The position numbers and the translations under genes are program-made. This document shows, piece by piece, positions 1 to 64,000 of a DNA stretch of 64,000 nt (position 1 is its first letter; the number at the start of each line of letters is the position of its first letter). The notes under the pieces are model-generated. The model was not told where the DNA came from and did not search any database. It saw nothing but the letters and a program-made list of their open reading frames with translations. The stretch is from Cyanobacteria bacterium FACHB-63 (GTDB taxonomy: Bacteria > Cyanobacteriota > Cyanobacteriia > Leptolyngbyales > Leptolyngbyaceae): assembly GCA_014695255.1 (NCBI GenBank), contig JACJNX010000040.1:62001-126000 (forward strand), given 5' to 3'.

Positions 1-1255
1 TTAGCGCTTGTCCCCGCAGTAATCGCGATTCATCTTCATAACCAGAATTTTTCCACTGGGTCAGTGCCTCGGAATACGGGCGCAATTTGGCAAATTGTCG
101 ATCAATCCAGCTAAGGTTAAACACCGCCTCATACACGGGATTTTTAACGCGGAGATATCCGTCCGATCGCTCGACTAATCCAGACAGCAGTAAGGCGATT
201 TGTTCGACGCTGTTATCGATTTCAATGCCTTGGTGGCGTTGCTGAAACAAAGGATAGTTTCGATCAACAGCGAGCTTAGGCGATCGTAGAATTTGCTGAT
301 ACAACTCTAATAGCCGCCCAACTCGGGATTGATCAACAACAATGCGATCGCGAATCGTTTTCAGATGTTCGGGACGATCTTGCGCTTCCCAATTGTCGAT
401 TACGCGCAGTTGAAACCAATACTCCAACGTCAGTGGGGAAATCGCGACAGTTTCGTCTGTTTCTGCGAATCGCTCGGTAGCCTCACGCACCACAATCTCA
501 CAGAATTTTTGAGTCAGAAGCGGCTGTCCTCCTGTCCAATTTAGAATCTGTTGCAGCACCGATTCTGGATTTTTCACCACTCGCCTTAAGCCTTCGATTA
601 AAGGAGCCGCTTCAGAAAACTGAAATCCTGCTAGCCCGATCGCTCTGCCAATATTAAACGGCGTTCTTTGTTTGTCGCTAATCAGTTCGGCAGGCGTTGT
701 CACTCCAAACAGCGCAAAACTCAACCGTCGAAACGCAGGATTTTCCGATCTCTGGTGATAACAAGAGCGAATCAACGCAAAGAAATCATCAGCGGGAAAC
801 TTGAGTGCCAGCACACTATCAATTTCATCGACCAAAATTGCAATGTTTTGCTGAATTTGTGCGAGTAAAACCGTCTCTAAAAATTGTTCTAACCGCTTCA
901 CAAACGTCAAATGAGCGCGATCGCGCCACCACTGCCCAAGCTTAATCTCTAAGTCAAAACTATTGACTAGCGCCGCCGCGATCGAGGCATACCACTGCTC
1001 TGCGCTCACTTGCTGCACCCCAATTCCACTCATATCGATCGTGCAGCACTGTAACCCTGCTTGCCGTAGTCGCTGCACCGATCGCACCCGCAAGCTCGAC
1101 TTTCCCATCTGCCGCGAATTAAACACGTAGCAGAATTCACCCGCAAGCAGCGCTTGATATAACTCCTCATCGGCTTGGCGCTCGACATAACAGGCAGCAT
1201 CCGGCGGCAAACTGCCCCCCACCTGATAGCGCGAATTCGAGCCTTGAGCAGTCAC
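1..1255 (-). CDS. AAA-like (AAA_35) STAND ATPase, C-terminus cut by window edge
   Basis: Open frame on the minus strand running off the left edge; about 418 codons are visible. It begins with GTG at 1255, overlapping the upstream gene's TGA as GTGA, so the two are probably translationally coupled. A P-loop NSRQMGKSS lies near residues 46-53 and a Walker B LVDEID near 141-146, followed by a winged-helix-like region with the [11 protein letters not shown] motif typical of cyanobacterial AAA_35 proteins. The visible end ([10 protein letters not shown], then [10 protein letters not shown]) is the junction that in relatives usually leads into WD40 repeats or another effector or sensor domain, but that part lies outside the window. 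Likely a STAND-type NTPase switch in signalling or conflict; the substrate is unknown. Confidence 0.8.
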
Positions 1256-2583
1256 GATGTCGAAAGTGCTTGCTGAAAGAATTGACGATACAGTTCACAG
1301 CTTGGCGAAATCAGAGAATTCCTCATTCGCACTAGCCCTTTGCTCTGAAGCTTAAATGCTTGAATTGGTTCCACTTCGACTGGCGCGTCCGAGAACACCA
1401 CCCGTCTCAATGCTGCCATTAACTCCGGGTATTTTTGCAGATCCCACAAGAGATTCCGTAAATGATTGCCATATACGCCATCACTGGTAGTCGATCGTAA
1501 GAGTGCCTCAATGCTAACGCTCTGAAGGCTCAAGTGATGCAGACCCACCTGCACCAAATAAGGATTGCCGCCGGTTAAGTTCAATAGTGCCTCTGCCGCA
1601 GTTTCGAGATCCTCAAAGCCATAGCGCTGCGCCAAATCCAGCACCTGCTCTGTATTTAGCGTCGGTAGCTCAACGAGCAATCCTGCATTAAACGGCGATT
1701 GATTGAGATGCAGCGGGACATAGACTTCAATGGAGTGAATCAGCACCAGCCGTAGTTTCTGCCAGAGTTCACTTTTCGCATCGCCATAGCGCGATTTTTC
1801 ATACCATGCCCGTAACATGCCAAAAAAATCAGCCGCGATTTCTGGATGCTCAAACACGCTATCCACTTCATCGAGCGCCAGCACGATCGGATCGGTAATC
1901 TCTGTGAGAATGTAGTTTTCAAAGTAGTTCGTGCAGTTGTAGCTGTTGCCAAACAAATCATCCCAATGGCGATCGAGTTGATTGGGTAAGCCGAAACTTT
2001 GCGACACGATCGCGCAGAACCACTGCAAAAATCGTCGTAAATCCGTTAAGACGGACGCATCGGCTAGCTGCAAGCTAATAATCGCGGTGTGATGGTGTTG
2101 CTCTCTGAGCTGGGTGAGGACTCTCGACACGAGCGAGGTTTTCCCCATTTGACGAGGGGCCTTGACGCGCACCAGTGCTCCAGGTTGCATCAACGCTTCG
2201 TAACACAGCGTTTCGATCGGCGGACGGTAGACGTAAAACGGCGAATCGATCGACAACTGCCCGGTTGCAAGCAGGCTCTGTCGATTGAAGGGCAGATTAT
2301 CTGAGTCAGTATAGTCTTCGGGACTGAGCATCAGGTCAAACGCCCGAAAGTAGTTCTCTAAAGTATGTTGATCCACGGCAACCTTGCGGCTCCGCACTCG
2401 TGCTAAGGTGTTTGGACTCAATTCCGTTCGTTCGCTTAGCTCTTGAAGAGTGTAAGGCTTACCCGGATGTTGCTGTTGGCTGGATCGCGCTTCAGCAGCT
2501 TGAAGGCGTTGCCACCCGCGAGTGCTAAGGATGACTCCTCGTTTGCGCTTCGCAGGCTGGCGTGGGGGCGGTGCATTTGACAT
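1252..2583 (-). CDS. HTH-AAA_35 STAND ATPase (vWA-MoxR-associated-like)
   Basis: 443 residues. The N-terminus is basic. A helix-turn-helix-like segment lies near residues 44-66 ([20 protein letters not shown]), of the kind found at the start of vWA-MoxR-associated (vMAP) proteins. An AAA_35 ATPase domain follows: P-loop APRQMGKTS at 142-150, Walker B LALDEVDS at 235-242, and a GGNPYLVQ motif in the lid/winged-helix part. There is no added effector after the ATPase. It lies immediately upstream of, and overlaps by four bases, a second AAA_35 gene, so the two probably act together. A 1 kb non-coding gap lies upstream. By family it is a regulatory or conflict-system ATPase; its target cannot be read from the sequence. 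Confidence 0.8.
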
Positions 2584-3646
2584 GGATAGACTTAACCTGA
2601 CAAATAGAATAGGCTTTGGAAATACACATAAGCAATAACGTGATTTCTAGCTTTTTAAGTAGAATAAAAGATCTTGCCGTCAAAAACTTTCTGCTGAGTC
2701 AACTCAGTGAGAGGGCTTCGGACTGGATAATTTGATTCTGTCGTCCGTCGCTTCTAGCAAGTATAAGTTTGTCTAAAATTCTTGCTGCATAGTAAATCCA
2801 TAAATTACTTTTTTTGGTTTCAATTTAACAACAAAAATCTAGATTCTTACGCAAGTTTACAGTGTAATTTTTGTGCATCCGCAGAATGGCTTAATTTATT
2901 CCGACGAATAGATGAACGATGAATCTGCACAAATTTCAGCGAATTAGAGGTGAGGCAGCAAAGCAATAGGCGCTCTGACGCTTAATAACCGTGCTATTCA
3001 GGCTGTTTTTCTGCAAGCGCTCGAAGAGTTTAGTTGCTGCTCAGTCTGCGATCGCAGCATCTCTGGCTTAAGTGGTGTACTTAAGTCGTGATCTTCAGTA
3101 GTCAATCGAGACGTTCAGAGGCAAACTAAGCAAGGATCAATTCTGTATTGCATCCATATTTTTCTGGTTAAGTAGAATACACAATGCTGATGCTCTTAGA
3201 GGTGAGTAAAAAGATAATTCTGCTTCAACTCAGATAATAGAAATATTCAAATAAAAGATTCATTAATTTCGACTTAGCTGAAATTAAGTAATCAGGGTGC
3301 ATAAGGAATGAGGATATGATGTCAACCTTATTTAGAACTTCGAGACAATGTTAACCCGGAACAAAGCTACCGAACTTAAACGCCGCAGACTTGGAGCGAT
3401 CGTAATCGATGGACAATCTCGCATAAATAGGATAGGTTTTTGTCAGGTTAATTGCAGGACTGCAAACTATTACACGGCTGATTAGTGCAGTTCGGAACTG
3501 AACAATTCTTTGCTCTTCTCCACAATTTTTTGCCAGATAACGCTTTACAGTTTATTTTTAACTTCATACACCGCCTTATTACAATCGCGTTTGACATTCA
3601 TTTTTATTCGCTCAGTTGATGAGTTGCGTAGGCTGATCTATTGCTA
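2584..3646. other. 1.06 kb non-coding divergent intergenic region
   Basis: AT-rich gap between two divergent genes with no convincing ORF. It contains a 12-base inverted pair TTAACCTGACAA (2592-2603) and TTGTCAGGTTAA (3440-3451), a 12-base direct repeat TTAAGTAGAATA (2655-2666 and 3168-3179), and a small perfect hairpin CTTAAGT-ggtgt-ACTTAAG at 3067-3085. A TTGACA box at 3591-3596 could be a -35 element for the regulator at 3647, but no clear -10 follows. No RNA gene was recognised. Confidence 0.6.
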
Positions 3647-5362
3647 ATGAAGACCATTCTTGTAATCGAAGACGATGAGCTGATCCGGAACAATCTGCTT
3701 GAGATTCTGGAACTCGAAGGATTCCGGGCGATCGAAGCAGAAAATGGTCAAGTCGGAATTCATAAAGCCAATGCCTATCTCCCCGATCTGGTGCTTTGCG
3801 ATATCTGTATGCCAGAGCTTGATGGCTACGGTGTTTTAGAGTCGCTGCGATCAACTTCGCAGACTTCGACTATTCCGGTTGTGTTTCTGACGGCAAAAAG
3901 CGAACAGCGCGATATGCGGTACGGAATGAATTTAGGGGCAGATGACTATCTTGTTAAACCGTGTTCGGTGAATGAGCTGGTTGGTGCGATTTCAACCCGC
4001 CTGAAGAAGCAAGCCGCTTTCATTCAACGGTATGCTGCTCAACAACAGCAGGCAACCGCAGCTTTTCGTCGCGGCGCGATGCTCGATCCGTTGACCAATT
4101 TACCGACACGCGGTTTGTTGTATCAGCATCTGCAAAATCTACTGACTCTGCACCCTGATATTCAGTCTTCTATTGCGGTGCTGTGTCTGAATCTGCGGCG
4201 TTTCCATGTGATTAATTCCAGTTTTGGGCACACGGTTGGTGATATCGTGCTGCAAATGATTGCCAACCGTCTGAGTAAGATTGTGCAATCGAATGGATTT
4301 TTAGCGCGGCTCAGTGGGGATCAGTTTGGGATTGTGCTGAAGGATGTGTCGGGAGCAGAACTCGAAGCCTATGCTCAGATGCTGCTTGATCGCGTGACGC
4401 TTCCCTGTGTGATCGACGGTCGCGAGATTCGATTTAATGTCAGCATTGGGATGACCTGGACGGATCAGGCGGAGGGAACGCCGCAGGACTTGCTAACTCA
4501 AGCGGAAACAGCCCAACATTGGTGTCAGCAGCCAAGTATATCGGCTTACCGGCGCTACGACGCTGAGTTGGATGCGCTGGAGATGGAGCGGCGCTTGATC
4601 GAGATGGATTTGATTAAAGCGATCGAGCGGGCTGAGTTTCGGGTGTATTATCAGCCGCAAGTGGATTTGAAGCGGGGGCAGATTGTTGGGATGGAGTCGC
4701 TAGTGCGGTGGTATCATCCCACGCGAGGCATTGTGTCTCCGGACACGTTTATTCCGATCGCGGAAGAGTTGGGTTTGATTGTGCCGCTAGGGGAGTGGGT
4801 GCTGAGAACGGCGTGTCAACATGCAAAACAGTGGCAAGACTTCTATTTGCAGCCGTTGCAAGTGTCGGTCAATTTGTCGATGCGGCAGTTTCAGCAGCAG
4901 GATCTGCCGAAGCGAGTGGAAGCAATTCTGAAAGAAACGGGACTTGATCCAAAGCTGCTGATTTTGGAGTTGACGGAAAGCTGTGTGATGCAGGATGTGC
5001 AGATGACAATCTGTACGCTAAAGGCGCTCAAAGCATTAGGGATTGAGATTTCGATCGATGACTTTGGTACAGGTTATTCGTCGCTGAATTATTTGTATCA
5101 ATTGCCGATCGATGCCTTGAAGATCGATCGAACGTTTGTGAAGCAAATTCATTCGAGTGAGGGTGCAGTTGCGATTTCTGATGCCATTATCAGCATGGCA
5201 AAAGGGCTAAGGTTGCACATTGTCGCGGAGGGAATCGAGAACCAAAATCAGTTGGAGTTCTTCCGCGATCGGGGATGTGATGCCATTCAAGGGTATTTTT
5301 ATAGTCCGCCGATTTCAGCCGAGGAAATGCAATCTCTTCTGAAGAAAGATCGGCGGCTTTAA
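3647..5362 (+). CDS. Response regulator with degenerate GGDEF and intact EAL domain
   Basis: The ATG at 3647 is preferred over an in-frame TTG two codons earlier; 571 residues. An N-terminal REC domain has the acidic pair at E9-D10 and the phospho-acceptor D52 in VLCDICMP, with lysine K104 in YLVKP. The GGDEF domain (about 145-300) reads SGDQF at 223-227, so diguanylate cyclase activity is doubtful. The EAL domain (about 320-565) keeps ExLxR (ESLVR, 350-354), the asparagine in VNLSMRQ, ELTES and DDFGTGYSSL (471-480), so it should be an active c-di-GMP phosphodiesterase. Likely a phosphorelay-controlled c-di-GMP-lowering enzyme in the cytoplasm. No histidine kinase is adjacent. The stop overlaps the convergent DUF547 gene by four bases. 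Confidence 0.93.
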   Translation: MKTILVIEDDELIRNNLLEILELEGFRAIEAENGQVGIHKANAYLPDLVLCDICMPELDGYGVLESLRSTSQTSTIPVVFLTAKSEQRDMRYGMNLGADDYLVKPCSVNELVGAISTRLKKQAAFIQRYAAQQQQATAAFRRGAMLDPLTNLPTRGLLYQHLQNLLTLHPDIQSSIAVLCLNLRRFHVINSSFGHTVGDIVLQMIANRLSKIVQSNGFLARLSGDQFGIVLKDVSGAELEAYAQMLLDRVTLPCVIDGREIRFNVSIGMTWTDQAEGTPQDLLTQAETAQHWCQQPSISAYRRYDAELDALEMERRLIEMDLIKAIERAEFRVYYQPQVDLKRGQIVGMESLVRWYHPTRGIVSPDTFIPIAEELGLIVPLGEWVLRTACQHAKQWQDFYLQPLQVSVNLSMRQFQQQDLPKRVEAILKETGLDPKLLILELTESCVMQDVQMTICTLKALKALGIEISIDDFGTGYSSLNYLYQLPIDALKIDRTFVKQIHSSEGAVAISDAIISMAKGLRLHIVAEGIENQNQLEFFRDRGCDAIQGYFYSPPISAEEMQSLLKKDRRL

Positions 5363-6036
5363 TTAAAGGAGGTCTGATTCAGGCTCCAATCATAATCAAG
5401 ATAAGAAATTCTGGCGTTTTTAGGGATATTCGGGTTGATATACTCGGCGATCGAGGGAGCAACGCTGAGAAAATCTTGGCGATACCATTTGAAGATTTTG
5501 CTACAGTACAAAACGTTGCGATCGGCATCGTATTTCACTTTTTCGGGATTTTGAATAAATCGATTTTTGTCGTCTTCAAGTTGTTGATCAACGCGATCGG
5601 GAAAATACGCTTCATTTCTTAACAACGGACAGCCGATCGAGGCACAGACGATCGCAAAATGAATGCGCGGATCTTGAGATTGTTTTCTCAAGCATTCGTT
5701 CTCGATTTGTCCTAAGCTGAATTTTTGATTGAAGGCAGTGCGATCGCGATTAAAAAAGAATTGAAAAAAGGCGATCCAATTGGGAATGCCGAAAATTTTA
5801 GGCTGAATCGATCGGATTGGATAACGCGGCAGGATTTTCTCAATGACAAAGGCATTGTAGAGATTAATCCACAAACTTAATTGCTCATCGGGTGTGGGAT
5901 TGCTCCATTCTAGGGATGAGATCCATTCTGTGATTGCGTTGGGTTGTTCTTGCTTCCAGCGAACATAGTTGACCTGTCCGCGATCATTTACATACGTCTG
6001 TAAGAGCTTGTTCCAAGGTTCAAAATCCATTGTCAT
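5359..6036 (-). CDS. DUF547 domain-containing protein
   Basis: 225 residues, recognised as DUF547 by SLWINLYNAFVIEKIL and IHFAIVCASIGCPLLRNEAY. The family has a cysteine- and histidine-containing core resembling papain-like folds, but no bacterial function is firmly established. There is no signal peptide, so it is probably cytoplasmic. The ATG overlaps the TGA of uup as ATGA, indicating translational coupling, and the 3' end overlaps the convergent response regulator by four bases. Confidence 0.85.
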   Translation of the reverse strand: MTMDFEPWNKLLQTYVNDRGQVNYVRWKQEQPNAITEWISSLEWSNPTPDEQLSLWINLYNAFVIEKILPRYPIRSIQPKIFGIPNWIAFFQFFFNRDRTAFNQKFSLGQIENECLRKQSQDPRIHFAIVCASIGCPLLRNEAYFPDRVDQQLEDDKNRFIQNPEKVKYDADRNVLYCSKIFKWYRQDFLSVAPSIAEYINPNIPKNARISYLDYDWSLNQTSFN

Positions 6037-7925
6037 CCGTCAATTTCAGAGAGTTCCATCCAGCGAATCGTAGACGTTTCAATCTGTTCTTCTAGCTTTG
6101 CTAATTGCTCAGAAAGGTTCTGAACTTCAGTAAAGCCAGCAGGTGGATTGTTGTAGAGTTTCTTCTCGATCGCTGCTTTTTCGGCTTCGAGTTCAGGAAT
6201 TTTTGTTTCTAAGGTTTCAAGCTCACGCTTTTCTTTGAAAGATAATTTACGCGGCTTATTAGAAACGGATTTTGCTGCGGTTGGCTTCGGCTCGGATGGT
6301 TTTTCGACAGTAACTTCTTCATCCTTTTTGTACTCTAGATAAACCGAGTAATTTCCGGGATACTCACGCACGTTGCCGCCTGATTCGAGGGCGAAGATTT
6401 TATCAACGGTACGATCGAGAAAATAGCGATCGTGCGACACCACAATCACACAGCCGTTGAAATCTTCCAGATAATCTTCTAAAACCGCTAAAGTTTGCAC
6501 GTCTAAATCATTCGTTGGTTCGTCGAGAATTAGAACATTCGGTGCGCTCATTAATACTCGTAGTAGAAATAAACGCCGTCTTTCTCCACCGGATAACTTA
6601 TGAATGGGTGCGTATTGCTGATTGGGTGGAAACAGAAAGCGCTCTAACATTTGAGACGCAGTGATCACTTCACCTTCTGCGGTTTTCACCAGTTCCCCTA
6701 CGTCTTTTAAATATTCGATCACGCGCTGATTTTCGCTAACTAGCAGATCTTCAGAGTGCTGATCAAAATAGCCAAAATGAATCGTACTTCCGGTTTCGAT
6801 CGTGCCCGAATCCGGCTCAAGTCTGCCTGTAATTAAATTGAGTAGCGTTGATTTTCCTGCCCCATTTCCGCCGATAATTCCGACTCGATCTTCGGGATTG
6901 AAATTGTAGGTGAAATCTTTGATGAGAGTGCGATCGCCAAATCCTTTGGTGACGTGCTCCAGTTCAACCACTTTTTTACCGATGCGTCGTCCGGCGGTAG
7001 AAATCTGCACTTTCCCCTGAGCTTGTCGAAACTCAGTGTCCTGCATTTCATGAACGCGATCGATCCGGGCTTTCTGTTTGGTGCTTCGCGCTTTGGCTCC
7101 TCGTTTGAGCCATTCTAATTCTCGCCGCAATACGCCTTGATGCTTGCGTTGCGAACTGGCTTCAGAAGCTTCTTGCGCGGCTTTCTTTTCTAAATAGTAG
7201 GAATAATTGCCGTTGTAGCTGTAGAGTTCGCCGCGATCGAGTTCGATAATTCGATTGGTGACGCGATCGAGGAAATAGCGATCGTGCGTTACGAGCAGCA
7301 CTGCTCCTCGAAATCTGCTGAGATAGCTTTGCAACCATTCGATCGACAGTGCATCTAAATGGTTGGTCGGCTCGTCCATCAATAAGACATCCGGCTCTGA
7401 TAACAATGCAGTCGCCAGCGCAATTCGTTTCCGATAGCCCCCGGAGAGCTGTTCAATTTTGACGTTGAGATCATGAATTCCGAGCTTCGTTAAAATGATC
7501 TTCGCTTTAGTTTCCAGTTCCCAAGCGTTAAGCGAATCCATTTTCTGCGTTATCTGCGACAATCGCGCCATCGTCGCATCAGAATTGCCGTTTGCATGGG
7601 CTAACTGATCGGATAGCTGCTCGTATTCTTTAACTAGCGACATCTGATCGCCGCTATCGGCAAAAACTTGCTCTAAAACCGTTCGCTCTGGATCAAGATC
7701 CGGCTGCTGCGGCAGATAAATCATCCGGCTGCCTGAAGTTTTCGTTAACTCACCGGCATCGATCGATTCCAATCCGCCGATCATCTTCAGCAAAGTCGAT
7801 TTTCCTGATCCATTCGTTCCAATCAGTCCGACTTTTTCGCCTGCTTCTAGCGTAAAACTGGCATCGCGCACAATTTCTTTGATGCCAAAATCTTTTTTGA
7901 TCGACCGTAGCGTTAGAACACTCAT
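6033..7925 (-). CDS. uup: ABC-F family ATPase, Uup type
   Basis: 630 residues with two ABC ATPase cassettes and no membrane segments. Each cassette has a P-loop (GLIGTNGSGKST near the N-terminus, GIIGGNGAGKST mid-protein), a signature (LSGGYRKR, LSGGERRR) and a Walker B (LLMDEPTNHLD, LILDEPTNDLD). An inter-cassette linker rich in Arg/Lys and a charged C-terminal coiled coil (from about residue 560) place it in the Uup branch of the ABC-F proteins. These act on ribosomes or on branched DNA/RNA structures rather than as transporters. It is followed by the coupled DUF547 gene. The start MSVLTLRSI is unambiguous. Confidence 0.9.
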   Translation of the reverse strand: MSVLTLRSIKKDFGIKEIVRDASFTLEAGEKVGLIGTNGSGKSTLLKMIGGLESIDAGELTKTSGSRMIYLPQQPDLDPERTVLEQVFADSGDQMSLVKEYEQLSDQLAHANGNSDATMARLSQITQKMDSLNAWELETKAKIILTKLGIHDLNVKIEQLSGGYRKRIALATALLSEPDVLLMDEPTNHLDALSIEWLQSYLSRFRGAVLLVTHDRYFLDRVTNRIIELDRGELYSYNGNYSYYLEKKAAQEASEASSQRKHQGVLRRELEWLKRGAKARSTKQKARIDRVHEMQDTEFRQAQGKVQISTAGRRIGKKVVELEHVTKGFGDRTLIKDFTYNFNPEDRVGIIGGNGAGKSTLLNLITGRLEPDSGTIETGSTIHFGYFDQHSEDLLVSENQRVIEYLKDVGELVKTAEGEVITASQMLERFLFPPNQQYAPIHKLSGGERRRLFLLRVLMSAPNVLILDEPTNDLDVQTLAVLEDYLEDFNGCVIVVSHDRYFLDRTVDKIFALESGGNVREYPGNYSVYLEYKKDEEVTVEKPSEPKPTAAKSVSNKPRKLSFKEKRELETLETKIPELEAEKAAIEKKLYNNPPAGFTEVQNLSEQLAKLEEQIETSTIRWMELSEIDG

Positions 7926-7970
7926 GATTGATTGAACGAAACCCGCTCATCAACGGTAGCACTGATTGAG

Positions 7971-8044
7971 GTGGGGAGTGGGGGAGTGGGGAGGATTAAC
8001 AATCTACTCCCTACTCTCTACCCCCTACTCCCTACTCCCTACTC
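7971..8044. repeat. Low-complexity heptamer-type inverted repeat, copy 1
   Basis: A GGGGAGT-rich arm (7971-7993) faces a CCCTACT-rich arm (about 8004-8044). As plus-strand RNA it can fold into a long stem using G-U pairs. The unit resembles the short tandemly repeated heptamers known from filamentous cyanobacteria. A second copy lies at 18440-18500. The right end supplies the stop codon of the HU gene (CTA at 8039-8041), so the repeat touches coding sequence. It may also act as a transcription end between HU and the uup-side genes. Confidence 0.8.
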
Positions 8045-8320
8045 TTGCGGTGCTACTCGGTCTTTGAATCCTTTCCCTGCTGCAAACACCGGAACTCGTG
8101 TCGCTGGAATTTGAATTGCCGCCCCAGTTGCCGGGTTGCGCCCTTCGCGGGCTTGACGTTCCCGCGCTTCAAAGCTACCAAATCCTACGATCGTCACTTT
8201 ATCCCCACTTGCAACGGTTTCCAAAATGGTATCGACCATCGCCGTTAAGATTGCATCTGCTTCTTTCTTGGTGACGCTTGCCTTTTGAGCGATCGCGTCT
8301 ACTAATTCACCTTTGTTCAT
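8039..8320 (-). CDS. hup: HU family DNA-binding protein
   Basis: 93 residues from the ATG at 8320, which has a GAGG Shine-Dalgarno about ten bases upstream; an upstream in-frame ATG (8392) would add 24 atypical residues and is rejected. It begins MNKGELVDAIA and carries the HU/IHF signature VTIVGFGSFEARERQAREGRNP and the beta-arm tip with the proline in IPATRVPVF. It is a nucleoid-associated protein that bends DNA as a dimer. It is a single gene, and its stop codon sits in a heptamer repeat. Confidence 0.95.
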   Translation of the reverse strand: MNKGELVDAIAQKASVTKKEADAILTAMVDTILETVASGDKVTIVGFGSFEARERQAREGRNPATGAAIQIPATRVPVFAAGKGFKDRVAPQE

Positions 8321-8459
8321 CTCTGTATCCTCACAATAATTCCAACGTAGATTCCAACATAATCCGCTGCATTGTAGTGCAAGATTTTGCAAAGTTCAAT
8401 CGTACTATGCGATTTCCTAACATAAAGTATGATTAGGGTGTAGAACTCCGGTGTCAGTT

Positions 8460-9035
8460 ATGGTACTTTCAGCGTTCAATCTTAAACCTGTGATTGATCT
8501 GACTGATGAGCAGTTTTACCAACTCTGTCGGGCAAATCCCGATGTTAAATTTGAACGCGATGTAACCGGAAAGATTTTAATTATGTCTCCTTCAGGCGGA
8601 ATCACCGGAAATCGGAATTTTGAGATTGGAGCTGATTTTGGTATCTGGAATCGTCAAGCCCAGCTAGGTGTTTGCTTTGATTCTTCAACTGGATTCAAAT
8701 TGCCCAATGGGGCAACTCGATCGCCCGATGTCGCCTGGATTGAACAATCGCGCTGGGATGCCCTCACGCCTGAGCAGCAAGAAAAGTTTTCCCCGATCGC
8801 ACCTGATTTTGTCTTAGAACTAATGTCTCCGTCTGACACTTTAGAAGAAACTCAAGCCAAACTGCGAGAGTACATTGAGAATGGTGTGAGATTAGGTTGG
8901 TTGGTCGATCGTAAAACCCATCTCGTTGAGATTTATCGATCGGATCAGTCGGTTGAAGTATTAGAAAATCTGATCGCGCTTAGCGGTGAAGATGTTTTAC
9001 CCCAATTTGTGCTGAATTTGGCGATCGTCTGGTAG
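8460..9035 (+). CDS. Uma2 family endonuclease-like protein (DUF820)
   Basis: 191 residues from the ATG at 8460; a GTG three codons upstream (8451) is also possible. Typical Uma2/DUF820: N-terminal LTDEQFYQLC, IMSPSGG, SPDVAWI with the catalytic-type Asp, PDFVLELMSPSD with the Glu, and GVRLGWLVDRKTH. The fold is a restriction-endonuclease-like PD-(D/E)XK nuclease. These genes are very abundant in cyanobacteria and their role is unsettled. It lies 33 bases upstream of GH76 on the same strand and could be read from the same promoter. Confidence 0.88.
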   Translation: MVLSAFNLKPVIDLTDEQFYQLCRANPDVKFERDVTGKILIMSPSGGITGNRNFEIGADFGIWNRQAQLGVCFDSSTGFKLPNGATRSPDVAWIEQSRWDALTPEQQEKFSPIAPDFVLELMSPSDTLEETQAKLREYIENGVRLGWLVDRKTHLVEIYRSDQSVEVLENLIALSGEDVLPQFVLNLAIVW

Positions 9036-9068
9036 GGTCTATTGTTGGAGCATTTTGGCAAGTGAGAC

Positions 9069-10430
9069 ATGGTTGTACCCGCGACGTGCCAGCCGGGAAT
9101 TGCGGCAGGGATGGCAGCTTTACAGATGTTTTACAACACGGGTACGGGCTTGTGGGATACCACAAACTGGTGGAATGCAGCAAACGCACTGGAAGCGACG
9201 ATCGAATACTCGCGCCTAACCGATTCCCTCACGTATCGCGGCAATATTTTCAATACGTTCTATCAGAAGCCGAGATATGCGAATTTCATCAATCCCTGGT
9301 TTCGGGATGATGATGGCTGGTGGGCGATCGCGTGGATTCGAGCTTATGACCTGACCGGCGAACAAAAATATTTAGATCAAGCCAAGTTCATCTTCTGGGA
9401 CATGACCAAAGGCTGGGATAACGTTTGTAACGGCGGATTGTACTGGCACAAGCGCGAGTTAAATTACAAAAACGCAATCACCAATGGATTATTACTTTCG
9501 GTTGCAGCAAAGTTAAATCTACGCGAACCGAATGATAAACGTTATCTGGAATGGTCGCAGAAGATTTGGAAATGGTATCAGCAGAGCGGAGTGATCAATG
9601 CTGAGAATCTAGTGAATGATGGTTTAGATAGCAACTGCCGCAATAATGGGAAAACAATCTGGACATACAATCAAGGTGTTCTGATTGGTGCATTAGTCGA
9701 TTTGTATCGAGGCACAAAAGATCCGGAGTTATTGAAGCAGGCGGAAGCGATCGCAGATGCGTCGATCGTGAAACTTGCTCGAAATGGAATTCTGCGTGAA
9801 CCTTGCGAAGATAACAATGATTGTGGCAATGATGGGCCTCAATTTAAAGGAATTTTTATGCGAAATTTGACGGACTTGTATCGCGTCAGTCCGAAGCCAA
9901 CCTACCGCGAATTCATTACCAGAAATGCAGAGTCAATCTGGGCAAATCGCAATGAGAAAAATCAGTTCGGTTTGAATTGGGCAGGAACGATCGATAAAGC
10001 CGATGCAACCCGACAAACAAGCGCGATCGATGCTCTGAATGCTGCAATCTCCCTTTCGACGACGAGAACCGTTCAAGCTGAGAATTTCGTCGCTACTAGC
10101 GTTCAGCCATCTGTCATCAATCAGGCTGAGAATGATTTGGTGCGGTTTAAGGTGGCGATCGGTTGTTCAGGTCGATATGATTTAGTGTTTCGATACGCAT
10201 CCCCCCAAAGCGCAGTGCGATATGTGTATGTGAATGGTCGAAGTTTGGTCGATCGACAAGCGTTTCCAGCAACAGGCGGATGGAATCAGTGGCAGTCGGT
10301 CAAAATCGAAAATGTCTGGCTAAATGCAGGTGATAATTCCGTTTCAGTCATTTTCAATTCGAGTAAAGGCAGCCAGAATCCTTTGGCGCTGGATGCTTTA
10401 TCGATCGATGTTTCTCGTAGTTTGAAATGA
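9069..10430 (+). CDS. GH76-like glycoside hydrolase with C-terminal CBM6/35-like domain
   Basis: 453 residues. The catalytic part (about 10-330) matches GH76 (alpha-1,6-mannanase-like, alpha/alpha barrel): GLWDTTNWWNAANAL near 27-41, the acidic triplet in FRDDDGWWAIAWI at 80-82, GGLYWHKR and TIWTYNQGVLIGAL. The C-terminal 115 residues (from VQAENF) look like a CBM6/CBM35 beta-sandwich with GGWNQWQSV. Oddly there is no signal peptide: an in-frame TGA lies two codons before the ATG and the family core starts within about 12 residues. Either the enzyme is cytoplasmic or the 5' end has been lost. Its stop overlaps the SGNH hydrolase start (ATGA). Confidence 0.85.
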   Translation: MVVPATCQPGIAAGMAALQMFYNTGTGLWDTTNWWNAANALEATIEYSRLTDSLTYRGNIFNTFYQKPRYANFINPWFRDDDGWWAIAWIRAYDLTGEQKYLDQAKFIFWDMTKGWDNVCNGGLYWHKRELNYKNAITNGLLLSVAAKLNLREPNDKRYLEWSQKIWKWYQQSGVINAENLVNDGLDSNCRNNGKTIWTYNQGVLIGALVDLYRGTKDPELLKQAEAIADASIVKLARNGILREPCEDNNDCGNDGPQFKGIFMRNLTDLYRVSPKPTYREFITRNAESIWANRNEKNQFGLNWAGTIDKADATRQTSAIDALNAAISLSTTRTVQAENFVATSVQPSVINQAENDLVRFKVAIGCSGRYDLVFRYASPQSAVRYVYVNGRSLVDRQAFPATGGWNQWQSVKIENVWLNAGDNSVSVIFNSSKGSQNPLALDALSIDVSRSLK

Positions 10431-11107
10431 ATGTGATTAAAAAAGTGACATATCGCTTGAACCAGATCAAAGCCTTGAGTGTTCACAACTTCGACCTGAT
10501 TCAAGAGCGAATGACTGATTTTGCACAATTGCAGCACTACCAACAAGCTAATGCTGAATTGGTTCCAGATTCCGCTCGCATCATTTTCTTTGGTGATTCC
10601 ATTATTGATTTTTGGAATTTGCAAAATTATTTCCAGAATCAGTCTTATGTTAATCGTGGAATTGCTGGGCAAACGACACCCCAAATGTTGATTCGGTTTC
10701 GTCCAGATGCGATCGCGCTTCGTCCCAAAGCTGTAATTCTTCTCGCTGGAACAAATGATATTGCAGGCAACACAGGCAGCACCACGATCGCTCAAATTCA
10801 GGATAATCTGATGTCGATCGTTGAACTTGCAAAGTACCATCAAATTCGCATGATTTTAGCTTCTTTGCTTCCGGTGAGTGAACTTGTTTCCGTCACTCGT
10901 CCTCGTGCCAAAATTGCAGCGCTCAACGATTGGATTCAGAACTATTGTGCAGAAACTAACTGTGTTTATCTCGATTATCACAGCCATATGGTAGACGATC
11001 GCGGGTTTCTGCAATCTCATCTTTCAGTTGATGGGTTACACCCAAACAACGCAGGATATAAAATCATGACTCCGCTTGCAGAAGCCGCAATCCAAGAGGT
11101 GATATGA
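10427..11107 (+). CDS. SGNH/GDSL-family hydrolase
   Basis: 226 residues. The SGNH blocks are visible: FFGDSIID with nucleophile Ser58, GIAGQTT (Gly of block II), LLAGTNDIAG (Asn of block III) and DGLHPNNAGY with the Asp/His pair near 202-205. Members act as esterases, lipases or carbohydrate O-deacetylases. Coupling to the GH76 gene by an ATGA overlap makes deacylation of a glycan a reasonable guess, but the substrate is not shown. No signal peptide is visible. It also overlaps prmA downstream by four bases, so three dissimilar genes are translationally linked. Confidence 0.9.
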   Translation: MNVIKKVTYRLNQIKALSVHNFDLIQERMTDFAQLQHYQQANAELVPDSARIIFFGDSIIDFWNLQNYFQNQSYVNRGIAGQTTPQMLIRFRPDAIALRPKAVILLAGTNDIAGNTGSTTIAQIQDNLMSIVELAKYHQIRMILASLLPVSELVSVTRPRAKIAALNDWIQNYCAETNCVYLDYHSHMVDDRGFLQSHLSVDGLHPNNAGYKIMTPLAEAAIQEVI

Positions 11108-11997
11108 CGATCGAACTCAGCTTAGATGCCAACCGTGAAGCGATCGACTGGATTCGATCGCTTTTAGCAACCGTTAATTTTGAAGGTAATCTGCAAATTG
11201 AAACGGCTCCTGCACCTTGGGCATTTCATGTCTGCTTTTATTTACCGAATGACGATCGCGCCAAGCTCGAACAAATCGAAACAGCATTGTCATCGCTGCA
11301 TCGCACGGGAATGACAACAGAACTGGAGATGACGATCGTTGAACAAAAATTAGAAGATGCAATTACGACGCACCGAATCGGTAATAAATTTGTGATTGTA
11401 AATGGAAGTTATAAAGAACAGCCGAATGAAATTGCTTTAAACATTGAAGAGAGTTTAGCATTTGGTAGTGGCTTTCATCCAACAACAACTTTATGCTTAA
11501 GATTAATCGAGCGTCATATTACGCCCAACTTAGAGATTTTGGATCTTGGTTGTGGCACTGGAATTTTAAGCGTGGCAATGGCGAAATTAGGCGCACAAGT
11601 TCACGCGATCGATAATGATGCGGTCGCCATTGAAGCAACCGAACGCGCTATTCATCAAAATTCGGTTGATGTTAAAGTCGATCGTGCCAGTCTTGGCAAA
11701 GGCAGTGATTTAGGACATTGGATGGGCGGCGAAGTGCCGGAAACGCTGTCGATCGAACCCGATCAGAACTTCGATTTGATTGTTGCCAATATGTTTGCTC
11801 GAATTCTGATTGATTTGAGCGAAGATTTAAAGGCAGCACTCCAACCGATGGGACGGTTGATCTTATCGGGATTCACAATCGAATACGAAGAAGAATTAAC
11901 TGAAACGCTAACACCATTGGGATTTGAACGAATCGACCGAGAACAACTAGGGGAATGGATCGCGATCGTTTATCAACTTAAGTCCACTCAGAATTAG
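11104..11997 (+). CDS. prmA: Ribosomal protein L11 methyltransferase
   Basis: 297 residues. The N-terminal substrate-recognition domain (about 1-90) is followed by a class I SAM methyltransferase with AFGSGFHPTTTLCL, motif I ILDLGCGTGILSVA and the catalytic-region NMFARILIDL (equivalent to N-x-L in PrmA). It trimethylates ribosomal protein L11 in the cytoplasm. The gene begins with an ATGA overlap at the end of the SGNH hydrolase gene. A 144-base gap follows. Confidence 0.93.
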   Translation: MTIELSLDANREAIDWIRSLLATVNFEGNLQIETAPAPWAFHVCFYLPNDDRAKLEQIETALSSLHRTGMTTELEMTIVEQKLEDAITTHRIGNKFVIVNGSYKEQPNEIALNIEESLAFGSGFHPTTTLCLRLIERHITPNLEILDLGCGTGILSVAMAKLGAQVHAIDNDAVAIEATERAIHQNSVDVKVDRASLGKGSDLGHWMGGEVPETLSIEPDQNFDLIVANMFARILIDLSEDLKAALQPMGRLILSGFTIEYEEELTETLTPLGFERIDREQLGEWIAIVYQLKSTQN

Positions 11998-12141
11998 AAA
12001 TTGTTTTCTATAAGCTTAAAGAATTTTATCCTTTGTAATCTAGGTGACGCTTTAATGGTGCTTAACTTGTTTACGATCTAACGACTACTGCGTCATTTTT
12101 CGCGTTACCTAACATAATACCTGTGTGTTTAAGGATACTGA

Positions 12142-12450
12142 GTGAACGTGCAATCTGTGTCGCGATCCGATATTTTGTATGTGATTGACCACTGCTGGAT
12201 GGTTGAAGATCCGCGCGTCGATGAGTATGCCTATCAATTCCTCAGAATTCAGGATCGACATCGAGTTCAGTTTGAGCAGGTGTTTGAATGTGCCGATGAG
12301 AACCAGTATGAAGCGCTCAAGCGTCAGTTAGACGAGATTCGCGAAGAGCGCGATCGCGCAGAAGAAATTCTCTATTGGCTGTTTTTAGACTCAGAACTGC
12401 GGCAAAATGGAAAGTCTGTACCAGATTTGTGGGAAGAAAAAGCCCGTTAG
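12142..12450 (+). CDS. Small acidic coiled-coil protein, unknown function
   Basis: 102 residues from GTG at 12142. The middle (about 55-85, QYEALKRQLDEIREERDRAE) is strongly charged and should form a coiled coil. The N-terminal part is rich in acidic and aromatic residues (DHCWMVEDPRVDEYAYQFL). There are no membrane segments and no recognised domain. It sits 141 bases upstream of mgdA on the same strand. Codon use looks like the neighbours, so it is probably a real gene. Confidence 0.6.
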   Translation: MNVQSVSRSDILYVIDHCWMVEDPRVDEYAYQFLRIQDRHRVQFEQVFECADENQYEALKRQLDEIREERDRAEEILYWLFLDSELRQNGKSVPDLWEEKAR

Positions 12451-12501
12451 AAGCGCCAGAAGAAATCCGCGCAAATGAGCGATCGCACGGTAAGCTGTCA
12501 A

Positions 12502-12531
12502 TGTAGCGAAAACTTTTGTAGCGAAAACTTT
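12502..12531. repeat. Perfect 15-base tandem duplication upstream of mgdA
   Basis: TGTAGCGAAAACTTT occurs twice head to tail (12502-12516 and 12517-12531), ending 60 bases before the mgdA ATG, in the leader or promoter region. It may be a paired protein-binding site or a recent slippage duplication. Confidence 0.85.
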
Positions 12532-12591
12532 ACGATTCGATCTGAATCTTTAGTGACACGAAACATTTACTGGGCGTTAGACACTGCAACT

Positions 12592-14013
12592 ATGTCCGAT
12601 CAATCTTGGCAAGAAAACGATTCTTTTGAGCTTGAGGCGTTGACCGCATTAATGACGGAGTTACCCGATCCGGAAGAACCGAAAACCTTTCGCGGATTTC
12701 AAGGACGTAGGAAAAAAGCGGCTCTCGTGTTTGCTGCAATTTGGGGCAGTACGATCGCGCTGCATCTGATGGCGTGGGGTTATTGGGTGGTTTTGGGTGT
12801 GACGACGTTGATGAGCCTTCATGCGGCTCGATTAGTTCTGGCGCGTCCTTGCAGCTTGCCTAAACCGCTCGAAGAGGATGACACTTTTCCCAGAGTGTCG
12901 CTGATGGTGGCAGCCAAAAACGAAGAAGCAGTCGTTGGTCGCTTAGTCGAAATGCTGTGCGGTTTGAATTATCCAAACGATCGCTACGAAGTTTGGATCA
13001 TCAACGACAACAGTAGTGATCAAACGGCTGAAATTCTCGATCAATTAGCCACGCAGTATCCGCAGTTAAATGTATTTCATCGTCCCGTCAAGGCAGGCGG
13101 CGGTAAATCCGGTGCGCTGAATCAGGTGTTGCCGCTAACCCAAGGCGAGTTTATCGTCGTGTTTGATGCGGATGCTCAAGTAGAACCTGATTTTCTCCGG
13201 CATGTGCTGCCTGTGTTCGATCGCGGTGATGTCGGCGCGATCCAGGTTAGAAAAGCCATTATTCAAGCCGAGCCAGGGTTTCACTCAAAAGATGCAAACA
13301 ACTTCTGGATTCGCGGACAAATGGCAGAAATGGCGCTGGATGCGTTTATTCATCAGCAGCGTTCTGCGATCGGGGGATTGGGCGAACTGCGCGGTAATGG
13401 TCAACTGGTACGCCGAGAAGCTTTGATCGATTGCGGCGGCTGGAACGAGGAAACGATCACCGATGATTTGGACTTGACCTTCCGGTTGCATTTGAATCAG
13501 TGGGATATCGAAGTCGTCACGGAGCCTGCGGTTTACGAAGAGGGTGTGACGAGCGCGATCGCGCTTTGGCATCAACGAAATCGCTGGGCGGAAGGCGGCT
13601 ATCAGCGCTATCTCGACTACTGGCGGTTGATTTTGCGAAACCGGATGGGAACCCGCAAAACGCTGGATCTCGCGATGTTTTGGATGCTTCAGTATGTGAT
13701 GCCGACTGCTGCAATTCCGGATTTTCTCATGGCAGTGCTGCGTCACCGAATGATGCTGACCAGTCCGATTTCTGCGATGATGATGTTCCTATTTTTATTC
13801 AGCGCGATCGGAGGCTTGCGGCGTGTTCGACGGCTTAAGAGTGCAAAACATCAGTCGTTACTCGATTGGGCAACACTGATGGTTCAGGGTTTGCGGGGCG
13901 CGATTTATATGCTGCACTGGTTTGCGATCGTTTCGACGGCAACGCTGAGAATGTCGATTCGCCCGAAGCGCTTGAAGTGGGTGAAAACGGTGCATCGTGG
14001 TGCAGACGATTAG
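12592..14013 (+). CDS. mgdA: Monoglucosyldiacylglycerol synthase-like GT2 (MgdA)
   Basis: 473 residues from the ATG at 12592; a frame extension to 12475 is rejected because its first 39 residues include a tandem repeat and do not resemble the family. A membrane-bound GT2 enzyme with two N-terminal helices (about 45-90), catalytic AAKNEEA, IINDNSSDQT, VFDADAQVEPD (DxD), the acid ITDDLDLTF and QRNRWAEGGYQRYL (QxxRW), then several C-terminal helices. The pattern matches recalled Synechocystis Sll1377, which transfers glucose from UDP-glucose to diacylglycerol in the cyanobacterial route to galactolipids. Location is the cytoplasmic or thylakoid membrane. An upstream leader contains a 15-base tandem repeat. 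Confidence 0.9.
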   Translation: MSDQSWQENDSFELEALTALMTELPDPEEPKTFRGFQGRRKKAALVFAAIWGSTIALHLMAWGYWVVLGVTTLMSLHAARLVLARPCSLPKPLEEDDTFPRVSLMVAAKNEEAVVGRLVEMLCGLNYPNDRYEVWIINDNSSDQTAEILDQLATQYPQLNVFHRPVKAGGGKSGALNQVLPLTQGEFIVVFDADAQVEPDFLRHVLPVFDRGDVGAIQVRKAIIQAEPGFHSKDANNFWIRGQMAEMALDAFIHQQRSAIGGLGELRGNGQLVRREALIDCGGWNEETITDDLDLTFRLHLNQWDIEVVTEPAVYEEGVTSAIALWHQRNRWAEGGYQRYLDYWRLILRNRMGTRKTLDLAMFWMLQYVMPTAAIPDFLMAVLRHRMMLTSPISAMMMFLFLFSAIGGLRRVRRLKSAKHQSLLDWATLMVQGLRGAIYMLHWFAIVSTATLRMSIRPKRLKWVKTVHRGADD

Positions 14014-14173
14014 GAACTTGCGCGAATTTTCTGAGTCAAATGCCATTAACATCAATTCGATAAAAGCCTTTCGCTTGTGTTGAAGTCTTCGGAAAGCCCA
14101 CTAAATTTCCTACCCGTGGGGAACTTTGGGGTCTGGTGGGGCAGATCCGATCGTGTTCTTATCCGAATCATCC

Positions 14174-15325
14174 ATGAAACGATCGCTCATTCTCAGTTTG
14201 TTACTCCTTGGTGTGCCAACTGTTCCGGTTCTGGCACAACCCAAACCAATTACTGCGCCAGTTCAAGTACCACTTAAGCCGATCGCGAAATCTCCGCTTG
14301 CAATTGATGAGCAGATTTTGCGCGATCGTCGCTCGATGTTAAGCGCGATCAATCACAGCTTGCGGTATTTGGAAACTCCGAAAGCAATTCAAGCGTATGA
14401 GAAATACCCGGTCAAAACCGTTACTCGCGATCGCGTAATTCGCAGCTTGAAGCGCTTTCGACAATTGCTGTTAACTGCGAAATCGAACCGAGCGCTATCG
14501 AGAACGATCGCACGAGAATTTGTGTTTTATCAATCGATCGGCAAAGACAATCAAGGGATGGTTGCGTTTACGGGTTATTTTGAGCCAGTGCATACTGCTA
14601 GTCGCACTCAAACCGCTACCTATCGTTATCCGCTATACTCACTTCCCTCTGACTTCTCGCAGTGGAAAAAGCCACATCCAACCCGATTAGAGCTAGAAGG
14701 GACAGACGGATTGCAGGGCAGTAAAGGTAAGCTGCGCGGATTAGAGTTAGTTTGGATGCGCGATCGACTAGAAGCCTTTTTGATCCAAGTTCAAGGCTCT
14801 GCCCGATTAACGATGACCGATGGAACTACGATGACGATCGGCGTTGCAGGATTGACCGATCAGCCTTACACCGGAATCGGGCGCGAATTGGTCAAAGACG
14901 GCAAGCTGAAGTTAGAGGATCTAAACCTCCCGAACGTGCTGAAGTATTTTCAACAAAATCCAAAAGACTTAGATATCTATTTGCCTCGGAATCGTCGGTT
15001 TGTGTTCTTTAGAAATACCCTCGGAGCACCCGCTTTAGGGAGTTTGGGAGTTCCGGTGACAGCCGATCGCTCGATCGCAACGGATAAATCACTAATGCCA
15101 CCCGGAGCATTGGCGTTGATTCAAACACAGCTACCGATTTTGAAGGCGGATCGGCAGTATGAACCGCGATCGGTCAGTCGCTTTATGCTGGATCAAGATA
15201 CAGGCGGCGCAATTATCGGCGCAGGGCGAGTGGATATTTTCACGGGAACCGGAACTCAAGCAGGGGACGAAGCAGGGCTAATTAATGCAACCGGACAGTT
15301 ATATTACTTATTACTAAAAAATTAA
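14174..15325 (+). CDS. mltA: Membrane-bound lytic murein transglycosylase A (MltA-like)
   Basis: 383 residues from MKRSLILSLLLLG at 14174, which gives a clean signal peptide ending at about VLAQP; the upstream 16-codon extension is rejected. The MltA domain is shown by FTGYFEP, a barrel region with LVWMRDRLEAFLIQVQGSA, and the C-terminal 3D domain DQDTGGAIIGAGRVDIFTG with its three aspartates. It cleaves peptidoglycan to 1,6-anhydromuropeptides in the periplasm. A lipobox is not evident, so it may be soluble. It ends 12 bases from a convergent GT2-GtrA gene. Confidence 0.92.
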   Translation: MKRSLILSLLLLGVPTVPVLAQPKPITAPVQVPLKPIAKSPLAIDEQILRDRRSMLSAINHSLRYLETPKAIQAYEKYPVKTVTRDRVIRSLKRFRQLLLTAKSNRALSRTIAREFVFYQSIGKDNQGMVAFTGYFEPVHTASRTQTATYRYPLYSLPSDFSQWKKPHPTRLELEGTDGLQGSKGKLRGLELVWMRDRLEAFLIQVQGSARLTMTDGTTMTIGVAGLTDQPYTGIGRELVKDGKLKLEDLNLPNVLKYFQQNPKDLDIYLPRNRRFVFFRNTLGAPALGSLGVPVTADRSIATDKSLMPPGALALIQTQLPILKADRQYEPRSVSRFMLDQDTGGAIIGAGRVDIFTGTGTQAGDEAGLINATGQLYYLLLKN

Positions 15326-15337
15326 AATCACTTCAGA

Positions 15338-16603
15338 CTATTTCACTTCAGTCACACGCCAACTTAGCTTCAGATTGATCCAGAAATTCCAGATGGTTAC
15401 AGCGACGATCGCCAGGAAGTTTGCGACGTAAGGATTGAGATGCAGACCATTGAACAGGAGATTCAACAGCAAGATTTTCAGGATCAGCCCCATCAGACAG
15501 ATGATGTTGAACTTCACAAACCGTTTAACGATCTGTCGCCGTTTTCGCTGCTGCTTAGAAAAATCCCTGAATGTCCAAAGATCGTTCCACAAAAAGTTAT
15601 TGACGATCGCCAATTCTGCCGCCAGAATTGCACTGCGAGTCAGCCCAAGCCCCAAGACATCATAAAGCAGATAGAGCATACCCATGTCCACAGCAAGCCC
15701 GCTAAATCCGACTAAAGCAAAGCGGATAAAGCGCCCCAGCGGAAAATCTAATTTGCGTGAAATTCGTCCAAGTCGCCCGGTCGAAAAACGCAACCGCAGC
15801 AAATGATGAATGTAATCTTTGTATTGCTTCCAGGTAACTTTACTTTCACCTTCTTCTCGCTCTTGGAAAACATATCCAACTTCCGCAACTTGTGCAATAT
15901 CACCGCGCCCCAGCACTTCGATCAGGATTTTGTAGCCTAACGGATTAAGAACCTGCTCAGCGATCGCGCTGCGTCTCACCATAAAATAGCCGCTCATCGG
16001 ATCTGAAACCCGGCTGATCACTCTGGGCAAAATCACCAAGCCCAGCGTCTGAGCACCCCGCGAAAGAAACCGCCGCACCACACTCCAATCACTCACACCG
16101 CCCCCATCCACATGGCGACTTGCGACTGCTAAGTCCGCACCCTGAGCGATCGCGGAAAATAATTTCATTAAAACTTCTGGCGGATGCTGTAAGTCACCAT
16201 CAATTACGCCTAAAACGCGCCCTCTCGACGCTTGCCAACCCCGAATGACTGCCGTTGAAAGTCCTCGCTCGCTTTGACGACGCATCACGCGCAGATGCGG
16301 ATAATCTGGCATCAACGCTTGAGCCAGTTCCCAGGTGCGATCGGGGCTGTTATCATCCACCACAATCAACTCGTAATCATCCGGCAGAGCCTGATCGAGA
16401 AGATCACACAGAATCCGAATAATCCGGTGAATGTTGCCACTTTCGTTGTAGGTCGGAACGATTAACGAAAGCTGAACCTGTTCAATCAATGCGTCTGTCG
16501 AGTTGCGATCGACTCCGGCTGAACTGAGTGACGCAAGGCCATCGACTCTAAGCGCACCAGAAGGCGTAGGAAGAAGCGAGGAGTTTTCGGACATGGTAGG
16601 CAT
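15338..16603 (-). CDS. Dolichol-phosphate mannosyltransferase-like GT2 fused to GtrA domain
   Basis: 421 residues. Residues about 45-280 are a DPM1-type GT2: LIVPTYNESGNI, IVVDDNSPDRT, VIDGDLQHPPEVL (DxD-type) and SDPMSGYFMVRR. Residues about 290-415 are a GtrA-like four-helix membrane domain (FIRFALVGFSGLAVD, NNFLWNDLWTF). The enzyme probably makes a polyprenyl-phosphate sugar, with the GtrA part helping anchor or flip it. It is divergent from a GT39-like enzyme at 16880, the class of protein that uses such lipid-linked sugars, which supports a joint role. An internal ATG at 16594 is an alternative start. Confidence 0.9.
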   Translation of the reverse strand: MPTMSENSSLLPTPSGALRVDGLASLSSAGVDRNSTDALIEQVQLSLIVPTYNESGNIHRIIRILCDLLDQALPDDYELIVVDDNSPDRTWELAQALMPDYPHLRVMRRQSERGLSTAVIRGWQASRGRVLGVIDGDLQHPPEVLMKLFSAIAQGADLAVASRHVDGGGVSDWSVVRRFLSRGAQTLGLVILPRVISRVSDPMSGYFMVRRSAIAEQVLNPLGYKILIEVLGRGDIAQVAEVGYVFQEREEGESKVTWKQYKDYIHHLLRLRFSTGRLGRISRKLDFPLGRFIRFALVGFSGLAVDMGMLYLLYDVLGLGLTRSAILAAELAIVNNFLWNDLWTFRDFSKQQRKRRQIVKRFVKFNIICLMGLILKILLLNLLFNGLHLNPYVANFLAIVAVTIWNFWINLKLSWRVTEVK

Positions 16604-16879
16604 AGGCGAGGCGAAGACCGCTGTGAATCACTTTAGCAATATAACGGAAGAAGATTTCTGAGTCAGTAATTTTACGGGAGTTTCATAAAAAATATCCTTC
16701 TGTATAGTACGGATAAGGTTCCTATCTGATCACCTAGACAGGTGTTCTGAACCGCTTTAAAACTTTGTCAGCGAGTGCGATCGTGTGCGGTTGCTCATGA
16801 CTGTCGCCGAATTTCAGTGAGCGCGTCGATCGCGGGTTCTTCGCGCATTCGATATTTTCTCAAGACGAATGGTGTATTT

Positions 16880-18439
16880 ATGACTTTCCCAAAACAGCTT
16901 CGTTTCCTGGTAATCCTGCTGCTTGTCGTGGGAATCTGCTTTAGATTTGTCAATCTTGATCTCAAATCTATCTCCTTTGATGAGTCTTACACGCTTCTAC
17001 GCAGCACAGGTCACACTGAAGCGCAGATGTTTCAGGACATTGTGAATGAGCAAGTCATCGGTCGCGAAGACCTGATGAAGTATCAGCGAATGGATTTAAG
17101 CCGAACCACTGCTGATGTAGTCACGAGTTTGGCAAAAGAAGAGCCGCAACTACCTCCGTTTTACTTTGTGTTGACGCACTGGGGAATGCAGCTTCAGGAT
17201 TCGATCGCAGTTGCTAGAGGGCTATCAGTCCTCTTTGGTTTGCTTGTGCTGCCTGCGGCTTACTGGTTAGCGTGGGAATTGTTTGGCTCGTCGATCGTAA
17301 GCTTGATTACTACCGCTCTGATCGCGCTGTCACCAGCTCATGTCGTTTATGCACAAGAGGCACGCCCTTATACTCTGTGGATTTTTCTGACCTTAGTGTC
17401 TAGTGCTGCACTGCTCCGCGCCCTGCGGTACCCCTCGAATCGCCACTGGTGGCTTTATCGATTAACTCTAGTCGTCGGCGCGTACTCGTATCTCTATTTT
17501 GGTTTAGTGCTGGTGGCGCACTCAATCTACTGCTTATTCACACAAAAGCTCCAGTGGAATCAATCAATCCGACGCTTTGCGGTCTCATTGCTAATGTGGG
17601 GATTTGCGCTTGCAAGTTGGGTTGGATTCGCTGTTTACAACAACTTTTCCCCCCGCCATATTGCAGGCTTCTTTAATAACACCGTCAGTTTGCAGCATTT
17701 GATAAACCGTTGGGTAATCAACATTACGCGAGTTTTTCTAGATTACGGACTGGGTTATCCCAAATTTGATATTCCTTATCACGTTCCTTTTGCGCTGACC
17801 GCTCTCCTGCTCTCTGGTTATGCGCTTTATTACTTGTGGACGCATACTGAAAAGAAAACTTCGCTGCTTATTTTGAGCTTGATCGGCGTTCAAGTTGTGA
17901 TGTTGATGCTGCCGGACTTAATTTTGAGAAGATATCGCTTTTCCGGTGAGACTCGCTATCTGTTTTTGATCTATCTGGGCATTCAATTTGCGATCGCCTA
18001 TCTATTTACTAAAAAAATCGCTTCTGCTTCTAAACCCGGCTGGCGATCGATAGTATGGCAAGCCGCACTGATTGGCGTTCTGTTAGCTGGCGTATTTTCT
18101 GGCGCAGCGAGTTCACAAGCTCCCTATTGGTGGAATAAAACCATTCCAATCAATCCCCAACAAACCGCCGCAATCGTGGGTCGGACAGCTCAGCCCTTAG
18201 TGGTGAGTAACACACCCTTTCCCAATGTGCTCATCGCCTTGAGCTACGCCCTTGATCCAAAGACAAAGTTTCTGTTAGCAAAACCAGGTACAGCTCCAAA
18301 AATTCCTGAAAATTTTACCGAAGTATTTTTGTATGATGCTTACGAACCTCTATTGTCAGACGTGCAAAAACAAGGCTACAAACTCGAAACCTTTCCGCTC
18401 ACCGAGGAATATAGCTATTACAGGCTTGTGAAGCAATAG
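16880..18439 (+). CDS. GT39/ArnT-like polytopic glycosyltransferase
   Basis: 519 residues from ATG 16880; the earlier in-frame ATG adds 35 atypical residues. A GT-C fold: the first helix (about 6-24) is followed by the loop motif SISFDESYTL, with the DE acidic pair typical of PMT_2/ArnT-like enzymes. About ten hydrophobic segments follow, with YAQEARPYTLWIF and a C-terminal soluble tail. Expected to transfer a sugar from a polyprenyl-phosphate donor to a protein, lipid or glycan on the outer face of the membrane. It is divergent from the GT2-GtrA gene that could make its donor. A heptamer repeat starts immediately after the stop. Confidence 0.85.
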   Translation: MTFPKQLRFLVILLLVVGICFRFVNLDLKSISFDESYTLLRSTGHTEAQMFQDIVNEQVIGREDLMKYQRMDLSRTTADVVTSLAKEEPQLPPFYFVLTHWGMQLQDSIAVARGLSVLFGLLVLPAAYWLAWELFGSSIVSLITTALIALSPAHVVYAQEARPYTLWIFLTLVSSAALLRALRYPSNRHWWLYRLTLVVGAYSYLYFGLVLVAHSIYCLFTQKLQWNQSIRRFAVSLLMWGFALASWVGFAVYNNFSPRHIAGFFNNTVSLQHLINRWVINITRVFLDYGLGYPKFDIPYHVPFALTALLLSGYALYYLWTHTEKKTSLLILSLIGVQVVMLMLPDLILRRYRFSGETRYLFLIYLGIQFAIAYLFTKKIASASKPGWRSIVWQAALIGVLLAGVFSGAASSQAPYWWNKTIPINPQQTAAIVGRTAQPLVVSNTPFPNVLIALSYALDPKTKFLLAKPGTAPKIPENFTEVFLYDAYEPLLSDVQKQGYKLETFPLTEEYSYYRLVKQ

Positions 18440-18500
18440 TGGAGCGGGGAGTGGGGTGTTATTCCCCTTTTCAGACCCCTACTCCCTACTCCCCACTCCT
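18440..18500. repeat. Heptamer-type inverted repeat, copy 2
   Basis: A GGGGAGTGGGG arm followed by CCCCTACTCCCTACTCCCC, separated by about 20 bases. It has the same architecture as the element at 7971-8044. It starts directly after the stop of the GT39-like gene and could serve as its 3' end structure. The following 110 bases to ffh have no other feature. Confidence 0.8.
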
Positions 18501-18614
18501 TTCGCAAATACCGCGGACATTCCTAGGGATTAGGGATTTCCGTCCCTGCGATCGCGCCTCTCACGTCCAGAAACACGCTACTCTGGAAAAGATAACTCCT
18601 GATCAGTTTCTCCT

Positions 18615-20105
18615 ATGTTTGACGCTCTTGCCGATCGCTTAGAACAAGCCTGGAAAAAAGTTCGCGGTCAAGACAAAATCACAGACTCAAATGTGAAAGA
18701 TGCCTTGCGAGAAGTTCGTCGCGCTCTGCTCGAAGCCGATGTCAACCTGCAAGTGGTGAAAGATTTTGTCGCAGAAGTTGAACAAAACGCTCTGGGAGCC
18801 GAAGTCATCGCCGGAGTGCGACCCGATCAGCAGTTTATCGAGATCGTCTACAACGAGCTTGTCAAAGTCATGGGCGATGCCAACGTCCCCTTGGCTGAAG
18901 CGGAGACGGCTCCAACGATCGTATTAATGGCGGGTCTGCAAGGAACAGGTAAAACGACTGCGACCGCAAAACTGGCGCTACATCTGCGGAAAGAAGATCG
19001 TAAAGCTTTATTGGTTGCAACAGATGTCTATCGACCGGCGGCGATCGATCAATTAGTCGCGCTGGGCAAGCAAGTGAATGTGCCTGTGTTTGAGTTGGGC
19101 AAAGATGCTGATCCCGTTGAGATTGCGCGTCAAGGAGTGGAAAAAGCGAGAGCCGACGGCTTTGATGTCGTGATTGTGGATACGGCCGGACGCTTGCAGA
19201 TTGACGAATCGATGATGGGCGAACTCAAGCGCATCAAAGACACAATCAAACCGCACGAAACGCTGCTGGTTGTGGATGCCATGACGGGTCAGGAAGCTGC
19301 GAACTTAACTCGGACGTTCCACGAGCAAATCGGAGTCACGGGCGCAATTCTGACCAAGATGGACGGCGATACCCGCGGAGGTGCAGCCCTTTCGGTGCGT
19401 CGGATTTCAGGACAGCCGATCAAGTTTATCGGGATTGGGGAAAAAGTTGATGCTTTGCAGCCGTTCTACCCCGATCGTATGGCATCGCGGATTCTTGGCA
19501 TGGGTGATGTCCTGACGCTGGTGGAAAAAGCCCGCGAAGAAGTAGACATGGCAGAAGCCGAGAAAATGCAGGAGAAAATTCTCTCTGCTCAGTTCGACTT
19601 TACCGACTTCCTCAAACAAACCCGTCTGCTTAAAAATATGGGATCGCTCGGTGGTGTCATGAAGCTGCTTCCGGGCATGGGCAAGATGGTGAACGAAGAA
19701 CAGCTTCAAAAAGGCGAAGAGCAACTGAAAAAAGCCGAAGCGATGATCGGCTCGATGACCACTGAAGAGCGCAAAAATCCCGACCTGCTCTCCAATTCCC
19801 CTAGTCGCCGTAAGCGCATCGCTAGAGGTTCAGGTCACTCGGATAAAGAAGTCAGCGAACTGGTGACGAATTTCCAGAGAATGCGATCAATGATGCAGCA
19901 AATGGGTTCCGGTCAAATGGGCTTCCCTGGTATGGGCGGAATGCCGATGGGCGGACTCCCGAATCCATTTGGTGGTGGCAATCCGTTTGGCGGCATGGGC
20001 GGTGGAATGCGTCCTCCTCAGCCTGGATATAGAGGCTATCAAGGCGGCGGCAAGAAGAAGAAAGGCGGCAAAGATAAGAAGAAGAAGGGCTTCGGCAACT
20101 TGTGA
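18615..20105 (+). CDS. ffh: Signal recognition particle protein Ffh
   Basis: 496 residues. The N domain (about 1-85) has ALLEADVNLQVV. The GTPase G domain has the P-loop GLQGTGKTTATAKLA, DVYRPAAIDQL, DTAGRLQID, TKMDGDTRGGAAL and the insertion box. The methionine-rich M domain carries GSGHSDKEVSELVTNF and a Gly/Met-rich stretch. It ends in an unusually lysine-rich tail (GGKKKKGGKDKKKK). It binds SRP RNA and signal sequences, and in cyanobacteria it also serves thylakoid membrane insertion. No 4.5S RNA gene was recognised nearby. Confidence 0.97.
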   Translation: MFDALADRLEQAWKKVRGQDKITDSNVKDALREVRRALLEADVNLQVVKDFVAEVEQNALGAEVIAGVRPDQQFIEIVYNELVKVMGDANVPLAEAETAPTIVLMAGLQGTGKTTATAKLALHLRKEDRKALLVATDVYRPAAIDQLVALGKQVNVPVFELGKDADPVEIARQGVEKARADGFDVVIVDTAGRLQIDESMMGELKRIKDTIKPHETLLVVDAMTGQEAANLTRTFHEQIGVTGAILTKMDGDTRGGAALSVRRISGQPIKFIGIGEKVDALQPFYPDRMASRILGMGDVLTLVEKAREEVDMAEAEKMQEKILSAQFDFTDFLKQTRLLKNMGSLGGVMKLLPGMGKMVNEEQLQKGEEQLKKAEAMIGSMTTEERKNPDLLSNSPSRRKRIARGSGHSDKEVSELVTNFQRMRSMMQQMGSGQMGFPGMGGMPMGGLPNPFGGGNPFGGMGGGMRPPQPGYRGYQGGGKKKKGGKDKKKKGFGNL

Positions 20106-20127
20106 GGTTAGAGACTAACGCGAGGTC

Positions 20128-20184
20128 ATGACTGTCGGGTTCGAGTGGGACGAGGAAAAAGCTAAATCTCATTCGTGTTCTTAG
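20128..20184 (+). pseudogene. Possible BrnT toxin N-terminal relic
   Basis: An 18-codon ORF whose start reads VGFEWDEEKAKSHS, closely resembling the conserved opening of BrnT-family RNase toxins (FEWDxxKAxxNxxKHG). The frame then stops at TAG (20182-20184) and no BrnT continuation or BrnA antitoxin follows before exoD. It is best read as the stump of a lost toxin-antitoxin pair; a chance match is possible over so short a length. Confidence 0.45.
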
Positions 20185-20263
20185 CGTTCGACTCGCAACC
20201 TCTTCAATACTGTTCTGCTAGTGCAAGCTCAACGGTAAAGGTTCTGAGATCGTCCTATCCAAC

Positions 20264-20899
20264 ATGAACCAATCTCAAAACAACTCCCCGCCTCAGTTAC
20301 ACACTTCCGAGATGTTGCAGAACTTATTGCAGCAGCACGATCAAGAAACAATCCGCTTAGGTGAACTGATTGAGAGCTTAGGTAGTCGGGCGTTTGGTCC
20401 TACATTATTGCTCTGTGCCTTACCGGAAGCCTTGCCGTTACCGATCGCCGGAGTCTCCGCAATCATTGGTACACCACTCGTCATTTTCTCAATTCAGTTA
20501 CTCTGTGGCTTCTCTAGTCCAAGACTTCCGCGATGGTTAGCGAATCGGGGCTTCAAGCGCAAAGACTTCGAGAAAATTGTCCGGCAAGTCTTGCGGTATC
20601 TTCAAATGTTTGAGCGGTTCATTCGTCCGCGCTGGCACTTCGCTACAACGCCACTCGTGGAACGATCGCTCGGCTTGCTTTTCCTGTTGCTTGCCTTTGT
20701 GATTGTGCTCCCGATTCCATTTGGAAACATTCTGCCTGCGATCGCGATCGTCGCGATTAGTCTTGGGTTAATCGAAGCGGATGGCGTATTGGTTGTGTTT
20801 GGTACGATTGCCGCTCTGGTGATTCTTGCACTGATGACAGGCGCGATCGTCGTTTTCTTCTCAAGCGTTTTTCAGTTTCTATCAAAAAATATTCGCTGA
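20264..20899 (+). CDS. exoD: Exopolysaccharide synthesis protein ExoD family
   Basis: 211 residues. ExoD family: the N-terminal amphipathic part carries LGELIESLGSRAFGPTLLLCALPEALPLP, with glycine/proline-rich helices near 50-80. A charged loop (RLPRWLANRGFKRKDFEKIV) is followed by three to four membrane helices in the C-terminal half (LPIPFGNILPAIAIVAISLGL). In rhizobia exoD affects exopolysaccharide production and alkali tolerance; its biochemical activity is unknown. Inner-membrane protein. It is a single gene following ffh. Confidence 0.9.
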   Translation: MNQSQNNSPPQLHTSEMLQNLLQQHDQETIRLGELIESLGSRAFGPTLLLCALPEALPLPIAGVSAIIGTPLVIFSIQLLCGFSSPRLPRWLANRGFKRKDFEKIVRQVLRYLQMFERFIRPRWHFATTPLVERSLGLLFLLLAFVIVLPIPFGNILPAIAIVAISLGLIEADGVLVVFGTIAALVILALMTGAIVVFFSSVFQFLSKNIR

Positions 20900-21034
20900 T
20901 TGGTTGCGGAAACCGCACAGCAAGCAATGAAGCTCTCTGTAAGAATTCTGCCAACCCACATAAGCTAACTGCCACTGAAGGTGCGATCGCTGCGTTGAAA
21001 GCTTATGTTCAAGAATAACTAAGGAGAACTTCAA

Positions 21035-21445
21035 GTGAAATTCAATGGATTGATCGCAAAAATCGCTGGCATGACTGTACTTCCGCTTGCAGCCCTAGCA
21101 ATTTCTGGGCAAGCTGCATCGGCTGATACATTGTTAACGAGAGACTTTCAGATCTTCGTCAACGCAGAATGCGCTGAAGGTAATGTCACCTGCAACAATG
21201 TCAATTATGTCGGCACAAACCTTCATACAGGAGCAACACTACAGTTAAAAGGTCGAACCCTACACACGACCTGCGCGGATGGAGTCACTCCTTGTCGGTT
21301 CTTGGGCTATGAGTTCCGCAATGGAGACTACAGCTACACCGTGACAGAAGCAGGGCGATTGATTGTCCGCAAGGGTGAAAGAACATTGCTCAACCAAGCA
21401 GGAACCTGGGAGCGCGACGAAATGGGCACTGGGCAGCACGACTAG
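21035..21445 (+). CDS. Small secreted protein with four cysteines, unknown function
   Basis: 136 residues from GTG 21035, which has a strong AAGGAG Shine-Dalgarno at 21021-21026. The signal peptide is clear: KFNGLIAKIAG followed by a hydrophobic core and a probable cleavage at AASA-DT near residue 30. The mature part has four cysteines (AECAEGNVTCNN and TTCADGVTPCRF), suggesting two disulfides in an exported beta-rich protein. No family was recognised. Exported to the periplasm or medium. Confidence 0.7.
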   Translation: MKFNGLIAKIAGMTVLPLAALAISGQAASADTLLTRDFQIFVNAECAEGNVTCNNVNYVGTNLHTGATLQLKGRTLHTTCADGVTPCRFLGYEFRNGDYSYTVTEAGRLIVRKGERTLLNQAGTWERDEMGTGQHD

Positions 21446-21614
21446 CTTTAACCTGACGCAAATCTGGCTCAATCGCGGATTGTCCTAAAACGGGTTGAAA
21501 TCCGCTGCGATCGCGCCTGATTTTCCCTCACCGTGTTACGATGACTATTCCGGGAAGTATGTCGATTTGACATATCACTTTGCAACTATTCATAAGGAGT
21601 CCTCGGTTCTAGTC

Positions 21615-21872
21615 ATGCTTAAATTGAGATTAAAGCGCTTCGGTAAAAAGCGCGAAGCCAGCTATCGAATTGTCGTCGCTCAAAGCACCAGCCGTCGCGA
21701 TGGTCGCCCATTGGCAGAAGTCGGATTTTATAACCCTCGATCGGATGAAGTCCGCCTGGATGTGCCTGTGATTCTCGATTGGTTAAAGAAAGGCGCACAG
21801 CCGACCGACACCGTTCGCGACATCCTCTTCAAGAACAACGTGCTTGAGCAACTGCAATCTGAATCCGTCTAA
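21615..21872 (+). CDS. rpsP: 30S ribosomal protein S16
   Basis: 85 residues from the ATG at 21615 ([20 protein letters not shown]), with AAGGAG 17-22 bases upstream; the longer frame back to 21495 is not family-like. It contains the S16 core [22 protein letters not shown]. It is needed for 30S assembly. It is followed after five bases by khpA, the classical rpsP-khpA arrangement. Confidence 0.97.
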
Positions 21873-21877
21873 GACTT

Positions 21878-22234
21878 GTGAAACCTGTAACTCCAGACTA
21901 CGCCGGACTCATCCGGTTTCTTGTTCAACCTTTTCTAGAAACGCCCGATGCTCTCCGAATCGACTGTGAAGTCTTAGCCAACGGTTCGAGGGTTTGGGTG
22001 CGTTTAGCGTTTGAAGGAACCGATAAAGGGCGCGTATTTGGGCGCGGTGGGCGAAATGTTCAGGCAATTCGGAGCGTGATCGAGGGGGTTGCCAAAGCTG
22101 CGGGACAGACGGTGAATTTAGATATTCACGGGAGCGGTCAGCATCGAGAGAATGGCGATTCAGAACGTCCGCCCCGCTCCCAAGGTCGCCCCTCGCCGCG
22201 AGGAGATGCGCCCCGACGACCAACCAGAAATTAA
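21878..22234 (+). CDS. khpA: KH domain RNA-binding protein KhpA
   Basis: 118 residues from GTG 21878, five bases after rpsP. A single KH domain with the GxxG loop in VFGRGGRNVQAIRSV (near 52-66). The C-terminal 30 residues are basic and Arg/Pro-rich (PPRSQGRPSPRGDAPRRP), probably disordered and RNA-binding. KhpA proteins partner with KhpB in post-transcriptional control. Co-transcribed with rpsP and ended by the hairpin at 22241. Confidence 0.93.
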   Translation: MKPVTPDYAGLIRFLVQPFLETPDALRIDCEVLANGSRVWVRLAFEGTDKGRVFGRGGRNVQAIRSVIEGVAKAAGQTVNLDIHGSGQHRENGDSERPPRSQGRPSPRGDAPRRPTRN

Positions 22235-22240
22235 TCGATT

Positions 22241-22269
22241 AAGGCATCTACAGATGAGATGCCTTTTTT
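22241..22269 (+). terminator. Rho-independent terminator after rpsP-khpA
   Basis: A perfect nine-base stem AAGGCATCT (22241-22249) and AGATGCCTT (22257-22265) with a seven-base loop, followed by a run of T. It lies seven bases after the khpA stop. Confidence 0.9.
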
Positions 22270-22324
22270 GCTGGGACAATTGCGAATGTCCTAGACTAGA
22301 AGCAGAATCCTTATTTGGTACTGC

Positions 22325-23275
22325 ATGGAAACATTTACGCTGCCCCTACCAAGTCCAGAAAGCGCGATCGCACTCTCTGGTGATCGAGAAGACAATCTGA
22401 AAATTCTTGCCCGTCAGACTGGAGCTACGGTTGTGCTGCGCGGACAGGAGTTGATGATTACGGGAACGTCGAATCAAATTGAGCTGGTCAAGGGGTTAGT
22501 CGGTTCGTTAGAGTCTTCTTGGAGCAAGGGACAACCGATTTCAAGCGTCGATATTCTCACAGCGCGTCATGCCTTGGATACGCATCAAGAAGGCGAACTT
22601 CAGACAATTCAGCAGGACGTATTGGGGAAGACGCGCCGTGGTGAAGCCATTCGAGCGAAGACGTTTAAGCAACGGCAGTATATTCAGGCGGTGCGATCGC
22701 ACGATTTAACCTTCTGTATTGGACCTGCGGGAACTGGAAAAACCTATCTCGCTGCGGTCATGGCGATTCAAGCGCTGTTATCGAATCAGTATGAGCGATT
22801 AATTCTGACTCGTCCAGCAGTCGAAGCTGGAGAAAGACTAGGGTTCCTACCCGGAGATTTGCAGCAGAAGATCGATCCTTATCTGCGTCCTCTGTACGAT
22901 GCACTGTATGAGTTTGTTGAGCCGGAAAAAATTAGCGGCTTGATGGAGCGTGGGATTATTGAAGTAGCACCGATCGCGTATATGCGAGGACGCACGTTAA
23001 ATAATGCGTTCATCATTGTGGACGAAGCACAGAATACAACGCCAGCGCAAATGAAAATGTTACTGACTCGACTTGGGTTTAAATCCAAGATGGTCGTGAC
23101 TGGAGATTTAACGCAAACCGATTTACCAATGCACCAGGAATCAGGATTAGCAATGGCGAATCGAATTTTGCAATCGATCGACACGATCGCATTCTGTAAG
23201 CTTTCTAAAGCTGATGTAGTCAGACATCCATTGGTGCAGCAAATTGTGGAAGCGTATGAGCAGTATGAGAAGTAA
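22325..23275 (+). CDS. phoH: PhoH family ATPase (YbeZ type)
   Basis: 316 residues. The N-terminal KH-like region (LKILARQTGATVVLRGQELMITG) is followed by a PhoH ATPase: Walker A FCIGPAGTGKTYLA, LTRPAVEAGERLGFLPGD and Walker B NAFIIVDEAQNTTPAQMKMLLTRLG with VVTGDLTQ. The family is a superfamily 1 helicase-like ATPase, often linked to YbeY and rRNA or RNA processing. Cytoplasmic. A small membrane-protein gene follows after one base. Confidence 0.94.
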   Translation: METFTLPLPSPESAIALSGDREDNLKILARQTGATVVLRGQELMITGTSNQIELVKGLVGSLESSWSKGQPISSVDILTARHALDTHQEGELQTIQQDVLGKTRRGEAIRAKTFKQRQYIQAVRSHDLTFCIGPAGTGKTYLAAVMAIQALLSNQYERLILTRPAVEAGERLGFLPGDLQQKIDPYLRPLYDALYEFVEPEKISGLMERGIIEVAPIAYMRGRTLNNAFIIVDEAQNTTPAQMKMLLTRLGFKSKMVVTGDLTQTDLPMHQESGLAMANRILQSIDTIAFCKLSKADVVRHPLVQQIVEAYEQYEK

Positions 23276-23276
23276 C

Positions 23277-23462
23277 ATGGATACGTTCAATGTGATTCTC
23301 AAAGTGATGGGCTTATCGTTGCTGTTGTCGATCGCGATTAAATATCTAGCTCCTTTCGCAGCGATCGAACCCACCTTATTTAATGTATTGTTTGCAGTGT
23401 TATCCCCTGCATTACTTTTAGCAACCGTATTTTTATTCAGGTTCTCACGTAATCATGGTTAG
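23277..23462 (+). CDS. Small two-helix membrane protein, unknown function
   Basis: 61 residues from ATG 23277, one base after the phoH stop. Two hydrophobic segments (about 5-25 and 35-55) end in a short basic tail (FRFSRNHG). No signal cleavage site. Its stop overlaps the start of the GH1 gene by eight bases, so phoH, this gene and the glucosidase form one transcription unit. Function not recognisable. Confidence 0.6.
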   Translation: MDTFNVILKVMGLSLLLSIAIKYLAPFAAIEPTLFNVLFAVLSPALLLATVFLFRFSRNHG

Positions 23463-24825
23463 CCATCAGTTTCCACCGGGCTTTGAATGGGGTGCTGCAA
23501 CTGCGGCATATCAGATCGAAGGAGCGGTTAACCGAGACGGGCGAAAACCAAGCGTATGGGATACTTTTAGCGCCAAGCGGGGCAATACCTTTCGAGGGCA
23601 AACAGGCGCGATCGCTTGTGAACATTACGATCGTTACAAAGAAGACATCAAATTGATGGCAGAGTTGGGCATCAAGAACTATCGCTTCAGCATTTCTTGG
23701 TGTCGGATTGTCCCGAATGGACGCGGTGCGGTGAATGAAGCTGGAGTCGATTTCTACCGTCGATTAGTCGATTGCTTGTTGGATCACGGAATTACCCCTT
23801 GGGCAACGCTGTTTCATTGGGATAGCCCCCAAGCGTTGGAAGATCGATACGGATCTTGGCGCAGTCGCGAAATGGCGCAGGATTTTGCCGAGTATGTCGG
23901 CGCGATCGTCGCTCGATTGAGCGATCGGATTACCAATTGGATGACGTTGAATGAAATTACTTGCTTTACGCACTTAGCCTACGCGGTGAACAAGAAGCCG
24001 GAAATGGCTCCAGGCACACGGGTAAAGTCGCTGAAAGAAGTCTGGCAAACTTCACATCATGCGTTATTAGCACATGGGTTAGCGTGTCAGGCAATTCGAG
24101 CAAATTCAGCGCGATCGTCGATCGGCTTGGTTGATAATTTCGGCATCACGGTTCCAATTATTGAAACACCAGAACACATCGAAGCCGCAAAAAAAGCTTT
24201 TCCTTATCATTTCCGCAATGGTGGAATGATTTATCCCGCATTAACAGGTGAATATCATCCAGGCTTTCTAGCACAATTAAGCAATGATGCTCCAGATATT
24301 CAATCCGGTGATTTAGAAATCATTCATCAACCTTTAGACTTTCTAGGTCTAAATATTTACACAGGCGCTCACATTCGTGCTGCGGACAATGCTCAAGGCT
24401 GTGAATGGCTCAATTTCCCCAAGGGCTATCCGCTATTGCATATGCCTTGGTTACATCTTGTCCCAGAGTGTTTGTATTGGGGGATTCGTCATGTTAGCGA
24501 AACCTTAAATCGTCCGGATCTCAAACTTTTTATCACCGAAAATGGCTGCGCTGCTCAGGATAAATTAACTGCGTCTGGCGAAGTGTTTGACACCGATCGC
24601 ATTCTCTATTTACGTCAGCATCTTCAAGGCGTTTATCGAGCCGCGATCGAAGGTTATCCGATCAACGGTTATTTTGTCTGGAGCTTGCTGGATAACTTTG
24701 AGTGGGCGTGGGGATACGATCGACGATTTGGCATTACCTATGTCGATTACAAGACCCAGCGACGGATACCGAAATCAAGCTATCACTGGTACGCTGAGTG
24801 TATTCGCCAAAACTGCGTAGTGTAG
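23455..24825 (+). CDS. GH1 family beta-glucosidase
   Basis: 456 residues. GH1 TIM barrel: the N-terminal signature FPPGFEWGAATAAYQIEGA, the acid/base glutamate in TLNEI (usually TFNEP/TLNEP; here the residue after Glu is Ile) near residue 166, the nucleophile glutamate in LFITENGCA near 363, and the aglycone-site WSLLDNFEWAWGY. No signal peptide, so it is cytoplasmic. It hydrolyses beta-glucosides and related disaccharides. The ATG at 23455 overlaps the small membrane-protein gene by eight bases. Confidence 0.95.
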   Translation: MVSHQFPPGFEWGAATAAYQIEGAVNRDGRKPSVWDTFSAKRGNTFRGQTGAIACEHYDRYKEDIKLMAELGIKNYRFSISWCRIVPNGRGAVNEAGVDFYRRLVDCLLDHGITPWATLFHWDSPQALEDRYGSWRSREMAQDFAEYVGAIVARLSDRITNWMTLNEITCFTHLAYAVNKKPEMAPGTRVKSLKEVWQTSHHALLAHGLACQAIRANSARSSIGLVDNFGITVPIIETPEHIEAAKKAFPYHFRNGGMIYPALTGEYHPGFLAQLSNDAPDIQSGDLEIIHQPLDFLGLNIYTGAHIRAADNAQGCEWLNFPKGYPLLHMPWLHLVPECLYWGIRHVSETLNRPDLKLFITENGCAAQDKLTASGEVFDTDRILYLRQHLQGVYRAAIEGYPINGYFVWSLLDNFEWAWGYDRRFGITYVDYKTQRRIPKSSYHWYAECIRQNCVV

Positions 24826-24832
24826 CGCCTGT

Positions 24833-25249
24833 ATGAAGAAATTTCCCTGGTTGTCTGCATCTCTGCTCTTTGCGGCATATGCCACATTCGGAAAATTAAT
24901 CATTACCACCGCCCACCTTTGGACAGCGGTTGCTTCTGCTGCGAGTCTCGGTGTCGTTCTGGCTCTGATCTTGATGCACCCACTTACCAGTTCGGAAAAA
25001 GTGCTGACCAAGTGGTTTAAATCGGATACGGTTGCCTTTGCTTCACTGTTGGCGATCGCAGCGTTTGCATCGATCCTGCTCAACTGGTTTAAAATTTTTA
25101 CACCCATCATTATGGTGCTGGTTGCAGAATCATTGGTGCGATTGGACTTGCAAACCGCAGAATATACCCAACACCAAGTTCTAATCATTCTTGTGGTTGT
25201 CGCGTGGCTGGGACTCGGACTCGGTTGGGTATTCGCCACATTTGCTTAG
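24833..25249 (+). CDS. Four-helix integral membrane protein, unknown function
   Basis: 138 residues, seven bases after the GH1 stop. Four hydrophobic segments (about 6-22, 28-48, 65-100, 115-137). An acidic/basic loop (SSEKVLTKWFKSD) lies between the second and third helices. No known motif. Probably an inner-membrane protein co-transcribed with the glucosidase gene. The stop overlaps the convergent SPOR gene by four bases (TTAG). Confidence 0.65.
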   Translation: MKKFPWLSASLLFAAYATFGKLIITTAHLWTAVASAASLGVVLALILMHPLTSSEKVLTKWFKSDTVAFASLLAIAAFASILLNWFKIFTPIIMVLVAESLVRLDLQTAEYTQHQVLIILVVVAWLGLGLGWVFATFA

Positions 25250-25965
25250 CGATTGTAGAATAGCCGGGCATCCATCCTGCCGCGATCGCGCAGATACCGT
25301 ACCATTCGCTCTGCTTCACCCTCATCCGAGAAAGGACCTACTGCAAGATGCAATCCAAGCGGGCGATTGCGAATCCTGACTGCAGACTGAGAAACTCCCA
25401 GACGAATGGCTCGATCGCGATAGTCCTGTACCTCAAATTGATCACCGGGGACGACTGCATAATAGCCCCGCTGTGGGTTTCCGGGCTGAGAAAGTCCCCC
25501 TGTAATTTGGGCATAAATTCCCTGAGTGGATAAACGTGAAACCTGCTGCCGAGCATTCACCTCATTGTTAAACACCCCAGCTTGAATCACTCTGCGTCCC
25601 CCGGTATTTTGAAGAAAAGCATCCGACTGAACCACTCGCACTCGCTGCAAGACAAACGGACTATCGCTATCCACGAACACGCGATATCGACCGCTTACAG
25701 GCGCGATCGGATTGACGGGACTCACCCCTGGAGCCGTGTAAATCCGTTCATCCGGAGCAACATTAATGGGGGCTTGCGGCGGGAAGTCTGGGCTAGTTGA
25801 AGGAAGCGGCGCACTCGGAATCGGCGCAGTCGGAATCGGCGGGACATTTGGCGGCGGTGGAAGTCTCTGCGCTTGAGCAAAACTAGATTCGACTGATAGG
25901 CTCACAATGGTGATGCTAAGCTGTGCCGCAGTTCTAATCCCGATTTGTCTTAATTGAACTTGCAT
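25246..25965 (-). CDS. Secreted SPOR-domain protein with proline-rich linker
   Basis: 239 residues. A signal peptide-like N-terminus (TAAQLSITIVSLSVESSFAQA) is followed by a proline-rich linker (about 34-75, PPPPNVPPIPTAPIPSAPLP). The C-terminal half contains SPOR-like elements: VIQAGVFNNEVNARQQVSRL with TQGIYAQITGG, and a second one near LHLAVGPFSDEGEAERMVRYL. SPOR domains bind denuded peptidoglycan glycan strands at septa, so a periplasmic or cell-wall role is likely. Confidence 0.82.
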   Translation of the reverse strand: MQVQLRQIGIRTAAQLSITIVSLSVESSFAQAQRLPPPPNVPPIPTAPIPSAPLPSTSPDFPPQAPINVAPDERIYTAPGVSPVNPIAPVSGRYRVFVDSDSPFVLQRVRVVQSDAFLQNTGGRRVIQAGVFNNEVNARQQVSRLSTQGIYAQITGGLSQPGNPQRGYYAVVPGDQFEVQDYRDRAIRLGVSQSAVRIRNRPLGLHLAVGPFSDEGEAERMVRYLRDRGRMDARLFYNR

Positions 25966-26058
25966 AGATGCCCAAGCGACAAAATAAAATTTCGGTCAGT
26001 TTACCATGCAGCGTCTTGATTTATTCACTTTTATCTCTGTCTAAAAATTGCTTGATTG

Positions 26059-26087
26059 TGTTGAGAGTGCAGCAGAGCCGCTACAAT
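26059..26087 (+). promoter_or_regulatory. Candidate sigma-70-type promoter for sirB
   Basis: TGTTGA (26059-26064), a 17-base spacer, then TACAAT (26082-26087), 38 bases upstream of the TTG start of sirB. The -35 is imperfect but the spacing and -10 are good. Confidence 0.4.
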
Positions 26088-26125
26088 GTTACTTAACTTT
26101 ACATTCGTAGATTGAGGCTTGCATT

Positions 26126-26872
26126 TTGCGTTCCGCCTATCTTCTCGTCACGCATGGAAGTCGAGATATTCGTCCCCAAGTGGCGATCGATCAACTGCGC
26201 GATCGCTTGGAGCAACGGTTATCGGTTCCTGTCGGAGCGGCTGTTTTAGAATGCGCCCCAACTGCGCTGCATGAGCAAATCGAGGAGTTTAGCCGCCAGC
26301 ATGAATCCGTTTTGCAGATTCAGATTGTGCCGCTGTTTCTGCTGCCGGGGGTTCATGTGATGGAAGACATTCCAGAGCAAATCGCGATCGCTCAGTCTCG
26401 AATTGATGCCAAACTTCAAATTTTGCCGCATTTAGGAACGCATTCTGGAATGGCAGAGGTTCTGGCTTCAAGACTGGCTCAGTTTCCCGCTGAGGCTCAA
26501 ATTCTGATGTCTCATGGAAGTCGGCGATCAGGTGGGAACGTGCCGATCGAAAAGATTGCAACCGTGATCGGCGCGGTTTCTGCTTATTGGTCAGTTGAAC
26601 CAAAATTAGAGACACGCTTACTTGAGCTAAACCAGCAGGGATGTCAAAAAATTGCGATCTTGCCGTATTTTCTTTTCTCAGGCGGAATTACAGATGCGAT
26701 CGATCGATCGATTCAAGCTTTTTCCGAAGAACACCCAGACCTAACGCTGCAATGGTTAGCTCCGTTTGATTTCTGTGAGGATTTGCTGCGGTTGATTGTG
26801 GATTTTATTATGGTGCAACCTTTAGCCGAGTTGAATGGCGCGATCGATCAATCAGTCCCTATCCTGAGATAG
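26126..26872 (+). CDS. sirB: Sirohydrochlorin ferrochelatase, CbiX/SirB type
   Basis: 248 residues from TTG 26126 (no better start is in frame; a GAGG lies ten bases upstream). It contains the chelatase opening AYLLVTHGSRD with the metal-ligand histidine, and a second half-repeat QILMSHGSRRSGG, plus PLFLLPGVHVMEDIP and LPYFLFSGGI. This is a two-half CbiX protein. It inserts Fe (or Co) into sirohydrochlorin. It lies 118 bases upstream of cobA, the enzyme two steps earlier, so the two serve siroheme (nitrite/sulfite reductase cofactor) synthesis. Confidence 0.9.
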   Translation: MRSAYLLVTHGSRDIRPQVAIDQLRDRLEQRLSVPVGAAVLECAPTALHEQIEEFSRQHESVLQIQIVPLFLLPGVHVMEDIPEQIAIAQSRIDAKLQILPHLGTHSGMAEVLASRLAQFPAEAQILMSHGSRRSGGNVPIEKIATVIGAVSAYWSVEPKLETRLLELNQQGCQKIAILPYFLFSGGITDAIDRSIQAFSEEHPDLTLQWLAPFDFCEDLLRLIVDFIMVQPLAELNGAIDQSVPILR

Positions 26873-26990
26873 AACTTGGTCAAATCTACAAATTTTCTAA
26901 ATACCAGGTATCGAAAGTAGCAAACTTGAGTGGCTAGACTAATTACCGTGAGATACTTAGCTTCCACTCGTTTTCTTAATCTTCTCAACG

Positions 26991-27794
26991 ATGACTACAA
27001 CAAACACAGATTGCATCGGTAAAGTTTATCTCGTCGGCGCGGGACCTGGTGATCCGGGGTTGCTGACGCTAAAAGGAAAGGCTTTACTGGAATGTGCCGA
27101 TGTGGTTGTTTATGATGCCTTGGTGAGTGAGCCAATTTTGGCAATGATCAATCCGATCGCAGAACGGATTGATGCGGGAAAACGACGCGGGCGGCACTCC
27201 ATGTCGCAAGAAGAAATCACGCAAGTATTGATCGAAAAAGCACAAGAAGCGGCGATCGTGGTTCGGCTTAAAGGCGGCGATCCGTTTATCTTCGGGCGCG
27301 GGGGCGAGGAAATGATGGATCTCGTTGCCGCAGGTGTTTCTGTGGAAATGGTTCCAGGAATTACCTCTGGGATTGCGGCTCCAGCTTATGCAGGCATTCC
27401 GTTGACGCATCGATCGTATAGTTCATCGGTGACGTTTGTAACCGGACACGAAGAAGCCGGAAAGTATCGCCCTGCCGTAAATTGGGGCGCGATCGCGCAC
27501 GGCTCAGAAACGATCGTCATCTATATGGGTGTTCACAATCTGCCGCATATTATTGAACAACTCCATCAAGCGGGAATGAGTTTGGAAACGCCGATCGCAA
27601 TGGTGCGTTGGGGAACTCGCCCAGAGCAAGAAGAATTAATTGGAACACTTGAAACAATCTGCGCTCAGATAGAAGCTGCGAATTTTGGTGCACCTGCGAT
27701 CGTGGTCATCGGAAATGTAGTCAATCTGCATGAAGTTCTGTCACAATGTCGCCCTCAGTTTCTAGAGATCACACAGGACAGTCAACCCGAATGA
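26991..27794 (+). CDS. cobA: Uroporphyrinogen-III C-methyltransferase
   Basis: 267 residues. SUMT signatures: VYLVGAGPGDPGLLTLKG (near 12-29), DALV, VVRLKGGDPFIFGRGGEE, VPGITSGIAAPAYAGIPLTHR, VTGHE, YMGV and PAIVVIGNVV. A single-domain enzyme without a CysG oxidase/chelatase part or a HemD fusion. It makes precorrin-2 from uroporphyrinogen III using SAM. Cytoplasmic. It works with sirB upstream. The reading frame continues open for 37 codons past the TGA (see findings). Confidence 0.96.
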   Translation: MTTTNTDCIGKVYLVGAGPGDPGLLTLKGKALLECADVVVYDALVSEPILAMINPIAERIDAGKRRGRHSMSQEEITQVLIEKAQEAAIVVRLKGGDPFIFGRGGEEMMDLVAAGVSVEMVPGITSGIAAPAYAGIPLTHRSYSSSVTFVTGHEEAGKYRPAVNWGAIAHGSETIVIYMGVHNLPHIIEQLHQAGMSLETPIAMVRWGTRPEQEELIGTLETICAQIEAANFGAPAIVVIGNVVNLHEVLSQCRPQFLEITQDSQPE

Positions 27795-27982
27795 AGCGAC
27801 AATAATCGTAAGGATGATGCGCCGATATTAGTCATCGCTGAAGCTGCAAGACGAGTTTCAGAATCGTTTGGAATGTTGTGCAGACTGAAATTCCAGCATT
27901 AATTGAAATATTGAAGCAGAAAACTTCTGAAGTTTGAGCCTGTAAAATAGAGTGTGATCATTTAGACAAGAGCGAGTCAACA

Positions 27983-28909
27983 TTGCTTGAGTTTTATGTA
28001 GAAGAAAGCGGTGAGCGCATCGATCGATATCTCGCGGATCAACTTCCCGATCTGTCACGATCGCGCATTCAAAAACTAATCGAACTCGGTCACGTTCAGG
28101 TCAACGGAGAACTCTGTAAATCAAAAAAAGCAGAGGTCGAAGAGGGTGATTTAATTCAAATCGAACTACCTGAAGCCCAGCCGCTCGAACTTAAAGTCGA
28201 AGCAATTCCGTTAGATATCCTCTACGAAGATCACTCATTAATCATTGTGAATAAGCCTGCGGGAATGGTCGTACATCCCTCTGCTGGACATGAATCAGGA
28301 ACTTTAGTGAATGCGTTGTTATCGCATTGCGAAACGCTACCGGGAATTAATGGAATCCAGCGCCCCGGAATTGTGCATCGATTAGACAAAGACACCACAG
28401 GCGCGATCGTTGCTGCCAAAACCGAGCAAGCCTTTCATCATCTACAAGAACAATTCCGTACTAAAACTGCTCGACGGGACTATTACGCGATCGTTCATGG
28501 TTCGCCAAAACAAGAGAGCGGAACGATCGATCAACCGATTGGACGGCATCCCGTCGATCGACAAAAACAAGCGATCGTTCCCGAAGAAAAAGGCGGAAGA
28601 CGCGCAATCACACATTGGCAAATCAAAGAGCGCTTAGGAAACTATACGCTGCTGCAATTCGAACTAGAAACCGGAAGAACGCATCAAATTAGAGTCCATA
28701 GTGCTTTTATCGGGCATCCAGTCGTGGGCGATCCGGTTTATAGCTCTGGTCGATCGATTGGGGTGAACCTTCCCGGACAAGCCCTTCATGCTTGGCGACT
28801 GCGATTAATTCATCCGGTAACTGAGGAATGGATCGAAGCGATCGCGCCTGTCCCCGCTTACTTCACAACTTTGTTAGAGGTACTGAAAAAACGGGCGTTG
28901 CTAAACTAA
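27983..28909 (+). CDS. rluD: RluD-type ribosomal large subunit pseudouridine synthase
   Basis: 308 residues from TTG 27983. The N-terminal S4 RNA-binding domain (about 10-65: RIDRYLADQLPDLSRSRIQKLI) is followed by the RsuA/RluA catalytic domain with IVNKPAGMVVHPSAGHESGT and the catalytic Asp in IVHRLDKDTTGAIV. LETGRTHQIRVH is also conserved. It modifies uridines in 23S rRNA (RluD sites expected but unproven). A 188-base leader separates it from cobA. Confidence 0.93.
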   Translation: MLEFYVEESGERIDRYLADQLPDLSRSRIQKLIELGHVQVNGELCKSKKAEVEEGDLIQIELPEAQPLELKVEAIPLDILYEDHSLIIVNKPAGMVVHPSAGHESGTLVNALLSHCETLPGINGIQRPGIVHRLDKDTTGAIVAAKTEQAFHHLQEQFRTKTARRDYYAIVHGSPKQESGTIDQPIGRHPVDRQKQAIVPEEKGGRRAITHWQIKERLGNYTLLQFELETGRTHQIRVHSAFIGHPVVGDPVYSSGRSIGVNLPGQALHAWRLRLIHPVTEEWIEAIAPVPAYFTTLLEVLKKRALLN

Positions 28910-29003
28910 GAGTATGAATTAGACGGGAGCTAGCCCATCCCAAAACTTCAGGGATCTCAAGTGTGTGTTCTCGCTTTCGACGGGTTCACCCCAAAGATTT
29001 GAT

Positions 29004-30146
29004 CTAACCCCGTTTGGGTGCAGCATCAAAGGCGCGAGCGATCGCATTCCATGCTAGCTTGCGAGTTAGAGTATCACTGTAAGGCAACACGCGGACAGGT
29101 AGTCCATCCTTGCGGGAATTAGATTGATTCAACCAAGTGTAGCGATCGCTAATTCCCCAGGTGATTACGCCAATCACCGCAGGTTCATCAAGTACCACTG
29201 ACAAATATTCTTCATAGGCACGTGCTACCATGCGATCGCGCGCTGTCTGATCTGCTGGAAGATTCTGATCCGTCACATCTAACTCTGTGATCAAAATCTT
29301 TAGCCCCAAACTGGCAACGTCTTTGAGAAACTGCCTCAGCTTATTGGCATTAAATCGTGTTTCTGCAGCATCCAAATGCCCTTGAATTCCCAGTGCCTGT
29401 ACCGGAACCTTGCGTGACTTGAGATATTGCAACAGTTCTAGAATTGCTGATCGCGTTCGGTTATGAACGGGTATGTCGTACTCAACCGAATTGTCGTTAT
29501 AGACCAACAGGGCACGGGGATCAGCCGCCGCTGCCGCTCGAAACGCAATCTCGATATAATCCTTATCAAGCGTCGTTAACCATGGCATCGTTTGAAGTCC
29601 ATCTGATCGCCAACTCGGTATGCCTCCGATCGCTTCGTTCACCACATCCCAAGAGTGCATTCGTCCTGCATACCGTTTCACAACCGTTGTGATGTGTTCA
29701 GTGAGAACTTTCTCAGCAGTCCGACTGGTCACACTCTCTAGCCAGTCTGGATTGGAATGTTTCCAAACCAAGGTATGCCCCCGAAGCAGCAGTTTATTTT
29801 GTTGGGCATATTGTGCCATCCAATCTGCTTCAGTAAAGTCAAAGCGATCGGGTGCAGGGCGCAGGGGACCCCATTTCAAGGAGTTCTCAGGGACTAAAAT
29901 GCCACAGGTCTCAGCAAAGAGTTTGGCAAACTGTGGGTCTTGTTTCAGAGGGGAATAGTTTGAGGCTGAACCGTAAATTATTCCTTTTGCGGCAGCTCGT
30001 TGCTTTAATTGCATTTGTCCATTCACGGAGAAATTTTGTTGTAAATTGTCCGATGCTTGAACCGGGCGCCGCTCAACTCCAGAACAACCTGCTGCTGCAA
30101 CTGCTCCTAAACCGAGTTGCAAAGTGCGCCGTCTTGAAAGGGTCAT
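29004..30146 (-). CDS. GH10 endo-1,4-beta-xylanase-like lipoprotein
   Basis: 380 residues. The N-terminus SRRRTLQLGLGAVAAAGC combines a twin-arginine-like motif with a lipobox (AAGC), so it should be a lipoprotein exported by Tat. The GH10 barrel has the acid/base Glu in WDVVNEAI near 167, the nucleophile Glu in ILITELDVTD near 286, HTLVWKHSNPDW and VIGVITWGISDRYTWL. It acts on beta-1,4-linked xylan-like glycans at the cell surface. It flanks the polysaccharide island, so trimming or turnover of the organism's own polysaccharide is a sensible inference. Confidence 0.93.
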   Translation of the reverse strand: MTLSRRRTLQLGLGAVAAAGCSGVERRPVQASDNLQQNFSVNGQMQLKQRAAAKGIIYGSASNYSPLKQDPQFAKLFAETCGILVPENSLKWGPLRPAPDRFDFTEADWMAQYAQQNKLLLRGHTLVWKHSNPDWLESVTSRTAEKVLTEHITTVVKRYAGRMHSWDVVNEAIGGIPSWRSDGLQTMPWLTTLDKDYIEIAFRAAAAADPRALLVYNDNSVEYDIPVHNRTRSAILELLQYLKSRKVPVQALGIQGHLDAAETRFNANKLRQFLKDVASLGLKILITELDVTDQNLPADQTARDRMVARAYEEYLSVVLDEPAVIGVITWGISDRYTWLNQSNSRKDGLPVRVLPYSDTLTRKLAWNAIARAFDAAPKRG

Positions 30147-30691
30147 ACACGCTCTCCTAAGAATTGCTTAGCAACAAGATAACCTTCCGCAGTTTACTAT
30201 CCGATCGTTTCTGGGGGGCTTGAGACAGTGACAAGATCGATTCACACCCCAAACTCTACTGCACTTTGTAGTAAGACAATCAATGTAGCAAACTCATTTC
30301 ATCCGTTACAACTCGTTCAGGCAAGGCTAATGGAACACCGGATTGTGATTTGCGTCCGGTCGAGCGTTTGAGTTTAGCGCAAAGCTGGGTTAGTAGTTTT
30401 TACACAAACATAGAACCTCGAATTCCAGAGTCACCATTGACTAAATAAGCAGTTCAAGATATCAATCCCAATCTGAATCACACGCAGCGATCGCGCTCCA
30501 AACACAAGCCCAAGACGAAGGATGGCTGTTTCTACATTGCCTTGTCTTCGATCTTCGCAAATTTCGGGCTTTGATGCCGCTAGATGCACAACCTGCTTAA
30601 GTTCTACTCTCTCGCATAGAGTTTTTCAAGGACGACTACTTAAGGAATTGGCACTAGATTCCCTCACTTTTAGTGAAGAGAAGGTAAAGTC
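30147..30691. other. Non-coding gap at left border of the polysaccharide island
   Basis: 545 bases without an intact gene. Two adjacent open stretches lacking start codons, ending at TAA 30442-30444 and TAA 30598-30600, have protein-like composition (for example QAQDEGWLFLHCLVFDLRKF in the second). They may be debris of a degraded gene, but neither was recognised. Confidence 0.45.
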
Positions 30692-30787
30692 ATGAATGAC
30701 GACTTGCTTCATTTACTTGAAATCACCTATACCTTATTACTAACGCTCTGTATCGGATTTTCACTAAAATTTCCTGAACATGATTAA
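30692..30787 (+). CDS. 31-residue hydrophobic leader-type peptide
   Basis: ATG 30692 to TAA 30787, overlapping the ABC transporter start (30780) by eight bases. A GAAGG-like Shine-Dalgarno lies about eight bases upstream. The peptide starts MNDDLLHLLEI and has a single hydrophobic helix (YTLLLTLCIGF), so it could be a membrane micro-protein or a coupling ORF whose translation controls the transporter. Too short for homology judgement. Confidence 0.4.
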   Translation: MNDDLLHLLEITYTLLLTLCIGFSLKFPEHD

Positions 30788-32582
30788 TTATCTCAACAAG
30801 TTTCTATATATCCTGGGAGATGCCAGAAAGCATTTACTTCCACTGATAGTTATTTTTGTTCTATCATCCTTGCTAGAAGCTTTTGGGATTGGTTTGATTG
30901 GTCCTTTCCTCTGGTTGGCATCTAACCCAGATGCCATCAAGTCTATTTCTGTGCTGGAAAAAGTCTACGAGGTTTCAGGTTTTCAATCAACTCAACAGTT
31001 CATCCCTGTTCTTGGAATTGCACTCGTCATCACCTTCTTTGCTAGATCCTTAATCTATTTTCTCGCACGTCATCACATATCTAAATTTGGACTAGAGCAA
31101 CAGGCGAGGGTGATATTAAGGCTTTTGAATGCTTATTTATCTGCCCCATATACTTTTCATCTCAATCGGGACAGTGCCAGTCTAATCAATATCCTTATTC
31201 AAGAGACACAAAATTTTTGTCATCGATGCACGCTCCCTCTACTAGAGGTGCTCTCAAGCTCTATCACTGTTACTTTCTTGGTATTACTGCTTGCAAAGGC
31301 AAGTTCGCTTTTGTTTGTCATGATTCTAGCAATTGTCTTACCTACATTTCTGCTATTTTACGTTTTCAAGAAGAAGGCTAAGCGATGGGGTAGGGAGGTT
31401 ACTGAGTCAACTCATGGCATGATTCGCGTTATTAACCATAGTTTAGGAGGAGTAAAAGAAACCTACGCAATTGGTTGTAAGCCTTATTTCATGGAGCAGA
31501 TGAGAGAACAGGCATTCAAGAATGCAAGTTCTGTTACCAAAACCTTTAGCATGCAAATTCTACCTAAGGTTTCTATTGAGACTCTAATGGTTTCATTTGT
31601 TGTTCTTCTGGTATCTGTCTATCCAATTCTGTTTGGTCAGAAGGTTGAAACGATTTTACCGATTTTGAGCATCTTTGCTGTCGCATCCATGCGTTTAATT
31701 CCAGCAGTAAGTCAGTCACTCGCGGCGTTTTCTATTATGCAAGCATCGGAATATACGCTCGACATTATTTATGGTGACTTAAAGAGCCTAGAGCGATCGG
31801 ATAATACTTCTTTTAGTACAGATGAAAAATTGAATTTAGATAGACAAAACAGCATCCAGTCGGGGTACAAGCCATTACTAACTTTTAATAAAAGTGTTGA
31901 ACTCAAAAATGTTACTTACTCCTATCCGAACACTACAACGGCATCAATAAAAGATATCTCTTTCAGGATCGGTAAAGGGCAGTCGATTGGCTTAATCGGC
32001 AAATCTGGCGCTGGTAAAACAACTTTGGTAGACATAATTTTGGGTCTATTACAGCCGACAAGTGGAGATTTGCTTGTAGATGGAATTTCAATCTACAAAG
32101 ACTCCCAATCTTGGAGAAATTTGATTGGTTATATTCCGCAATCCATTTTCTTGATGGATGACACAGTTGAAAAAAATATTGCTTTTGGTGTTCCTGATTA
32201 CCTGATTGATAAGCAAAAGATTGATAAGGTAGTCCAAATGGCTCAACTCACTGATCTAATTGACCATTTACCCGAGGGACTAAACACATTTGTTGGCGAG
32301 AGAGGAGTACGATTATCGGGTGGTCAACGTCAACGGATTGGTATTGCAAGAGCGCTATATCATGATAGCGAAATTCTGATTCTTGATGAGGCGACTGCTG
32401 CATTGGATAATGAAACTGAGAGATTAGTATCTGAATCAATCCAACACTTGTCCGGTATTAAGACGCTGATTATTATCGCCCATCGCCTTTCGACGATTGA
32501 ACATTGCGATCAAATTTATGTGTTAGAGAGAGGCAGGCTTGTGAAGTCTGGTAGTTATAATGATGTCGTTTTAAACCGATGA
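30780..32582 (+). CDS. ABC transporter, fused permease-ATPase (PglK/MsbA-like flippase)
   Basis: 600 residues. The six-helix membrane domain (about 15-320) opens with LLPLIVIFVLSSLLEAFGIGLIGPFL. A C-terminal ATPase (about 365-595) has Walker A GLIGKSGAGKTTL, Q-loop GYIPQSIFLMDD, signature LSGGQRQRIGIARAL, Walker B ILILDEATAALD and H-loop IIAHRLST. A half-transporter working as a dimer. The PglK-like opening and its place among glycosyltransferases suggest flipping of lipid-linked oligosaccharide across the inner membrane. The region is clearly AT-richer than the flanks and poor in GCGATCGC sites, which suggests recent transfer. Confidence 0.88.
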   Translation: MINYLNKFLYILGDARKHLLPLIVIFVLSSLLEAFGIGLIGPFLWLASNPDAIKSISVLEKVYEVSGFQSTQQFIPVLGIALVITFFARSLIYFLARHHISKFGLEQQARVILRLLNAYLSAPYTFHLNRDSASLINILIQETQNFCHRCTLPLLEVLSSSITVTFLVLLLAKASSLLFVMILAIVLPTFLLFYVFKKKAKRWGREVTESTHGMIRVINHSLGGVKETYAIGCKPYFMEQMREQAFKNASSVTKTFSMQILPKVSIETLMVSFVVLLVSVYPILFGQKVETILPILSIFAVASMRLIPAVSQSLAAFSIMQASEYTLDIIYGDLKSLERSDNTSFSTDEKLNLDRQNSIQSGYKPLLTFNKSVELKNVTYSYPNTTTASIKDISFRIGKGQSIGLIGKSGAGKTTLVDIILGLLQPTSGDLLVDGISIYKDSQSWRNLIGYIPQSIFLMDDTVEKNIAFGVPDYLIDKQKIDKVVQMAQLTDLIDHLPEGLNTFVGERGVRLSGGQRQRIGIARALYHDSEILILDEATAALDNETERLVSESIQHLSGIKTLIIIAHRLSTIEHCDQIYVLERGRLVKSGSYNDVVLNR

Positions 32583-32803
32583 AAGAGTGAAGACCTATCT
32601 CAACGTGAAACTACTTAACTCATTATTCAGCACTCCTTGGAAGTGTTAAGGGTAGAGACTTGAACCATGGCAAAAAATTCTTAGCTGCAAGTCTCACATT
32701 TCCTACATTAACCACCTAAAAAGCTCCAGCGTCCAAGTTGGGCGGAGTTTAATCGAAAAAAAATCATTGAGAATTAGACTGGTGCTCACCTAGTACAACC
32801 CCT

Positions 32804-33880
32804 ATGAAGAATCCAAACGTTGTTTTTTTATCAGATTTAGGTAACAATCCCTATCGTAATTTATTGATTGATAATCTGAAGTATCAGGGATTTAGGGTTG
32901 TAGATTATTTCCCGACCTCTATTTTCCTACCTAAATTTTGGGGAAAGATTAAGCCTGAAATCTTACATCTACATCATATTCATTTTTTCTTCCTTGGCTC
33001 CAATCCATTCAAACGTTGGATTAAGTTCTTTATTTTTGTAATCCAAATTCTGATCTTGAAATTAGTAAATGTAAAAATTGTTTGGACAGTTCATGAATGG
33101 TCAGATAAATATCAAGGTAAGTGGGGTGAGATTTATCCTTTCTGGAGTGTAAGCTTTGGTCGATTGTTTGATGGCTTTATTGTTCATTGTCAAACCACAA
33201 AGAATGCCATTATTAGAGATCTTAGAATTGAGAACCAACGTAAAGTCTTTGTTGTACCGCATGGGCACTATATCAATGCCTATAAAAATGACTGTGACCA
33301 GGCTCACGCACGCCAATTGTTAGCTGTCCCCCAAGAGCACGTGGTTTTCCTGCTATTCGGCAATATCTATCGCTCAAAGGGAACTTTGGAAGCGATCGAG
33401 GCTTTCAAGCAGCTTCCTAAGAGCACTGCATTTCTTCTGGTTGCAGGCTTTCCGGTTGAAGATGATATTGAAGAAATCATTCGCCATCAAATTAAGGGTT
33501 ACGATAATATTCTTTTCACTCCTAAACCCATTGATGATGATGACATCCAAATATACATGAATGCTTGTGATTGTTTTATGGTTCCCTACAAGGTTTTTAC
33601 AACCTCTGGAGTGACCTTGCTTGGTATGTCTTTTGGTAAAGCTTGTATAGCTCCAAGAATGGGTTACTTTAGTGATGTCTTAGATGAATCTGGTGCATTT
33701 CTTTATGACCTAGAAGATAAAGACGGATTACTTCAAGTGATGAAGCTCGCTATAGAACGCCAGGCAGCGCTGGCTGAGATGGGTAAATCTAATTTAGAAA
33801 AAGCTCAACAATGGAGCTGGGAATACGTTGCGGCAGAGACAGCTAAGGTATATCGCTGGTGCTTTAAAACCTCTTCGTAG
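32804..33880 (+). CDS. GT4-like glycosyltransferase
   Basis: 358 residues, GT-B fold. The N-terminal acceptor half (LHLHHIHFFFLGSNPFKR, IVWTVHEWSD) is followed by a donor half beginning HVVFLLFGNIYRSKGTLEAIEAF. The nucleotide-sugar site is near 260-300 (ACDCFMVPYKVFTTSGVTLLGMSFGKACI), where relatives usually have an E-x7-E motif; here it is degenerate. A hydrophobic stretch (about 68-90) may bind the membrane. Together with the ABC gene it forms an AT-rich segment with few GCGATCGC palindromes, probably acquired. A role in assembling the island's polysaccharide is inferred. Confidence 0.82.
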   Translation: MKNPNVVFLSDLGNNPYRNLLIDNLKYQGFRVVDYFPTSIFLPKFWGKIKPEILHLHHIHFFFLGSNPFKRWIKFFIFVIQILILKLVNVKIVWTVHEWSDKYQGKWGEIYPFWSVSFGRLFDGFIVHCQTTKNAIIRDLRIENQRKVFVVPHGHYINAYKNDCDQAHARQLLAVPQEHVVFLLFGNIYRSKGTLEAIEAFKQLPKSTAFLLVAGFPVEDDIEEIIRHQIKGYDNILFTPKPIDDDDIQIYMNACDCFMVPYKVFTTSGVTLLGMSFGKACIAPRMGYFSDVLDESGAFLYDLEDKDGLLQVMKLAIERQAALAEMGKSNLEKAQQWSWEYVAAETAKVYRWCFKTSS

Positions 33881-34144
33881 GATCACTAAATAAGGTATCC
33901 ACACAGGGCAATAGTCCGGATAGTTTTTGGCAAAGGTGGCGAGGAAAGCGATCCGACAAATCGAGTTCGCTTGTAGGCCACTTCATTAGTAATCAGCTCT
34001 GTGAATTGGCATACAACAAAACTTGGATATTACTCTCGCTGCAGCAAGCCCCGCGTAAGGGGCGATCGAGCAGCATATTGGCTCACATTTGTTGTCACCA
34101 CATCCGAATTCAGTGATTTTGCCTCTCAATCTTGGCTTTGATAC

Positions 34145-34180
34145 GTAATCGCACCAAGCTGATAGACCTGGTGCGATTAC
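34145..34180. repeat. Perfect 12-base inverted repeat
   Basis: GTAATCGCACCA (34145-34156), a 12-base spacer, and TGGTGCGATTAC (34169-34180). There is no T-run on either side, so it is not a classical terminator. It may be a regulatory hairpin or a trace of a mobile element next to the oxidoreductase relic. Confidence 0.85.
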
Positions 34181-34187
34181 TCATAGT

Positions 34188-34322
34188 ATGGGTCGAGGTC
34201 AGATCGAGACTCTGATTAATCAATTTTTGAGCGATCACCAGACCCACAATCTGCCCCCCAATAATGCAGACCTCGGTTTAGAGCGTTTCATCAGCTAGAA
34301 GTCTACGTGCATCAATAATCAT
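34188..34322 (-). pseudogene. N-terminal relic of GMC/FAD-type oxidoreductase
   Basis: Starting at ATG 34322 the frame reads MIIDARRLLADETL, an in-frame TAA, then TEVCIIGGQIVGLVIAQKLINQ. This matches the opening of cyanobacterial GMC-type oxidoreductases (MIIDAR..., then a dinucleotide-binding strand like VCIIGAGPAGL-IA-EL). A stop replaces one codon, the glycine motif is degraded, and the rest of the gene is missing. Such oxidoreductases are sometimes found near polysaccharide genes. Confidence 0.55.
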
Positions 34323-34471
34323 GAATTTTATCTGGACGACCCTGACAAGTATTTGATCTGTTTACTGCTCTGAGTGAAACAATCAAGTGACCATCACCCT
34401 GAGCTGATATCGCCGTGTGTCATGAGGCCCATTCTCCACTGTTTTGCAGCGGAGTAGCAGCGATCGAGCGA

Positions 34472-35812
34472 TTAGTTGTTGAACTGCGAGTAATCGGATG
34501 CTGAATTTACCAAGCCGCGATTTCCGCGAGCCTGAGCGCCCTGTAGACATTGAAAAATCTGGCTGGCAAACTGCTCTGCTGTATTACGATCGGCAAACTG
34601 CTTTTGGAGTGTCGGGTCACACAGCTCACTTGGAATTTCTAGCAGATAGCGTGTCATTCCCTTGGCGATTTCCTCTGGATTAGTTGAATCAACCGCTAGT
34701 CCTAGGTGATAGTGTCGAGTGAGTTCTCCTACCAGTCCAAAATCCGAAGCCAGCACTGGCTTTTGAGCTGCCGCCGCCCGGACTAAAATCGCGCTCATGC
34801 CAATATGACGTTGATAGGGGACTAATACGACATCAGAAATCTGAAAATAGGGATGAATCGCTTCATCTGCTACAAAAGTATCTTCGGTAATTACCTGAAT
34901 CGCCTTCGTTCTAGTCAATTCAGCAATCCGCGCTTCAAGGTGCTGGGGTTCTTCGACTGGGCCGACCACGAGCAGCGTCATGCGTTGACAGAGGGCAGGT
35001 GGCAATAGCGCGATCGCGTCTAAGACTTCGCTGGCTCCTTTGCGCCGACTCATCGCCCCAAACAGCAGAAATACAGTCCGGTTCGATTGAATGCCCAAGC
35101 GAGCTTTCAAGTGCTCATACTCGCTGTCAGCGTAACTGTATCGCTGCACTGGATCGGGTAGGTAAGCTGCCTTCGTGGTGCCATAGACCTGATTGATGTA
35201 CTCAGCCGCAAACGGATCGAGACAAAACAGCGTTTGTAGATTCGGCACGGGCAAAAATCGCGCTAAACACACACGATCGCGCCACTGCCAAACACTCTCT
35301 TTGCCTTCAGGGCTGTAGTTTGGAAACGTACCATAATGCAGTATCGGTCGGAAGTAGATGGCACTCATCGAACAAGGCAAGGAAACCCTTAGACCCAGAC
35401 GCAACAGAATCGTATCTAGGTACATGACAAAGATATGAGTTGTGCCTAGCGATAGCGCATATTTGCGTAGCAAGCGCCATTCTTGAAACGCTCGCACAAT
35501 TCGACCACGAAAGGACTGACCCAACTCAAAGCTATTAAATAATTCGGCATCTTCCTCTTCAGTGATCGACACAAATCGAACCGTCGGAGACAATTTAGCC
35601 AGATTGACAATATTGGAGTGCTGCTGCATGAACTTCGGCGAAACTAGCACGTCTAACTGTCCAGACAGGTTGTGCTGACACCAGTACTTGACCAAATGCT
35701 GAATGTAGCCAGGGTGATGTCCGCGAGTATCGAGTTCAAACAGCAGGAACCGCTCTCGCTCCCCACTTTGCCCTCGATTTGCAATGGGGTACATTGCCTG
35801 TGTTTCTAACAT
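34472..35812 (-). CDS. GT4 family glycosyltransferase
   Basis: 446 residues, GT-B fold. The N-terminal half has FLLFELDTRGHHPGYIQHLV. The donor half starts TVFLLFGAMSRRKGASEVLDAI, with the sugar-nucleotide region SDVVLVPYQRHIGMSAILVRAAAAQKPVLASDFGLVGEL. This corresponds to the E-x7-E site, with substitution of the usual glutamates. No signal peptide; probably peripheral on the cytoplasmic membrane. It points away from the next gene pair and is separated by 356 bases from the co-directional epimerase. The acceptor cannot be predicted. Confidence 0.85.
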   Translation of the reverse strand: MLETQAMYPIANRGQSGERERFLLFELDTRGHHPGYIQHLVKYWCQHNLSGQLDVLVSPKFMQQHSNIVNLAKLSPTVRFVSITEEEDAELFNSFELGQSFRGRIVRAFQEWRLLRKYALSLGTTHIFVMYLDTILLRLGLRVSLPCSMSAIYFRPILHYGTFPNYSPEGKESVWQWRDRVCLARFLPVPNLQTLFCLDPFAAEYINQVYGTTKAAYLPDPVQRYSYADSEYEHLKARLGIQSNRTVFLLFGAMSRRKGASEVLDAIALLPPALCQRMTLLVVGPVEEPQHLEARIAELTRTKAIQVITEDTFVADEAIHPYFQISDVVLVPYQRHIGMSAILVRAAAAQKPVLASDFGLVGELTRHYHLGLAVDSTNPEEIAKGMTRYLLEIPSELCDPTLQKQFADRNTAEQFASQIFQCLQGAQARGNRGLVNSASDYSQFNN

Positions 35813-36168
35813 AAATCAAGCGCCTCAAGTTCCGTAGCGTTTTAATTTGATCAACGAAGCCTAGCAAGAAGCGTGAGTCACTGCAATGCAAATTCAAAGC
35901 ATCGCTTAAACTCGCAAAAGGGTTAAATAGAAGCTTCGGGGCGACGCAGCGATCGCGAGGTGTGTCCTGAGCAAATCTTCTCTGATGAATTCTCCGTCAA
36001 CCGACATGCTGACTAAGATTAAATCAATGCAGCCCTAAATAATGTAGTTAGACAAGCTTTCTTGTGGCATACTCAGATCCACCTGCATTAACTCCGCCGC
36101 TTTCTAGCAATGAAATTTTGGAAGCTGGAGCATCCAATTGTTTATCATTACGATTTTTCAGTGTAAGG
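35813..36168. other. Intergenic region with possible gene relic
   Basis: 356 bases between two minus-strand genes. Apart from the 18-codon plus-strand ORF at 36110-36166 nothing coding is seen. It probably holds the promoter of the minus-strand glycosyltransferase; no clear boxes were identified. Confidence 0.5.
36110..36166 (+). pseudogene. Possible transglutaminase-like N-terminal relic
   Basis: An ORF of 18 codons reading KFWKLEHPIVYHYDFSV, then TAA. The pattern L-x-H-x-I-x-Y-x-Y resembles the first strand of the bacterial transglutaminase-like N-terminal domain. It stops three bases before the convergent epimerase end. Very short, so it may be chance. Confidence 0.25.
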
Positions 36169-37227
36169 CTACACCAGTGCTGCTAACCGCTCAGACTCTG
36201 CAACAACCATCTCCTCGAAGATGCTCGGCAAGCTGCGCGTGACTGTCCAGTTGGGAAAATGCGACTTCATTTTCCGTAGGTCAGAGATGTAGCAGATGTG
36301 ATCACCAATACGGTTTTGATCTACATAGACCCAGTTCACTTTCCGACCGCTGATCGACTCTACCCAATCAAAGGCTTCGAGGATCGAAACGCTATTGTCA
36401 CGTCCGCCGCCCAAGTTATAAACTTCGCCCGGTTTCGGATCATTGCGAAAAGCTTCAAACGCTTGAATGACATCGTAGCTGTGAATATTGTCGCGGACTT
36501 GCTTACCTTTATAGCCAAAGACTTTGTAAGTGCCGCCCGTCAGTGCAACTTTCACCAAGTACGACAAAAATCCGTGCAGTTCGACTCCTGAGTGCGACGG
36601 ACCCGTTAAACAACCGCCCCGGAACACGCCAACCTTCATGCCAAAGTACTGTCCGTATTCCTGTGCGACCACATCGGCTGCCGTCTTCGATGCGCCAAAC
36701 AGAGAGTGCAAGGTACGATCGATGCGCCAGGTTTCAGCCACACCGTGATAATCCTCTGCGTTGGCGTAGTCGTACCGCTTGTCAAGCTCAACGCGGGGAA
36801 TCTCATTGGGCGAATCGCCGTACACCTTGTTGGTACTCATGTGAATGAATACCGCTTCTGGGGAGAACTGGCGAGTGGCTTCGAGCAGATTGATCGTTCC
36901 AAGCGCATTCACTTCAAAGTCCAAGAGGGGAATCTGGCAAGCTTTGTCATGTGAGGGCTGAGCCGCACAGTGAATAATCAAGTCGAATGTGTGTTCTTGG
37001 AACAACTCAAATAAGCGATCGCGATCGCGAATGTCGATGCTGTAATGTTGAAACTGAGCAGCATTGCCTTGCAGGCGCTTGAGGTTCCAGAGGGTGTCAC
37101 CCTGAGCGCCGAAGAACTTGGCTCTCATGTTGTTGTCTACGCCGATGACCTGATGACCAGCGCGATCGTAATATTCCACCGCTTCCGAACCAATCAAGCC
37201 ACTAGAGCCAGTAACCAGTACTTTCAT
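36169..37227 (-). CDS. NAD-dependent epimerase, CDP-tyvelose (paratose 2-) epimerase-like
   Basis: 352 residues, extended SDR. The NAD motif is [14 protein letters not shown] (near 7-20), followed by [25 protein letters not shown] and [24 protein letters not shown], typical of CDP-paratose 2-epimerase relatives. At the usual YxxxK position the sequence is FGASK, i.e. Phe replaces Tyr, which may be family-typical or may alter catalysis. It likely supplies an activated sugar for the polysaccharide made by this island. An 804-base gap separates its start from the divergent priming transferase. Confidence 0.85.
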
Positions 37228-38031
37228 GTAATCAATCTCGTTTTGCTGACGACGTTGCTAGATGGACTGCAATCTAGATGATTTTCTCAGCCTGAATCAA
37301 GCAAATGTCCGCAATTTCACCGTTTCTTTAAAGTTAGTAAAATAATGCAGTAGGTAGAAGCGTTGACTCAGAAGACATAGCGTTTCTTGCCGCTTGAAGT
37401 CGTAACACCGTGAATTCACGAGCGATCTACCTCTACCGTTTTGCTAATTTAAGCAATCAAAAAGCCGATAATTGCGCATCTGGAGCGGGTTTCAAGCGCT
37501 ATGACGCCCAGCACGCCAGGTCAGGTTAGCTCACCCTGCGCTAAAGCAGCAATACCCTACCTCCGTTTCTATTCAGGGGTTGCCGCCTTAAAAATAATTT
37601 ATACTCCGAACGGAATAATTTCGATCTCCGTAAATTTATCTAATCGTTCCCTTATATCACCAATCACTGCGTAAAGTTTAAGTGAAGTCACCCTAGCCTG
37701 CTGTTGGCTACTTTGTCCTCGCTGTACTAAGATGCAGTCCAAGCAACGAGAGGCAAAGCTGATACAAAGTCTTCAGCAATTATGCAGGCATCAACTCAGT
37801 GCTCAAGCACCTGCCTCCTAAACATTGTTACACAGGGATGTAGAGGTTTGAACAGACTGAATGCCTAGTTGATGTTTGATTCAGAAGACTGTCTGGATTT
37901 AGCTTGACTGAGCTGGCTGCTTCGGAGAAGGCTGTCAATCGTTGTTGAAGGGTTGTTTCGCTGCCTAGGCAGCACAGCCCCGGTACTATAACCACGTTCT
38001 TGCTCCTCATTCCTGCACGATTCAGACCCTT
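37228..38031. other. 0.8 kb divergent intergenic region
   Basis: Between the divergent epimerase and sugar transferase genes. No gene recognised; a 29-codon ORF at 37732-37821 lacks a ribosome site. The length suggests a regulated promoter region for the polysaccharide genes, but no specific operator or RNA was recognised. Confidence 0.5.
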
Positions 38032-39507
38032 ATGACCTCTCAAATTTCTCGTCCACCAGAGTCGCGCCTCCGCACTCTGCCCCCCCTACCTGATCAACGA
38101 GTCAGGGATTTGCGCTCTCCCGCTTCACTTCAGATTCATCAAAGAAGCGTAATCAATTGGCTTCGCTTCTCGGTCTTGATGGCACTTGACCTTGTGTTCT
38201 TGTATCTTGCTTGGCGAATCGCGCAAGTCAGCGGCACAGATCTGAGCGTCTCCTTGCGAGTCGAGGAGCGCATCATCTCGTTTACACCCACCGCTATCTT
38301 GACGGTCGGGGTGTTTGCCGTTGTGGGGCTTTATTGCAAAGGTAACGGCTGGCGGGACTTTGGCAAGTTAGGCAGAACGCTACTGCTGGTCGAAGGCGCG
38401 ATCGCAGTGACCACCCTATTTACCGATTCAGCAGATGCCCGTCCACTGATCCCCTTTGCTTGGTTTGCGCTTTTAGGCACAGTATTCCTGGTTTCAGGAC
38501 GATGCTTAACTAGCGTTTTAATCCAGTGGGTGCGCCAAGTGGGAGCGGCGCGGCACGGTGTGTTCATCTTTTGTCGTCCAGAGCAAGCAAAGCGAATTGT
38601 GCCGATTTTGGGTCAAAAATCCTACTACACGGTAGCAGGCTGGAATGATTTGCAGCAGCTCAGCGATGAGCGACGAGAGGCAACCATTCAAAGGCTGGCG
38701 CGGATGGGAGTATCTGAGGTCTATCTATGTTCGCAGTTGCCTGCGCGAGAACTGATGCTGCTCTACTGGGATCTGCGGAACGCGGGAATGACGCTCCATG
38801 TGTGTGTTCTTCTAGATCGGAATGAAAGCTCCTCTAATTCGCGGGTTTGGCAATTGCCAGAGTTTTATTGCTCGACGTTTGCGCCGCCTGCGATCGCTGG
38901 AGTTGAGTTTCAGGTGAAGCGCTGCTTTGATTTCCTTGCCTCTGTGGTGTTTCTCGCCCTGACTTTCCCCGTTTATCTGGTGATTGCACTGCTGATCAAG
39001 CTAGATTCTCCAGGTCCAATTTTCTTTCGTCAGACTCGTATCGGCTTGCGCAACCGTCCCTTCCGCGTCTGGAAGTTCCGCACAATGGTCGTGAATGCAC
39101 CTGAGCTACAGAAGCAGCTAGAAAGCCAGAACGAAACCCGCGATGGCGTTCTCTTTAAAATCAAAGATGATCCGCGTGTCACCCGCGTTGGTAAGTTTTT
39201 GCGCCGCTATAGCCTAGACGAACTCCCGCAGATCTTTAATGTGTTGGTTGGCGAAATGAGCTTTGTGGGACCGCGACCGCTGCCGGTGCGGGATGTAGAA
39301 AAATTTTCAGAACACTGCTTTATTCGCCATGCGGTTCTACCTGGAATTACTGGCATGTGGCAGGTTTCAGGGCGATCGAATGTCGATAATTTTGACGATG
39401 TGCTGCAACTAGACATGGTTTACATCAAAGATTGGTCGCTTTGGCTGGATTTAAGAATTATCTTACAAACTATTGGTGTTGTCCTGCGGAAGACAGGTGC
39501 TTACTAG
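38032..39507 (+). CDS. Polyprenyl-phosphate glycosylphosphotransferase (priming sugar transferase)
   Basis: 491 residues. The N-terminal half has four to five membrane helices (about 40-170) and a Rossmann-like middle. The C-terminal bacterial sugar transferase domain (about 300-490) has a membrane hairpin FLASVVFLALTFPVYLVIALLIKLDSPGP, FFRQTRIGLRNRPF, KFRTM, DDPRVTRVGKFLRRYSLDELPQIFNVL, MSFVGPRP and PGITGMWQVSGRS. It transfers a sugar-1-phosphate from a UDP-sugar to undecaprenyl phosphate, the first step of polysaccharide repeat-unit synthesis. First gene of the plus-strand run that ends at wecG. Confidence 0.95.
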   Translation: MTSQISRPPESRLRTLPPLPDQRVRDLRSPASLQIHQRSVINWLRFSVLMALDLVFLYLAWRIAQVSGTDLSVSLRVEERIISFTPTAILTVGVFAVVGLYCKGNGWRDFGKLGRTLLLVEGAIAVTTLFTDSADARPLIPFAWFALLGTVFLVSGRCLTSVLIQWVRQVGAARHGVFIFCRPEQAKRIVPILGQKSYYTVAGWNDLQQLSDERREATIQRLARMGVSEVYLCSQLPARELMLLYWDLRNAGMTLHVCVLLDRNESSSNSRVWQLPEFYCSTFAPPAIAGVEFQVKRCFDFLASVVFLALTFPVYLVIALLIKLDSPGPIFFRQTRIGLRNRPFRVWKFRTMVVNAPELQKQLESQNETRDGVLFKIKDDPRVTRVGKFLRRYSLDELPQIFNVLVGEMSFVGPRPLPVRDVEKFSEHCFIRHAVLPGITGMWQVSGRSNVDNFDDVLQLDMVYIKDWSLWLDLRIILQTIGVVLRKTGAY

Positions 39508-39583
39508 CTGAGCGTGAGCAGTCACCAATGGCTGTAGGCAAACCTAGGAATGCTGTTAACTTTAAAACATTAGGGTAAATACA

Positions 39584-40783
39584 ATGAACTTTGTTGTAGA
39601 AAGCAAGCTGTCCCACCCCCCCTCTGAACAGCAGTCTCGCGTCTGTTTGCTGTCCGCACGAAATGTGCGTAATCGCGTCACCGATGCGGTGATTTATGAG
39701 ATTGAAGATCTCATTGGCGACTTTGATCAAGCAGACTTGCTCACTTATGAGCGTGCTCCGGATCTCTCCCGCCGGATGTACACGGCAGCCTACAAAATTA
39801 TGCGATCGCGGCGGTTATCGCAGTGGATCACGCCTGCATTCAACACGGTTCAGAGCCTTGAGCAAGATTACGACCTCTTCTTTGTTGTATTTAGAAATAT
39901 CTTTGAACTGCAAGCACTAAAATCACTAAAAAACTGGCGCAGCAGATGTAAGACTGCGATCTGCTACATCACGGAATCTTGGGATAACGATGAGTGGCTG
40001 CACAGTCGCCGCTTTCTGCTAGACCCGCTAAAGGAATTCGATGCGGTCTTCATGGGAACAACGAACAGCATTGATGCGGTTGCTGACTACACTCGCCGAC
40101 CTTGCACCTGGCTACCCTCTGGAGTGGATACTCTGAGATTCTGCCCCTTCCCCAGCTTGCCAAAGCGCAGTATTGATCTCGCATCATTGGGACGGCGATC
40201 AGACATTACCCATGCAGCAATGCTGAAGTTGAGCCAAAGTACAGATTTCTTTTACTACTACGACACTGGTGCGAATCTGAGAACGATGGTGCCGCAGGAG
40301 CATCGCATCATGTATGCTGACTTACTCAAGCGAAGCCGCTACTTTATTACGAACTATGCCTGCGCCGATGAGCCAGGTAAATCAGGACAGTCTCAAGAAA
40401 TTGGCTACCGCTTCTTTGAAGGCGCGGCGGCTGGAACAATTATGATCGGTTGCGCGCCCCAAACCCAGCAATTCCGGCAGCTTTTTGATTGGGCGGATGC
40501 CGTGATCCCGATGCCGTTTGATGCCCCAGAAGTCGGACAGTTGCTAAGGGAGCTTGAAACTCAGCCCGATCGCCTCAATCAAATTCACGTTAACAATGCA
40601 GCTCACGCTTTGCAGAAACACGATTGGGTTTACCGCTGGGAGAAGATCCTCGCAACGGTTGGTTTACCACCAACACCGCAGATGCAGCATCGGAAAGACC
40701 ATCTGCACCAACTCAGTCAGGCAATGCTTGAACAAACCAGTCGGGCAAGCCAACCCATGACCCAGGTAAGCGCCGGACTTTGA
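39584..40783 (+). CDS. CgeB/GT1-like glycosyltransferase
   Basis: 399 residues. The N-terminal half is poorly conserved. The middle carries AVFMGTTNSIDAVADY and TWLPSGVDTLRFCPF, followed by IDLASLGRRSDITHAAML, as in CgeB-like Glyco_trans_1_2 proteins. The C-terminal donor site has ANDEPGKSGQ-like YACADEPGKSGQSQEIGYRFFEGAAAG-type sequence, where the glutamates of the E-x7-E region lie. Cytoplasmic, no membrane helices. Position after the priming transferase suggests it adds an early sugar. Confidence 0.75.
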   Translation: MNFVVESKLSHPPSEQQSRVCLLSARNVRNRVTDAVIYEIEDLIGDFDQADLLTYERAPDLSRRMYTAAYKIMRSRRLSQWITPAFNTVQSLEQDYDLFFVVFRNIFELQALKSLKNWRSRCKTAICYITESWDNDEWLHSRRFLLDPLKEFDAVFMGTTNSIDAVADYTRRPCTWLPSGVDTLRFCPFPSLPKRSIDLASLGRRSDITHAAMLKLSQSTDFFYYYDTGANLRTMVPQEHRIMYADLLKRSRYFITNYACADEPGKSGQSQEIGYRFFEGAAAGTIMIGCAPQTQQFRQLFDWADAVIPMPFDAPEVGQLLRELETQPDRLNQIHVNNAAHALQKHDWVYRWEKILATVGLPPTPQMQHRKDHLHQLSQAMLEQTSRASQPMTQVSAGL

Positions 40784-40872
40784 TTGAAAAAATGTTCTAA
40801 AGCAGCTTGGATTGAGCATCTAGGCTGAACACATCACAGATTGACTGACGACACTGATATGGAGATGCACGA

Positions 40873-41490
40873 GTGCTGAATCAAAGCTCGCTGATCAAAG
40901 GCTTGAGAAAAGTCAAGACGATCGCGCTTCGTAATTCAATGGCAAAACGAGCCGCTGGATCGTTCGTTGTCAAAGTCATATTGCTCGGCATCGCCTTCAT
41001 CACGAATGTCTGTTTAGCGAGAGTTTTGGGGGCTTCTGGCTACGGCGACTATATTTATGCAATTACCTGGGTCGGCTTTCTCGGAGTGCTTGCCTGTTTA
41101 GGCTTACCCGAATATCTTGTGCGTGAGGTTGCGGTTTATCAGGCGAAATCAGACTGGGGAGCACTCAAGCGATCACTGCGGCGATCGGATGAGATGGTAC
41201 TGCTGTGGATTGCAATTGGCGCGATCGCGGCAGTCACTGCTTGGTGGGTCAATCGCGCCGATTTTGAGCGACTAGTCGTGTTCTGGCTTTGTCTCTTCTC
41301 TCTACCCTTTGGAACCTTAACGGCACTCCGACAAGGCAGGCTGAACGCGCTGTTGATTCCAAACCTTGGGCTAGAGGGAGCCGCGATCGCGACTGCGACT
41401 AGCATCATGCGGGAAACCATTTTCAGCGTTCGCACGTATCAAACGCTGAAAATTATTCCGAATCCGTTCAGATCTTCGTTACAGCAGTAA
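40873..41490 (+). pseudogene. Wzx-type oligosaccharide flippase, internally deleted
   Basis: 205 codons (GTG 40873; ATG 40939 is an alternative) against roughly 420-480 in the family. Residues 20-155 are the normal N-terminal part (AKRAAGSFVVKVILLG, LARVLGASGYGDYIYAITWV, LGLPEYLVREVAVY). At about residue 156 it jumps to the normal C-terminal part (NALLIPNLGLEGAAIATATS, VRTYQTLKI). More than half the helices are missing while the frame stays open, so an in-frame internal deletion near base 41340 is the simplest reading. It should not transport. It is the only Wzx-type gene in the window. Confidence 0.8.
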
Positions 41491-41546
41491 CCGGGATCAG
41501 CAGCAGCACGAGTGATTAAGGAAGTCGCCACAATCATGGAGGGAGC

Positions 41547-42833
41547 GTGAAGATTTTACTGGCAAGTAGTTATGATGTCGAAGGCGGCGCGGCAAGAGCG
41601 GCGCATCGACTGCATCAGGGACTGCACCAGATTGGGGTAGCGTCTCAGATGCTTGTGCAGGCAAAGGCGAGCGGGGATCAGTCGATCGTTGCTCCCCGAA
41701 CGCAGCTAGAACAAGGCATTGCGAGAGCGAGATTGACCTTTGATGCACTGCCCCTAAAACGCTATCGCCACCGCCAGCCCACGACTTTTTCAGTGCAGTG
41801 GCTACCAGAAACCGTCGCTGCTCGTGTGAATCAGATCAATCCGGATTTAGTGAATTTGCACTGGATTAACGATGCGTTTATTCAGATTGAGTCGATCGCC
41901 AAATTTAAGCGTCCGATCGTCTGGTCGTTGCACGATATGTGGGCATTCACCGGGGGCTGTCACTATACCGGAGTGAGCGATTCAACCAGCGGCTTATCGT
42001 GCGATCGCTACACCCAATCGTGCGGCAGTTGCCCACAGTTGCAGAGTTCTAAAGCGCGGGACTTATCGCGTTCAGTCTGGCAGCGTAAAGCCCGCAGTTG
42101 GCAAACGACTGATTTGACGATCGTAGCGCTGAGCCAATGGCTGGCAGACTGTGCGCGATCGAGTTCGTTGTTTCGCAACTCGCGGATTGAAGTGATTCCC
42201 AATGGTCTAGACATCACACAGTACCGACCGATCGATCGAACCTTTGCCCGTCAAGTTTTGGGACTGCCACAAGACAAGCGCTTGGCGCTGTTTGGAGCAA
42301 TGGCAGCGACGAGCGATCGACGTAAAGGCTTTCACCTGTTGCAGCCTGCTCTCCAGAGTTTGGCACAGGCAGGATGGAGTGACTCGCTGGAATTAGTGGT
42401 GTTCGGTGCCAATCGACCGCAGCACCCGCCCGAATTCGGAATGAAAACCCATTACCTCGGTTCCTTCCGGGATGACTTATCGCTGTCCCTGATCTACTCC
42501 GCCGCAGATGTGTTTATTCTGCCATCGACGCAGGAGAATCTTGCCAATACGATCATGGAAGCGATGGCTTGTGGAACGCCTTGTGTTGCGTTTGAAATTG
42601 GCGGAATGCCCGACTTGATTGAGCATCAGAAAACGGGTTATCTGGCGCAGCCTTATTGGATCGACGATTTAGCGCTGGGGATTGCTTGGACCATTGAAAA
42701 CCGCGATCGTCATCGTCGATTAAGCAATCGTGCTCGCGAAAAAGTCGAGCAAGAATTTACCCAAGCGCAACAAGCCTATCGTTATCAGTCTCTGTTTGAA
42801 GATATCCTACAGAACAACGATCGCAAGCGATAA
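41547..42833 (+). CDS. GT4 family glycosyltransferase (WcaC-like)
   Basis: 428 residues from GTG 41547 (GGAGGG upstream). GT-B fold: N-terminal LLASSYDVEGGAARAAHRLHQGL, VNLHWINDAF, WSLHDMWAFTGGCHYT and a cysteine cluster typical of this subgroup. The donor half has VIPNGLDITQYRPID, LFGAMAATSDRRKGFHLL and the E-x7-E site ENLANTIMEAMACGTPCVAFEIGGMPDLI. It adds a hexose during repeat-unit assembly. It sits between the broken flippase and the polymerase. Confidence 0.9.
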   Translation: MKILLASSYDVEGGAARAAHRLHQGLHQIGVASQMLVQAKASGDQSIVAPRTQLEQGIARARLTFDALPLKRYRHRQPTTFSVQWLPETVAARVNQINPDLVNLHWINDAFIQIESIAKFKRPIVWSLHDMWAFTGGCHYTGVSDSTSGLSCDRYTQSCGSCPQLQSSKARDLSRSVWQRKARSWQTTDLTIVALSQWLADCARSSSLFRNSRIEVIPNGLDITQYRPIDRTFARQVLGLPQDKRLALFGAMAATSDRRKGFHLLQPALQSLAQAGWSDSLELVVFGANRPQHPPEFGMKTHYLGSFRDDLSLSLIYSAADVFILPSTQENLANTIMEAMACGTPCVAFEIGGMPDLIEHQKTGYLAQPYWIDDLALGIAWTIENRDRHRRLSNRAREKVEQEFTQAQQAYRYQSLFEDILQNNDRKR

Positions 42834-42868
42834 AACCCGTTACTCAGATTAGAACCGGAGGCAGACCC

Positions 42869-44176
42869 TTGAAACTCAAAGATCTACTACTGCTCGCCCA
42901 GAAATTAGAACCCTGGCTCGCTGGACTCTTCTTTGCGTACTTTTTAGGCATCTCGCTTCCGCCGCAAGCGGTGAGCATCGCCAACCTAATCAGCTATCCA
43001 ATCCTGGCATTTCTGATTCTAGTCTCAGGCTGCTGGAAGAAAATCTTGTTCGCGATCACCAGAGACATTCCTCTGTTGCTGCTGCACGTCATGGCAGTTG
43101 TCTCCGTTTTTTGGTCGATGGCTCCGGAGGTCACGGGCGACGAAACCAAAGCATTCATAAGAGCTGGAATTTTCGGCGTTTACATTGCGGTGCGCTTTGG
43201 CTTGGGCGGTGAAATGCGATTACTCGCTAAAGTTCTTGGTACCGCTGTCATCTTGAGCTTGATCGCAGGGTTTGTCTTTCCCGTATATGGCACCCAAACA
43301 GAGGGTGAATTTATCGGAGCCTGGAAGGGTATTTTTGGGTTCAAGAACTTGTTTGCGGCTCAGATGACATCTGCCATTTTGTTGCTGACGCTGCTAGGGT
43401 TGCAGCGCTCTAGATGGCGCTGGCTGATTTGGAGCGTATGTGCAATTGCAGTGACGCTATTGTTGCTAAGTCGAGGCAGAACTGCCTTGGCAGCGCTCTT
43501 GATCACGATGTATCTCTTTCCGCTTTACGGCATTCTCAAGCAGAATTACAGGCTGCGCGTGGCTTCAACGGCGATCGTTCTCGCCGTAAGTCTGGCTGTC
43601 GCCCTATCGATCTTCTTGAATTTGCAGTTCATTGTGGTCGATGTGTTGGGTAAGAACCTTGAATTTAACGGGCGGCTCCCCATCTGGAATATGGTGCTAG
43701 ACAAGGGATTAGAGAATTTTTGGCTAGGGCATGGCTACTCAGGATTTTGGACTTCTGGTGCAGCCTATCCGATCCTAACGCAGACCTGGGCAGCGAGTGC
43801 TTCTCGGGCTGGCGTTCGCTTTAATGCTCACAATGGTTTTCTTGACCTATTCCTACAGTTAGGCATTGTGGGACTTACGCTTTATCTCATTAGCTTGTTT
43901 ACCCTGCTTTTCAGAACGCTTTACTTGCTGTTGCGGCTCAAAACCGTAGAACTGTTTTGGGTGTTTCAATCGCTCATCCTCGCAGCTTGCATTAATTCTG
44001 CGGATAGCTTCAGTGTGGCAAGTGCTGGGGGAGAGTGGAGTATTTTTGTCTCTTTTGTCAGCGCGATCGCACTTCAATATCGCCGACTCAAGATCGACGA
44101 TCGTTTAGGCACTCCTTCCTCGGATTTTGACCAGAATCCTGCATTGTCTCCGAACCCTTATCCTCAGCGATCGTAG
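42869..44176 (+). CDS. O-antigen ligase/Wzy-like polymerase
   Basis: 435 residues from TTG 42869, with GGAGG eight bases before. About eleven membrane helices and the large periplasmic loop of the Wzy_C family: MAPEVTGDETKAF early, IFGFKNLFAAQ, LLSRGRTALAALL, then the loop with NGRLPIWNMVLDK, WLGHGYSGFW and FNAHNGFLDLFLQLGIVG. The conserved RG and HN residues match the O-antigen ligase superfamily. It polymerises or transfers lipid-linked repeat units at the outer face of the inner membrane. Confidence 0.9.
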   Translation: MKLKDLLLLAQKLEPWLAGLFFAYFLGISLPPQAVSIANLISYPILAFLILVSGCWKKILFAITRDIPLLLLHVMAVVSVFWSMAPEVTGDETKAFIRAGIFGVYIAVRFGLGGEMRLLAKVLGTAVILSLIAGFVFPVYGTQTEGEFIGAWKGIFGFKNLFAAQMTSAILLLTLLGLQRSRWRWLIWSVCAIAVTLLLLSRGRTALAALLITMYLFPLYGILKQNYRLRVASTAIVLAVSLAVALSIFLNLQFIVVDVLGKNLEFNGRLPIWNMVLDKGLENFWLGHGYSGFWTSGAAYPILTQTWAASASRAGVRFNAHNGFLDLFLQLGIVGLTLYLISLFTLLFRTLYLLLRLKTVELFWVFQSLILAACINSADSFSVASAGGEWSIFVSFVSAIALQYRRLKIDDRLGTPSSDFDQNPALSPNPYPQRS

Positions 44177-44229
44177 TTAAACTGCCTGTTTTTTGCTGTC
44201 CCTTATCGATTCACCAAGCTCAAACAACC

Positions 44230-45417
44230 ATGAAAGTTCTGTTTCTTACCACTCTGCTACCCTCTCACAAGCTACATGGCAGTGAAGTTGCCTCTCAAAA
44301 TATCGTCGAGGCGCTCCAGCAAGCAGGCTGCATGGTCACTGTGGTCGGCTATGGTCGAAAAGAAGATGGCGCTCTCAATCGAGCCGCGCATGAAGTGTTG
44401 GTTGCCGATCGTGCCGTTGAGACGAAAAAAGCAAAGCTGCAAGCAATGCGCTGGTTTGTTCTAAGTCTAATCAAACGGCTCCCTTACTCTGGTGCAAAAT
44501 ATCTATCAAGCCGCTACCTCAAGCAAGTTCGCTCTCTACTATCGGCGCAATCTTACGATGTGATTGTGATTGATCACGCTCAACTTGGCTGGCTGCGTGA
44601 TGTGGTTGATCATCCAAGAATGATTCTGATTGCTCACAATCTAGAGCACGAGCTTTACCGCCAACACTTCGAGCGATCGCGTAATCCAATTGCGAAATGG
44701 GTATATCACCGTGAAGCCACAACCGTTAAAGCATTAGAAGCGAAAACAGCAGCATCAGTTGCAGAAGTATGGGCTTTAACGCAGCACGACGCGAACTATT
44801 TCGCTCAATTTACGAAAGCGAGAGCATTAAGCTTACCGTCCGGCTTTATATGCAGGCAAACTGAATCCACTGAGAAGAGGTTTGATGTCGGCATTATAGG
44901 AAGCTGGGCATGGAAACCAAACGTAGAAGGACTGCAATGGTTTCTAGACAAGGTATATCCGCATCTGCCGCAGTCGATCACCATTCATGTTGCAGGTCGA
45001 GGAGCCGACTGGTTAACAGGTCGCTACCCGAATCTGGTTTATCAAGGGTTTGTTGATGATCCGCAAGTGTTTATGAGGCAAGCGCGAGTGATGGCGATTC
45101 CGACTTTGAGCGGTGGCGGGATTCAAATTAAAACCTTGGACTCGATCGCCTCTGGCTCTCGAATCGTAGCAACCGCGATCGCGCTGCGAGGCATTGCAAC
45201 TCCGCCACGCACCGTATCGATCGCCGATCAGCCCGAACACTTTGCCCAGCAATTGATCGCAGCGACTACGACTGAGCCATCACCAGAAGCTGCTCAGGAT
45301 GCTCAGCAGTGGTACTACAACCGACAAGCATTGTTCCTAAATGAAGTGAAGCAAGCAATTAGCGAACTGACCTCATCGGTTGGCGCTGGCTGGATTAGAC
45401 ACGCCGATCGTCGATAG
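44230..45417 (+). CDS. GT4/GT1-like glycosyltransferase
   Basis: 395 residues, GT-B fold. The N-terminal half has LTTLLPSHKLHGSEVASQNIV, VIDHAQLGWL and LIAHNLEHELYRQHF. The donor half has FDVGIIGSWAWKPNVEGLQWFLDKV, VAGRGADWL, VYQGFVDDP and the nucleotide-sugar region IPTLSGGGIQIKTLDSIASGSRIVAT. Cytoplasmic. It is part of the plus-strand polysaccharide run downstream of the polymerase gene. Confidence 0.87.
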   Translation: MKVLFLTTLLPSHKLHGSEVASQNIVEALQQAGCMVTVVGYGRKEDGALNRAAHEVLVADRAVETKKAKLQAMRWFVLSLIKRLPYSGAKYLSSRYLKQVRSLLSAQSYDVIVIDHAQLGWLRDVVDHPRMILIAHNLEHELYRQHFERSRNPIAKWVYHREATTVKALEAKTAASVAEVWALTQHDANYFAQFTKARALSLPSGFICRQTESTEKRFDVGIIGSWAWKPNVEGLQWFLDKVYPHLPQSITIHVAGRGADWLTGRYPNLVYQGFVDDPQVFMRQARVMAIPTLSGGGIQIKTLDSIASGSRIVATAIALRGIATPPRTVSIADQPEHFAQQLIAATTTEPSPEAAQDAQQWYYNRQALFLNEVKQAISELTSSVGAGWIRHADRR

Positions 45418-45452
45418 TACTTACCCAATTCTGGTGTTATTCTATACCTGTA

Positions 45453-45563
45453 ATGAAGTTTGATCACAATCTCGATCGTGCGTTGTTCCCCCCCTACATC
45501 CACAGTCCTAGCCTACTAGCGCCAGAAATTGAAGAAATTTTAGAGGAGTTTAGAATTGCATGA
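45453..45563 (+). CDS. 36-residue ORF coupled to wecG
   Basis: ATG 45453 to TGA 45563, overlapping the start of the WecG-type gene as ATGA. The predicted peptide begins MKFDHNLDRALFPPYIH and ends in an acidic helix (APEIEEILEEFRIA). A purine-rich AGAGGAG inside its end could serve as the ribosome site of the next gene. Unknown function; it might be a regulatory leader or a small partner protein. Confidence 0.4.
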   Translation: MKFDHNLDRALFPPYIHSPSLLAPEIEEILEEFRIA

Positions 45564-46351
45564 ACGTCAACGGCGGCTCGAAAGCTGATGTCAGCATTAA
45601 TATGTGTGGTGTGCGGGTTGATAAATACTCTTTTGAGCAAGTGGTGAATATCATTACGACCCACGCTGCTGCTTCTACTCAGCCAAAGTATGTGGTAACA
45701 CCCAATGCACATCACATTGTTACTTTGCAAAGAGATGGGCATTTTCGCAAGATTTATCGAGAAGCTTTTCTCTCTGTGGCAGATGGTGTTCCCCTGCTTT
45801 GGGCAGCCCGATTTTTAGGAACTCCTTTACGGGGTCGTGTCAATGGAACAGACCTATTTGAACAGTTGTGTGAAGTCGCAGCCGAAAAGCAGCTCTCAGT
45901 TTTCTTACTCGGAGGTCGTCCTGGAGCGGCACAAATGGCGGCAAAAGTCCTTACAAATCGTCACCCTAGCCTCAATATTGTAGGGACTTATTGCCCACCT
46001 TATGGGTTTGAGTCTGACGCAATCGAGGTAGCTCGAATTAATCAGATGATTCGGAGTGCGAAACCTCATCTCTTGTTTGTCGGGCTTGGTGCTCCCAAGC
46101 AAGAGTACTGGATGTATGAGCATTGTCAGGAGATTGGGGTTCCCGTTTCGCTAGGAATCGGGGTTAGCTTTGAATTCGTAGCGGGGGCAGTCAAGCGAGC
46201 ACCGCGCTGGATGCAAAAACTGGGATTAGAGTGGTTGTTCCGATTCATCTCCGAACCCAAACGGCTCTGGCAACGATATTTAGTGGGTAATGCTGTGTTC
46301 GTTTGGTTAGTTGTGAAGCAAAAACTATCTTCCTCGTTTCAAACAAGTTAA
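45560..46351 (+). CDS. WecG/TagA/CpsF family glycosyltransferase
   Basis: 263 residues, GT26. Signatures: VVTPNAHHIVTLQRD, ADGVPLLWAARFLG with the catalytic-type Asp, RVNGTDLFEQL, VFLLGGRPGAAQMAA, LLFVGLGAPKQEYWM, and the C-terminal basic membrane-association tail KRAPRWMQKLGLEWLFRFISEP. It transfers a sugar to a polyprenyl-diphosphate-linked acceptor at the cytoplasmic membrane, usually the second step after priming. Last gene of the island; its stop overlaps the convergent EEP gene by four bases. Confidence 0.95.
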   Translation: MNVNGGSKADVSINMCGVRVDKYSFEQVVNIITTHAAASTQPKYVVTPNAHHIVTLQRDGHFRKIYREAFLSVADGVPLLWAARFLGTPLRGRVNGTDLFEQLCEVAAEKQLSVFLLGGRPGAAQMAAKVLTNRHPSLNIVGTYCPPYGFESDAIEVARINQMIRSAKPHLLFVGLGAPKQEYWMYEHCQEIGVPVSLGIGVSFEFVAGAVKRAPRWMQKLGLEWLFRFISEPKRLWQRYLVGNAVFVWLVVKQKLSSSFQTS

Positions 46352-47358
46352 GGGTTGAGAGCATTAGTCGAGACTCTCAAAGTGGCAACAACTGGAAGGT
46401 GATCAGAGCCACCATCGGATGCAACAAAGGATTCGATCGTTTCAATCTCGTCACTGTGCCAAACGTAATCAATTCGTTGAATTGGAAAGGGCACACCACT
46501 GATAAAGATTGTGTGTCCTAATCCCTGACCTCGCTCCTGAAAACTATCTTTGAGTTGCTTGCGTAACTGTTGGTAAGCCTCAGAAGTATCAGTTAGATTA
46601 CAGTCACATAGCATAACAGTCGGCAGCGATCGCTGTTGTACCAGCTCTTTGAGATAAGTTGTTTCTGCGGCGCGGCGTGAGTAGCGATCGCGAGTTTCGG
46701 CAATGAATTGATCGATCGGCAATAGCGGCATATTATTCGGAGCAAGATGCGTCACTAAAACATTGATGCGCTGATCCTCAACGCGAACGATCGCTTGGAT
46801 TCCGCGCTCAATCGGCGGTTCAGGTAAAGGTTTAGCGGTTTCAATGGGCAAACGGCTAAACAATGCAACGGTATGAAAGCGATCGACCGGATGGATTATG
46901 TAATGCGGATAATCTGGAGCGATCGCCTTGAGTAAGTTGGATAGCTGATTCGGTTGTAGCTCCTGTACTCCAATCAAGTCTGGTTTTGTTTGACGAATCA
47001 TCTGTGCAATCTTGCCATAGTCCTGATTGCTCCACAGTATGTTAAACGTCATCACTTTAAGCAGTGAATCTGCTGAAGTTGTGGGTGCAACCTTAGAGAA
47101 GAAGTGCAGTCGAGGTTGAAGCAACACCACAAACAACAGACAGCCCAGAATCATCCCAAAAAACAGTGTTCGCCTTCGATACCAAAGTGCCAAAGGCAAA
47201 AGAATGATCAACGGCAAGAACAGATACGGCGCAAAGGTATTGAGTAGCGCTAGCCACCAGAACCCATCAAAAAACAGTAACCGAAAGCTCAACCAGAGTA
47301 AAAGACTTACCAAATAGCTCCAGCCCACGATCGATAGAAGCCGAAAAGAGGTAGACAT
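46348..47358 (-). CDS. Membrane-anchored endonuclease/exonuclease/phosphatase family protein
   Basis: 336 residues. Three hydrophobic segments in the first 85 residues anchor the protein. The EEP domain follows: LKVMTFNILWSNQDYGKIA, DLIGVQELQPNQ with the metal-binding Glu, THLAPNN, VMLCDCNLTDTS (usually GDFN; here CDCN) and SDHLPVVATLRV with the catalytic Asp-His. It may be a phosphodiesterase or phosphatase facing the periplasm; nuclease versus lipid substrate is unclear. It is not part of the polysaccharide run (opposite strand). Confidence 0.87.
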   Translation of the reverse strand: MSTSFRLLSIVGWSYLVSLLLWLSFRLLFFDGFWWLALLNTFAPYLFLPLIILLPLALWYRRRTLFFGMILGCLLFVVLLQPRLHFFSKVAPTTSADSLLKVMTFNILWSNQDYGKIAQMIRQTKPDLIGVQELQPNQLSNLLKAIAPDYPHYIIHPVDRFHTVALFSRLPIETAKPLPEPPIERGIQAIVRVEDQRINVLVTHLAPNNMPLLPIDQFIAETRDRYSRRAAETTYLKELVQQRSLPTVMLCDCNLTDTSEAYQQLRKQLKDSFQERGQGLGHTIFISGVPFPIQRIDYVWHSDEIETIESFVASDGGSDHLPVVATLRVSTNALNP

Positions 47359-47544
47359 AAATATTTCTGAACTGTTGCCAACTGTTTTAAGCGTTCTCGT
47401 TTCATCTGAGTGGTTCTATCTTAGGAGTGAAATTACAAGATTCGGCGATCGCTCCCGTTCTGTCTCTTCCCGATGAAAGAGAACCGGATTGCTCATGTTT
47501 TCTAGCATGAATCTTAAGCAAGTCAGCTAGGAGCCGCCTGAATT

Positions 47545-48657
47545 ATGAGCATCAATTATCAGATCCTGCTTCTTCTCAGCGCAGGCATTTTGGGATCTTT
47601 CCTGCTGTTCGATCGCTGGTCACGAGGGCGGTCTAATGATCTGCCAGGTAAAAAGACTTTGATCACAGATGATTCTGCCCGTTGCAATAATGAGCTTCTT
47701 GTCAACGAGCCAAAAGGTGAAACCACTGTTGAATTAATCGAAACTGAAGCGCGATCGCAAAAACAGCTTGACTCTGATCAAGGGGCAACCTCAATTTCCG
47801 ATGTTCCTAGCTTTCCGCTAGTTGCCCCCGATCAAGCATCTCCGGAGGTGCAAGCTTGTTTAAGCGAAATTCAAGATACTTTAGAGATTCCTTGGACACC
47901 CGCGAACTGGCGAAGTTATGCAGAGTACCCCAGTGTGATGCAGTTGTTTTGGAAGCGCCTCAAACCTGTGACGCAGACCGAATACTTTTTAGAATCTGCG
48001 ATCGCAATCACCGAGCAGGTCTATCGAGATATCAACGATTGGTATCAACCGAGCTATCAAATCGAAGTGAATGCTAGCGATCGTAGACACATCCAGCGCG
48101 AACTGAATGCGTTTAGTTTCGGCAACCCGCAATTATTGATCCAACAAATTGCCTTGAGTCGCACATTGTCCGGCGAAGTTGTTGGCGAAGATGGCAAAGC
48201 TGATCATCGTCGCGGCGCTCATCCCTATCGTCATCCAGAAATTAAGCTAATTACTGAGCAATCCGCTTCGGCAGAAATACAGCAGGTGTATCGCGACATT
48301 CAGCAGACTTTGGGAGTGTCAATCGTGAACTCCGATTATCAAGCCCTCGCCCAATGGTCTACGTTCTTTACCGCCGCTTGGAAAGATATCAAGCTGTGGC
48401 GCGATCGACCGGAATATCAATTGCTGCGAGAATCAGTTGTGCAGGCTGCAGAGAATGCGGCAAGTCGGCTTCGTCCTGCGGTGTTCGTGGGGGAAGAAGA
48501 AATTCGCGATTTGCTCGACGACCCCGAAGCGATCGATCAAATTCGGCAGAGCGTACAGATGTTTACAGAAATCTTGCCGGATCTGATTATTCAAGATGCG
48601 CTGTTCCACCTTGGTCTCGCGAGTATGCAGCCTGTAAGCTTACCAACCGATAGCTAA
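47545..48657 (+). CDS. Membrane-anchored DehI-family (2-haloacid dehalogenase-like) protein
   Basis: 370 residues. An N-terminal helix (about 5-23) is followed by a polar linker of some 65 residues. The DehI-like part is an internal duplication: FPLVAPDQASPEVQACLSEIQDTLEIP and later IKLITEQSASAEIQQVYRDIQQTLGVS, each followed by W-x(2-3)-Y-A/Q-ALAQWS and FW/AWKDIK. The family is named for non-stereospecific 2-haloacid dehalogenases, but many cyanobacterial members have no shown dehalogenase role. Weakly AhpD-like folds are related. A membrane anchor is unusual for the founding enzymes. Confidence 0.82.
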   Translation: MSINYQILLLLSAGILGSFLLFDRWSRGRSNDLPGKKTLITDDSARCNNELLVNEPKGETTVELIETEARSQKQLDSDQGATSISDVPSFPLVAPDQASPEVQACLSEIQDTLEIPWTPANWRSYAEYPSVMQLFWKRLKPVTQTEYFLESAIAITEQVYRDINDWYQPSYQIEVNASDRRHIQRELNAFSFGNPQLLIQQIALSRTLSGEVVGEDGKADHRRGAHPYRHPEIKLITEQSASAEIQQVYRDIQQTLGVSIVNSDYQALAQWSTFFTAAWKDIKLWRDRPEYQLLRESVVQAAENAASRLRPAVFVGEEEIRDLLDDPEAIDQIRQSVQMFTEILPDLIIQDALFHLGLASMQPVSLPTDS

Positions 48658-49325
48658 GAGATTTTGGAGGCGATCGCGCCTTGATTGCTCACTTGGTCGA
48701 TCGCTGTTCCGACCGTACAAGCTCCGATCAAATTCGCTCCTTTAAGATTTGCGTCTTGGAGATCAGCACAAAGTAAATTTGCGCCTGCTAAGTTTGCGCC
48801 TGCTAAGTTCGCGCCCTGTAAGTCGGCTTCCTCTAAGTTTGCTTCGGTGAGTTGTGCGCCTTGCAGGTCGGCTTGGCACAAGTTTGCTCCGTGCAGGTTC
48901 ACTCCGCTCAGGTTCGCTCCTCGCAGGTCAGCCCCCCGCAAATCAACGCCTTGTAAGCTGACTCCCATTAAATTTGTGCCACTGAGGAATGCACCCGCTA
49001 AGTTGGCACGAGTCAGGCGCGATCGCATCAAGTTTGCACCCCGCAGGTTACTGCCGCGCAGATCCGCCTCGGTTAAATCTGCCTGCATTAAGTTCGCACC
49101 TGTCAAGGTCGCCCGCAAATCTGTGCCAATCAGTTGACATCCGACTAGGTTCGCACCGTCTAGCACCGCACCGGATAGCTTTGCGTCTGTGAAATCTACG
49201 CCAGAGAGCTTTGCGCCTGCAAGATTTGCACCGCTTAATTCAGCTTTCGAGAGATCTTCATCCTGAAGATCTGCACCTGCGAGCTGTTTGATTTTCCCTG
49301 ATCGAATTGCTCCAATGTCCATCAC
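48654..49325 (-). CDS. Pentapeptide repeat protein
   Basis: 223 residues, almost wholly A(D/N)LxX pentapeptides (for example ADLRGANLSGVNLHGANL), about 35 repeats, expected to form a right-handed quadrilateral beta-helix. GTG 49325 overlaps the DICT-HD stop; the ATG at 49322 is an equally good start. No signal peptide, so cytoplasmic. Function unknown; some relatives mimic DNA or act as scaffolds. It ends with a four-base overlap of the convergent DehI-like gene. The DNA repeats make this region look repetitive. Confidence 0.93.
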   Translation of the reverse strand: MMDIGAIRSGKIKQLAGADLQDEDLSKAELSGANLAGAKLSGVDFTDAKLSGAVLDGANLVGCQLIGTDLRATLTGANLMQADLTEADLRGSNLRGANLMRSRLTRANLAGAFLSGTNLMGVSLQGVDLRGADLRGANLSGVNLHGANLCQADLQGAQLTEANLEEADLQGANLAGANLAGANLLCADLQDANLKGANLIGACTVGTAIDQVSNQGAIASKIS

Positions 49326-50716
49326 ACCTGCTCCGTTACTTTGTCGGACAAATCTAACAACTCGTCATCCGAGTGCGAATCCAGAAGCCACATTCCCGCC
49401 GCAATTTTGGGAGTTTGAATCGACAAGCTCAATCCTTGCTGCATGGCACTGACCAAAAGACCCAAAGCTTCAACCAGTTTGATATCCCAGCGATCACCTG
49501 CTTCTGCCTGGCATTGAGCGAGCGCACGGGTTAAAGCCGTCTCAGGATTCGTTGATTGCTCCTGGGTGACTCGCTGCTGAAATTCCGCTAGTAGACCAAG
49601 AATTCTTGATTCTAGGGGAATCTCATCGCCTGCAAGTCCGGCGGGTTGTCCTTGCCCGTTCCAGTATTCGGACTGGTGTGTGACGATCGTGGCAATCGCG
49701 TTCATTCTTCCCATATTCCGCAAAATTTGAGCACCGGGAACGATCGGGCAGCAAGGCGCTTCTTCAGCTTGATGCTCAGAAATTCGTCCAAAACTTCCCG
49801 GGCTTAGAACACTGTCCGCCCGCCTCAGGAATGCCAAGCGGTGAAGCAATGCTGAGAGTCTTAATCGATTCAACTGCCACGCGGGAAGATCGAGCAGTTG
49901 CGCCATCGCCTCACATAAGGTTGCCACTTCAGCCGCTGCATTTGGATTGCTGATATCGGTTTGATCGATCAGTTGAGCCAGTCGCAGAAAGGCTTGAAGC
50001 TCATTGGAAGTCAGATTGTTATCCAATGCCTCGTGCTTTGAGCGCGATCGCAAGTCTTCCTGTCCCGTCTGAAGATAATTCACGACCATCGAAACGGCTT
50101 GATAAATCTCGTCCTGCTCGCTAGTCTGAACAGAAATCTCGGACACTCGCGATCGCAGTTGGTTCGCTAAGTCGGGATTATACCGCTCGATATGAGCGAT
50201 CGCAATGTTGACCGTTTCTTCAACTAACCCCGCCTCGAATGTCCAGAATCCGTAGAACTTGCGCTCTAGATCCTCAGCCGGAATGCCTTGTACGCCGTAA
50301 TCTTCCGGCGTAAGCTCCTGACACAGCACCATCGCAGTATACGAAGGAGCCAGAATCATCAAGTGCCATTCTTGCGCCACCGGGTCAGATTTTTCTAGTT
50401 CAACCAGTGCCACATTCGATCTCTGGCTGGTAGGATGTTCCGCAAAGCCTGTATCCCCAGAAGCCATGATCACAATCTGCTGAGCATGATCGGCGATTTC
50501 ACCGTAGCGATCGGCTTCTGCGAGGTACCATTTTCCTCGTTGGAAGGCAGTCACCACTAGCGGCGCACTAGAGCAACTGAGAATGCAGTCCTCTAGCGCG
50601 TGACAGAGCGAAACAAGAGTGTTTTTGTAGTACACACCAAAATTGAGGGGGCGTTTGCCGATCGCTCCCGGTTGGTGAGCCACTCTGAGATCATCGAGAA
50701 TCGAACCTTCCAGCAT
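49322..50716 (-). CDS. DICT sensory domain protein with degenerate HD-GYP-like domain
   Basis: 464 residues. The N-terminal 150 residues match the DICT sensory domain (FQRGKWYLAEADRYGEIADHA, VIMASGDTGFAEHPTSQRSNV, LILAPSYTAMVLCQE). A linker leads to an HD-like helical domain from about 245: LLHRLAFLRRADSVLSPGSFGRIS and THQSEYWNGQGQPAGLAGDEIPLESRI. The latter resembles the HD-GYP HHExxDGxGYP loop with key residues replaced, so phosphodiesterase activity is doubtful. DICT domains are predicted signal sensors, often with light or c-di-GMP proteins. Between radical SAM and pentapeptide genes in one operon. Confidence 0.85.
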   Translation of the reverse strand: MLEGSILDDLRVAHQPGAIGKRPLNFGVYYKNTLVSLCHALEDCILSCSSAPLVVTAFQRGKWYLAEADRYGEIADHAQQIVIMASGDTGFAEHPTSQRSNVALVELEKSDPVAQEWHLMILAPSYTAMVLCQELTPEDYGVQGIPAEDLERKFYGFWTFEAGLVEETVNIAIAHIERYNPDLANQLRSRVSEISVQTSEQDEIYQAVSMVVNYLQTGQEDLRSRSKHEALDNNLTSNELQAFLRLAQLIDQTDISNPNAAAEVATLCEAMAQLLDLPAWQLNRLRLSALLHRLAFLRRADSVLSPGSFGRISEHQAEEAPCCPIVPGAQILRNMGRMNAIATIVTHQSEYWNGQGQPAGLAGDEIPLESRILGLLAEFQQRVTQEQSTNPETALTRALAQCQAEAGDRWDIKLVEALGLLVSAMQQGLSLSIQTPKIAAGMWLLDSHSDDELLDLSDKVTEQV

Positions 50717-50745
50717 ATGAATGGGAGAATTAAGAAAGCGGGGGA

Positions 50746-52317
50746 TTAAGAGGCAGTAACGAGTTGAGAATTGGGCTTGTCGATCGGCGCGGTTAACGCT
50801 TCTTCAAGGTCGGCGCGTCCGAGTCTTTCTTCTAGAATATCCATAACTTCGCGCCCAAAATCATTGGGATTGCGTTTCCAAGCTTGCAAACACACTTCCC
50901 CAAAGAATGATCCGAGCGGTTCTGGATTCCAGAGCAGTTTTCGGACTGTCCAGGGTTTGACGTTCATTGGGTCGTATCCTGGCTCAAGGATACCGTTTTT
51001 GAAAGCGTACTCTTCTAGATGGGTATGCGGTTGCAGACCGATAAAGAAAATCGCAGGCTCGACTTTATCGGCTCCAAAGATGCGTTCAAGTTCACGATGA
51101 TACGCGATCGTTTGTCGAATCGTCTCCGGTCGCTCATCGATCACGTTAAATGAATAGTTCACTGAAACGAGATCGTTAAATCCAGCAGCCTTGAGATCGC
51201 GACAGTTTTCTAGAACGGTTCTAAGGTTGTAGCCCATTCTCATTTTACGAACGAGTTCTTGCGATCCGCTCGTAATACCGATTTCAAAGTAGTTCATTCC
51301 GGTCTTGACCATCAAATCCGCAAGCTGCGGCGTGAGATTGTCCGCCCGAATGTAAGCTGCCCAGTGAATATCCGTCATGCCTGCATCGACAATTTTTTGC
51401 AGCAGTTCGATCGCATCATCCATGTATTTGCGAGCCGGAATAAACTGAGCATCGGTAAACCAGAAGTTACGAATGCCTTTGTCGTAAAGCTGCTTCATTT
51501 CTTTAACGACTTCATCGGCAGGATTGATTCGCACTTGCTTACCTTCAATCACCGTGTAAACGCAGTAGCAACAGTTGTGCGGACAGCCGCGCTTGGTTTG
51601 CACGCCGATGTAGAAATCCTGAGATTGAAAGTAATATTCAAACTCTTTCCAAATCTGGGCGATGTAATCGTAGTTGCAGGCAGTTTTTTCGATCGGAGTC
51701 GGAAACTCATGAATCATGCGATCGCGGGGTTTCGTCTCCCCGACGATGTAGCAGCGTTCATCGAGAAAATTCTGACCGCGCAGCAGTTTTTCCAGCAGCG
51801 TTTCTCCTTCGCCCACAGAAACGATCGTGCCTTTTGGCAAGGTTTTTGCCACTTGCTCATAAAACACGCTCACAGCACCGCCACCCACAACCACCTTTGC
51901 ATCGGAGTTGTAGCGTTTAGCGCGTTTCACACCGCGCCGAATGAGATTAGAATTGCGCCACAGCTCGCCATAATAGCCCGATGCAATTCGGAGTAAGCCC
52001 AGTGCGCCTCGCGCTTTCAGCAGCGGATTCGAGGCGTAATAGTATTCAAACGTGTATTGAAGCGGGTTGCCTCCACGCCCACCAACCGGCGCGTAAATTT
52101 GAATGTCGCGCCACGAGTACACCAGCAAAGTGGGCTGAAACTCATCAATGCAAGCATCAAGCGCTGAGACATAATCCAAGGGCGGAACCGTGCCTAAATC
52201 AAAAATCCTTTGTGTAATGTTTGGAAACTGATTATGAACATGATCGGCAAGGTAAACCACACCGATCGGAAAAATGGGATTACAAGGCAGTCGAACGTAG
52301 AGAATTCGAGTTTCCAT
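50746..52317 (-). CDS. B12-binding-like radical SAM protein
   Basis: 523 residues. The N-terminal region (about 1-190) resembles the cobalamin-binding Rossmann part of BchE-type radical SAM enzymes (GVVYLADHV, VVVGGGAVSVFYEQVAK, VSVGEGE). The radical SAM core follows with the 4Fe-4S motif RGCPHNCCYC (CxxxCxxC) near 246, FWFTDAQFIP, AYIRADNLTP, and GITSGSQELVRKMRMGYN. The C-terminal 110 residues are specific. The reaction is unknown; cobalamin-dependent methylation or cyclisation is possible. First gene of an operon with DICT-HD (29-base gap) and the pentapeptide protein. Confidence 0.85.
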   Translation of the reverse strand: METRILYVRLPCNPIFPIGVVYLADHVHNQFPNITQRIFDLGTVPPLDYVSALDACIDEFQPTLLVYSWRDIQIYAPVGGRGGNPLQYTFEYYYASNPLLKARGALGLLRIASGYYGELWRNSNLIRRGVKRAKRYNSDAKVVVGGGAVSVFYEQVAKTLPKGTIVSVGEGETLLEKLLRGQNFLDERCYIVGETKPRDRMIHEFPTPIEKTACNYDYIAQIWKEFEYYFQSQDFYIGVQTKRGCPHNCCYCVYTVIEGKQVRINPADEVVKEMKQLYDKGIRNFWFTDAQFIPARKYMDDAIELLQKIVDAGMTDIHWAAYIRADNLTPQLADLMVKTGMNYFEIGITSGSQELVRKMRMGYNLRTVLENCRDLKAAGFNDLVSVNYSFNVIDERPETIRQTIAYHRELERIFGADKVEPAIFFIGLQPHTHLEEYAFKNGILEPGYDPMNVKPWTVRKLLWNPEPLGSFFGEVCLQAWKRNPNDFGREVMDILEERLGRADLEEALTAPIDKPNSQLVTAS

Positions 52318-52677
52318 AGCATTTTACTCACAGTCGCCCGATGCAAAATCCCGCATCGAGATTCTGAATTTATTTCACATAACTTTACGATATCACTCAC
52401 TTCACTTCTCTGCATGAAGATCACCAGTTTTATATTCGCGAGTGCAGCGCTCAACTGAAATTAATTTTCCGAATTAAATTTTAGATCTATTTTTACCGTA
52501 TTCAGTATTCAAATATTAAGCAGGTTTAACTCTTTATCGATCGCTTGATATGGCTCAATTTCAACGCACAAATCGTCTTAAAAAGCAACATTGGTAATCG
52601 CCTTTACAGTTGCCAGGGATCGCCCAGTGTTAGTGTTCAAATACAGCCTGTTATTTAGCGTAGGATCTTCAACTGCC
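52318..52677. other. Divergent intergenic region
   Basis: 360 bases between the radical SAM gene and the DUF1830 gene. The frame upstream of the DUF1830 ATG stays open but is not family-like. No promoter boxes or RNA could be assigned with confidence. Confidence 0.5.
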
Positions 52678-52995
52678 ATGCCTCAAACTCTTGATCCTCT
52701 ACCCTTGGGTGGATCTGATCCCATCCTGTGTTGTTATGTGAATGCAACGAGCCAAATTCAAATTGCTCGGATTACAAATGTGCCGAATTGGTATTTTGAG
52801 CGTGTAGTTTTTCCGGGGCAACGGTTGCTTTTTGAAGCGATGGCTAACGCTCAACTTGAAATTCATACGGGAATGATGGCAAGTGCGATCTTGTCGGACA
52901 CTATTCCCTGCTCAAGCTTGATGGTGAGCGAGGAGGGCGAAGACGAACCGTTTCCCAAAACTCTAGGATTAGCGATGGCTTCAACAGACTCATAA
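52678..52995 (+). CDS. DUF1830 domain-containing protein
   Basis: 105 residues from ATG 52678 (MPQTLDPLP); an upstream extension is rejected. It shows the DUF1830 core ILCCYVNATSQIQIARITN, then PNWYFERVVFPGQRLLFEA and LEIHTG. The family is a small cyanobacterial protein of unknown function. Cytoplasmic. A terminator follows 85 bases after the stop. Confidence 0.9.
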   Translation: MPQTLDPLPLGGSDPILCCYVNATSQIQIARITNVPNWYFERVVFPGQRLLFEAMANAQLEIHTGMMASAILSDTIPCSSLMVSEEGEDEPFPKTLGLAMASTDS

Positions 52996-53079
52996 AGTTT
53001 TGTGTAACACCATTTCTTTAAGATTAGTCATTGCTCAAGAGTACGACTTACGGGGTATAAACACTGATTTCAAATCAAT

Positions 53080-53116
53080 AGCCACGATCGCCACAACCGA
53101 TCATGGCTGTTTTTTT
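53080..53116 (+). terminator. Rho-independent terminator after the DUF1830 gene
   Basis: AGCCACGATCG (53080-53090), a seven-base loop, and CGATCATGGCT (53098-53108) with one mismatch, then GTTTTTTT. It ends six bases before the next ATG, so the following gene must rely on a promoter inside or upstream of the hairpin, or on partial read-through. Confidence 0.85.
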
Positions 53117-53121
53117 GCACA

Positions 53122-53559
53122 ATGAAGAAGACAAATTCGGTGAAGGCTTTGAATTTACCTTCTTTTATTTGGCTGTGGCGGATTGCAGCTTGGGCGATGG
53201 GTCTAACGATCGCGGCATATCTGATTCAAGTCGCGACTGGATCAGATATGCTGTTTGGGGCGAAACGGCTGCGATCGCTGCATATCGGTGTGGGGATTGC
53301 GATCGCGGTTCTTGTTCTCGTTTTACTTGGCATTGGAATTGTCGGAACGCTAGGGCATTACGGCAGTTTGGGGCATTCTAACCATCTTTGGTCAGGGCTA
53401 GCAGTGGTAGAACTCATATTTCTCTCCGCTTGGAGTGCAGTGCAGATTCCAAGCCAGCCTTGGGCGCGATCGGTGCATGTAGGCGTAAACTTCTTGCTGT
53501 GTTTGAGCCTCGTCTGGGTATCGATTACGGGTTGGCAGGTGGTGCAGAAATATCTCTAA
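53122..53559 (+). CDS. DUF4079-like four-helix membrane protein
   Basis: 145 residues. Four membrane helices (about 15-35, 48-72, 85-103, 115-140) with histidines near helix starts or ends: RSLHIGVG, LGHYGSLGHSNHLWSGL and VHVGVN. This arrangement resembles DUF4079 and cytochrome-b-like membrane proteins, so heme binding is possible but not shown. The start lies only six bases after a terminator. Its 3' end overlaps the convergent nadB gene by 35 bases. Confidence 0.7.
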   Translation: MKKTNSVKALNLPSFIWLWRIAAWAMGLTIAAYLIQVATGSDMLFGAKRLRSLHIGVGIAIAVLVLVLLGIGIVGTLGHYGSLGHSNHLWSGLAVVELIFLSAWSAVQIPSQPWARSVHVGVNFLLCLSLVWVSITGWQVVQKYL

Positions 53560-55180
53560 CGGGTGCAGTCGTCCATTGGTTGTGTTTGACGATCGTATGG
53601 ACTCGCCAAGCTTCGGAAGTCTGGGGAAAGTCCGATCGGTAATGTCCGCCCCGACTTTCCGTTCTGAGCGCTGCACTTTTTAGGATCAACACTGCAATAT
53701 CGAATAAGCTGTATAGCTCACCCCACGATCGAAGGTCTTGAGCAGAAAGATTCAGCTTAAGAGCGCGATCGGGTTTGAAAGTGCATAAAAGCTGATTGAG
53801 CGGCAGTTGCATGAATTCCTGCTGCCAAAATTGAACTTGAGCGATCGCCGCATCTAGCGTTTTCTGCTCTCGCGAAATTCCTGCACTTTGCCAAACCAAC
53901 CGACGTAAAGCAGAACGAAATTGCTCAATTGGCTCCAGGTCGAACTCAACTGATAAAGGTTCAACCGCTTTGAGAGGGGCTGCGGAAATCGGGTCTAGCG
54001 ATAACGATCGGAACTGCGCTCCAAACACCAAACATTCCAACAGAGAATTGCTTGCCAGTCGATTGGCTCCATGTACTCCGGTACTTGCGGTTTCACCCAC
54101 GGCATAGAGATGCGCGATCGAAGTCTGATTCTCTAAATCCGTCCCAATTCCCCCCATCCAGTAATGCGCTGCGGGTGCAACGGGAATCGGATCTTTGAAC
54201 ACATCGACTCCCCACTTTTGGCAAACCTGAATAATATTCGGGAATCGATGTTGAATCGTCTCGTCTGGAATCGGGCGCAAATCCAGCCAAACGGTAGCAG
54301 TCGCAGGATCGGCTTCAGTTTTTTGAATGTGATTGAAAATAGCGCGGCTCACCACGTCGCGAGGAGCCAATTCACCAGAAGAATGATAATCAAACGCAAA
54401 CCGATACCCAGAGCGATCGATCAAATGCGCCCCTTCTCCCCGCACCGCTTCACTAATCAAAAATCTTGGCGCACCCGGTTTGGTCAATGCGGTTGGATGA
54501 AACTGCATAAATTCTAAATCGCGCAGAATTGCTCCAGCTCGATGCGCGATCGCCACTCCATCTCCGGTACTCACCGCCGGATTGGTCGTCTGAGCAAAAA
54601 CCTGTCCCCCTCCCCCGGTTGCCAAAATCACCGCCTGAGCGCGAACCCAATGCACCTCAGACTCGTAAATCAAACAAACCCCTTGACACTGATTTTCCGA
54701 ATCCAACCACAAATCCAGCACAAAGGTTTGGTCTAAAACCTGAATATTCTGTCGTTCTAGCACCCGTTCGGCTAAAACACTCACTACGGCTCGCCCGGTC
54801 GTATCTGCCGCATGAAGCACCCGCCGTCGAGAATGGGCTGCCTCTAAGGTCAGCGCCAATTGATGATTGTGACGATCGAACGCCACCCCCAAATCAACCA
54901 GATGATGAATACATTCCGCCGCATTTTCAACTAAAAACTTAACCGCATCTTCATCACACAAGCCCGCTCCCGCAGTCAGGGTATCCGCAATATGTAGCGA
55001 AGCCGAGTCTTGGGGGTCGATCACTGCCGCAATCCCACCCTGTGCCCAATCACTAGCAGAGCGAGCCACACTATCTTTTGTAATCAAACCGACTCGATAA
55101 TGCTGAGGCAGTGAGAGCGCTGTATATAACCCTGCCGCGCCTGCCCCGACCACCAACACATCATACGCAGATTGCAACAT
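53525..55180 (-). CDS. nadB: L-aspartate oxidase
   Basis: 551 residues from ATG 55180 (MLQSAYDVLVVGAGAAGLY). The earlier in-frame start at 55228 lies inside the psbU terminator hairpin and is rejected. It has the FAD motif VVGAGAAGL, SDWAQGGIAAV, ILATGGGGQVF, LEFMQFHPTAL, EAVRGEGAHL, SRAI and HYWMGGIGTD, YAVGETASTGVHGANRLASNSLLE. It oxidises aspartate to iminoaspartate for NAD synthesis. The C-terminal helical domain is present. Its 3' end overlaps the convergent DUF4079-like gene. Confidence 0.95.
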   Translation of the reverse strand: MLQSAYDVLVVGAGAAGLYTALSLPQHYRVGLITKDSVARSASDWAQGGIAAVIDPQDSASLHIADTLTAGAGLCDEDAVKFLVENAAECIHHLVDLGVAFDRHNHQLALTLEAAHSRRRVLHAADTTGRAVVSVLAERVLERQNIQVLDQTFVLDLWLDSENQCQGVCLIYESEVHWVRAQAVILATGGGGQVFAQTTNPAVSTGDGVAIAHRAGAILRDLEFMQFHPTALTKPGAPRFLISEAVRGEGAHLIDRSGYRFAFDYHSSGELAPRDVVSRAIFNHIQKTEADPATATVWLDLRPIPDETIQHRFPNIIQVCQKWGVDVFKDPIPVAPAAHYWMGGIGTDLENQTSIAHLYAVGETASTGVHGANRLASNSLLECLVFGAQFRSLSLDPISAAPLKAVEPLSVEFDLEPIEQFRSALRRLVWQSAGISREQKTLDAAIAQVQFWQQEFMQLPLNQLLCTFKPDRALKLNLSAQDLRSWGELYSLFDIAVLILKSAALRTESRGGHYRSDFPQTSEAWRVHTIVKHNQWTTAPVRDISAPPANP

Positions 55181-55189
55181 CGCTTTCCC

Positions 55190-55234
55190 TGAAAATAAAA
55201 ATCGCTCTATGCAGAGTTTAATCTGCATAGAGCG
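55190..55234 (-). terminator. Rho-independent terminator of psbU
   Basis: A perfect 13-base stem (CGCTCTATGCAGA at 55203-55215, TCTGCATAGAGCG at 55222-55234) with a six-base loop. On the minus strand it is followed by ATTTTTATTTT. It starts 25 bases after the psbU stop and separates psbU from nadB. Confidence 0.93.
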
Positions 55235-55258
55235 TCAGCCTACAAAGTGAAAACTATA

Positions 55259-55666
55259 TTAGCGGTAAATGCCATTGTTATAGCGATCGCCCCCTTCCAC
55301 TAGCTCTTTAGACACTTCAGTGGTCACGAAGTTATCTAAATTTGCTTCTAGAAGTTCCTTTTGCTTGTCGGTCAAGCCTGGAATGTTGAGCACATCTTCT
55401 ACCGATTCATAAGGCGCATTTTTCACAATCAAGCCTGCCAAAGTCGGGTACAGTCCCGGCAGTTGGCGGAAAGCACGAACATTCGTGTTGTTCAAATCGA
55501 GCTTCTTGCCATACTCGGTCGCCATCTTATCTTCCACGACGTTGCGGTAGTCTGCCGCGAATACCGTCACTCTATTCAAGTTTGCTGCAACTGCGGTTTG
55601 GGATAACCAACCCAGACAGCCCATCACCAAACTTAAAACCGCCACAAAGCGAATCAAACGTTTCAT
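55259..55666 (-). CDS. psbU: Photosystem II extrinsic 12 kDa protein PsbU
   Basis: 135 residues. The signal peptide ([23 protein letters not shown]) directs export to the thylakoid lumen. The mature part has [37 protein letters not shown], the helix-hairpin-helix-like core of PsbU. It stabilises the oxygen-evolving complex and protects it from heat and chloride or calcium loss. Strong GGGAGG ribosome site ahead of the ATG and a strong terminator behind it, as expected for a highly expressed single gene. Confidence 0.96.
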
Positions 55667-55765
55667 TGTTAGTCCCTCCCAACTGGATCGAGCAAACGCA
55701 ATACACAGCTTTTATTAGAGCCTATCATCTTGCGGATACGATCGGAGAATCTTGCTTCACGGAAA

Positions 55766-56785
55766 TCAACGGACAGTCCCTAACGTTGTGCGGAGAAAGC
55801 GATCGAGATCGGCAAACGAGCAAGCATGAGTTGGAGTCGGTGTGTCATATCCTTTGAGTTCAACGCTGTAGCGCTCCAAAAACTGCACATTGCCGACTTG
55901 CTCTGCCAGATGTTGATAAGTTCGCTCACCTAAAGCAATATCTAATCCAAGCTGCTTGGTCGCGGATTCTAGCCGAAATGCAGCGTTCACCGTGTCACCT
56001 AATGCCGTGTAATCTGGTCGATCGCCGCTGCCGGTGTTGCCCACCATCGCAAATCCCGTATTCACCCCCGCCCCAATCTTTAGCGGAAAGGGTAGCGGGT
56101 ATTGATGATACAGATTGCTGGTCATGTCGTGTAGTGCAGCGATCGCCTGACAAATCCGTAACGCTTCATCTCGATCGACTCCCTGCGCCCCATGCGTCCA
56201 AACCGCCATTACAGCATCGCCAATATATTTATCGACCCAGCTTCCATACTCGCGGATGATGTTGCCTGCCTGCCGAAACCAAGTCCCGATCACTTCAGAC
56301 AAAAGCTTCTCGTCGAGTTGGCGCGTTAGCACCGTAAAGTCGCGAATATCAATCACCAGCACTGAGATTAAACGGCGGACGTGTAGGGTTGCCGTTGCTG
56401 TGAAGTCTTTAGAGTCGGAATCACAAGCACCTAAAGGTGAGCGCTTTAACGGACAAACGAAGTCCAGTTCTGTTTGCCCAAAGGTTAAGCGATCGCCATT
56501 CTGTAACGTGACTGGAATACTGACTCGCCGCCCGTTAACAAAGGTTCCATTCCGGCTGCCCAAATCGATCAGGTAAAATTCCCCGGTTTCCATCGATTGC
56601 AGCATCGCGTGGTTGCGAGAAATCCAACGATCGGGAATCACAAAGGTATTGTCTTCGCCCCGTCCGATCGTCCAGCAGTTGTTTCCCACCAACGGAAGCT
56701 GGCGGCTACTCAAATCGCTGCTGTGCAGCACAAGGTGGGGAATGGGTTGGAGAATGACCACAGGCTCAACAAGGAAAGAGTGCAT
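55766..56785 (-). CDS. FHA domain-adenylate/guanylate cyclase (class III)
   Basis: 339 residues. An FHA domain (about 38-105) has WTIGRGEDN, ISRNHAML and DLGSRNGTFVNGR. A class III cyclase domain (about 140-310) follows: LVIDIRDFTVLTRQ with two metal Asp residues, YIGDAVMAVW, GVNTGFAMVGNTGSGDRPDYTALGDTVNAAFRL. The substrate-selecting region reads DYTALGD, which favours ATP. It probably makes cAMP in response to a phosphothreonine partner bound by the FHA domain. Cytoplasmic. A single gene. Confidence 0.93.
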   Translation of the reverse strand: MHSFLVEPVVILQPIPHLVLHSSDLSSRQLPLVGNNCWTIGRGEDNTFVIPDRWISRNHAMLQSMETGEFYLIDLGSRNGTFVNGRRVSIPVTLQNGDRLTFGQTELDFVCPLKRSPLGACDSDSKDFTATATLHVRRLISVLVIDIRDFTVLTRQLDEKLLSEVIGTWFRQAGNIIREYGSWVDKYIGDAVMAVWTHGAQGVDRDEALRICQAIAALHDMTSNLYHQYPLPFPLKIGAGVNTGFAMVGNTGSGDRPDYTALGDTVNAAFRLESATKQLGLDIALGERTYQHLAEQVGNVQFLERYSVELKGYDTPTPTHACSFADLDRFLRTTLGTVR

Positions 56786-56925
56786 CCTTCCTTATGATGC
56801 AACGCTGGACGCTGAAATGTTTCAGTAGTAGCGCTTGGAATATGAGGGTAAGGTAAATTATTTTTCCCCGTAATTTCCGCAATTCTGGCAAGAGCGATCG
56901 GGGAAGAGTTCTCGCTTCTCAGGAA

Positions 56926-57654
56926 TTATGCGAGAGTCGCGGCAATCCAAAATAAACTGTCAACCAGGATTGTACTCAGCACTGCGCCACCAAATGCTAT
57001 CCAAGGTGCTGTTTTCAACCGTAGCGAAGCTACACCGACACCGAATAGCACCGCTGCCAGTACAATCACCCAGAAGATGCCCGCCGGTGTGTACATCTGC
57101 ATCAGAGCTTGCTGAAAGACGGGCTGCACGGCATCGGGTTCAACCTGCATGAGCTTGCGCCAGTAGGGAATCAGATCCGTGAGATAAAAGTAGACATCAG
57201 TGAGGGCAGTTCCAAAGAGCGAGCCTAAGTAGAAGAAGTTTCCCAGCTTGCACCAATTTTGTCTGAGGCCCCAAATCGCGATCGGGAGTCCGATCGCTTC
57301 GATCGGGAGGTGCAGCGTCGGTTCCCAGCGCATCCAGCCCCAGTAGAGCGATCCAGCCAACCAAGTCCAAGTAAATCCGGTGAGGAGTTCGCCCCAGTGC
57401 TTTGTGTGAGGTTTTGCGGAAAGTGCGATCGAGAGCCAAACCCAGACTGAAGTTAGCATCAGGCAGAGGAGCGGGAGCGATCGTACAAGGGGAGCTTCAA
57501 AAAAGACGGGAACCGACACCAAAAAGACCGATGCACCGAAAATGAGAAGCCCACGGGGGGGAGCAGAGCGCTCAACGAAGGAAGATTCAGAAACCGCAAT
57601 CACTTCAGCCTCTGGAGAGTAGGTTGTTTTGGAATGGGGCGGATAGGTAAGCAA
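56926..57654 (-). CDS. DUF3120 membrane protein
   Basis: 242 residues. A polar N-terminal 30 residues precede about seven hydrophobic segments. DUF3120 hallmarks: LLTGFTWTWLAGSLYWGWMRWEPTLHLPIEAIGLP, WCKLGNFFYLGSLFGTALTDVYFYL, then YTPAGIFWVIVL. Conserved in cyanobacteria, function unknown. The promoter region contains tandem TTAAC units. Likely in the inner membrane. Confidence 0.88.
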   Translation of the reverse strand: MLTYPPHSKTTYSPEAEVIAVSESSFVERSAPPRGLLIFGASVFLVSVPVFFEAPLVRSLPLLCLMLTSVWVWLSIALSAKPHTKHWGELLTGFTWTWLAGSLYWGWMRWEPTLHLPIEAIGLPIAIWGLRQNWCKLGNFFYLGSLFGTALTDVYFYLTDLIPYWRKLMQVEPDAVQPVFQQALMQMYTPAGIFWVIVLAAVLFGVGVASLRLKTAPWIAFGGAVLSTILVDSLFWIAATLA

Positions 57655-57668
57655 GGATTCTTAAACCT

Positions 57669-57771
57669 GTTAATTTTGTTAACTTAACTTAACACTACCA
57701 TAGGGAATCTTCAGGCTGTCAATTGAAAAGGCTGAATCATTCCTTTCGGCGGATACCCCCTGGGGGGATGC
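57669..57771. promoter_or_regulatory. TTAAC repeats and GC-rich palindrome in the DUF3120-uppP divergent region
   Basis: GTTAA at 57669 followed by three tandem TTAAC units (57679-57693), the first forming GTTAAC, sits 15-40 bases upstream of the minus-strand DUF3120 start. Further right, GGATACCCCC-TGGGGGGATGCC (57751-57772) is a near-perfect G/C palindrome in the uppP leader. Both look like candidate operators; no known regulator box was matched. Confidence 0.4.
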
Positions 57772-57894
57772 CTCTAATCGTAGTGGAATTTTACGGAAAT
57801 CGCTGAAGAATTTCGGAATTGATCATCAGCATTTTTTAGAAAAGCTGTAAACTCACAGCGAGAGTGTTGTTCCTCAGTAGGTTTAAAGAAGCGC

Positions 57895-58752
57895 ATGATG
57901 CCAGTTTTTCTCGTCGCAAATCAGGTCGATGGTCTTTTTGCTTTGTTTCAAGGCATTGTGTTGGGCTTAGTCCAAGGCATTACAGAGTTTTTGCCGATTA
58001 GTAGTACCGCTCATTTGATTATTTTTACAGACATCTTCGGCTGGCAAAATCAATGGAATAAAGCCGCGATCGATGCGATTCAGTTCGGTAGTGTGATCGC
58101 CGTGGTCATTTACTTCTGGAAAGACATTCGGGCAATTCTGTCGGGCGCATTGACGGCATTTCAGCGCAAAGACTGGAATCGCGAGGAATGGAAAATTCTC
58201 ATTGGCATTGTGATCGGCACGATTCCAGCCTTAGGAGTGGGCTTTGTGCTGAAGAAATTAAATATGCTGCCAGAAAGCGTATTAGTCATTGCCACGATGT
58301 CGATCGTCATGTCGCTTTTACTGGCATTGGCAGAGCAAATCGGAACCCGAAAGCGCGGCTTTGATGAACTGGAGATTAAAGATGGGATTTTGGTCGGGTT
58401 GGGGCAAATGATTGCTTTACTGCCTGGAGCTTCGCGATCGGGCTCGACTTTAACCGCAGCATTATTTCTCGGATTGCGTCGAGAAACCGCTGCGCGATTC
58501 TCATTTTTGTTAGGAATTCCAACGCTGGCGATCGCAACTCTCGTTCAAGCGCAAGATGTGCTACAAGAAGCCGATAAAGGTTTACCGCTGCTTGTGGGCG
58601 TTGTATCAGCGTTCATCTTTTCGTATTTATCGATCGCTTGGCTCTTAAAATTCCTTCAGCGTCAAAGCACCTGGATCTTTGTTTGGTATCGTCTGGCGTT
58701 GGGTGTCACGTTGTTCGTTGCGATCGCCACAAAGCTTTTGAAGGAAGTTTAG
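57895..58752 (+). CDS. uppP: Undecaprenyl-diphosphatase
   Basis: 285 residues from ATG 57895 (a second ATG follows directly). Eight membrane helices with the BacA/UppP motifs GITEFLPISSTAHLII and LLPGASRSGSTLTAALFLGL. It recycles undecaprenyl pyrophosphate to the phosphate carrier needed for peptidoglycan and for the polysaccharide made by the island in this window. Membrane, active site facing the periplasm. It is followed by the TIGR03279 gene after 27 bases. Confidence 0.96.
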   Translation: MMPVFLVANQVDGLFALFQGIVLGLVQGITEFLPISSTAHLIIFTDIFGWQNQWNKAAIDAIQFGSVIAVVIYFWKDIRAILSGALTAFQRKDWNREEWKILIGIVIGTIPALGVGFVLKKLNMLPESVLVIATMSIVMSLLLALAEQIGTRKRGFDELEIKDGILVGLGQMIALLPGASRSGSTLTAALFLGLRRETAARFSFLLGIPTLAIATLVQAQDVLQEADKGLPLLVGVVSAFIFSYLSIAWLLKFLQRQSTWIFVWYRLALGVTLFVAIATKLLKEV

Positions 58753-58779
58753 ACTAGAAAAGCCGTGTAATTTCGAGTC

Positions 58780-60108
58780 ATGAGCGAGCTTTCTATCCGT
58801 CCAGCTTTAATTACCCGTGTATTATCAGGGTCGATCGCAGAAGAAATTGGGTTTGAAGCGGGCGATCGGGTGGTGTCGATCAACGGTGAAACGCCCCGTG
58901 ATTTGATTGACTATCAGTTTCTATGTGCAGATGAATTCATCGAACTCGAAGTGCTGGATCAAAAAGGCAAAACACATCACATCGAAATCGAGAAGGATTA
59001 CGATGAGGATCTGGGCTTGGAGTTCGATACGGCATTGTTTGATGGCTTGATGCAGTGTACGAATCGCTGTCCATTTTGCTTTATCGACCAGCAACCCCCC
59101 GGAAAGCGGGAAAGTCTTTACTTTAAGGATGATGACTATCGATTGAGCTTTCTCTACGGGAGCTACCTCACCCTAACCAACCTGACTCAGCGCGAATGGG
59201 ATCGAATTGAGCGCATGAGGCTTTCGCCGCTTTATGTTTCGGTTCATGCGACGGAGCCAGAGGTAAGAATCCGCTTGCTCAAGAATCTCCGCGCAGGGCA
59301 AATCTTGGAGCAGTTGCACTGGTTCCAAGAGCGGCTGTTACAGATTCATGCTCAGGTTGTATTGTGTCCTGGCATTAACGACGGCGAACATCTCAGCCGG
59401 ACGATCGAAGATCTCGCCCAGTTTCATAAAGAAGAAATCCCAGCGGTGGCATCGATCGCAGTTGTCCCAGTCGGTTTAACGCAATTTCGTCCAACTGAAG
59501 ATGAGTTAATTCCCGTTTCACCGGAAAAGGCGCGAGAAGTGATCGCCCAAGTTCAAGCACTGCAAGCTCGATTTCGCAAGGAATATGGAGCGACGATCGT
59601 TTGGTTAGCGGATGAGTGGTTCTTAATCGCTGGAATGGACTTACCGCCCGAATCCGATTACGGAGACTATCCGCAGATTGGCAACGGAGTGGGTTCAATT
59701 CGACTGTTTCTGAAAGAGTTTGAAACGGCGGCGAAACGATTGCCGAAGAAAGTTACACCGAGCCGGAGTTATGTTTGGGTTTTGGGAAATGCAGTTGAGA
59801 AGGCCTTTACGCCTTTGCTCGATCGCTTCAATCAAGTTGAAGGCTTAACCGTTCGCATGATTGCTCTCAACAGCGATTATTGGGGACAAAGCATCACCGT
59901 TACTGGATTGCTTACAGGTCAAGATATCTTTAACGCACTTCAAGGACAGGATTTAGGCGATGGCATTCTGTTGCCGTCTGTGATGCTCAAGCAAGGTGAA
60001 GCAGTATTTCTCGACGATATGCGCGTCGAGGAACTGGAGCAAAAGTTGAGCGTGAAGATCTCGATCGTTGAAGGAATTGAAGGTTTGATCAGGAAATTTA
60101 ATGAATAA
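58780..60108 (+). CDS. TIGR03279-family PDZ/radical SAM-like FeS protein (DUF512)
   Basis: 442 residues. The N-terminal PDZ-like part (about 5-70: PALITRVLSGSIAEEIGFEAGDRVVSING) is followed by a radical SAM-like core with CTNRCPFCF (CxxxCxxC) near 92-99, and the DUF512 part with GNGVGSIRLFLKEF and VLGNAVEKAFTPLLD. The family is specific to cyanobacteria and some other bacteria, with unknown reaction. Cytoplasmic. Likely co-transcribed with uppP. Confidence 0.93.
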   Translation: MSELSIRPALITRVLSGSIAEEIGFEAGDRVVSINGETPRDLIDYQFLCADEFIELEVLDQKGKTHHIEIEKDYDEDLGLEFDTALFDGLMQCTNRCPFCFIDQQPPGKRESLYFKDDDYRLSFLYGSYLTLTNLTQREWDRIERMRLSPLYVSVHATEPEVRIRLLKNLRAGQILEQLHWFQERLLQIHAQVVLCPGINDGEHLSRTIEDLAQFHKEEIPAVASIAVVPVGLTQFRPTEDELIPVSPEKAREVIAQVQALQARFRKEYGATIVWLADEWFLIAGMDLPPESDYGDYPQIGNGVGSIRLFLKEFETAAKRLPKKVTPSRSYVWVLGNAVEKAFTPLLDRFNQVEGLTVRMIALNSDYWGQSITVTGLLTGQDIFNALQGQDLGDGILLPSVMLKQGEAVFLDDMRVEELEQKLSVKISIVEGIEGLIRKFNE

Positions 60109-60233
60109 CGTAAACATCTTTGAAGAAGTGTGGCGCAAATCCTAACTTTACTGGAATAATCAATCTGTCGGATGATTCAGCTTCGTTCGACTACCACCGA
60201 CGGTAATTTGTCGATCGTCTAGGAGAGAACACT

Positions 60234-60449
60234 TTGGATTCGCGCACATCAGAGTTATTAAAAACCTCGTTGACACACTCAGCTTCTCAAGAAGACTTCA
60301 GCGAGTATGTTGCTCATCTCCAATTGCACATGGCACTTCAAGCCCGGAATTTAGTTCCTAGCTTAACGAATACGCCAGATAGTCGAGAACAGCTCCTTCA
60401 TCAAACACAAGCAAACTTTGAGAAGTTCGCTTCTCGGATGTTTTTATAG
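60234..60449 (+). CDS. Small soluble protein, unknown function
   Basis: 71 residues from TTG 60234, with AGGAGA 8-13 bases upstream that decides the start. It is helical and polar (SQEDFSEYVAHLQLHMALQARN) without membrane segments or known motif. A strong terminator follows 35 bases after its stop, which supports a real transcription unit. Confidence 0.6.
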   Translation: MDSRTSELLKTSLTHSASQEDFSEYVAHLQLHMALQARNLVPSLTNTPDSREQLLHQTQANFEKFASRMFL

Positions 60450-60484
60450 ATTTTTAGGTTTCCGTTGATAAACGCTTCACATTG

Positions 60485-60511
60485 ATCAGGGCATAATGCC
60501 CTGATTTTTTT
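60485..60511 (+). terminator. Rho-independent terminator after the 71-residue ORF
   Basis: ATCAGGGCAT (60485-60494) pairs with ATGCCCTGAT (60496-60505), followed by a run of T to 60511. Confidence 0.92.
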
Positions 60512-60523
60512 GCTGTGTTTGGG

Positions 60524-60705
60524 CGGTTACAGCCCCCTAAATCCCCCACAATTGGGGACTTTGAAGAGATTAATCAAGACTATCCTTGAATTGATTCTCG
60601 TTGAGAAAATACTCCTCAAATTTGTGATTAGAGTGCTCTAGCGATCGAGGCTTCTTCAGGCTTCTCAAAGTCCCCCAGAATGGGGCATTTAGGGGGCTAA
60701 AACCG
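60524..60705. repeat. MITE-like 182-base inverted repeat element
   Basis: The left arm (60524-60568) and right arm (60661-60705) are about 45-base imperfect inverted repeats. Each carries AGCCCCCTAAAT, a CCCC...GGGG mini-palindrome and GGACTTTGA. The 92-base centre is AT-rich and non-coding. This form is typical of interspersed non-autonomous elements in filamentous cyanobacteria. It lies between the convergent 71-residue ORF and cysW, close to where cysA might be expected. Confidence 0.8.
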
Positions 60706-60761
60706 ATTAAAACAAAGCGACAACGCTCGATCGCACAAAGACCCCTAGTTCGATCGATTTG

Positions 60762-61622
60762 CTATTCCTGCTCATCCTGAACCCGCGTCTTACGTTGCAT
60801 AATCTCCTTCACCACCAGCGTTACTACTGCAAGAAGCGCCAGCAATACCGCCGCCGAGTAAGCCGATTCAGTCGCATACTGCTTGTACTCTTCTTCCACA
60901 AACAACGGCAAACTCTGCGTCTTTCCAGCTAAGTTCCCCGACACAACCGACACCGCACCAAATTCGCCCATCGCCCTTGCGTTGGTCAAAATCAACCCAT
61001 AAAGCAATCCCCAACGAATACTCGGTAGCGTCACCCGCCAAAAGGTCTGCCAGCTACTAGCTCCCAGCGTGTTTGCCGCTTCTTCTTGTTCTGGACCAAT
61101 TTCTTCTAGCACCGGAATCACTTCCCGTGCTACAAACGGCAAGCTAACAAACATCGTTGCTAACACCATGCCCGGAAACGCAAAGATAATCTTGATATCT
61201 GCCGCTTCCAGCGCAGAACCAAACCAGCCATTTCGCCCATACAGCAACACCAGCATTAATCCAGCAACCACAGGCGAAATCGCAAACGGCAAATCGATGA
61301 CGCTGAGCAACAGTGTGCGACCGCGAAACTGCTTCCGTGCCAGTGCCCAAGCTGCACACAACCCAAAAATGGTATTCAGCGGGACTGAGATTACTGCGAG
61401 TGCGATCGTTAATCTCACAGCAGTTATAAAGTTCGGCTGCCGCAGATTGGCGAGAAACGGACCGATTCCCTTCTTAAACGCCTGATAAAACACGTTAATC
61501 GCAGGAATGTAAATAACCAAAGCGAGAAACCCGATCGCGATCGTAATCAGCACGATCGGCACCCACTCAATTTTCTTTTTTGCCGCTGGTTTGGAACGGG
61601 GAGAAGAAGCGATCGTACTCAT
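60762..61622 (-). CDS. cysW: Sulfate ABC transporter permease CysW
   Basis: 286 residues from ATG 61622 (MSTIASSPRSKPAAKKK). Six to seven membrane helices. The EAA loop is EEAANTLGASSWQTFWRVTLPSIRWGLL, with the CysW-type LTNARAMGEFGAVSVVSGN. It pairs with CysT to form the channel for sulfate/thiosulfate. The start is three bases after the cysT stop, so the two are coupled. The gene for the ATPase CysA does not follow; a MITE-like repeat does. Confidence 0.95.
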   Translation of the reverse strand: MSTIASSPRSKPAAKKKIEWVPIVLITIAIGFLALVIYIPAINVFYQAFKKGIGPFLANLRQPNFITAVRLTIALAVISVPLNTIFGLCAAWALARKQFRGRTLLLSVIDLPFAISPVVAGLMLVLLYGRNGWFGSALEAADIKIIFAFPGMVLATMFVSLPFVAREVIPVLEEIGPEQEEAANTLGASSWQTFWRVTLPSIRWGLLYGLILTNARAMGEFGAVSVVSGNLAGKTQSLPLFVEEEYKQYATESAYSAAVLLALLAVVTLVVKEIMQRKTRVQDEQE

Positions 61623-61624
61623 GA

Positions 61625-62521
61625 TTAATGTCCTACTCGTCGAGTTGAAGAACCTGTATCGTAGCGACGACCCCAAGCCTGCAAGAGGTTCAACCCCAAC
61701 AGCATCACTAACGAAATCACCAACAATACAATTCCGATAACAGTTGCGCCAGCATAGTCGTATTGCTCAAGACGCTGGAAAATTAACACGGGTGCAATTA
61801 AATCTTTAAACGGTGTATTTGAAGCAATGATCACCGTTGAGCCATATTCACCGACTGCACGCGAGAATCCCAACGCCACACCCGTTAAGATTGCAGGCAA
61901 CAACGGCGGTAGAATCACATACCGAAACGTTTGCCAATCTGATGCGCCCAAGCTCCAAGCCGCTTCCTCGATTTCTTTTTCCATTTCAGCGAGTACAGGC
62001 TGCACGGTGCGAATCACAAACGGTAAGGAGATAAAGATCATCGCAATTCCCACCCCTAACCGTGTAAATGCGACTTTGATTCCAAAGGGAGCAAGCAGCG
62101 AACCGATCCAGCCATTCTCGCTGTAAACCGTGGCTAACGTTAACCCCGCCACCGCAGTGGGCAGCGCAAACGGTAGATCAACCGACGCATCAATAAATCG
62201 TTTGAGCGGAAAGTCATAGCGAACTAACACCCAAGCAATCAATGTGCCAAACACACCATTGATTAGCGCTGCAATCAGTGACGTTGTAAACGTAATGTCA
62301 TACGTAGCAAGCGCGATCGGGCTGGTCGCAATTTGCCAAAATCGCCCCACGCCAACCGTGGATGCCCTTAATAACATCGCAGTAACAGGCACAAACAGCA
62401 TCACGGTCAAATACCCGATCATGATGCGCCATGTCCACGGAGCCTGCACAATCGATCGAACCATCACTTTCCAAACTGGGACTTTCTCAGATCCTGTGGG
62501 ACTGGAAGCAACCATCATCAA
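61625..62521 (-). CDS. cysT: Sulfate ABC transporter permease CysT (CysU)
   Basis: 298 residues. An N-terminal extension of 25 polar residues precedes six helices. [28 protein letters not shown] and the EAA loop [28 protein letters not shown] with [17 protein letters not shown] identify CysT. Inner-membrane partner of CysW and the binding protein. It follows sbpA after 59 bases that include a hairpin. Confidence 0.95.
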
Positions 62522-62539
62522 TCACTCCAAATGAGAAAT

Positions 62540-62564
62540 TCCGCGATTGTGAAGCAATCGCGGA
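62540..62564 (-). promoter_or_regulatory. Intercistronic hairpin between sbpA and cysT
   Basis: A perfect ten-base stem TCCGCGATTG (62540-62549) and CAATCGCGGA (62555-62564) with a five-base loop. No strong T-run follows on the minus strand, so it may stabilise the sbpA end or attenuate rather than fully terminate, giving more binding protein than permease. Confidence 0.75.
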
Positions 62565-62580
62565 TCAACTATCAACTCTA

Positions 62581-63723
62581 CTATTGTTTGGAGGCAGCTA
62601 GCGTTTGATCAAATACGCCACCATCCTCAAAGAATTTTTGCTGAACTTCGTTCCAACCGCCAAAGTCTTTGATCGATGACAATTTCGTTACAGGAGGCAG
62701 TTTTGCCGTATCCGCTTTCGCTCCAGCAGCACTATCGAGCGGACGGAAGCCGAGCTTGAGAAATTCAGCTTGGGCTTCGGGCGTGAACAAGAACTTCGCA
62801 AATGCTTCTGCAACTTCGCGGGTTCCGTGCTTGTCCACGTTTTTATCGACAACAGCCAACGGAGTATCGATCGAGATATTTACATCGGGTGCAACATAGT
62901 CGAGCGCTTGGTCCTTCTGCTTCGCCAAAATGACTTCATTTTCATATTGAATCAACGCATCGCCTTGACCTTGTTTCGCAAAAGCGTCCGTTGATTCGCG
63001 GGCATCTTTCGCCAACACTGCAACATTTTTGTATGCGTTGGTGACAAACTCTTTCGCTTTCGCTTCATCGTTGTTGTTGCGCTTGAGGGCATCATTCCAC
63101 AACACTAGAAAATTCCAGCGTGCGCCGCCTGAGGTTTTCGGATCAGCCGTGACCCATTTCACATCGTCGCGGGTCAAATCTTGGAAGGTTTTAATATTTT
63201 TGGGATTGCCGGGACGCACGACGATCGCGGCTACCGTTTTCGCCACTGTGCCATTATTCGCCACTCTGGTTTCCCAGCCGGAATTAACCAGCCCAGCTTT
63301 GACCAGTTTCTCGGTATCGGCGGCTAATGCCAAATGCGTAATGTCCGCTTCTAAACCGTCGATCACCGCGCGGGTTTGAGAGCCAGAACCCCCGTAGCTC
63401 TGCCTAAAGGTGACATTCTGACCTTTTTCCTTTTTCCATTGTTCAACGAACTTTGGAATAATCGCATCATGCGCCGCTTTTGGAATGGCGTAGGATACCA
63501 ACGTCAATTCAACATCTTTTGCTGAATTGGAAACCGGACTGGCATTTCCTCCCGTAGCAGGCGTTGAAGCATCATTGCCACTGCCGCAAGCCGCGATCGC
63601 AAAGCTCAAGCTCACACCAATCACAAAGAGTGAAACCGATTTGCGTAGCGATCGAGGTGTCCAAAACGCTTGAAATCTTTGGGCAATCTTCGCCCACTGT
63701 GTCTGGAATCGCCAACCCTTCAT
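62581..63723 (-). CDS. sbpA: Sulfate-binding protein, periplasmic lipoprotein
   Basis: 380 residues. The N-terminal basic region and hydrophobic core end in a lipobox (FAIAAC, near 41-46), followed by a low-complexity linker. It has the sulfate-binding protein hallmarks LTLVSYAIPKAAHDAIIP, FRQSYGGSGSQTRAVIDGLEADI, TADPKTSGGARWNFL and ALIQYENEVILA. It captures sulfate for CysT/CysW. The ATG at 63723 has AAGGAG eight to nine bases upstream. First gene of the operon, with its promoter in the 200 bases to the right. Confidence 0.95.
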   Translation of the reverse strand: MKGWRFQTQWAKIAQRFQAFWTPRSLRKSVSLFVIGVSLSFAIAACGSGNDASTPATGGNASPVSNSAKDVELTLVSYAIPKAAHDAIIPKFVEQWKKEKGQNVTFRQSYGGSGSQTRAVIDGLEADITHLALAADTEKLVKAGLVNSGWETRVANNGTVAKTVAAIVVRPGNPKNIKTFQDLTRDDVKWVTADPKTSGGARWNFLVLWNDALKRNNNDEAKAKEFVTNAYKNVAVLAKDARESTDAFAKQGQGDALIQYENEVILAKQKDQALDYVAPDVNISIDTPLAVVDKNVDKHGTREVAEAFAKFLFTPEAQAEFLKLGFRPLDSAAGAKADTAKLPPVTKLSSIKDFGGWNEVQQKFFEDGGVFDQTLAASKQ

Positions 63724-63956
63724 TGTGTTCTCCTTATTCTACGGTTTGTCACTAATATTTCCGTATTTTTCTTCGATTTTCATCGTATCGGGGAACGGAG
63801 AAGAATGCAAGAAGAATCACCGTTTTATCGAGTGGGTTATGCGGGATTCGCAATAAATGCTGCAAAAGGTCTCAGGGTTAGCAACATTTACCTCGCTAAA
63901 GATGTCAGATTGTGTTTCTATCTGTACTCTAGAAGCTGCACTGTTTCCCTGTCTCC

Positions 63957-64000
63957 ATGCTGATTCGTTCTTCTAAAAGTGCGATCGCTGCCATGCTGCT
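63957..64000 (+). CDS. Start of a probable exported protein, cut by window edge
   Basis: ATG 63957 opens a frame to the window end (14 codons, starting MLIRSSKSAIAAML), which looks like a signal-peptide start. The length is too short to identify the protein. It would be divergent from sbpA. Confidence 0.35.
   Translation, partial: MLIRSSKSAIAAML

Follow-up and report, generated by a model that had tools for sequence, protein, structure and literature searches.

A cyanobacterial Slr0320-type radical SAM gene is linked to a co-inherited gene pair encoding a DICT-HD pseudoenzyme and a pentapeptide-repeat protein

Locus organization

We analysed a 64,000-nucleotide stretch of contig JACJNX010000040.1 of Cyanobacteria bacterium FACHB-63, referred to here as the window. 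It carries a minus-strand run of three genes in the order radical SAM protein (rSAM), DICT-HD protein and pentapeptide-repeat protein, and all three open reading frames were recovered at the coordinates given in Table 1. A sequence-only reading of this DNA had described the trio as tightly linked, which the spacing bears out: 29 nt separate rSAM from DICT-HD, and the pentapeptide start overlaps the DICT-HD stop by 1-4 nt (gTGATG, or GTGA with a GTG start). The three genes would form a single transcription unit. Promoter and terminator scans returned matches at chance level only.

Table 1. Features of the locus (window coordinates)
Feature	Position	Strand	Basis
rSAM, B12-type radical SAM protein, Slr0320 family, 523 aa	50746..52317	-	ORF and profile matches
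DICT-HD protein, 464 aa	49322..50716	-	ORF and Pfam matches, structure model
Pentapeptide-repeat protein, 222-223 aa	48654..49325	-	ORF and Pfam match
Element TGnTATCGTAAAGTTATATGAA upstream of rSAM	52374..52395	-	Conserved; the window copy has 1 mismatch
DUF1830 protein, divergent from rSAM	52591..52995	+	Kept neighbour, outside the run
DUF4079 protein, adjoins DUF1830	53122..53559	+	Kept neighbour, weaker

The first gene encodes a Slr0320-type radical SAM protein

The rSAM protein matches the NCBIfam family NF045585 (rSAM_slr0320) over essentially the full profile (positions 2-511 of 511) and well over the cut-off (1058.4 bits, cut-off 775). The Pfam Radical_SAM domain is matched at 73.9 bits and the CxxxCxxC motif (C245/C249/C252) is invariant in all 43 aligned sequences, taken from the 50 at hand. 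The Pfam B12-binding match stays below its cut-off (28.2 bits, cut-off 32.1) and covers only positions 66-120 of 121. Although the structure model is mediocre (mean pLDDT 71.5), its nearest folds are TsrM, AprD4, OxsB, CysS and MgmA, with the whole model resembling TsrM at Z 20.7 (388 aligned residues, 3.8 Å). Residues 1-183 of the model resemble a stretch of methylmalonyl-CoA mutase (Z 9.4) which we take to be its B12 domain. The protein is a putative cobalamin-dependent radical SAM enzyme.

The Slr0320-type enzyme is nearly universal in cyanobacteria, with 223 of 242 genomes above the family cut-off. The family has previously been connected with photosystem II under strong light: according to PMC8065906, Slr0320 is needed in Synechocystis for electron transfer from QA to QB in high light, the slr0320 mutant showing slow QA-to-QB transfer and poor growth under these conditions. 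The sequence-only description of a radical SAM enzyme of unknown reaction is corrected in that the family has a role (PMC8065906). In the window the gene heads a run with DICT-HD and pentapeptide genes, whereas the available text of PMC8065906 on slr0320 is silent on both. For a near-universal family with a photosystem II phenotype, a conserved partner pair offers a handle on both its control and its substrate.

Linkage of the three genes is conserved across cyanobacteria

Some match to rSAM and to DICT-HD was obtained in 235 and 182 of 242 genomes, respectively, with gene places listed for 150 and 137. Linkage was counted in the 110 Cyanobacteriia genomes with both places among the matches listed, leaving out 27 genomes with DICT-HD and no listed rSAM place. 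DICT-HD lies at most 1.5 kb downstream of rSAM on the same strand in 73 of these 110 genomes, spanning 47 of 71 genera and 15 of 22 families. Widening the distance to 12 kb gives 76 genomes, the window's own included, and in every one DICT-HD is downstream on the same strand. The two genes are not within 12 kb in the remaining 34, lying more than 300 kb apart on one contig in 12 and on different contigs in 22.

The pentapeptide gene directly follows DICT-HD in 68/71, 33/34 and 73/77 loci of three sets (A, B and C), also where rSAM is elsewhere. Sets A/B and C have genomes in common and are not independent; set A holds the window's own locus, and among its 76 loci one (L127) is without a DICT-HD frame and three have a short one. 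Each neighbour count covers only those loci that had enough flanking sequence.

Genes for NadB and DehI both lie nearby at the window's own locus. As controls, NadB is a neighbour in 7/64, 0/31 and 4/58 loci of these three sets and DehI in 1/68, 0/32 and 0/66. These controls are mostly not kept, which places the linkage of the trio above chance. The linkage is real and old, and the outcome that the sequence-only reading had set against itself, no conserved linkage in other genomes, did not occur since the trio is kept across families. Among openly licensed PMC papers we found none that deals with the trio or with DICT-HD and the pentapeptide protein as a pair.

Enzyme and pair also occur apart. 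The enzyme does not require the pair, as DICT-HD is not listed for 40 of the 150 genomes in which rSAM has a listed place; the pair does not require the enzyme, as DICT-HD is present in genomes G012, G057, G077, G153, G158 and G195, where the rSAM match is absent or weak. A search of 40 genomes, 34 of them without listed DICT-HD, with the profile of the DICT-HD alignment yielded 25 half-protein matches in 17 genomes and none over both DICT-HD halves.

DICT-HD and the pentapeptide protein form a co-inherited pair

None of 40 genomes without listed DICT-HD contains a pentapeptide match above 116.4 bits, a score typical of paralogues (123.9 bits for the nearest one in the window's own genome). 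Together with the gene order this identifies DICT-HD and the pentapeptide protein as a co-inherited pair. The latter matches the Pfam pentapeptide family at 191.7 bits. It also exceeds the cut-off of the Alr5209-type family NF052603 (146.1 bits, cut-off 125), in four stretches of a 113-position repeat model, so that repeats inflate the score and it says little on orthology. The protein scores below the cut-offs for HetL (122.9 bits, cut-off 260) and Qnr (70 bits, cut-off 240). It has its repeat type in common with HetL, Alr5209 and Qnr but, unlike these, has DICT-HD as a conserved partner. At one locus (L185) the two proteins read as a single 699-aa frame. We do not take this frame as proof of contact because the DICT-HD end reads by eye as a shifted frame, making an indel the likelier explanation.

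The DICT half probably adopts a degenerate phospholipase D-like fold

DICT-HD, the putative sensor half of the unit, appears to be little studied. Its DICT domain (PF10069; 136.4 bits, gathering cut-off 23.8) and a CHASE6_C match (82.1 bits) together cover approximately residues 22-222, and the DICT match recurs at E 0.01 or better in all 63 aligned relatives, drawn from 81 sequences at hand. Residues 22-182, compared as a segment of the full model rather than folded alone (pLDDT mostly above 80), are modelled as phospholipase D (PLD)-like, with best matches to NucT (Z 10.3, 133 aligned, 3.2 Å), TrmBL2 (Z 10.1, 133 aligned, 3.8 Å) and the TrmB sugar domain (Z 9.9, 131 aligned, 3.3 Å) and others at Z 8-10. 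The TrmB/TrmBL2 ligand domain and FAM83, which we take to be PLD-like folds, resemble the segment at Z of about 9-10, although identity to the TrmB and FAM83B rows is only 6-9%. The HxKxxxxD motif of active phospholipase D enzymes is not kept, and the HKD Lys is missing. As placed by eye in 160 DICT-HD sequences, H118 (150/160) could be its His, while the Lys place (120) holds I, M or V in 154/160 and the Asp place (125) holds D in 26/160. The model thus suggests that the DICT half probably has a degenerate PLD-like fold, and with a probable fold the ligand of the DICT domain becomes testable.

Residues C38 and H39 are present in all 160 DICT-HD proteins; by eye, other DICT proteins mostly have Ser at the Cys place (Ser-His in 6/8, Ser-Arg in 1/8, neither in 1/8). 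Cyanobacterial GAF photosensors attach their bilin at a Cys-His pair, and DICT-HD might be a light or redox sensor whose invariant pair carries bilin or senses redox. This would agree with a prediction that DICT domains act in light response, as mentioned in PMC8612252. The modelled fold of the DICT half is PLD-like, not GAF, and we consider such a sensor quite improbable.

The HD-GYP half has lost its metal ligands

An HD-GYP-like domain (HD_5, 79.5 bits) occupies approximately residues 231-446. Its best structural match is V-cGAP3 (Z 18.2, 182 aligned, 4.1 Å), followed by c-di-GMP-bound DvhD (Z 18.0, 181 aligned, 4.7 Å). With the HD-GYP phosphodiesterases V-cGAP3, PA4781, PmGH and DvhD, DICT-HD shares the fold and the WxGxGxP loop, which is kept in 160/160 distinct sequences. 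Unlike them, it is without the HD Asp (D293 place, kept in 0/160) and, in 154/160, without the second His of HHExxDGxGYP (present in 6). H292 of the HD motif is found in 145/160. At the middle ligand place, in a stretch that aligns poorly, at least 156/160 have no nearby His. None of the 160 sequences has both metal-ligand motifs, HD and HHExxDGxGYP. The family NF053512 of NosR-type c-di-GMP response regulators is matched in the HD half only and far below its cut-off (102.2 bits, cut-off 400).

Judged by its sequence, DICT-HD is a pseudo-HD-GYP pseudoenzyme, and the description of this domain as degenerate was right. Metal-dependent c-di-GMP hydrolysis is unlikely because the relatives examined no longer have the residues that would hold the metal, which weakens the earlier suggestion of a nucleotide-responsive system as far as c-di-GMP turnover is concerned. 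Microcystis DICT-HD-GYP proteins have the same domain order and key residues YR-GVP according to PMC7063779, indicating that the HD Asp is lost there too, to Arg. They are filed there as c-di-GMP phosphodiesterases, with doubts about activity, and we liken them to the window protein by architecture. Despite this filing of similarly built proteins, it is very unlikely that the widespread DICT-HD cleaves c-di-GMP as a metal-dependent phosphodiesterase.

The dead domain might instead bind c-di-GMP or cGAMP uncut and relay the signal to the pentapeptide protein as well as to the photosystem enzyme. The alignments with V-cGAP3 and DvhD and the invariant WxGxGxP loop are consistent with such a cyclic-dinucleotide receptor. 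However, the HD Asp is missing throughout, most of the other metal positions are lost and the tip of the GYP loop varies (Q in 68, E in 20 and Y in 19 of 160). There is thus no clear sign of a pocket under selection for dinucleotides, and we regard this reading as distinctly unlikely.

A gene-specific element precedes rSAM

The 22-bp element upstream of rSAM (Table 1) lies 57 bp before the start codon. It contains TGnTATCGT, which is similar to an extended -10 motif, so the element may be either the promoter itself or a site for a regulatory factor. Upstream counts were made on 98 distinct of 119 regions. The 18-base core occurs exactly once without mismatch in the whole genome and none of the 34 unlinked DICT-HD genes carries the element at 17/21 or better, so the element looks specific to rSAM and a shared rSAM/DICT-HD regulon acting through it was rejected. 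Of the 34 rSAM genes lying apart from DICT-HD, 27 have retained it. Genomes without listed DICT-HD have it before rSAM in 1/40, and the sole carrier (G175) belongs to the window's own family, so lineage fits the pattern as well as dependence of the element on DICT-HD, which we do not propose.

The HLR1 (RpaB) site has the consensus form TTACAAn4TTACAA. Similar sites at 10/12 or better occur in 5/98 rSAM upstream regions, with 4.7% in shuffles, and in the window 54 were found against 55 expected. PMC6331805 lists such a site at -78 of slr0320; in our set the plain consensus is not enriched upstream of rSAM and a different element was found instead.

The pair might regulate something else and lie downstream of rSAM merely for a shared promoter, consistent with its position away from rSAM, and there without the element, in 34/110 genomes and with its presence where no strong rSAM match exists. 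Against this, adjacency is retained in 15/22 families while NadB and DehI scatter, and we consider an unrelated target somewhat unlikely.

A putative regulatory pair for a photosystem II enzyme

New here are the pseudo-HD-GYP nature of DICT-HD, the modelled PLD-like DICT fold, the co-inherited pair and the gene-specific element of rSAM. We give about even chances to a reading in which DICT-HD and the pentapeptide protein form a regulatory pair that has no catalytic activity, senses a ligand and serves a B12-type radical SAM reaction acting at photosystem II. The unit would have two parts, the Slr0320-type enzyme and the co-inherited pair. The DICT half may bind a small ligand, by analogy with the similarly folded TrmB domain that binds sugars, the dead HD-GYP half could provide an output surface and the pentapeptide helix may be the protein partner of this surface. 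In response to the metabolic or redox state, the pair would then adjust either the enzyme or what it acts on at photosystem II.

A bolder form of this proposal, which we hold to be fairly unlikely, is a new cyanobacterial control unit of degenerate PLD-fold sensor, dead HD-GYP output and beta-helix adaptor. It would gate a modification that a B12-dependent radical SAM enzyme makes and that the acceptor side of photosystem II requires, and the DUF1830 protein might take part in this. DUF1830 is a conserved divergent neighbour of rSAM, outside the minus-strand run, and PirC/CfrA and PirN, which are carbon and nitrogen regulators, belong to its family. Because DUF1830 is matched over its full length four times in the window's own genome, the neighbour cannot be assigned as PirC or PirN. 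The adjoining DUF4079 gene is kept in 38/65 and 30/61 loci of two sets.

Genomic organization of the locus

All three open reading frames claimed in the sequence-only reading lie on the minus strand at the places it gave. The B12-type radical SAM gene (rSAM) is separated from the gene encoding a DICT and HD-GYP-like protein (DICT-HD) by 29 nt, and the start of the pentapeptide repeat gene overlaps the DICT-HD stop, read as gTGATG. A DehI-domain gene downstream, on the opposite strand, has a 4-nt overlap with the pentapeptide gene's end. Genes for DUF1830 and DUF4079 proteins are found upstream, divergent from rSAM, and beyond them come two minus-strand genes, nadB and psbU, the latter labelled from its product.

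Features of the locus, with positions in the window
Feature	Position	Strand	Description
Pentapeptide gene	48654-49325	-	repeat protein
DICT-HD	49322-50716	-	464 aa; DICT + CHASE6_C half, then HD-GYP-like half
rSAM	50746-52317	-	523 aa; Slr0320 family
Upstream element	52374-52395	-	22 bp, single-copy, conserved across families at variable start-codon distance
DUF1830 gene	52591-52995	+	
DUF4079 gene	53122-53559	+	

Distances between rSAM and DICT-HD were compared in the 110 genomes with both places among the matches listed, the window's own included. DICT-HD lies within 12 kb of rSAM in 76 of 110, downstream and on the same strand in all 76, and within 1.5 kb in 73 of 110 (47/71 genera, 15/22 families); the two are apart in 34 of 110, on one contig in 12 and on separate contigs in 22. 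A pentapeptide gene follows DICT-HD (same strand, within 600 bp) at 68/71 linked loci, where DICT-HD is near rSAM, at 33/34 unlinked loci and at 73/77 named loci of a related-locus search, one more of these 77 (L185) carrying it in a frame-shifted read-through. These counts bear out the conservation of the trio across cyanobacteria, which the sequence-only reading had proposed as a check. At seven loci (L129, L140, L143, L153, L232, L233 and L256) the stretch examined showed no pentapeptide match, L140 being a short contig. The controls lie close to DICT-HD at 7/64 linked, 0/31 unlinked and 4/58 related loci for NadB and at 1/68, 0/32 and 0/66, respectively, for DehI, with the window's own locus contained in the linked set. 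DUF1830 is located upstream on the opposite strand at 55/67 linked loci, and adjoins rSAM in this orientation in 28/34 genomes with DICT-HD elsewhere and 23/40 without a listed DICT-HD. Because of this DUF1830/rSAM neighbourhood and the DICT-HD/pentapeptide succession, the locus is an old core (DUF1830 and rSAM) plus a separable pair (DICT-HD and pentapeptide protein). Core enzyme and pair are each found without the other in some genomes, and their proposed functional coupling would therefore be helpful, not obligatory.

The members of the pair are inherited together. Among the 40 genomes with rSAM and without a listed DICT-HD, the best pentapeptide match reaches only 116.4 bits at 49% identity, a level that the closest paralogue from the window's own genome also attains (123.9 bits, 45%). 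Identity to the window's pentapeptide protein is 60-98% among the linked loci listed and 45-56% at the unlinked loci L167-L180, the 14 that diverge most, where the assignment rests on position, not identity. At a threshold of E 1e-10, the window's own genome contains 47 pentapeptide matches. At L185 (9998-12094 of a MAG contig) both proteins share one frame; a fusion was considered, and the frame-shifted joint probably represents an indel.

DICT-HD is a predicted pseudoenzyme with a DICT half modelled as phospholipase D-like

The domain described earlier as degenerate HD-GYP-like is indeed so: across 160 distinct DICT-HD proteins, the HD aspartate place holds Arg in 149 and Asp in none; 6 keep the HH pair's second His, 4 have a His close to the middle ligand place, and none combines both motifs. 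WxGxGxP (160/160) and the first loop His (159/160) are retained. Judged by these residues, DICT-HD is a putative pseudoenzyme. Similarly, PMC7063779 gives the key residues of Microcystis DICT-HD-GYP proteins as YR-GVP, with doubtful activity. In the fold model (mean pLDDT 82.4), the HD half aligns with V-cGAP3, DvhD, PmGH and PA4781 at Z 17-18.

Matches listed within about residues 20-195, the DICT half, are phospholipase D superfamily proteins or degenerate relatives of these. They include NucT (Z 10.3, 133 aligned, 3.2 Å), TrmBL2 (10.1), the TrmB sugar-binding domain (9.9), FAM83B (9.1), Zucchini (9.0), Nuc (8.8) and polyphosphate kinase; the top matches exceed the best Z of 7-8 typical of models without a clear match. 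They are consistent across entries, but at 4-12% identity and with the domain modelled within the full protein. The catalytic Lys of HKD is absent, position 120 being I, M or V in 154/160 (HKD alignment by eye). Cys38-His39 is present in 160/160, whereas eight other DICT proteins carry Ser-His (6), Ser-Arg (1) or neither (1) at this place, by eye.

A conserved element precedes rSAM

The consensus TGnTATCGTAAAGTTATATGAA, derived from rSAM upstream regions, is found at 17 or more of 21 matches in 84 of the 98 distinct 300-bp regions before rSAM, with 15 at most in 490 mononucleotide shuffles. Outside this derivation, 27/34 rSAM genes of the unlinked set carry the element, which lies about 35 to 320 bp ahead of the approximate start codon. 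In the window's own genome the 18-base core of this element occurs exactly once; the next site has 2 mismatches, and four sites have up to 3, versus 12 for the reversed pattern. The single exact copy and the conservation before rSAM point to a putative gene-specific control site or promoter. TGnTATCGT within it looks like an extended -10, and the bases after it are unusually conserved. The element precedes rSAM in 1/40 genomes without a listed DICT-HD, and a shorter core, TTAAGATATGTAAA, is common to 17 of the 40 best sites there. By eye, this core resembles the HLR1 site TTAAGATATATTACAA, listed for slr0320 at -78 in PMC6331805.

The divergent DUF1830/rSAM pairing, also kept without a listed DICT-HD, may be informative in itself. 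PMC13205821 describes the DUF1830 proteins PirC/CfrA and PirN in carbon, nitrogen and photosynthesis control, with PirN binding PsbO; Sll0944, another, appears in PMC6603209 and PMC7344720 as a PII partner, reported or candidate. Our DUF1830 family search gave no match in 14 control genomes, Synechococcus elongatus included, contrary to PMC7344720, which names a DUF1830 protein, _0891, in that species.

rSAM belongs to a near-universal photosystem II-related family

The module is real and conserved and its enzyme is of a known family. rSAM scores 1058 bits against NF045585 (rSAM_slr0320, a curated equivalog; cut-off 775), and of 242 Cyanobacteriia genomes, 223 have a family match above this cut-off, 12 more have one below it only, and 7 have none. 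Mean column identity is 84% over 43 aligned relatives, with invariant CxxxCxxC cysteines. The structure model (mean pLDDT 71.5) is similar to several cobalamin radical SAM enzymes, namely TsrM (Z 20.7, 388 aligned, 3.8 Å), OxsB, CysS, MgmA and TokK, and besides these to AprD4; the best solved relatives by sequence are 9ccb (MgmA, E 4.5e-13) and 6fd2 (AprD4, 2e-11). According to PMC8065906, loss of slr0320 in Synechocystis leads to poor growth under high light and slow QA-to-QB transfer; the mutant has photosystem II (PSII) amounts about as in wild type, and its PSII activity is not lower when a quinone acceptor is added. Given NF045585 and this phenotype, the radical SAM enzyme of the sequence-only reading falls in a family with a known role at photosystem II. 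For the DICT-HD/pentapeptide sensor pair, no description was found in the openly licensed PMC literature searched.

Beyond the gene order, conservation, metal-ligand loss, co-inheritance and cis element observed at the locus, we propose that the DICT half would bind a ligand, that the dead HD-GYP domain and the pentapeptide protein would make up the output, and that the pair would modulate either the radical SAM step or the target of that step.

Three genomes (G047, G080 and G090) have weak Slr0320 family matches only (E 7e-5 to 4e-4). They carry the same genus label as G016, G034 and G060, and other species of the genus keep the family. They are worth comparing as cases of natural loss from an otherwise near-universal family.
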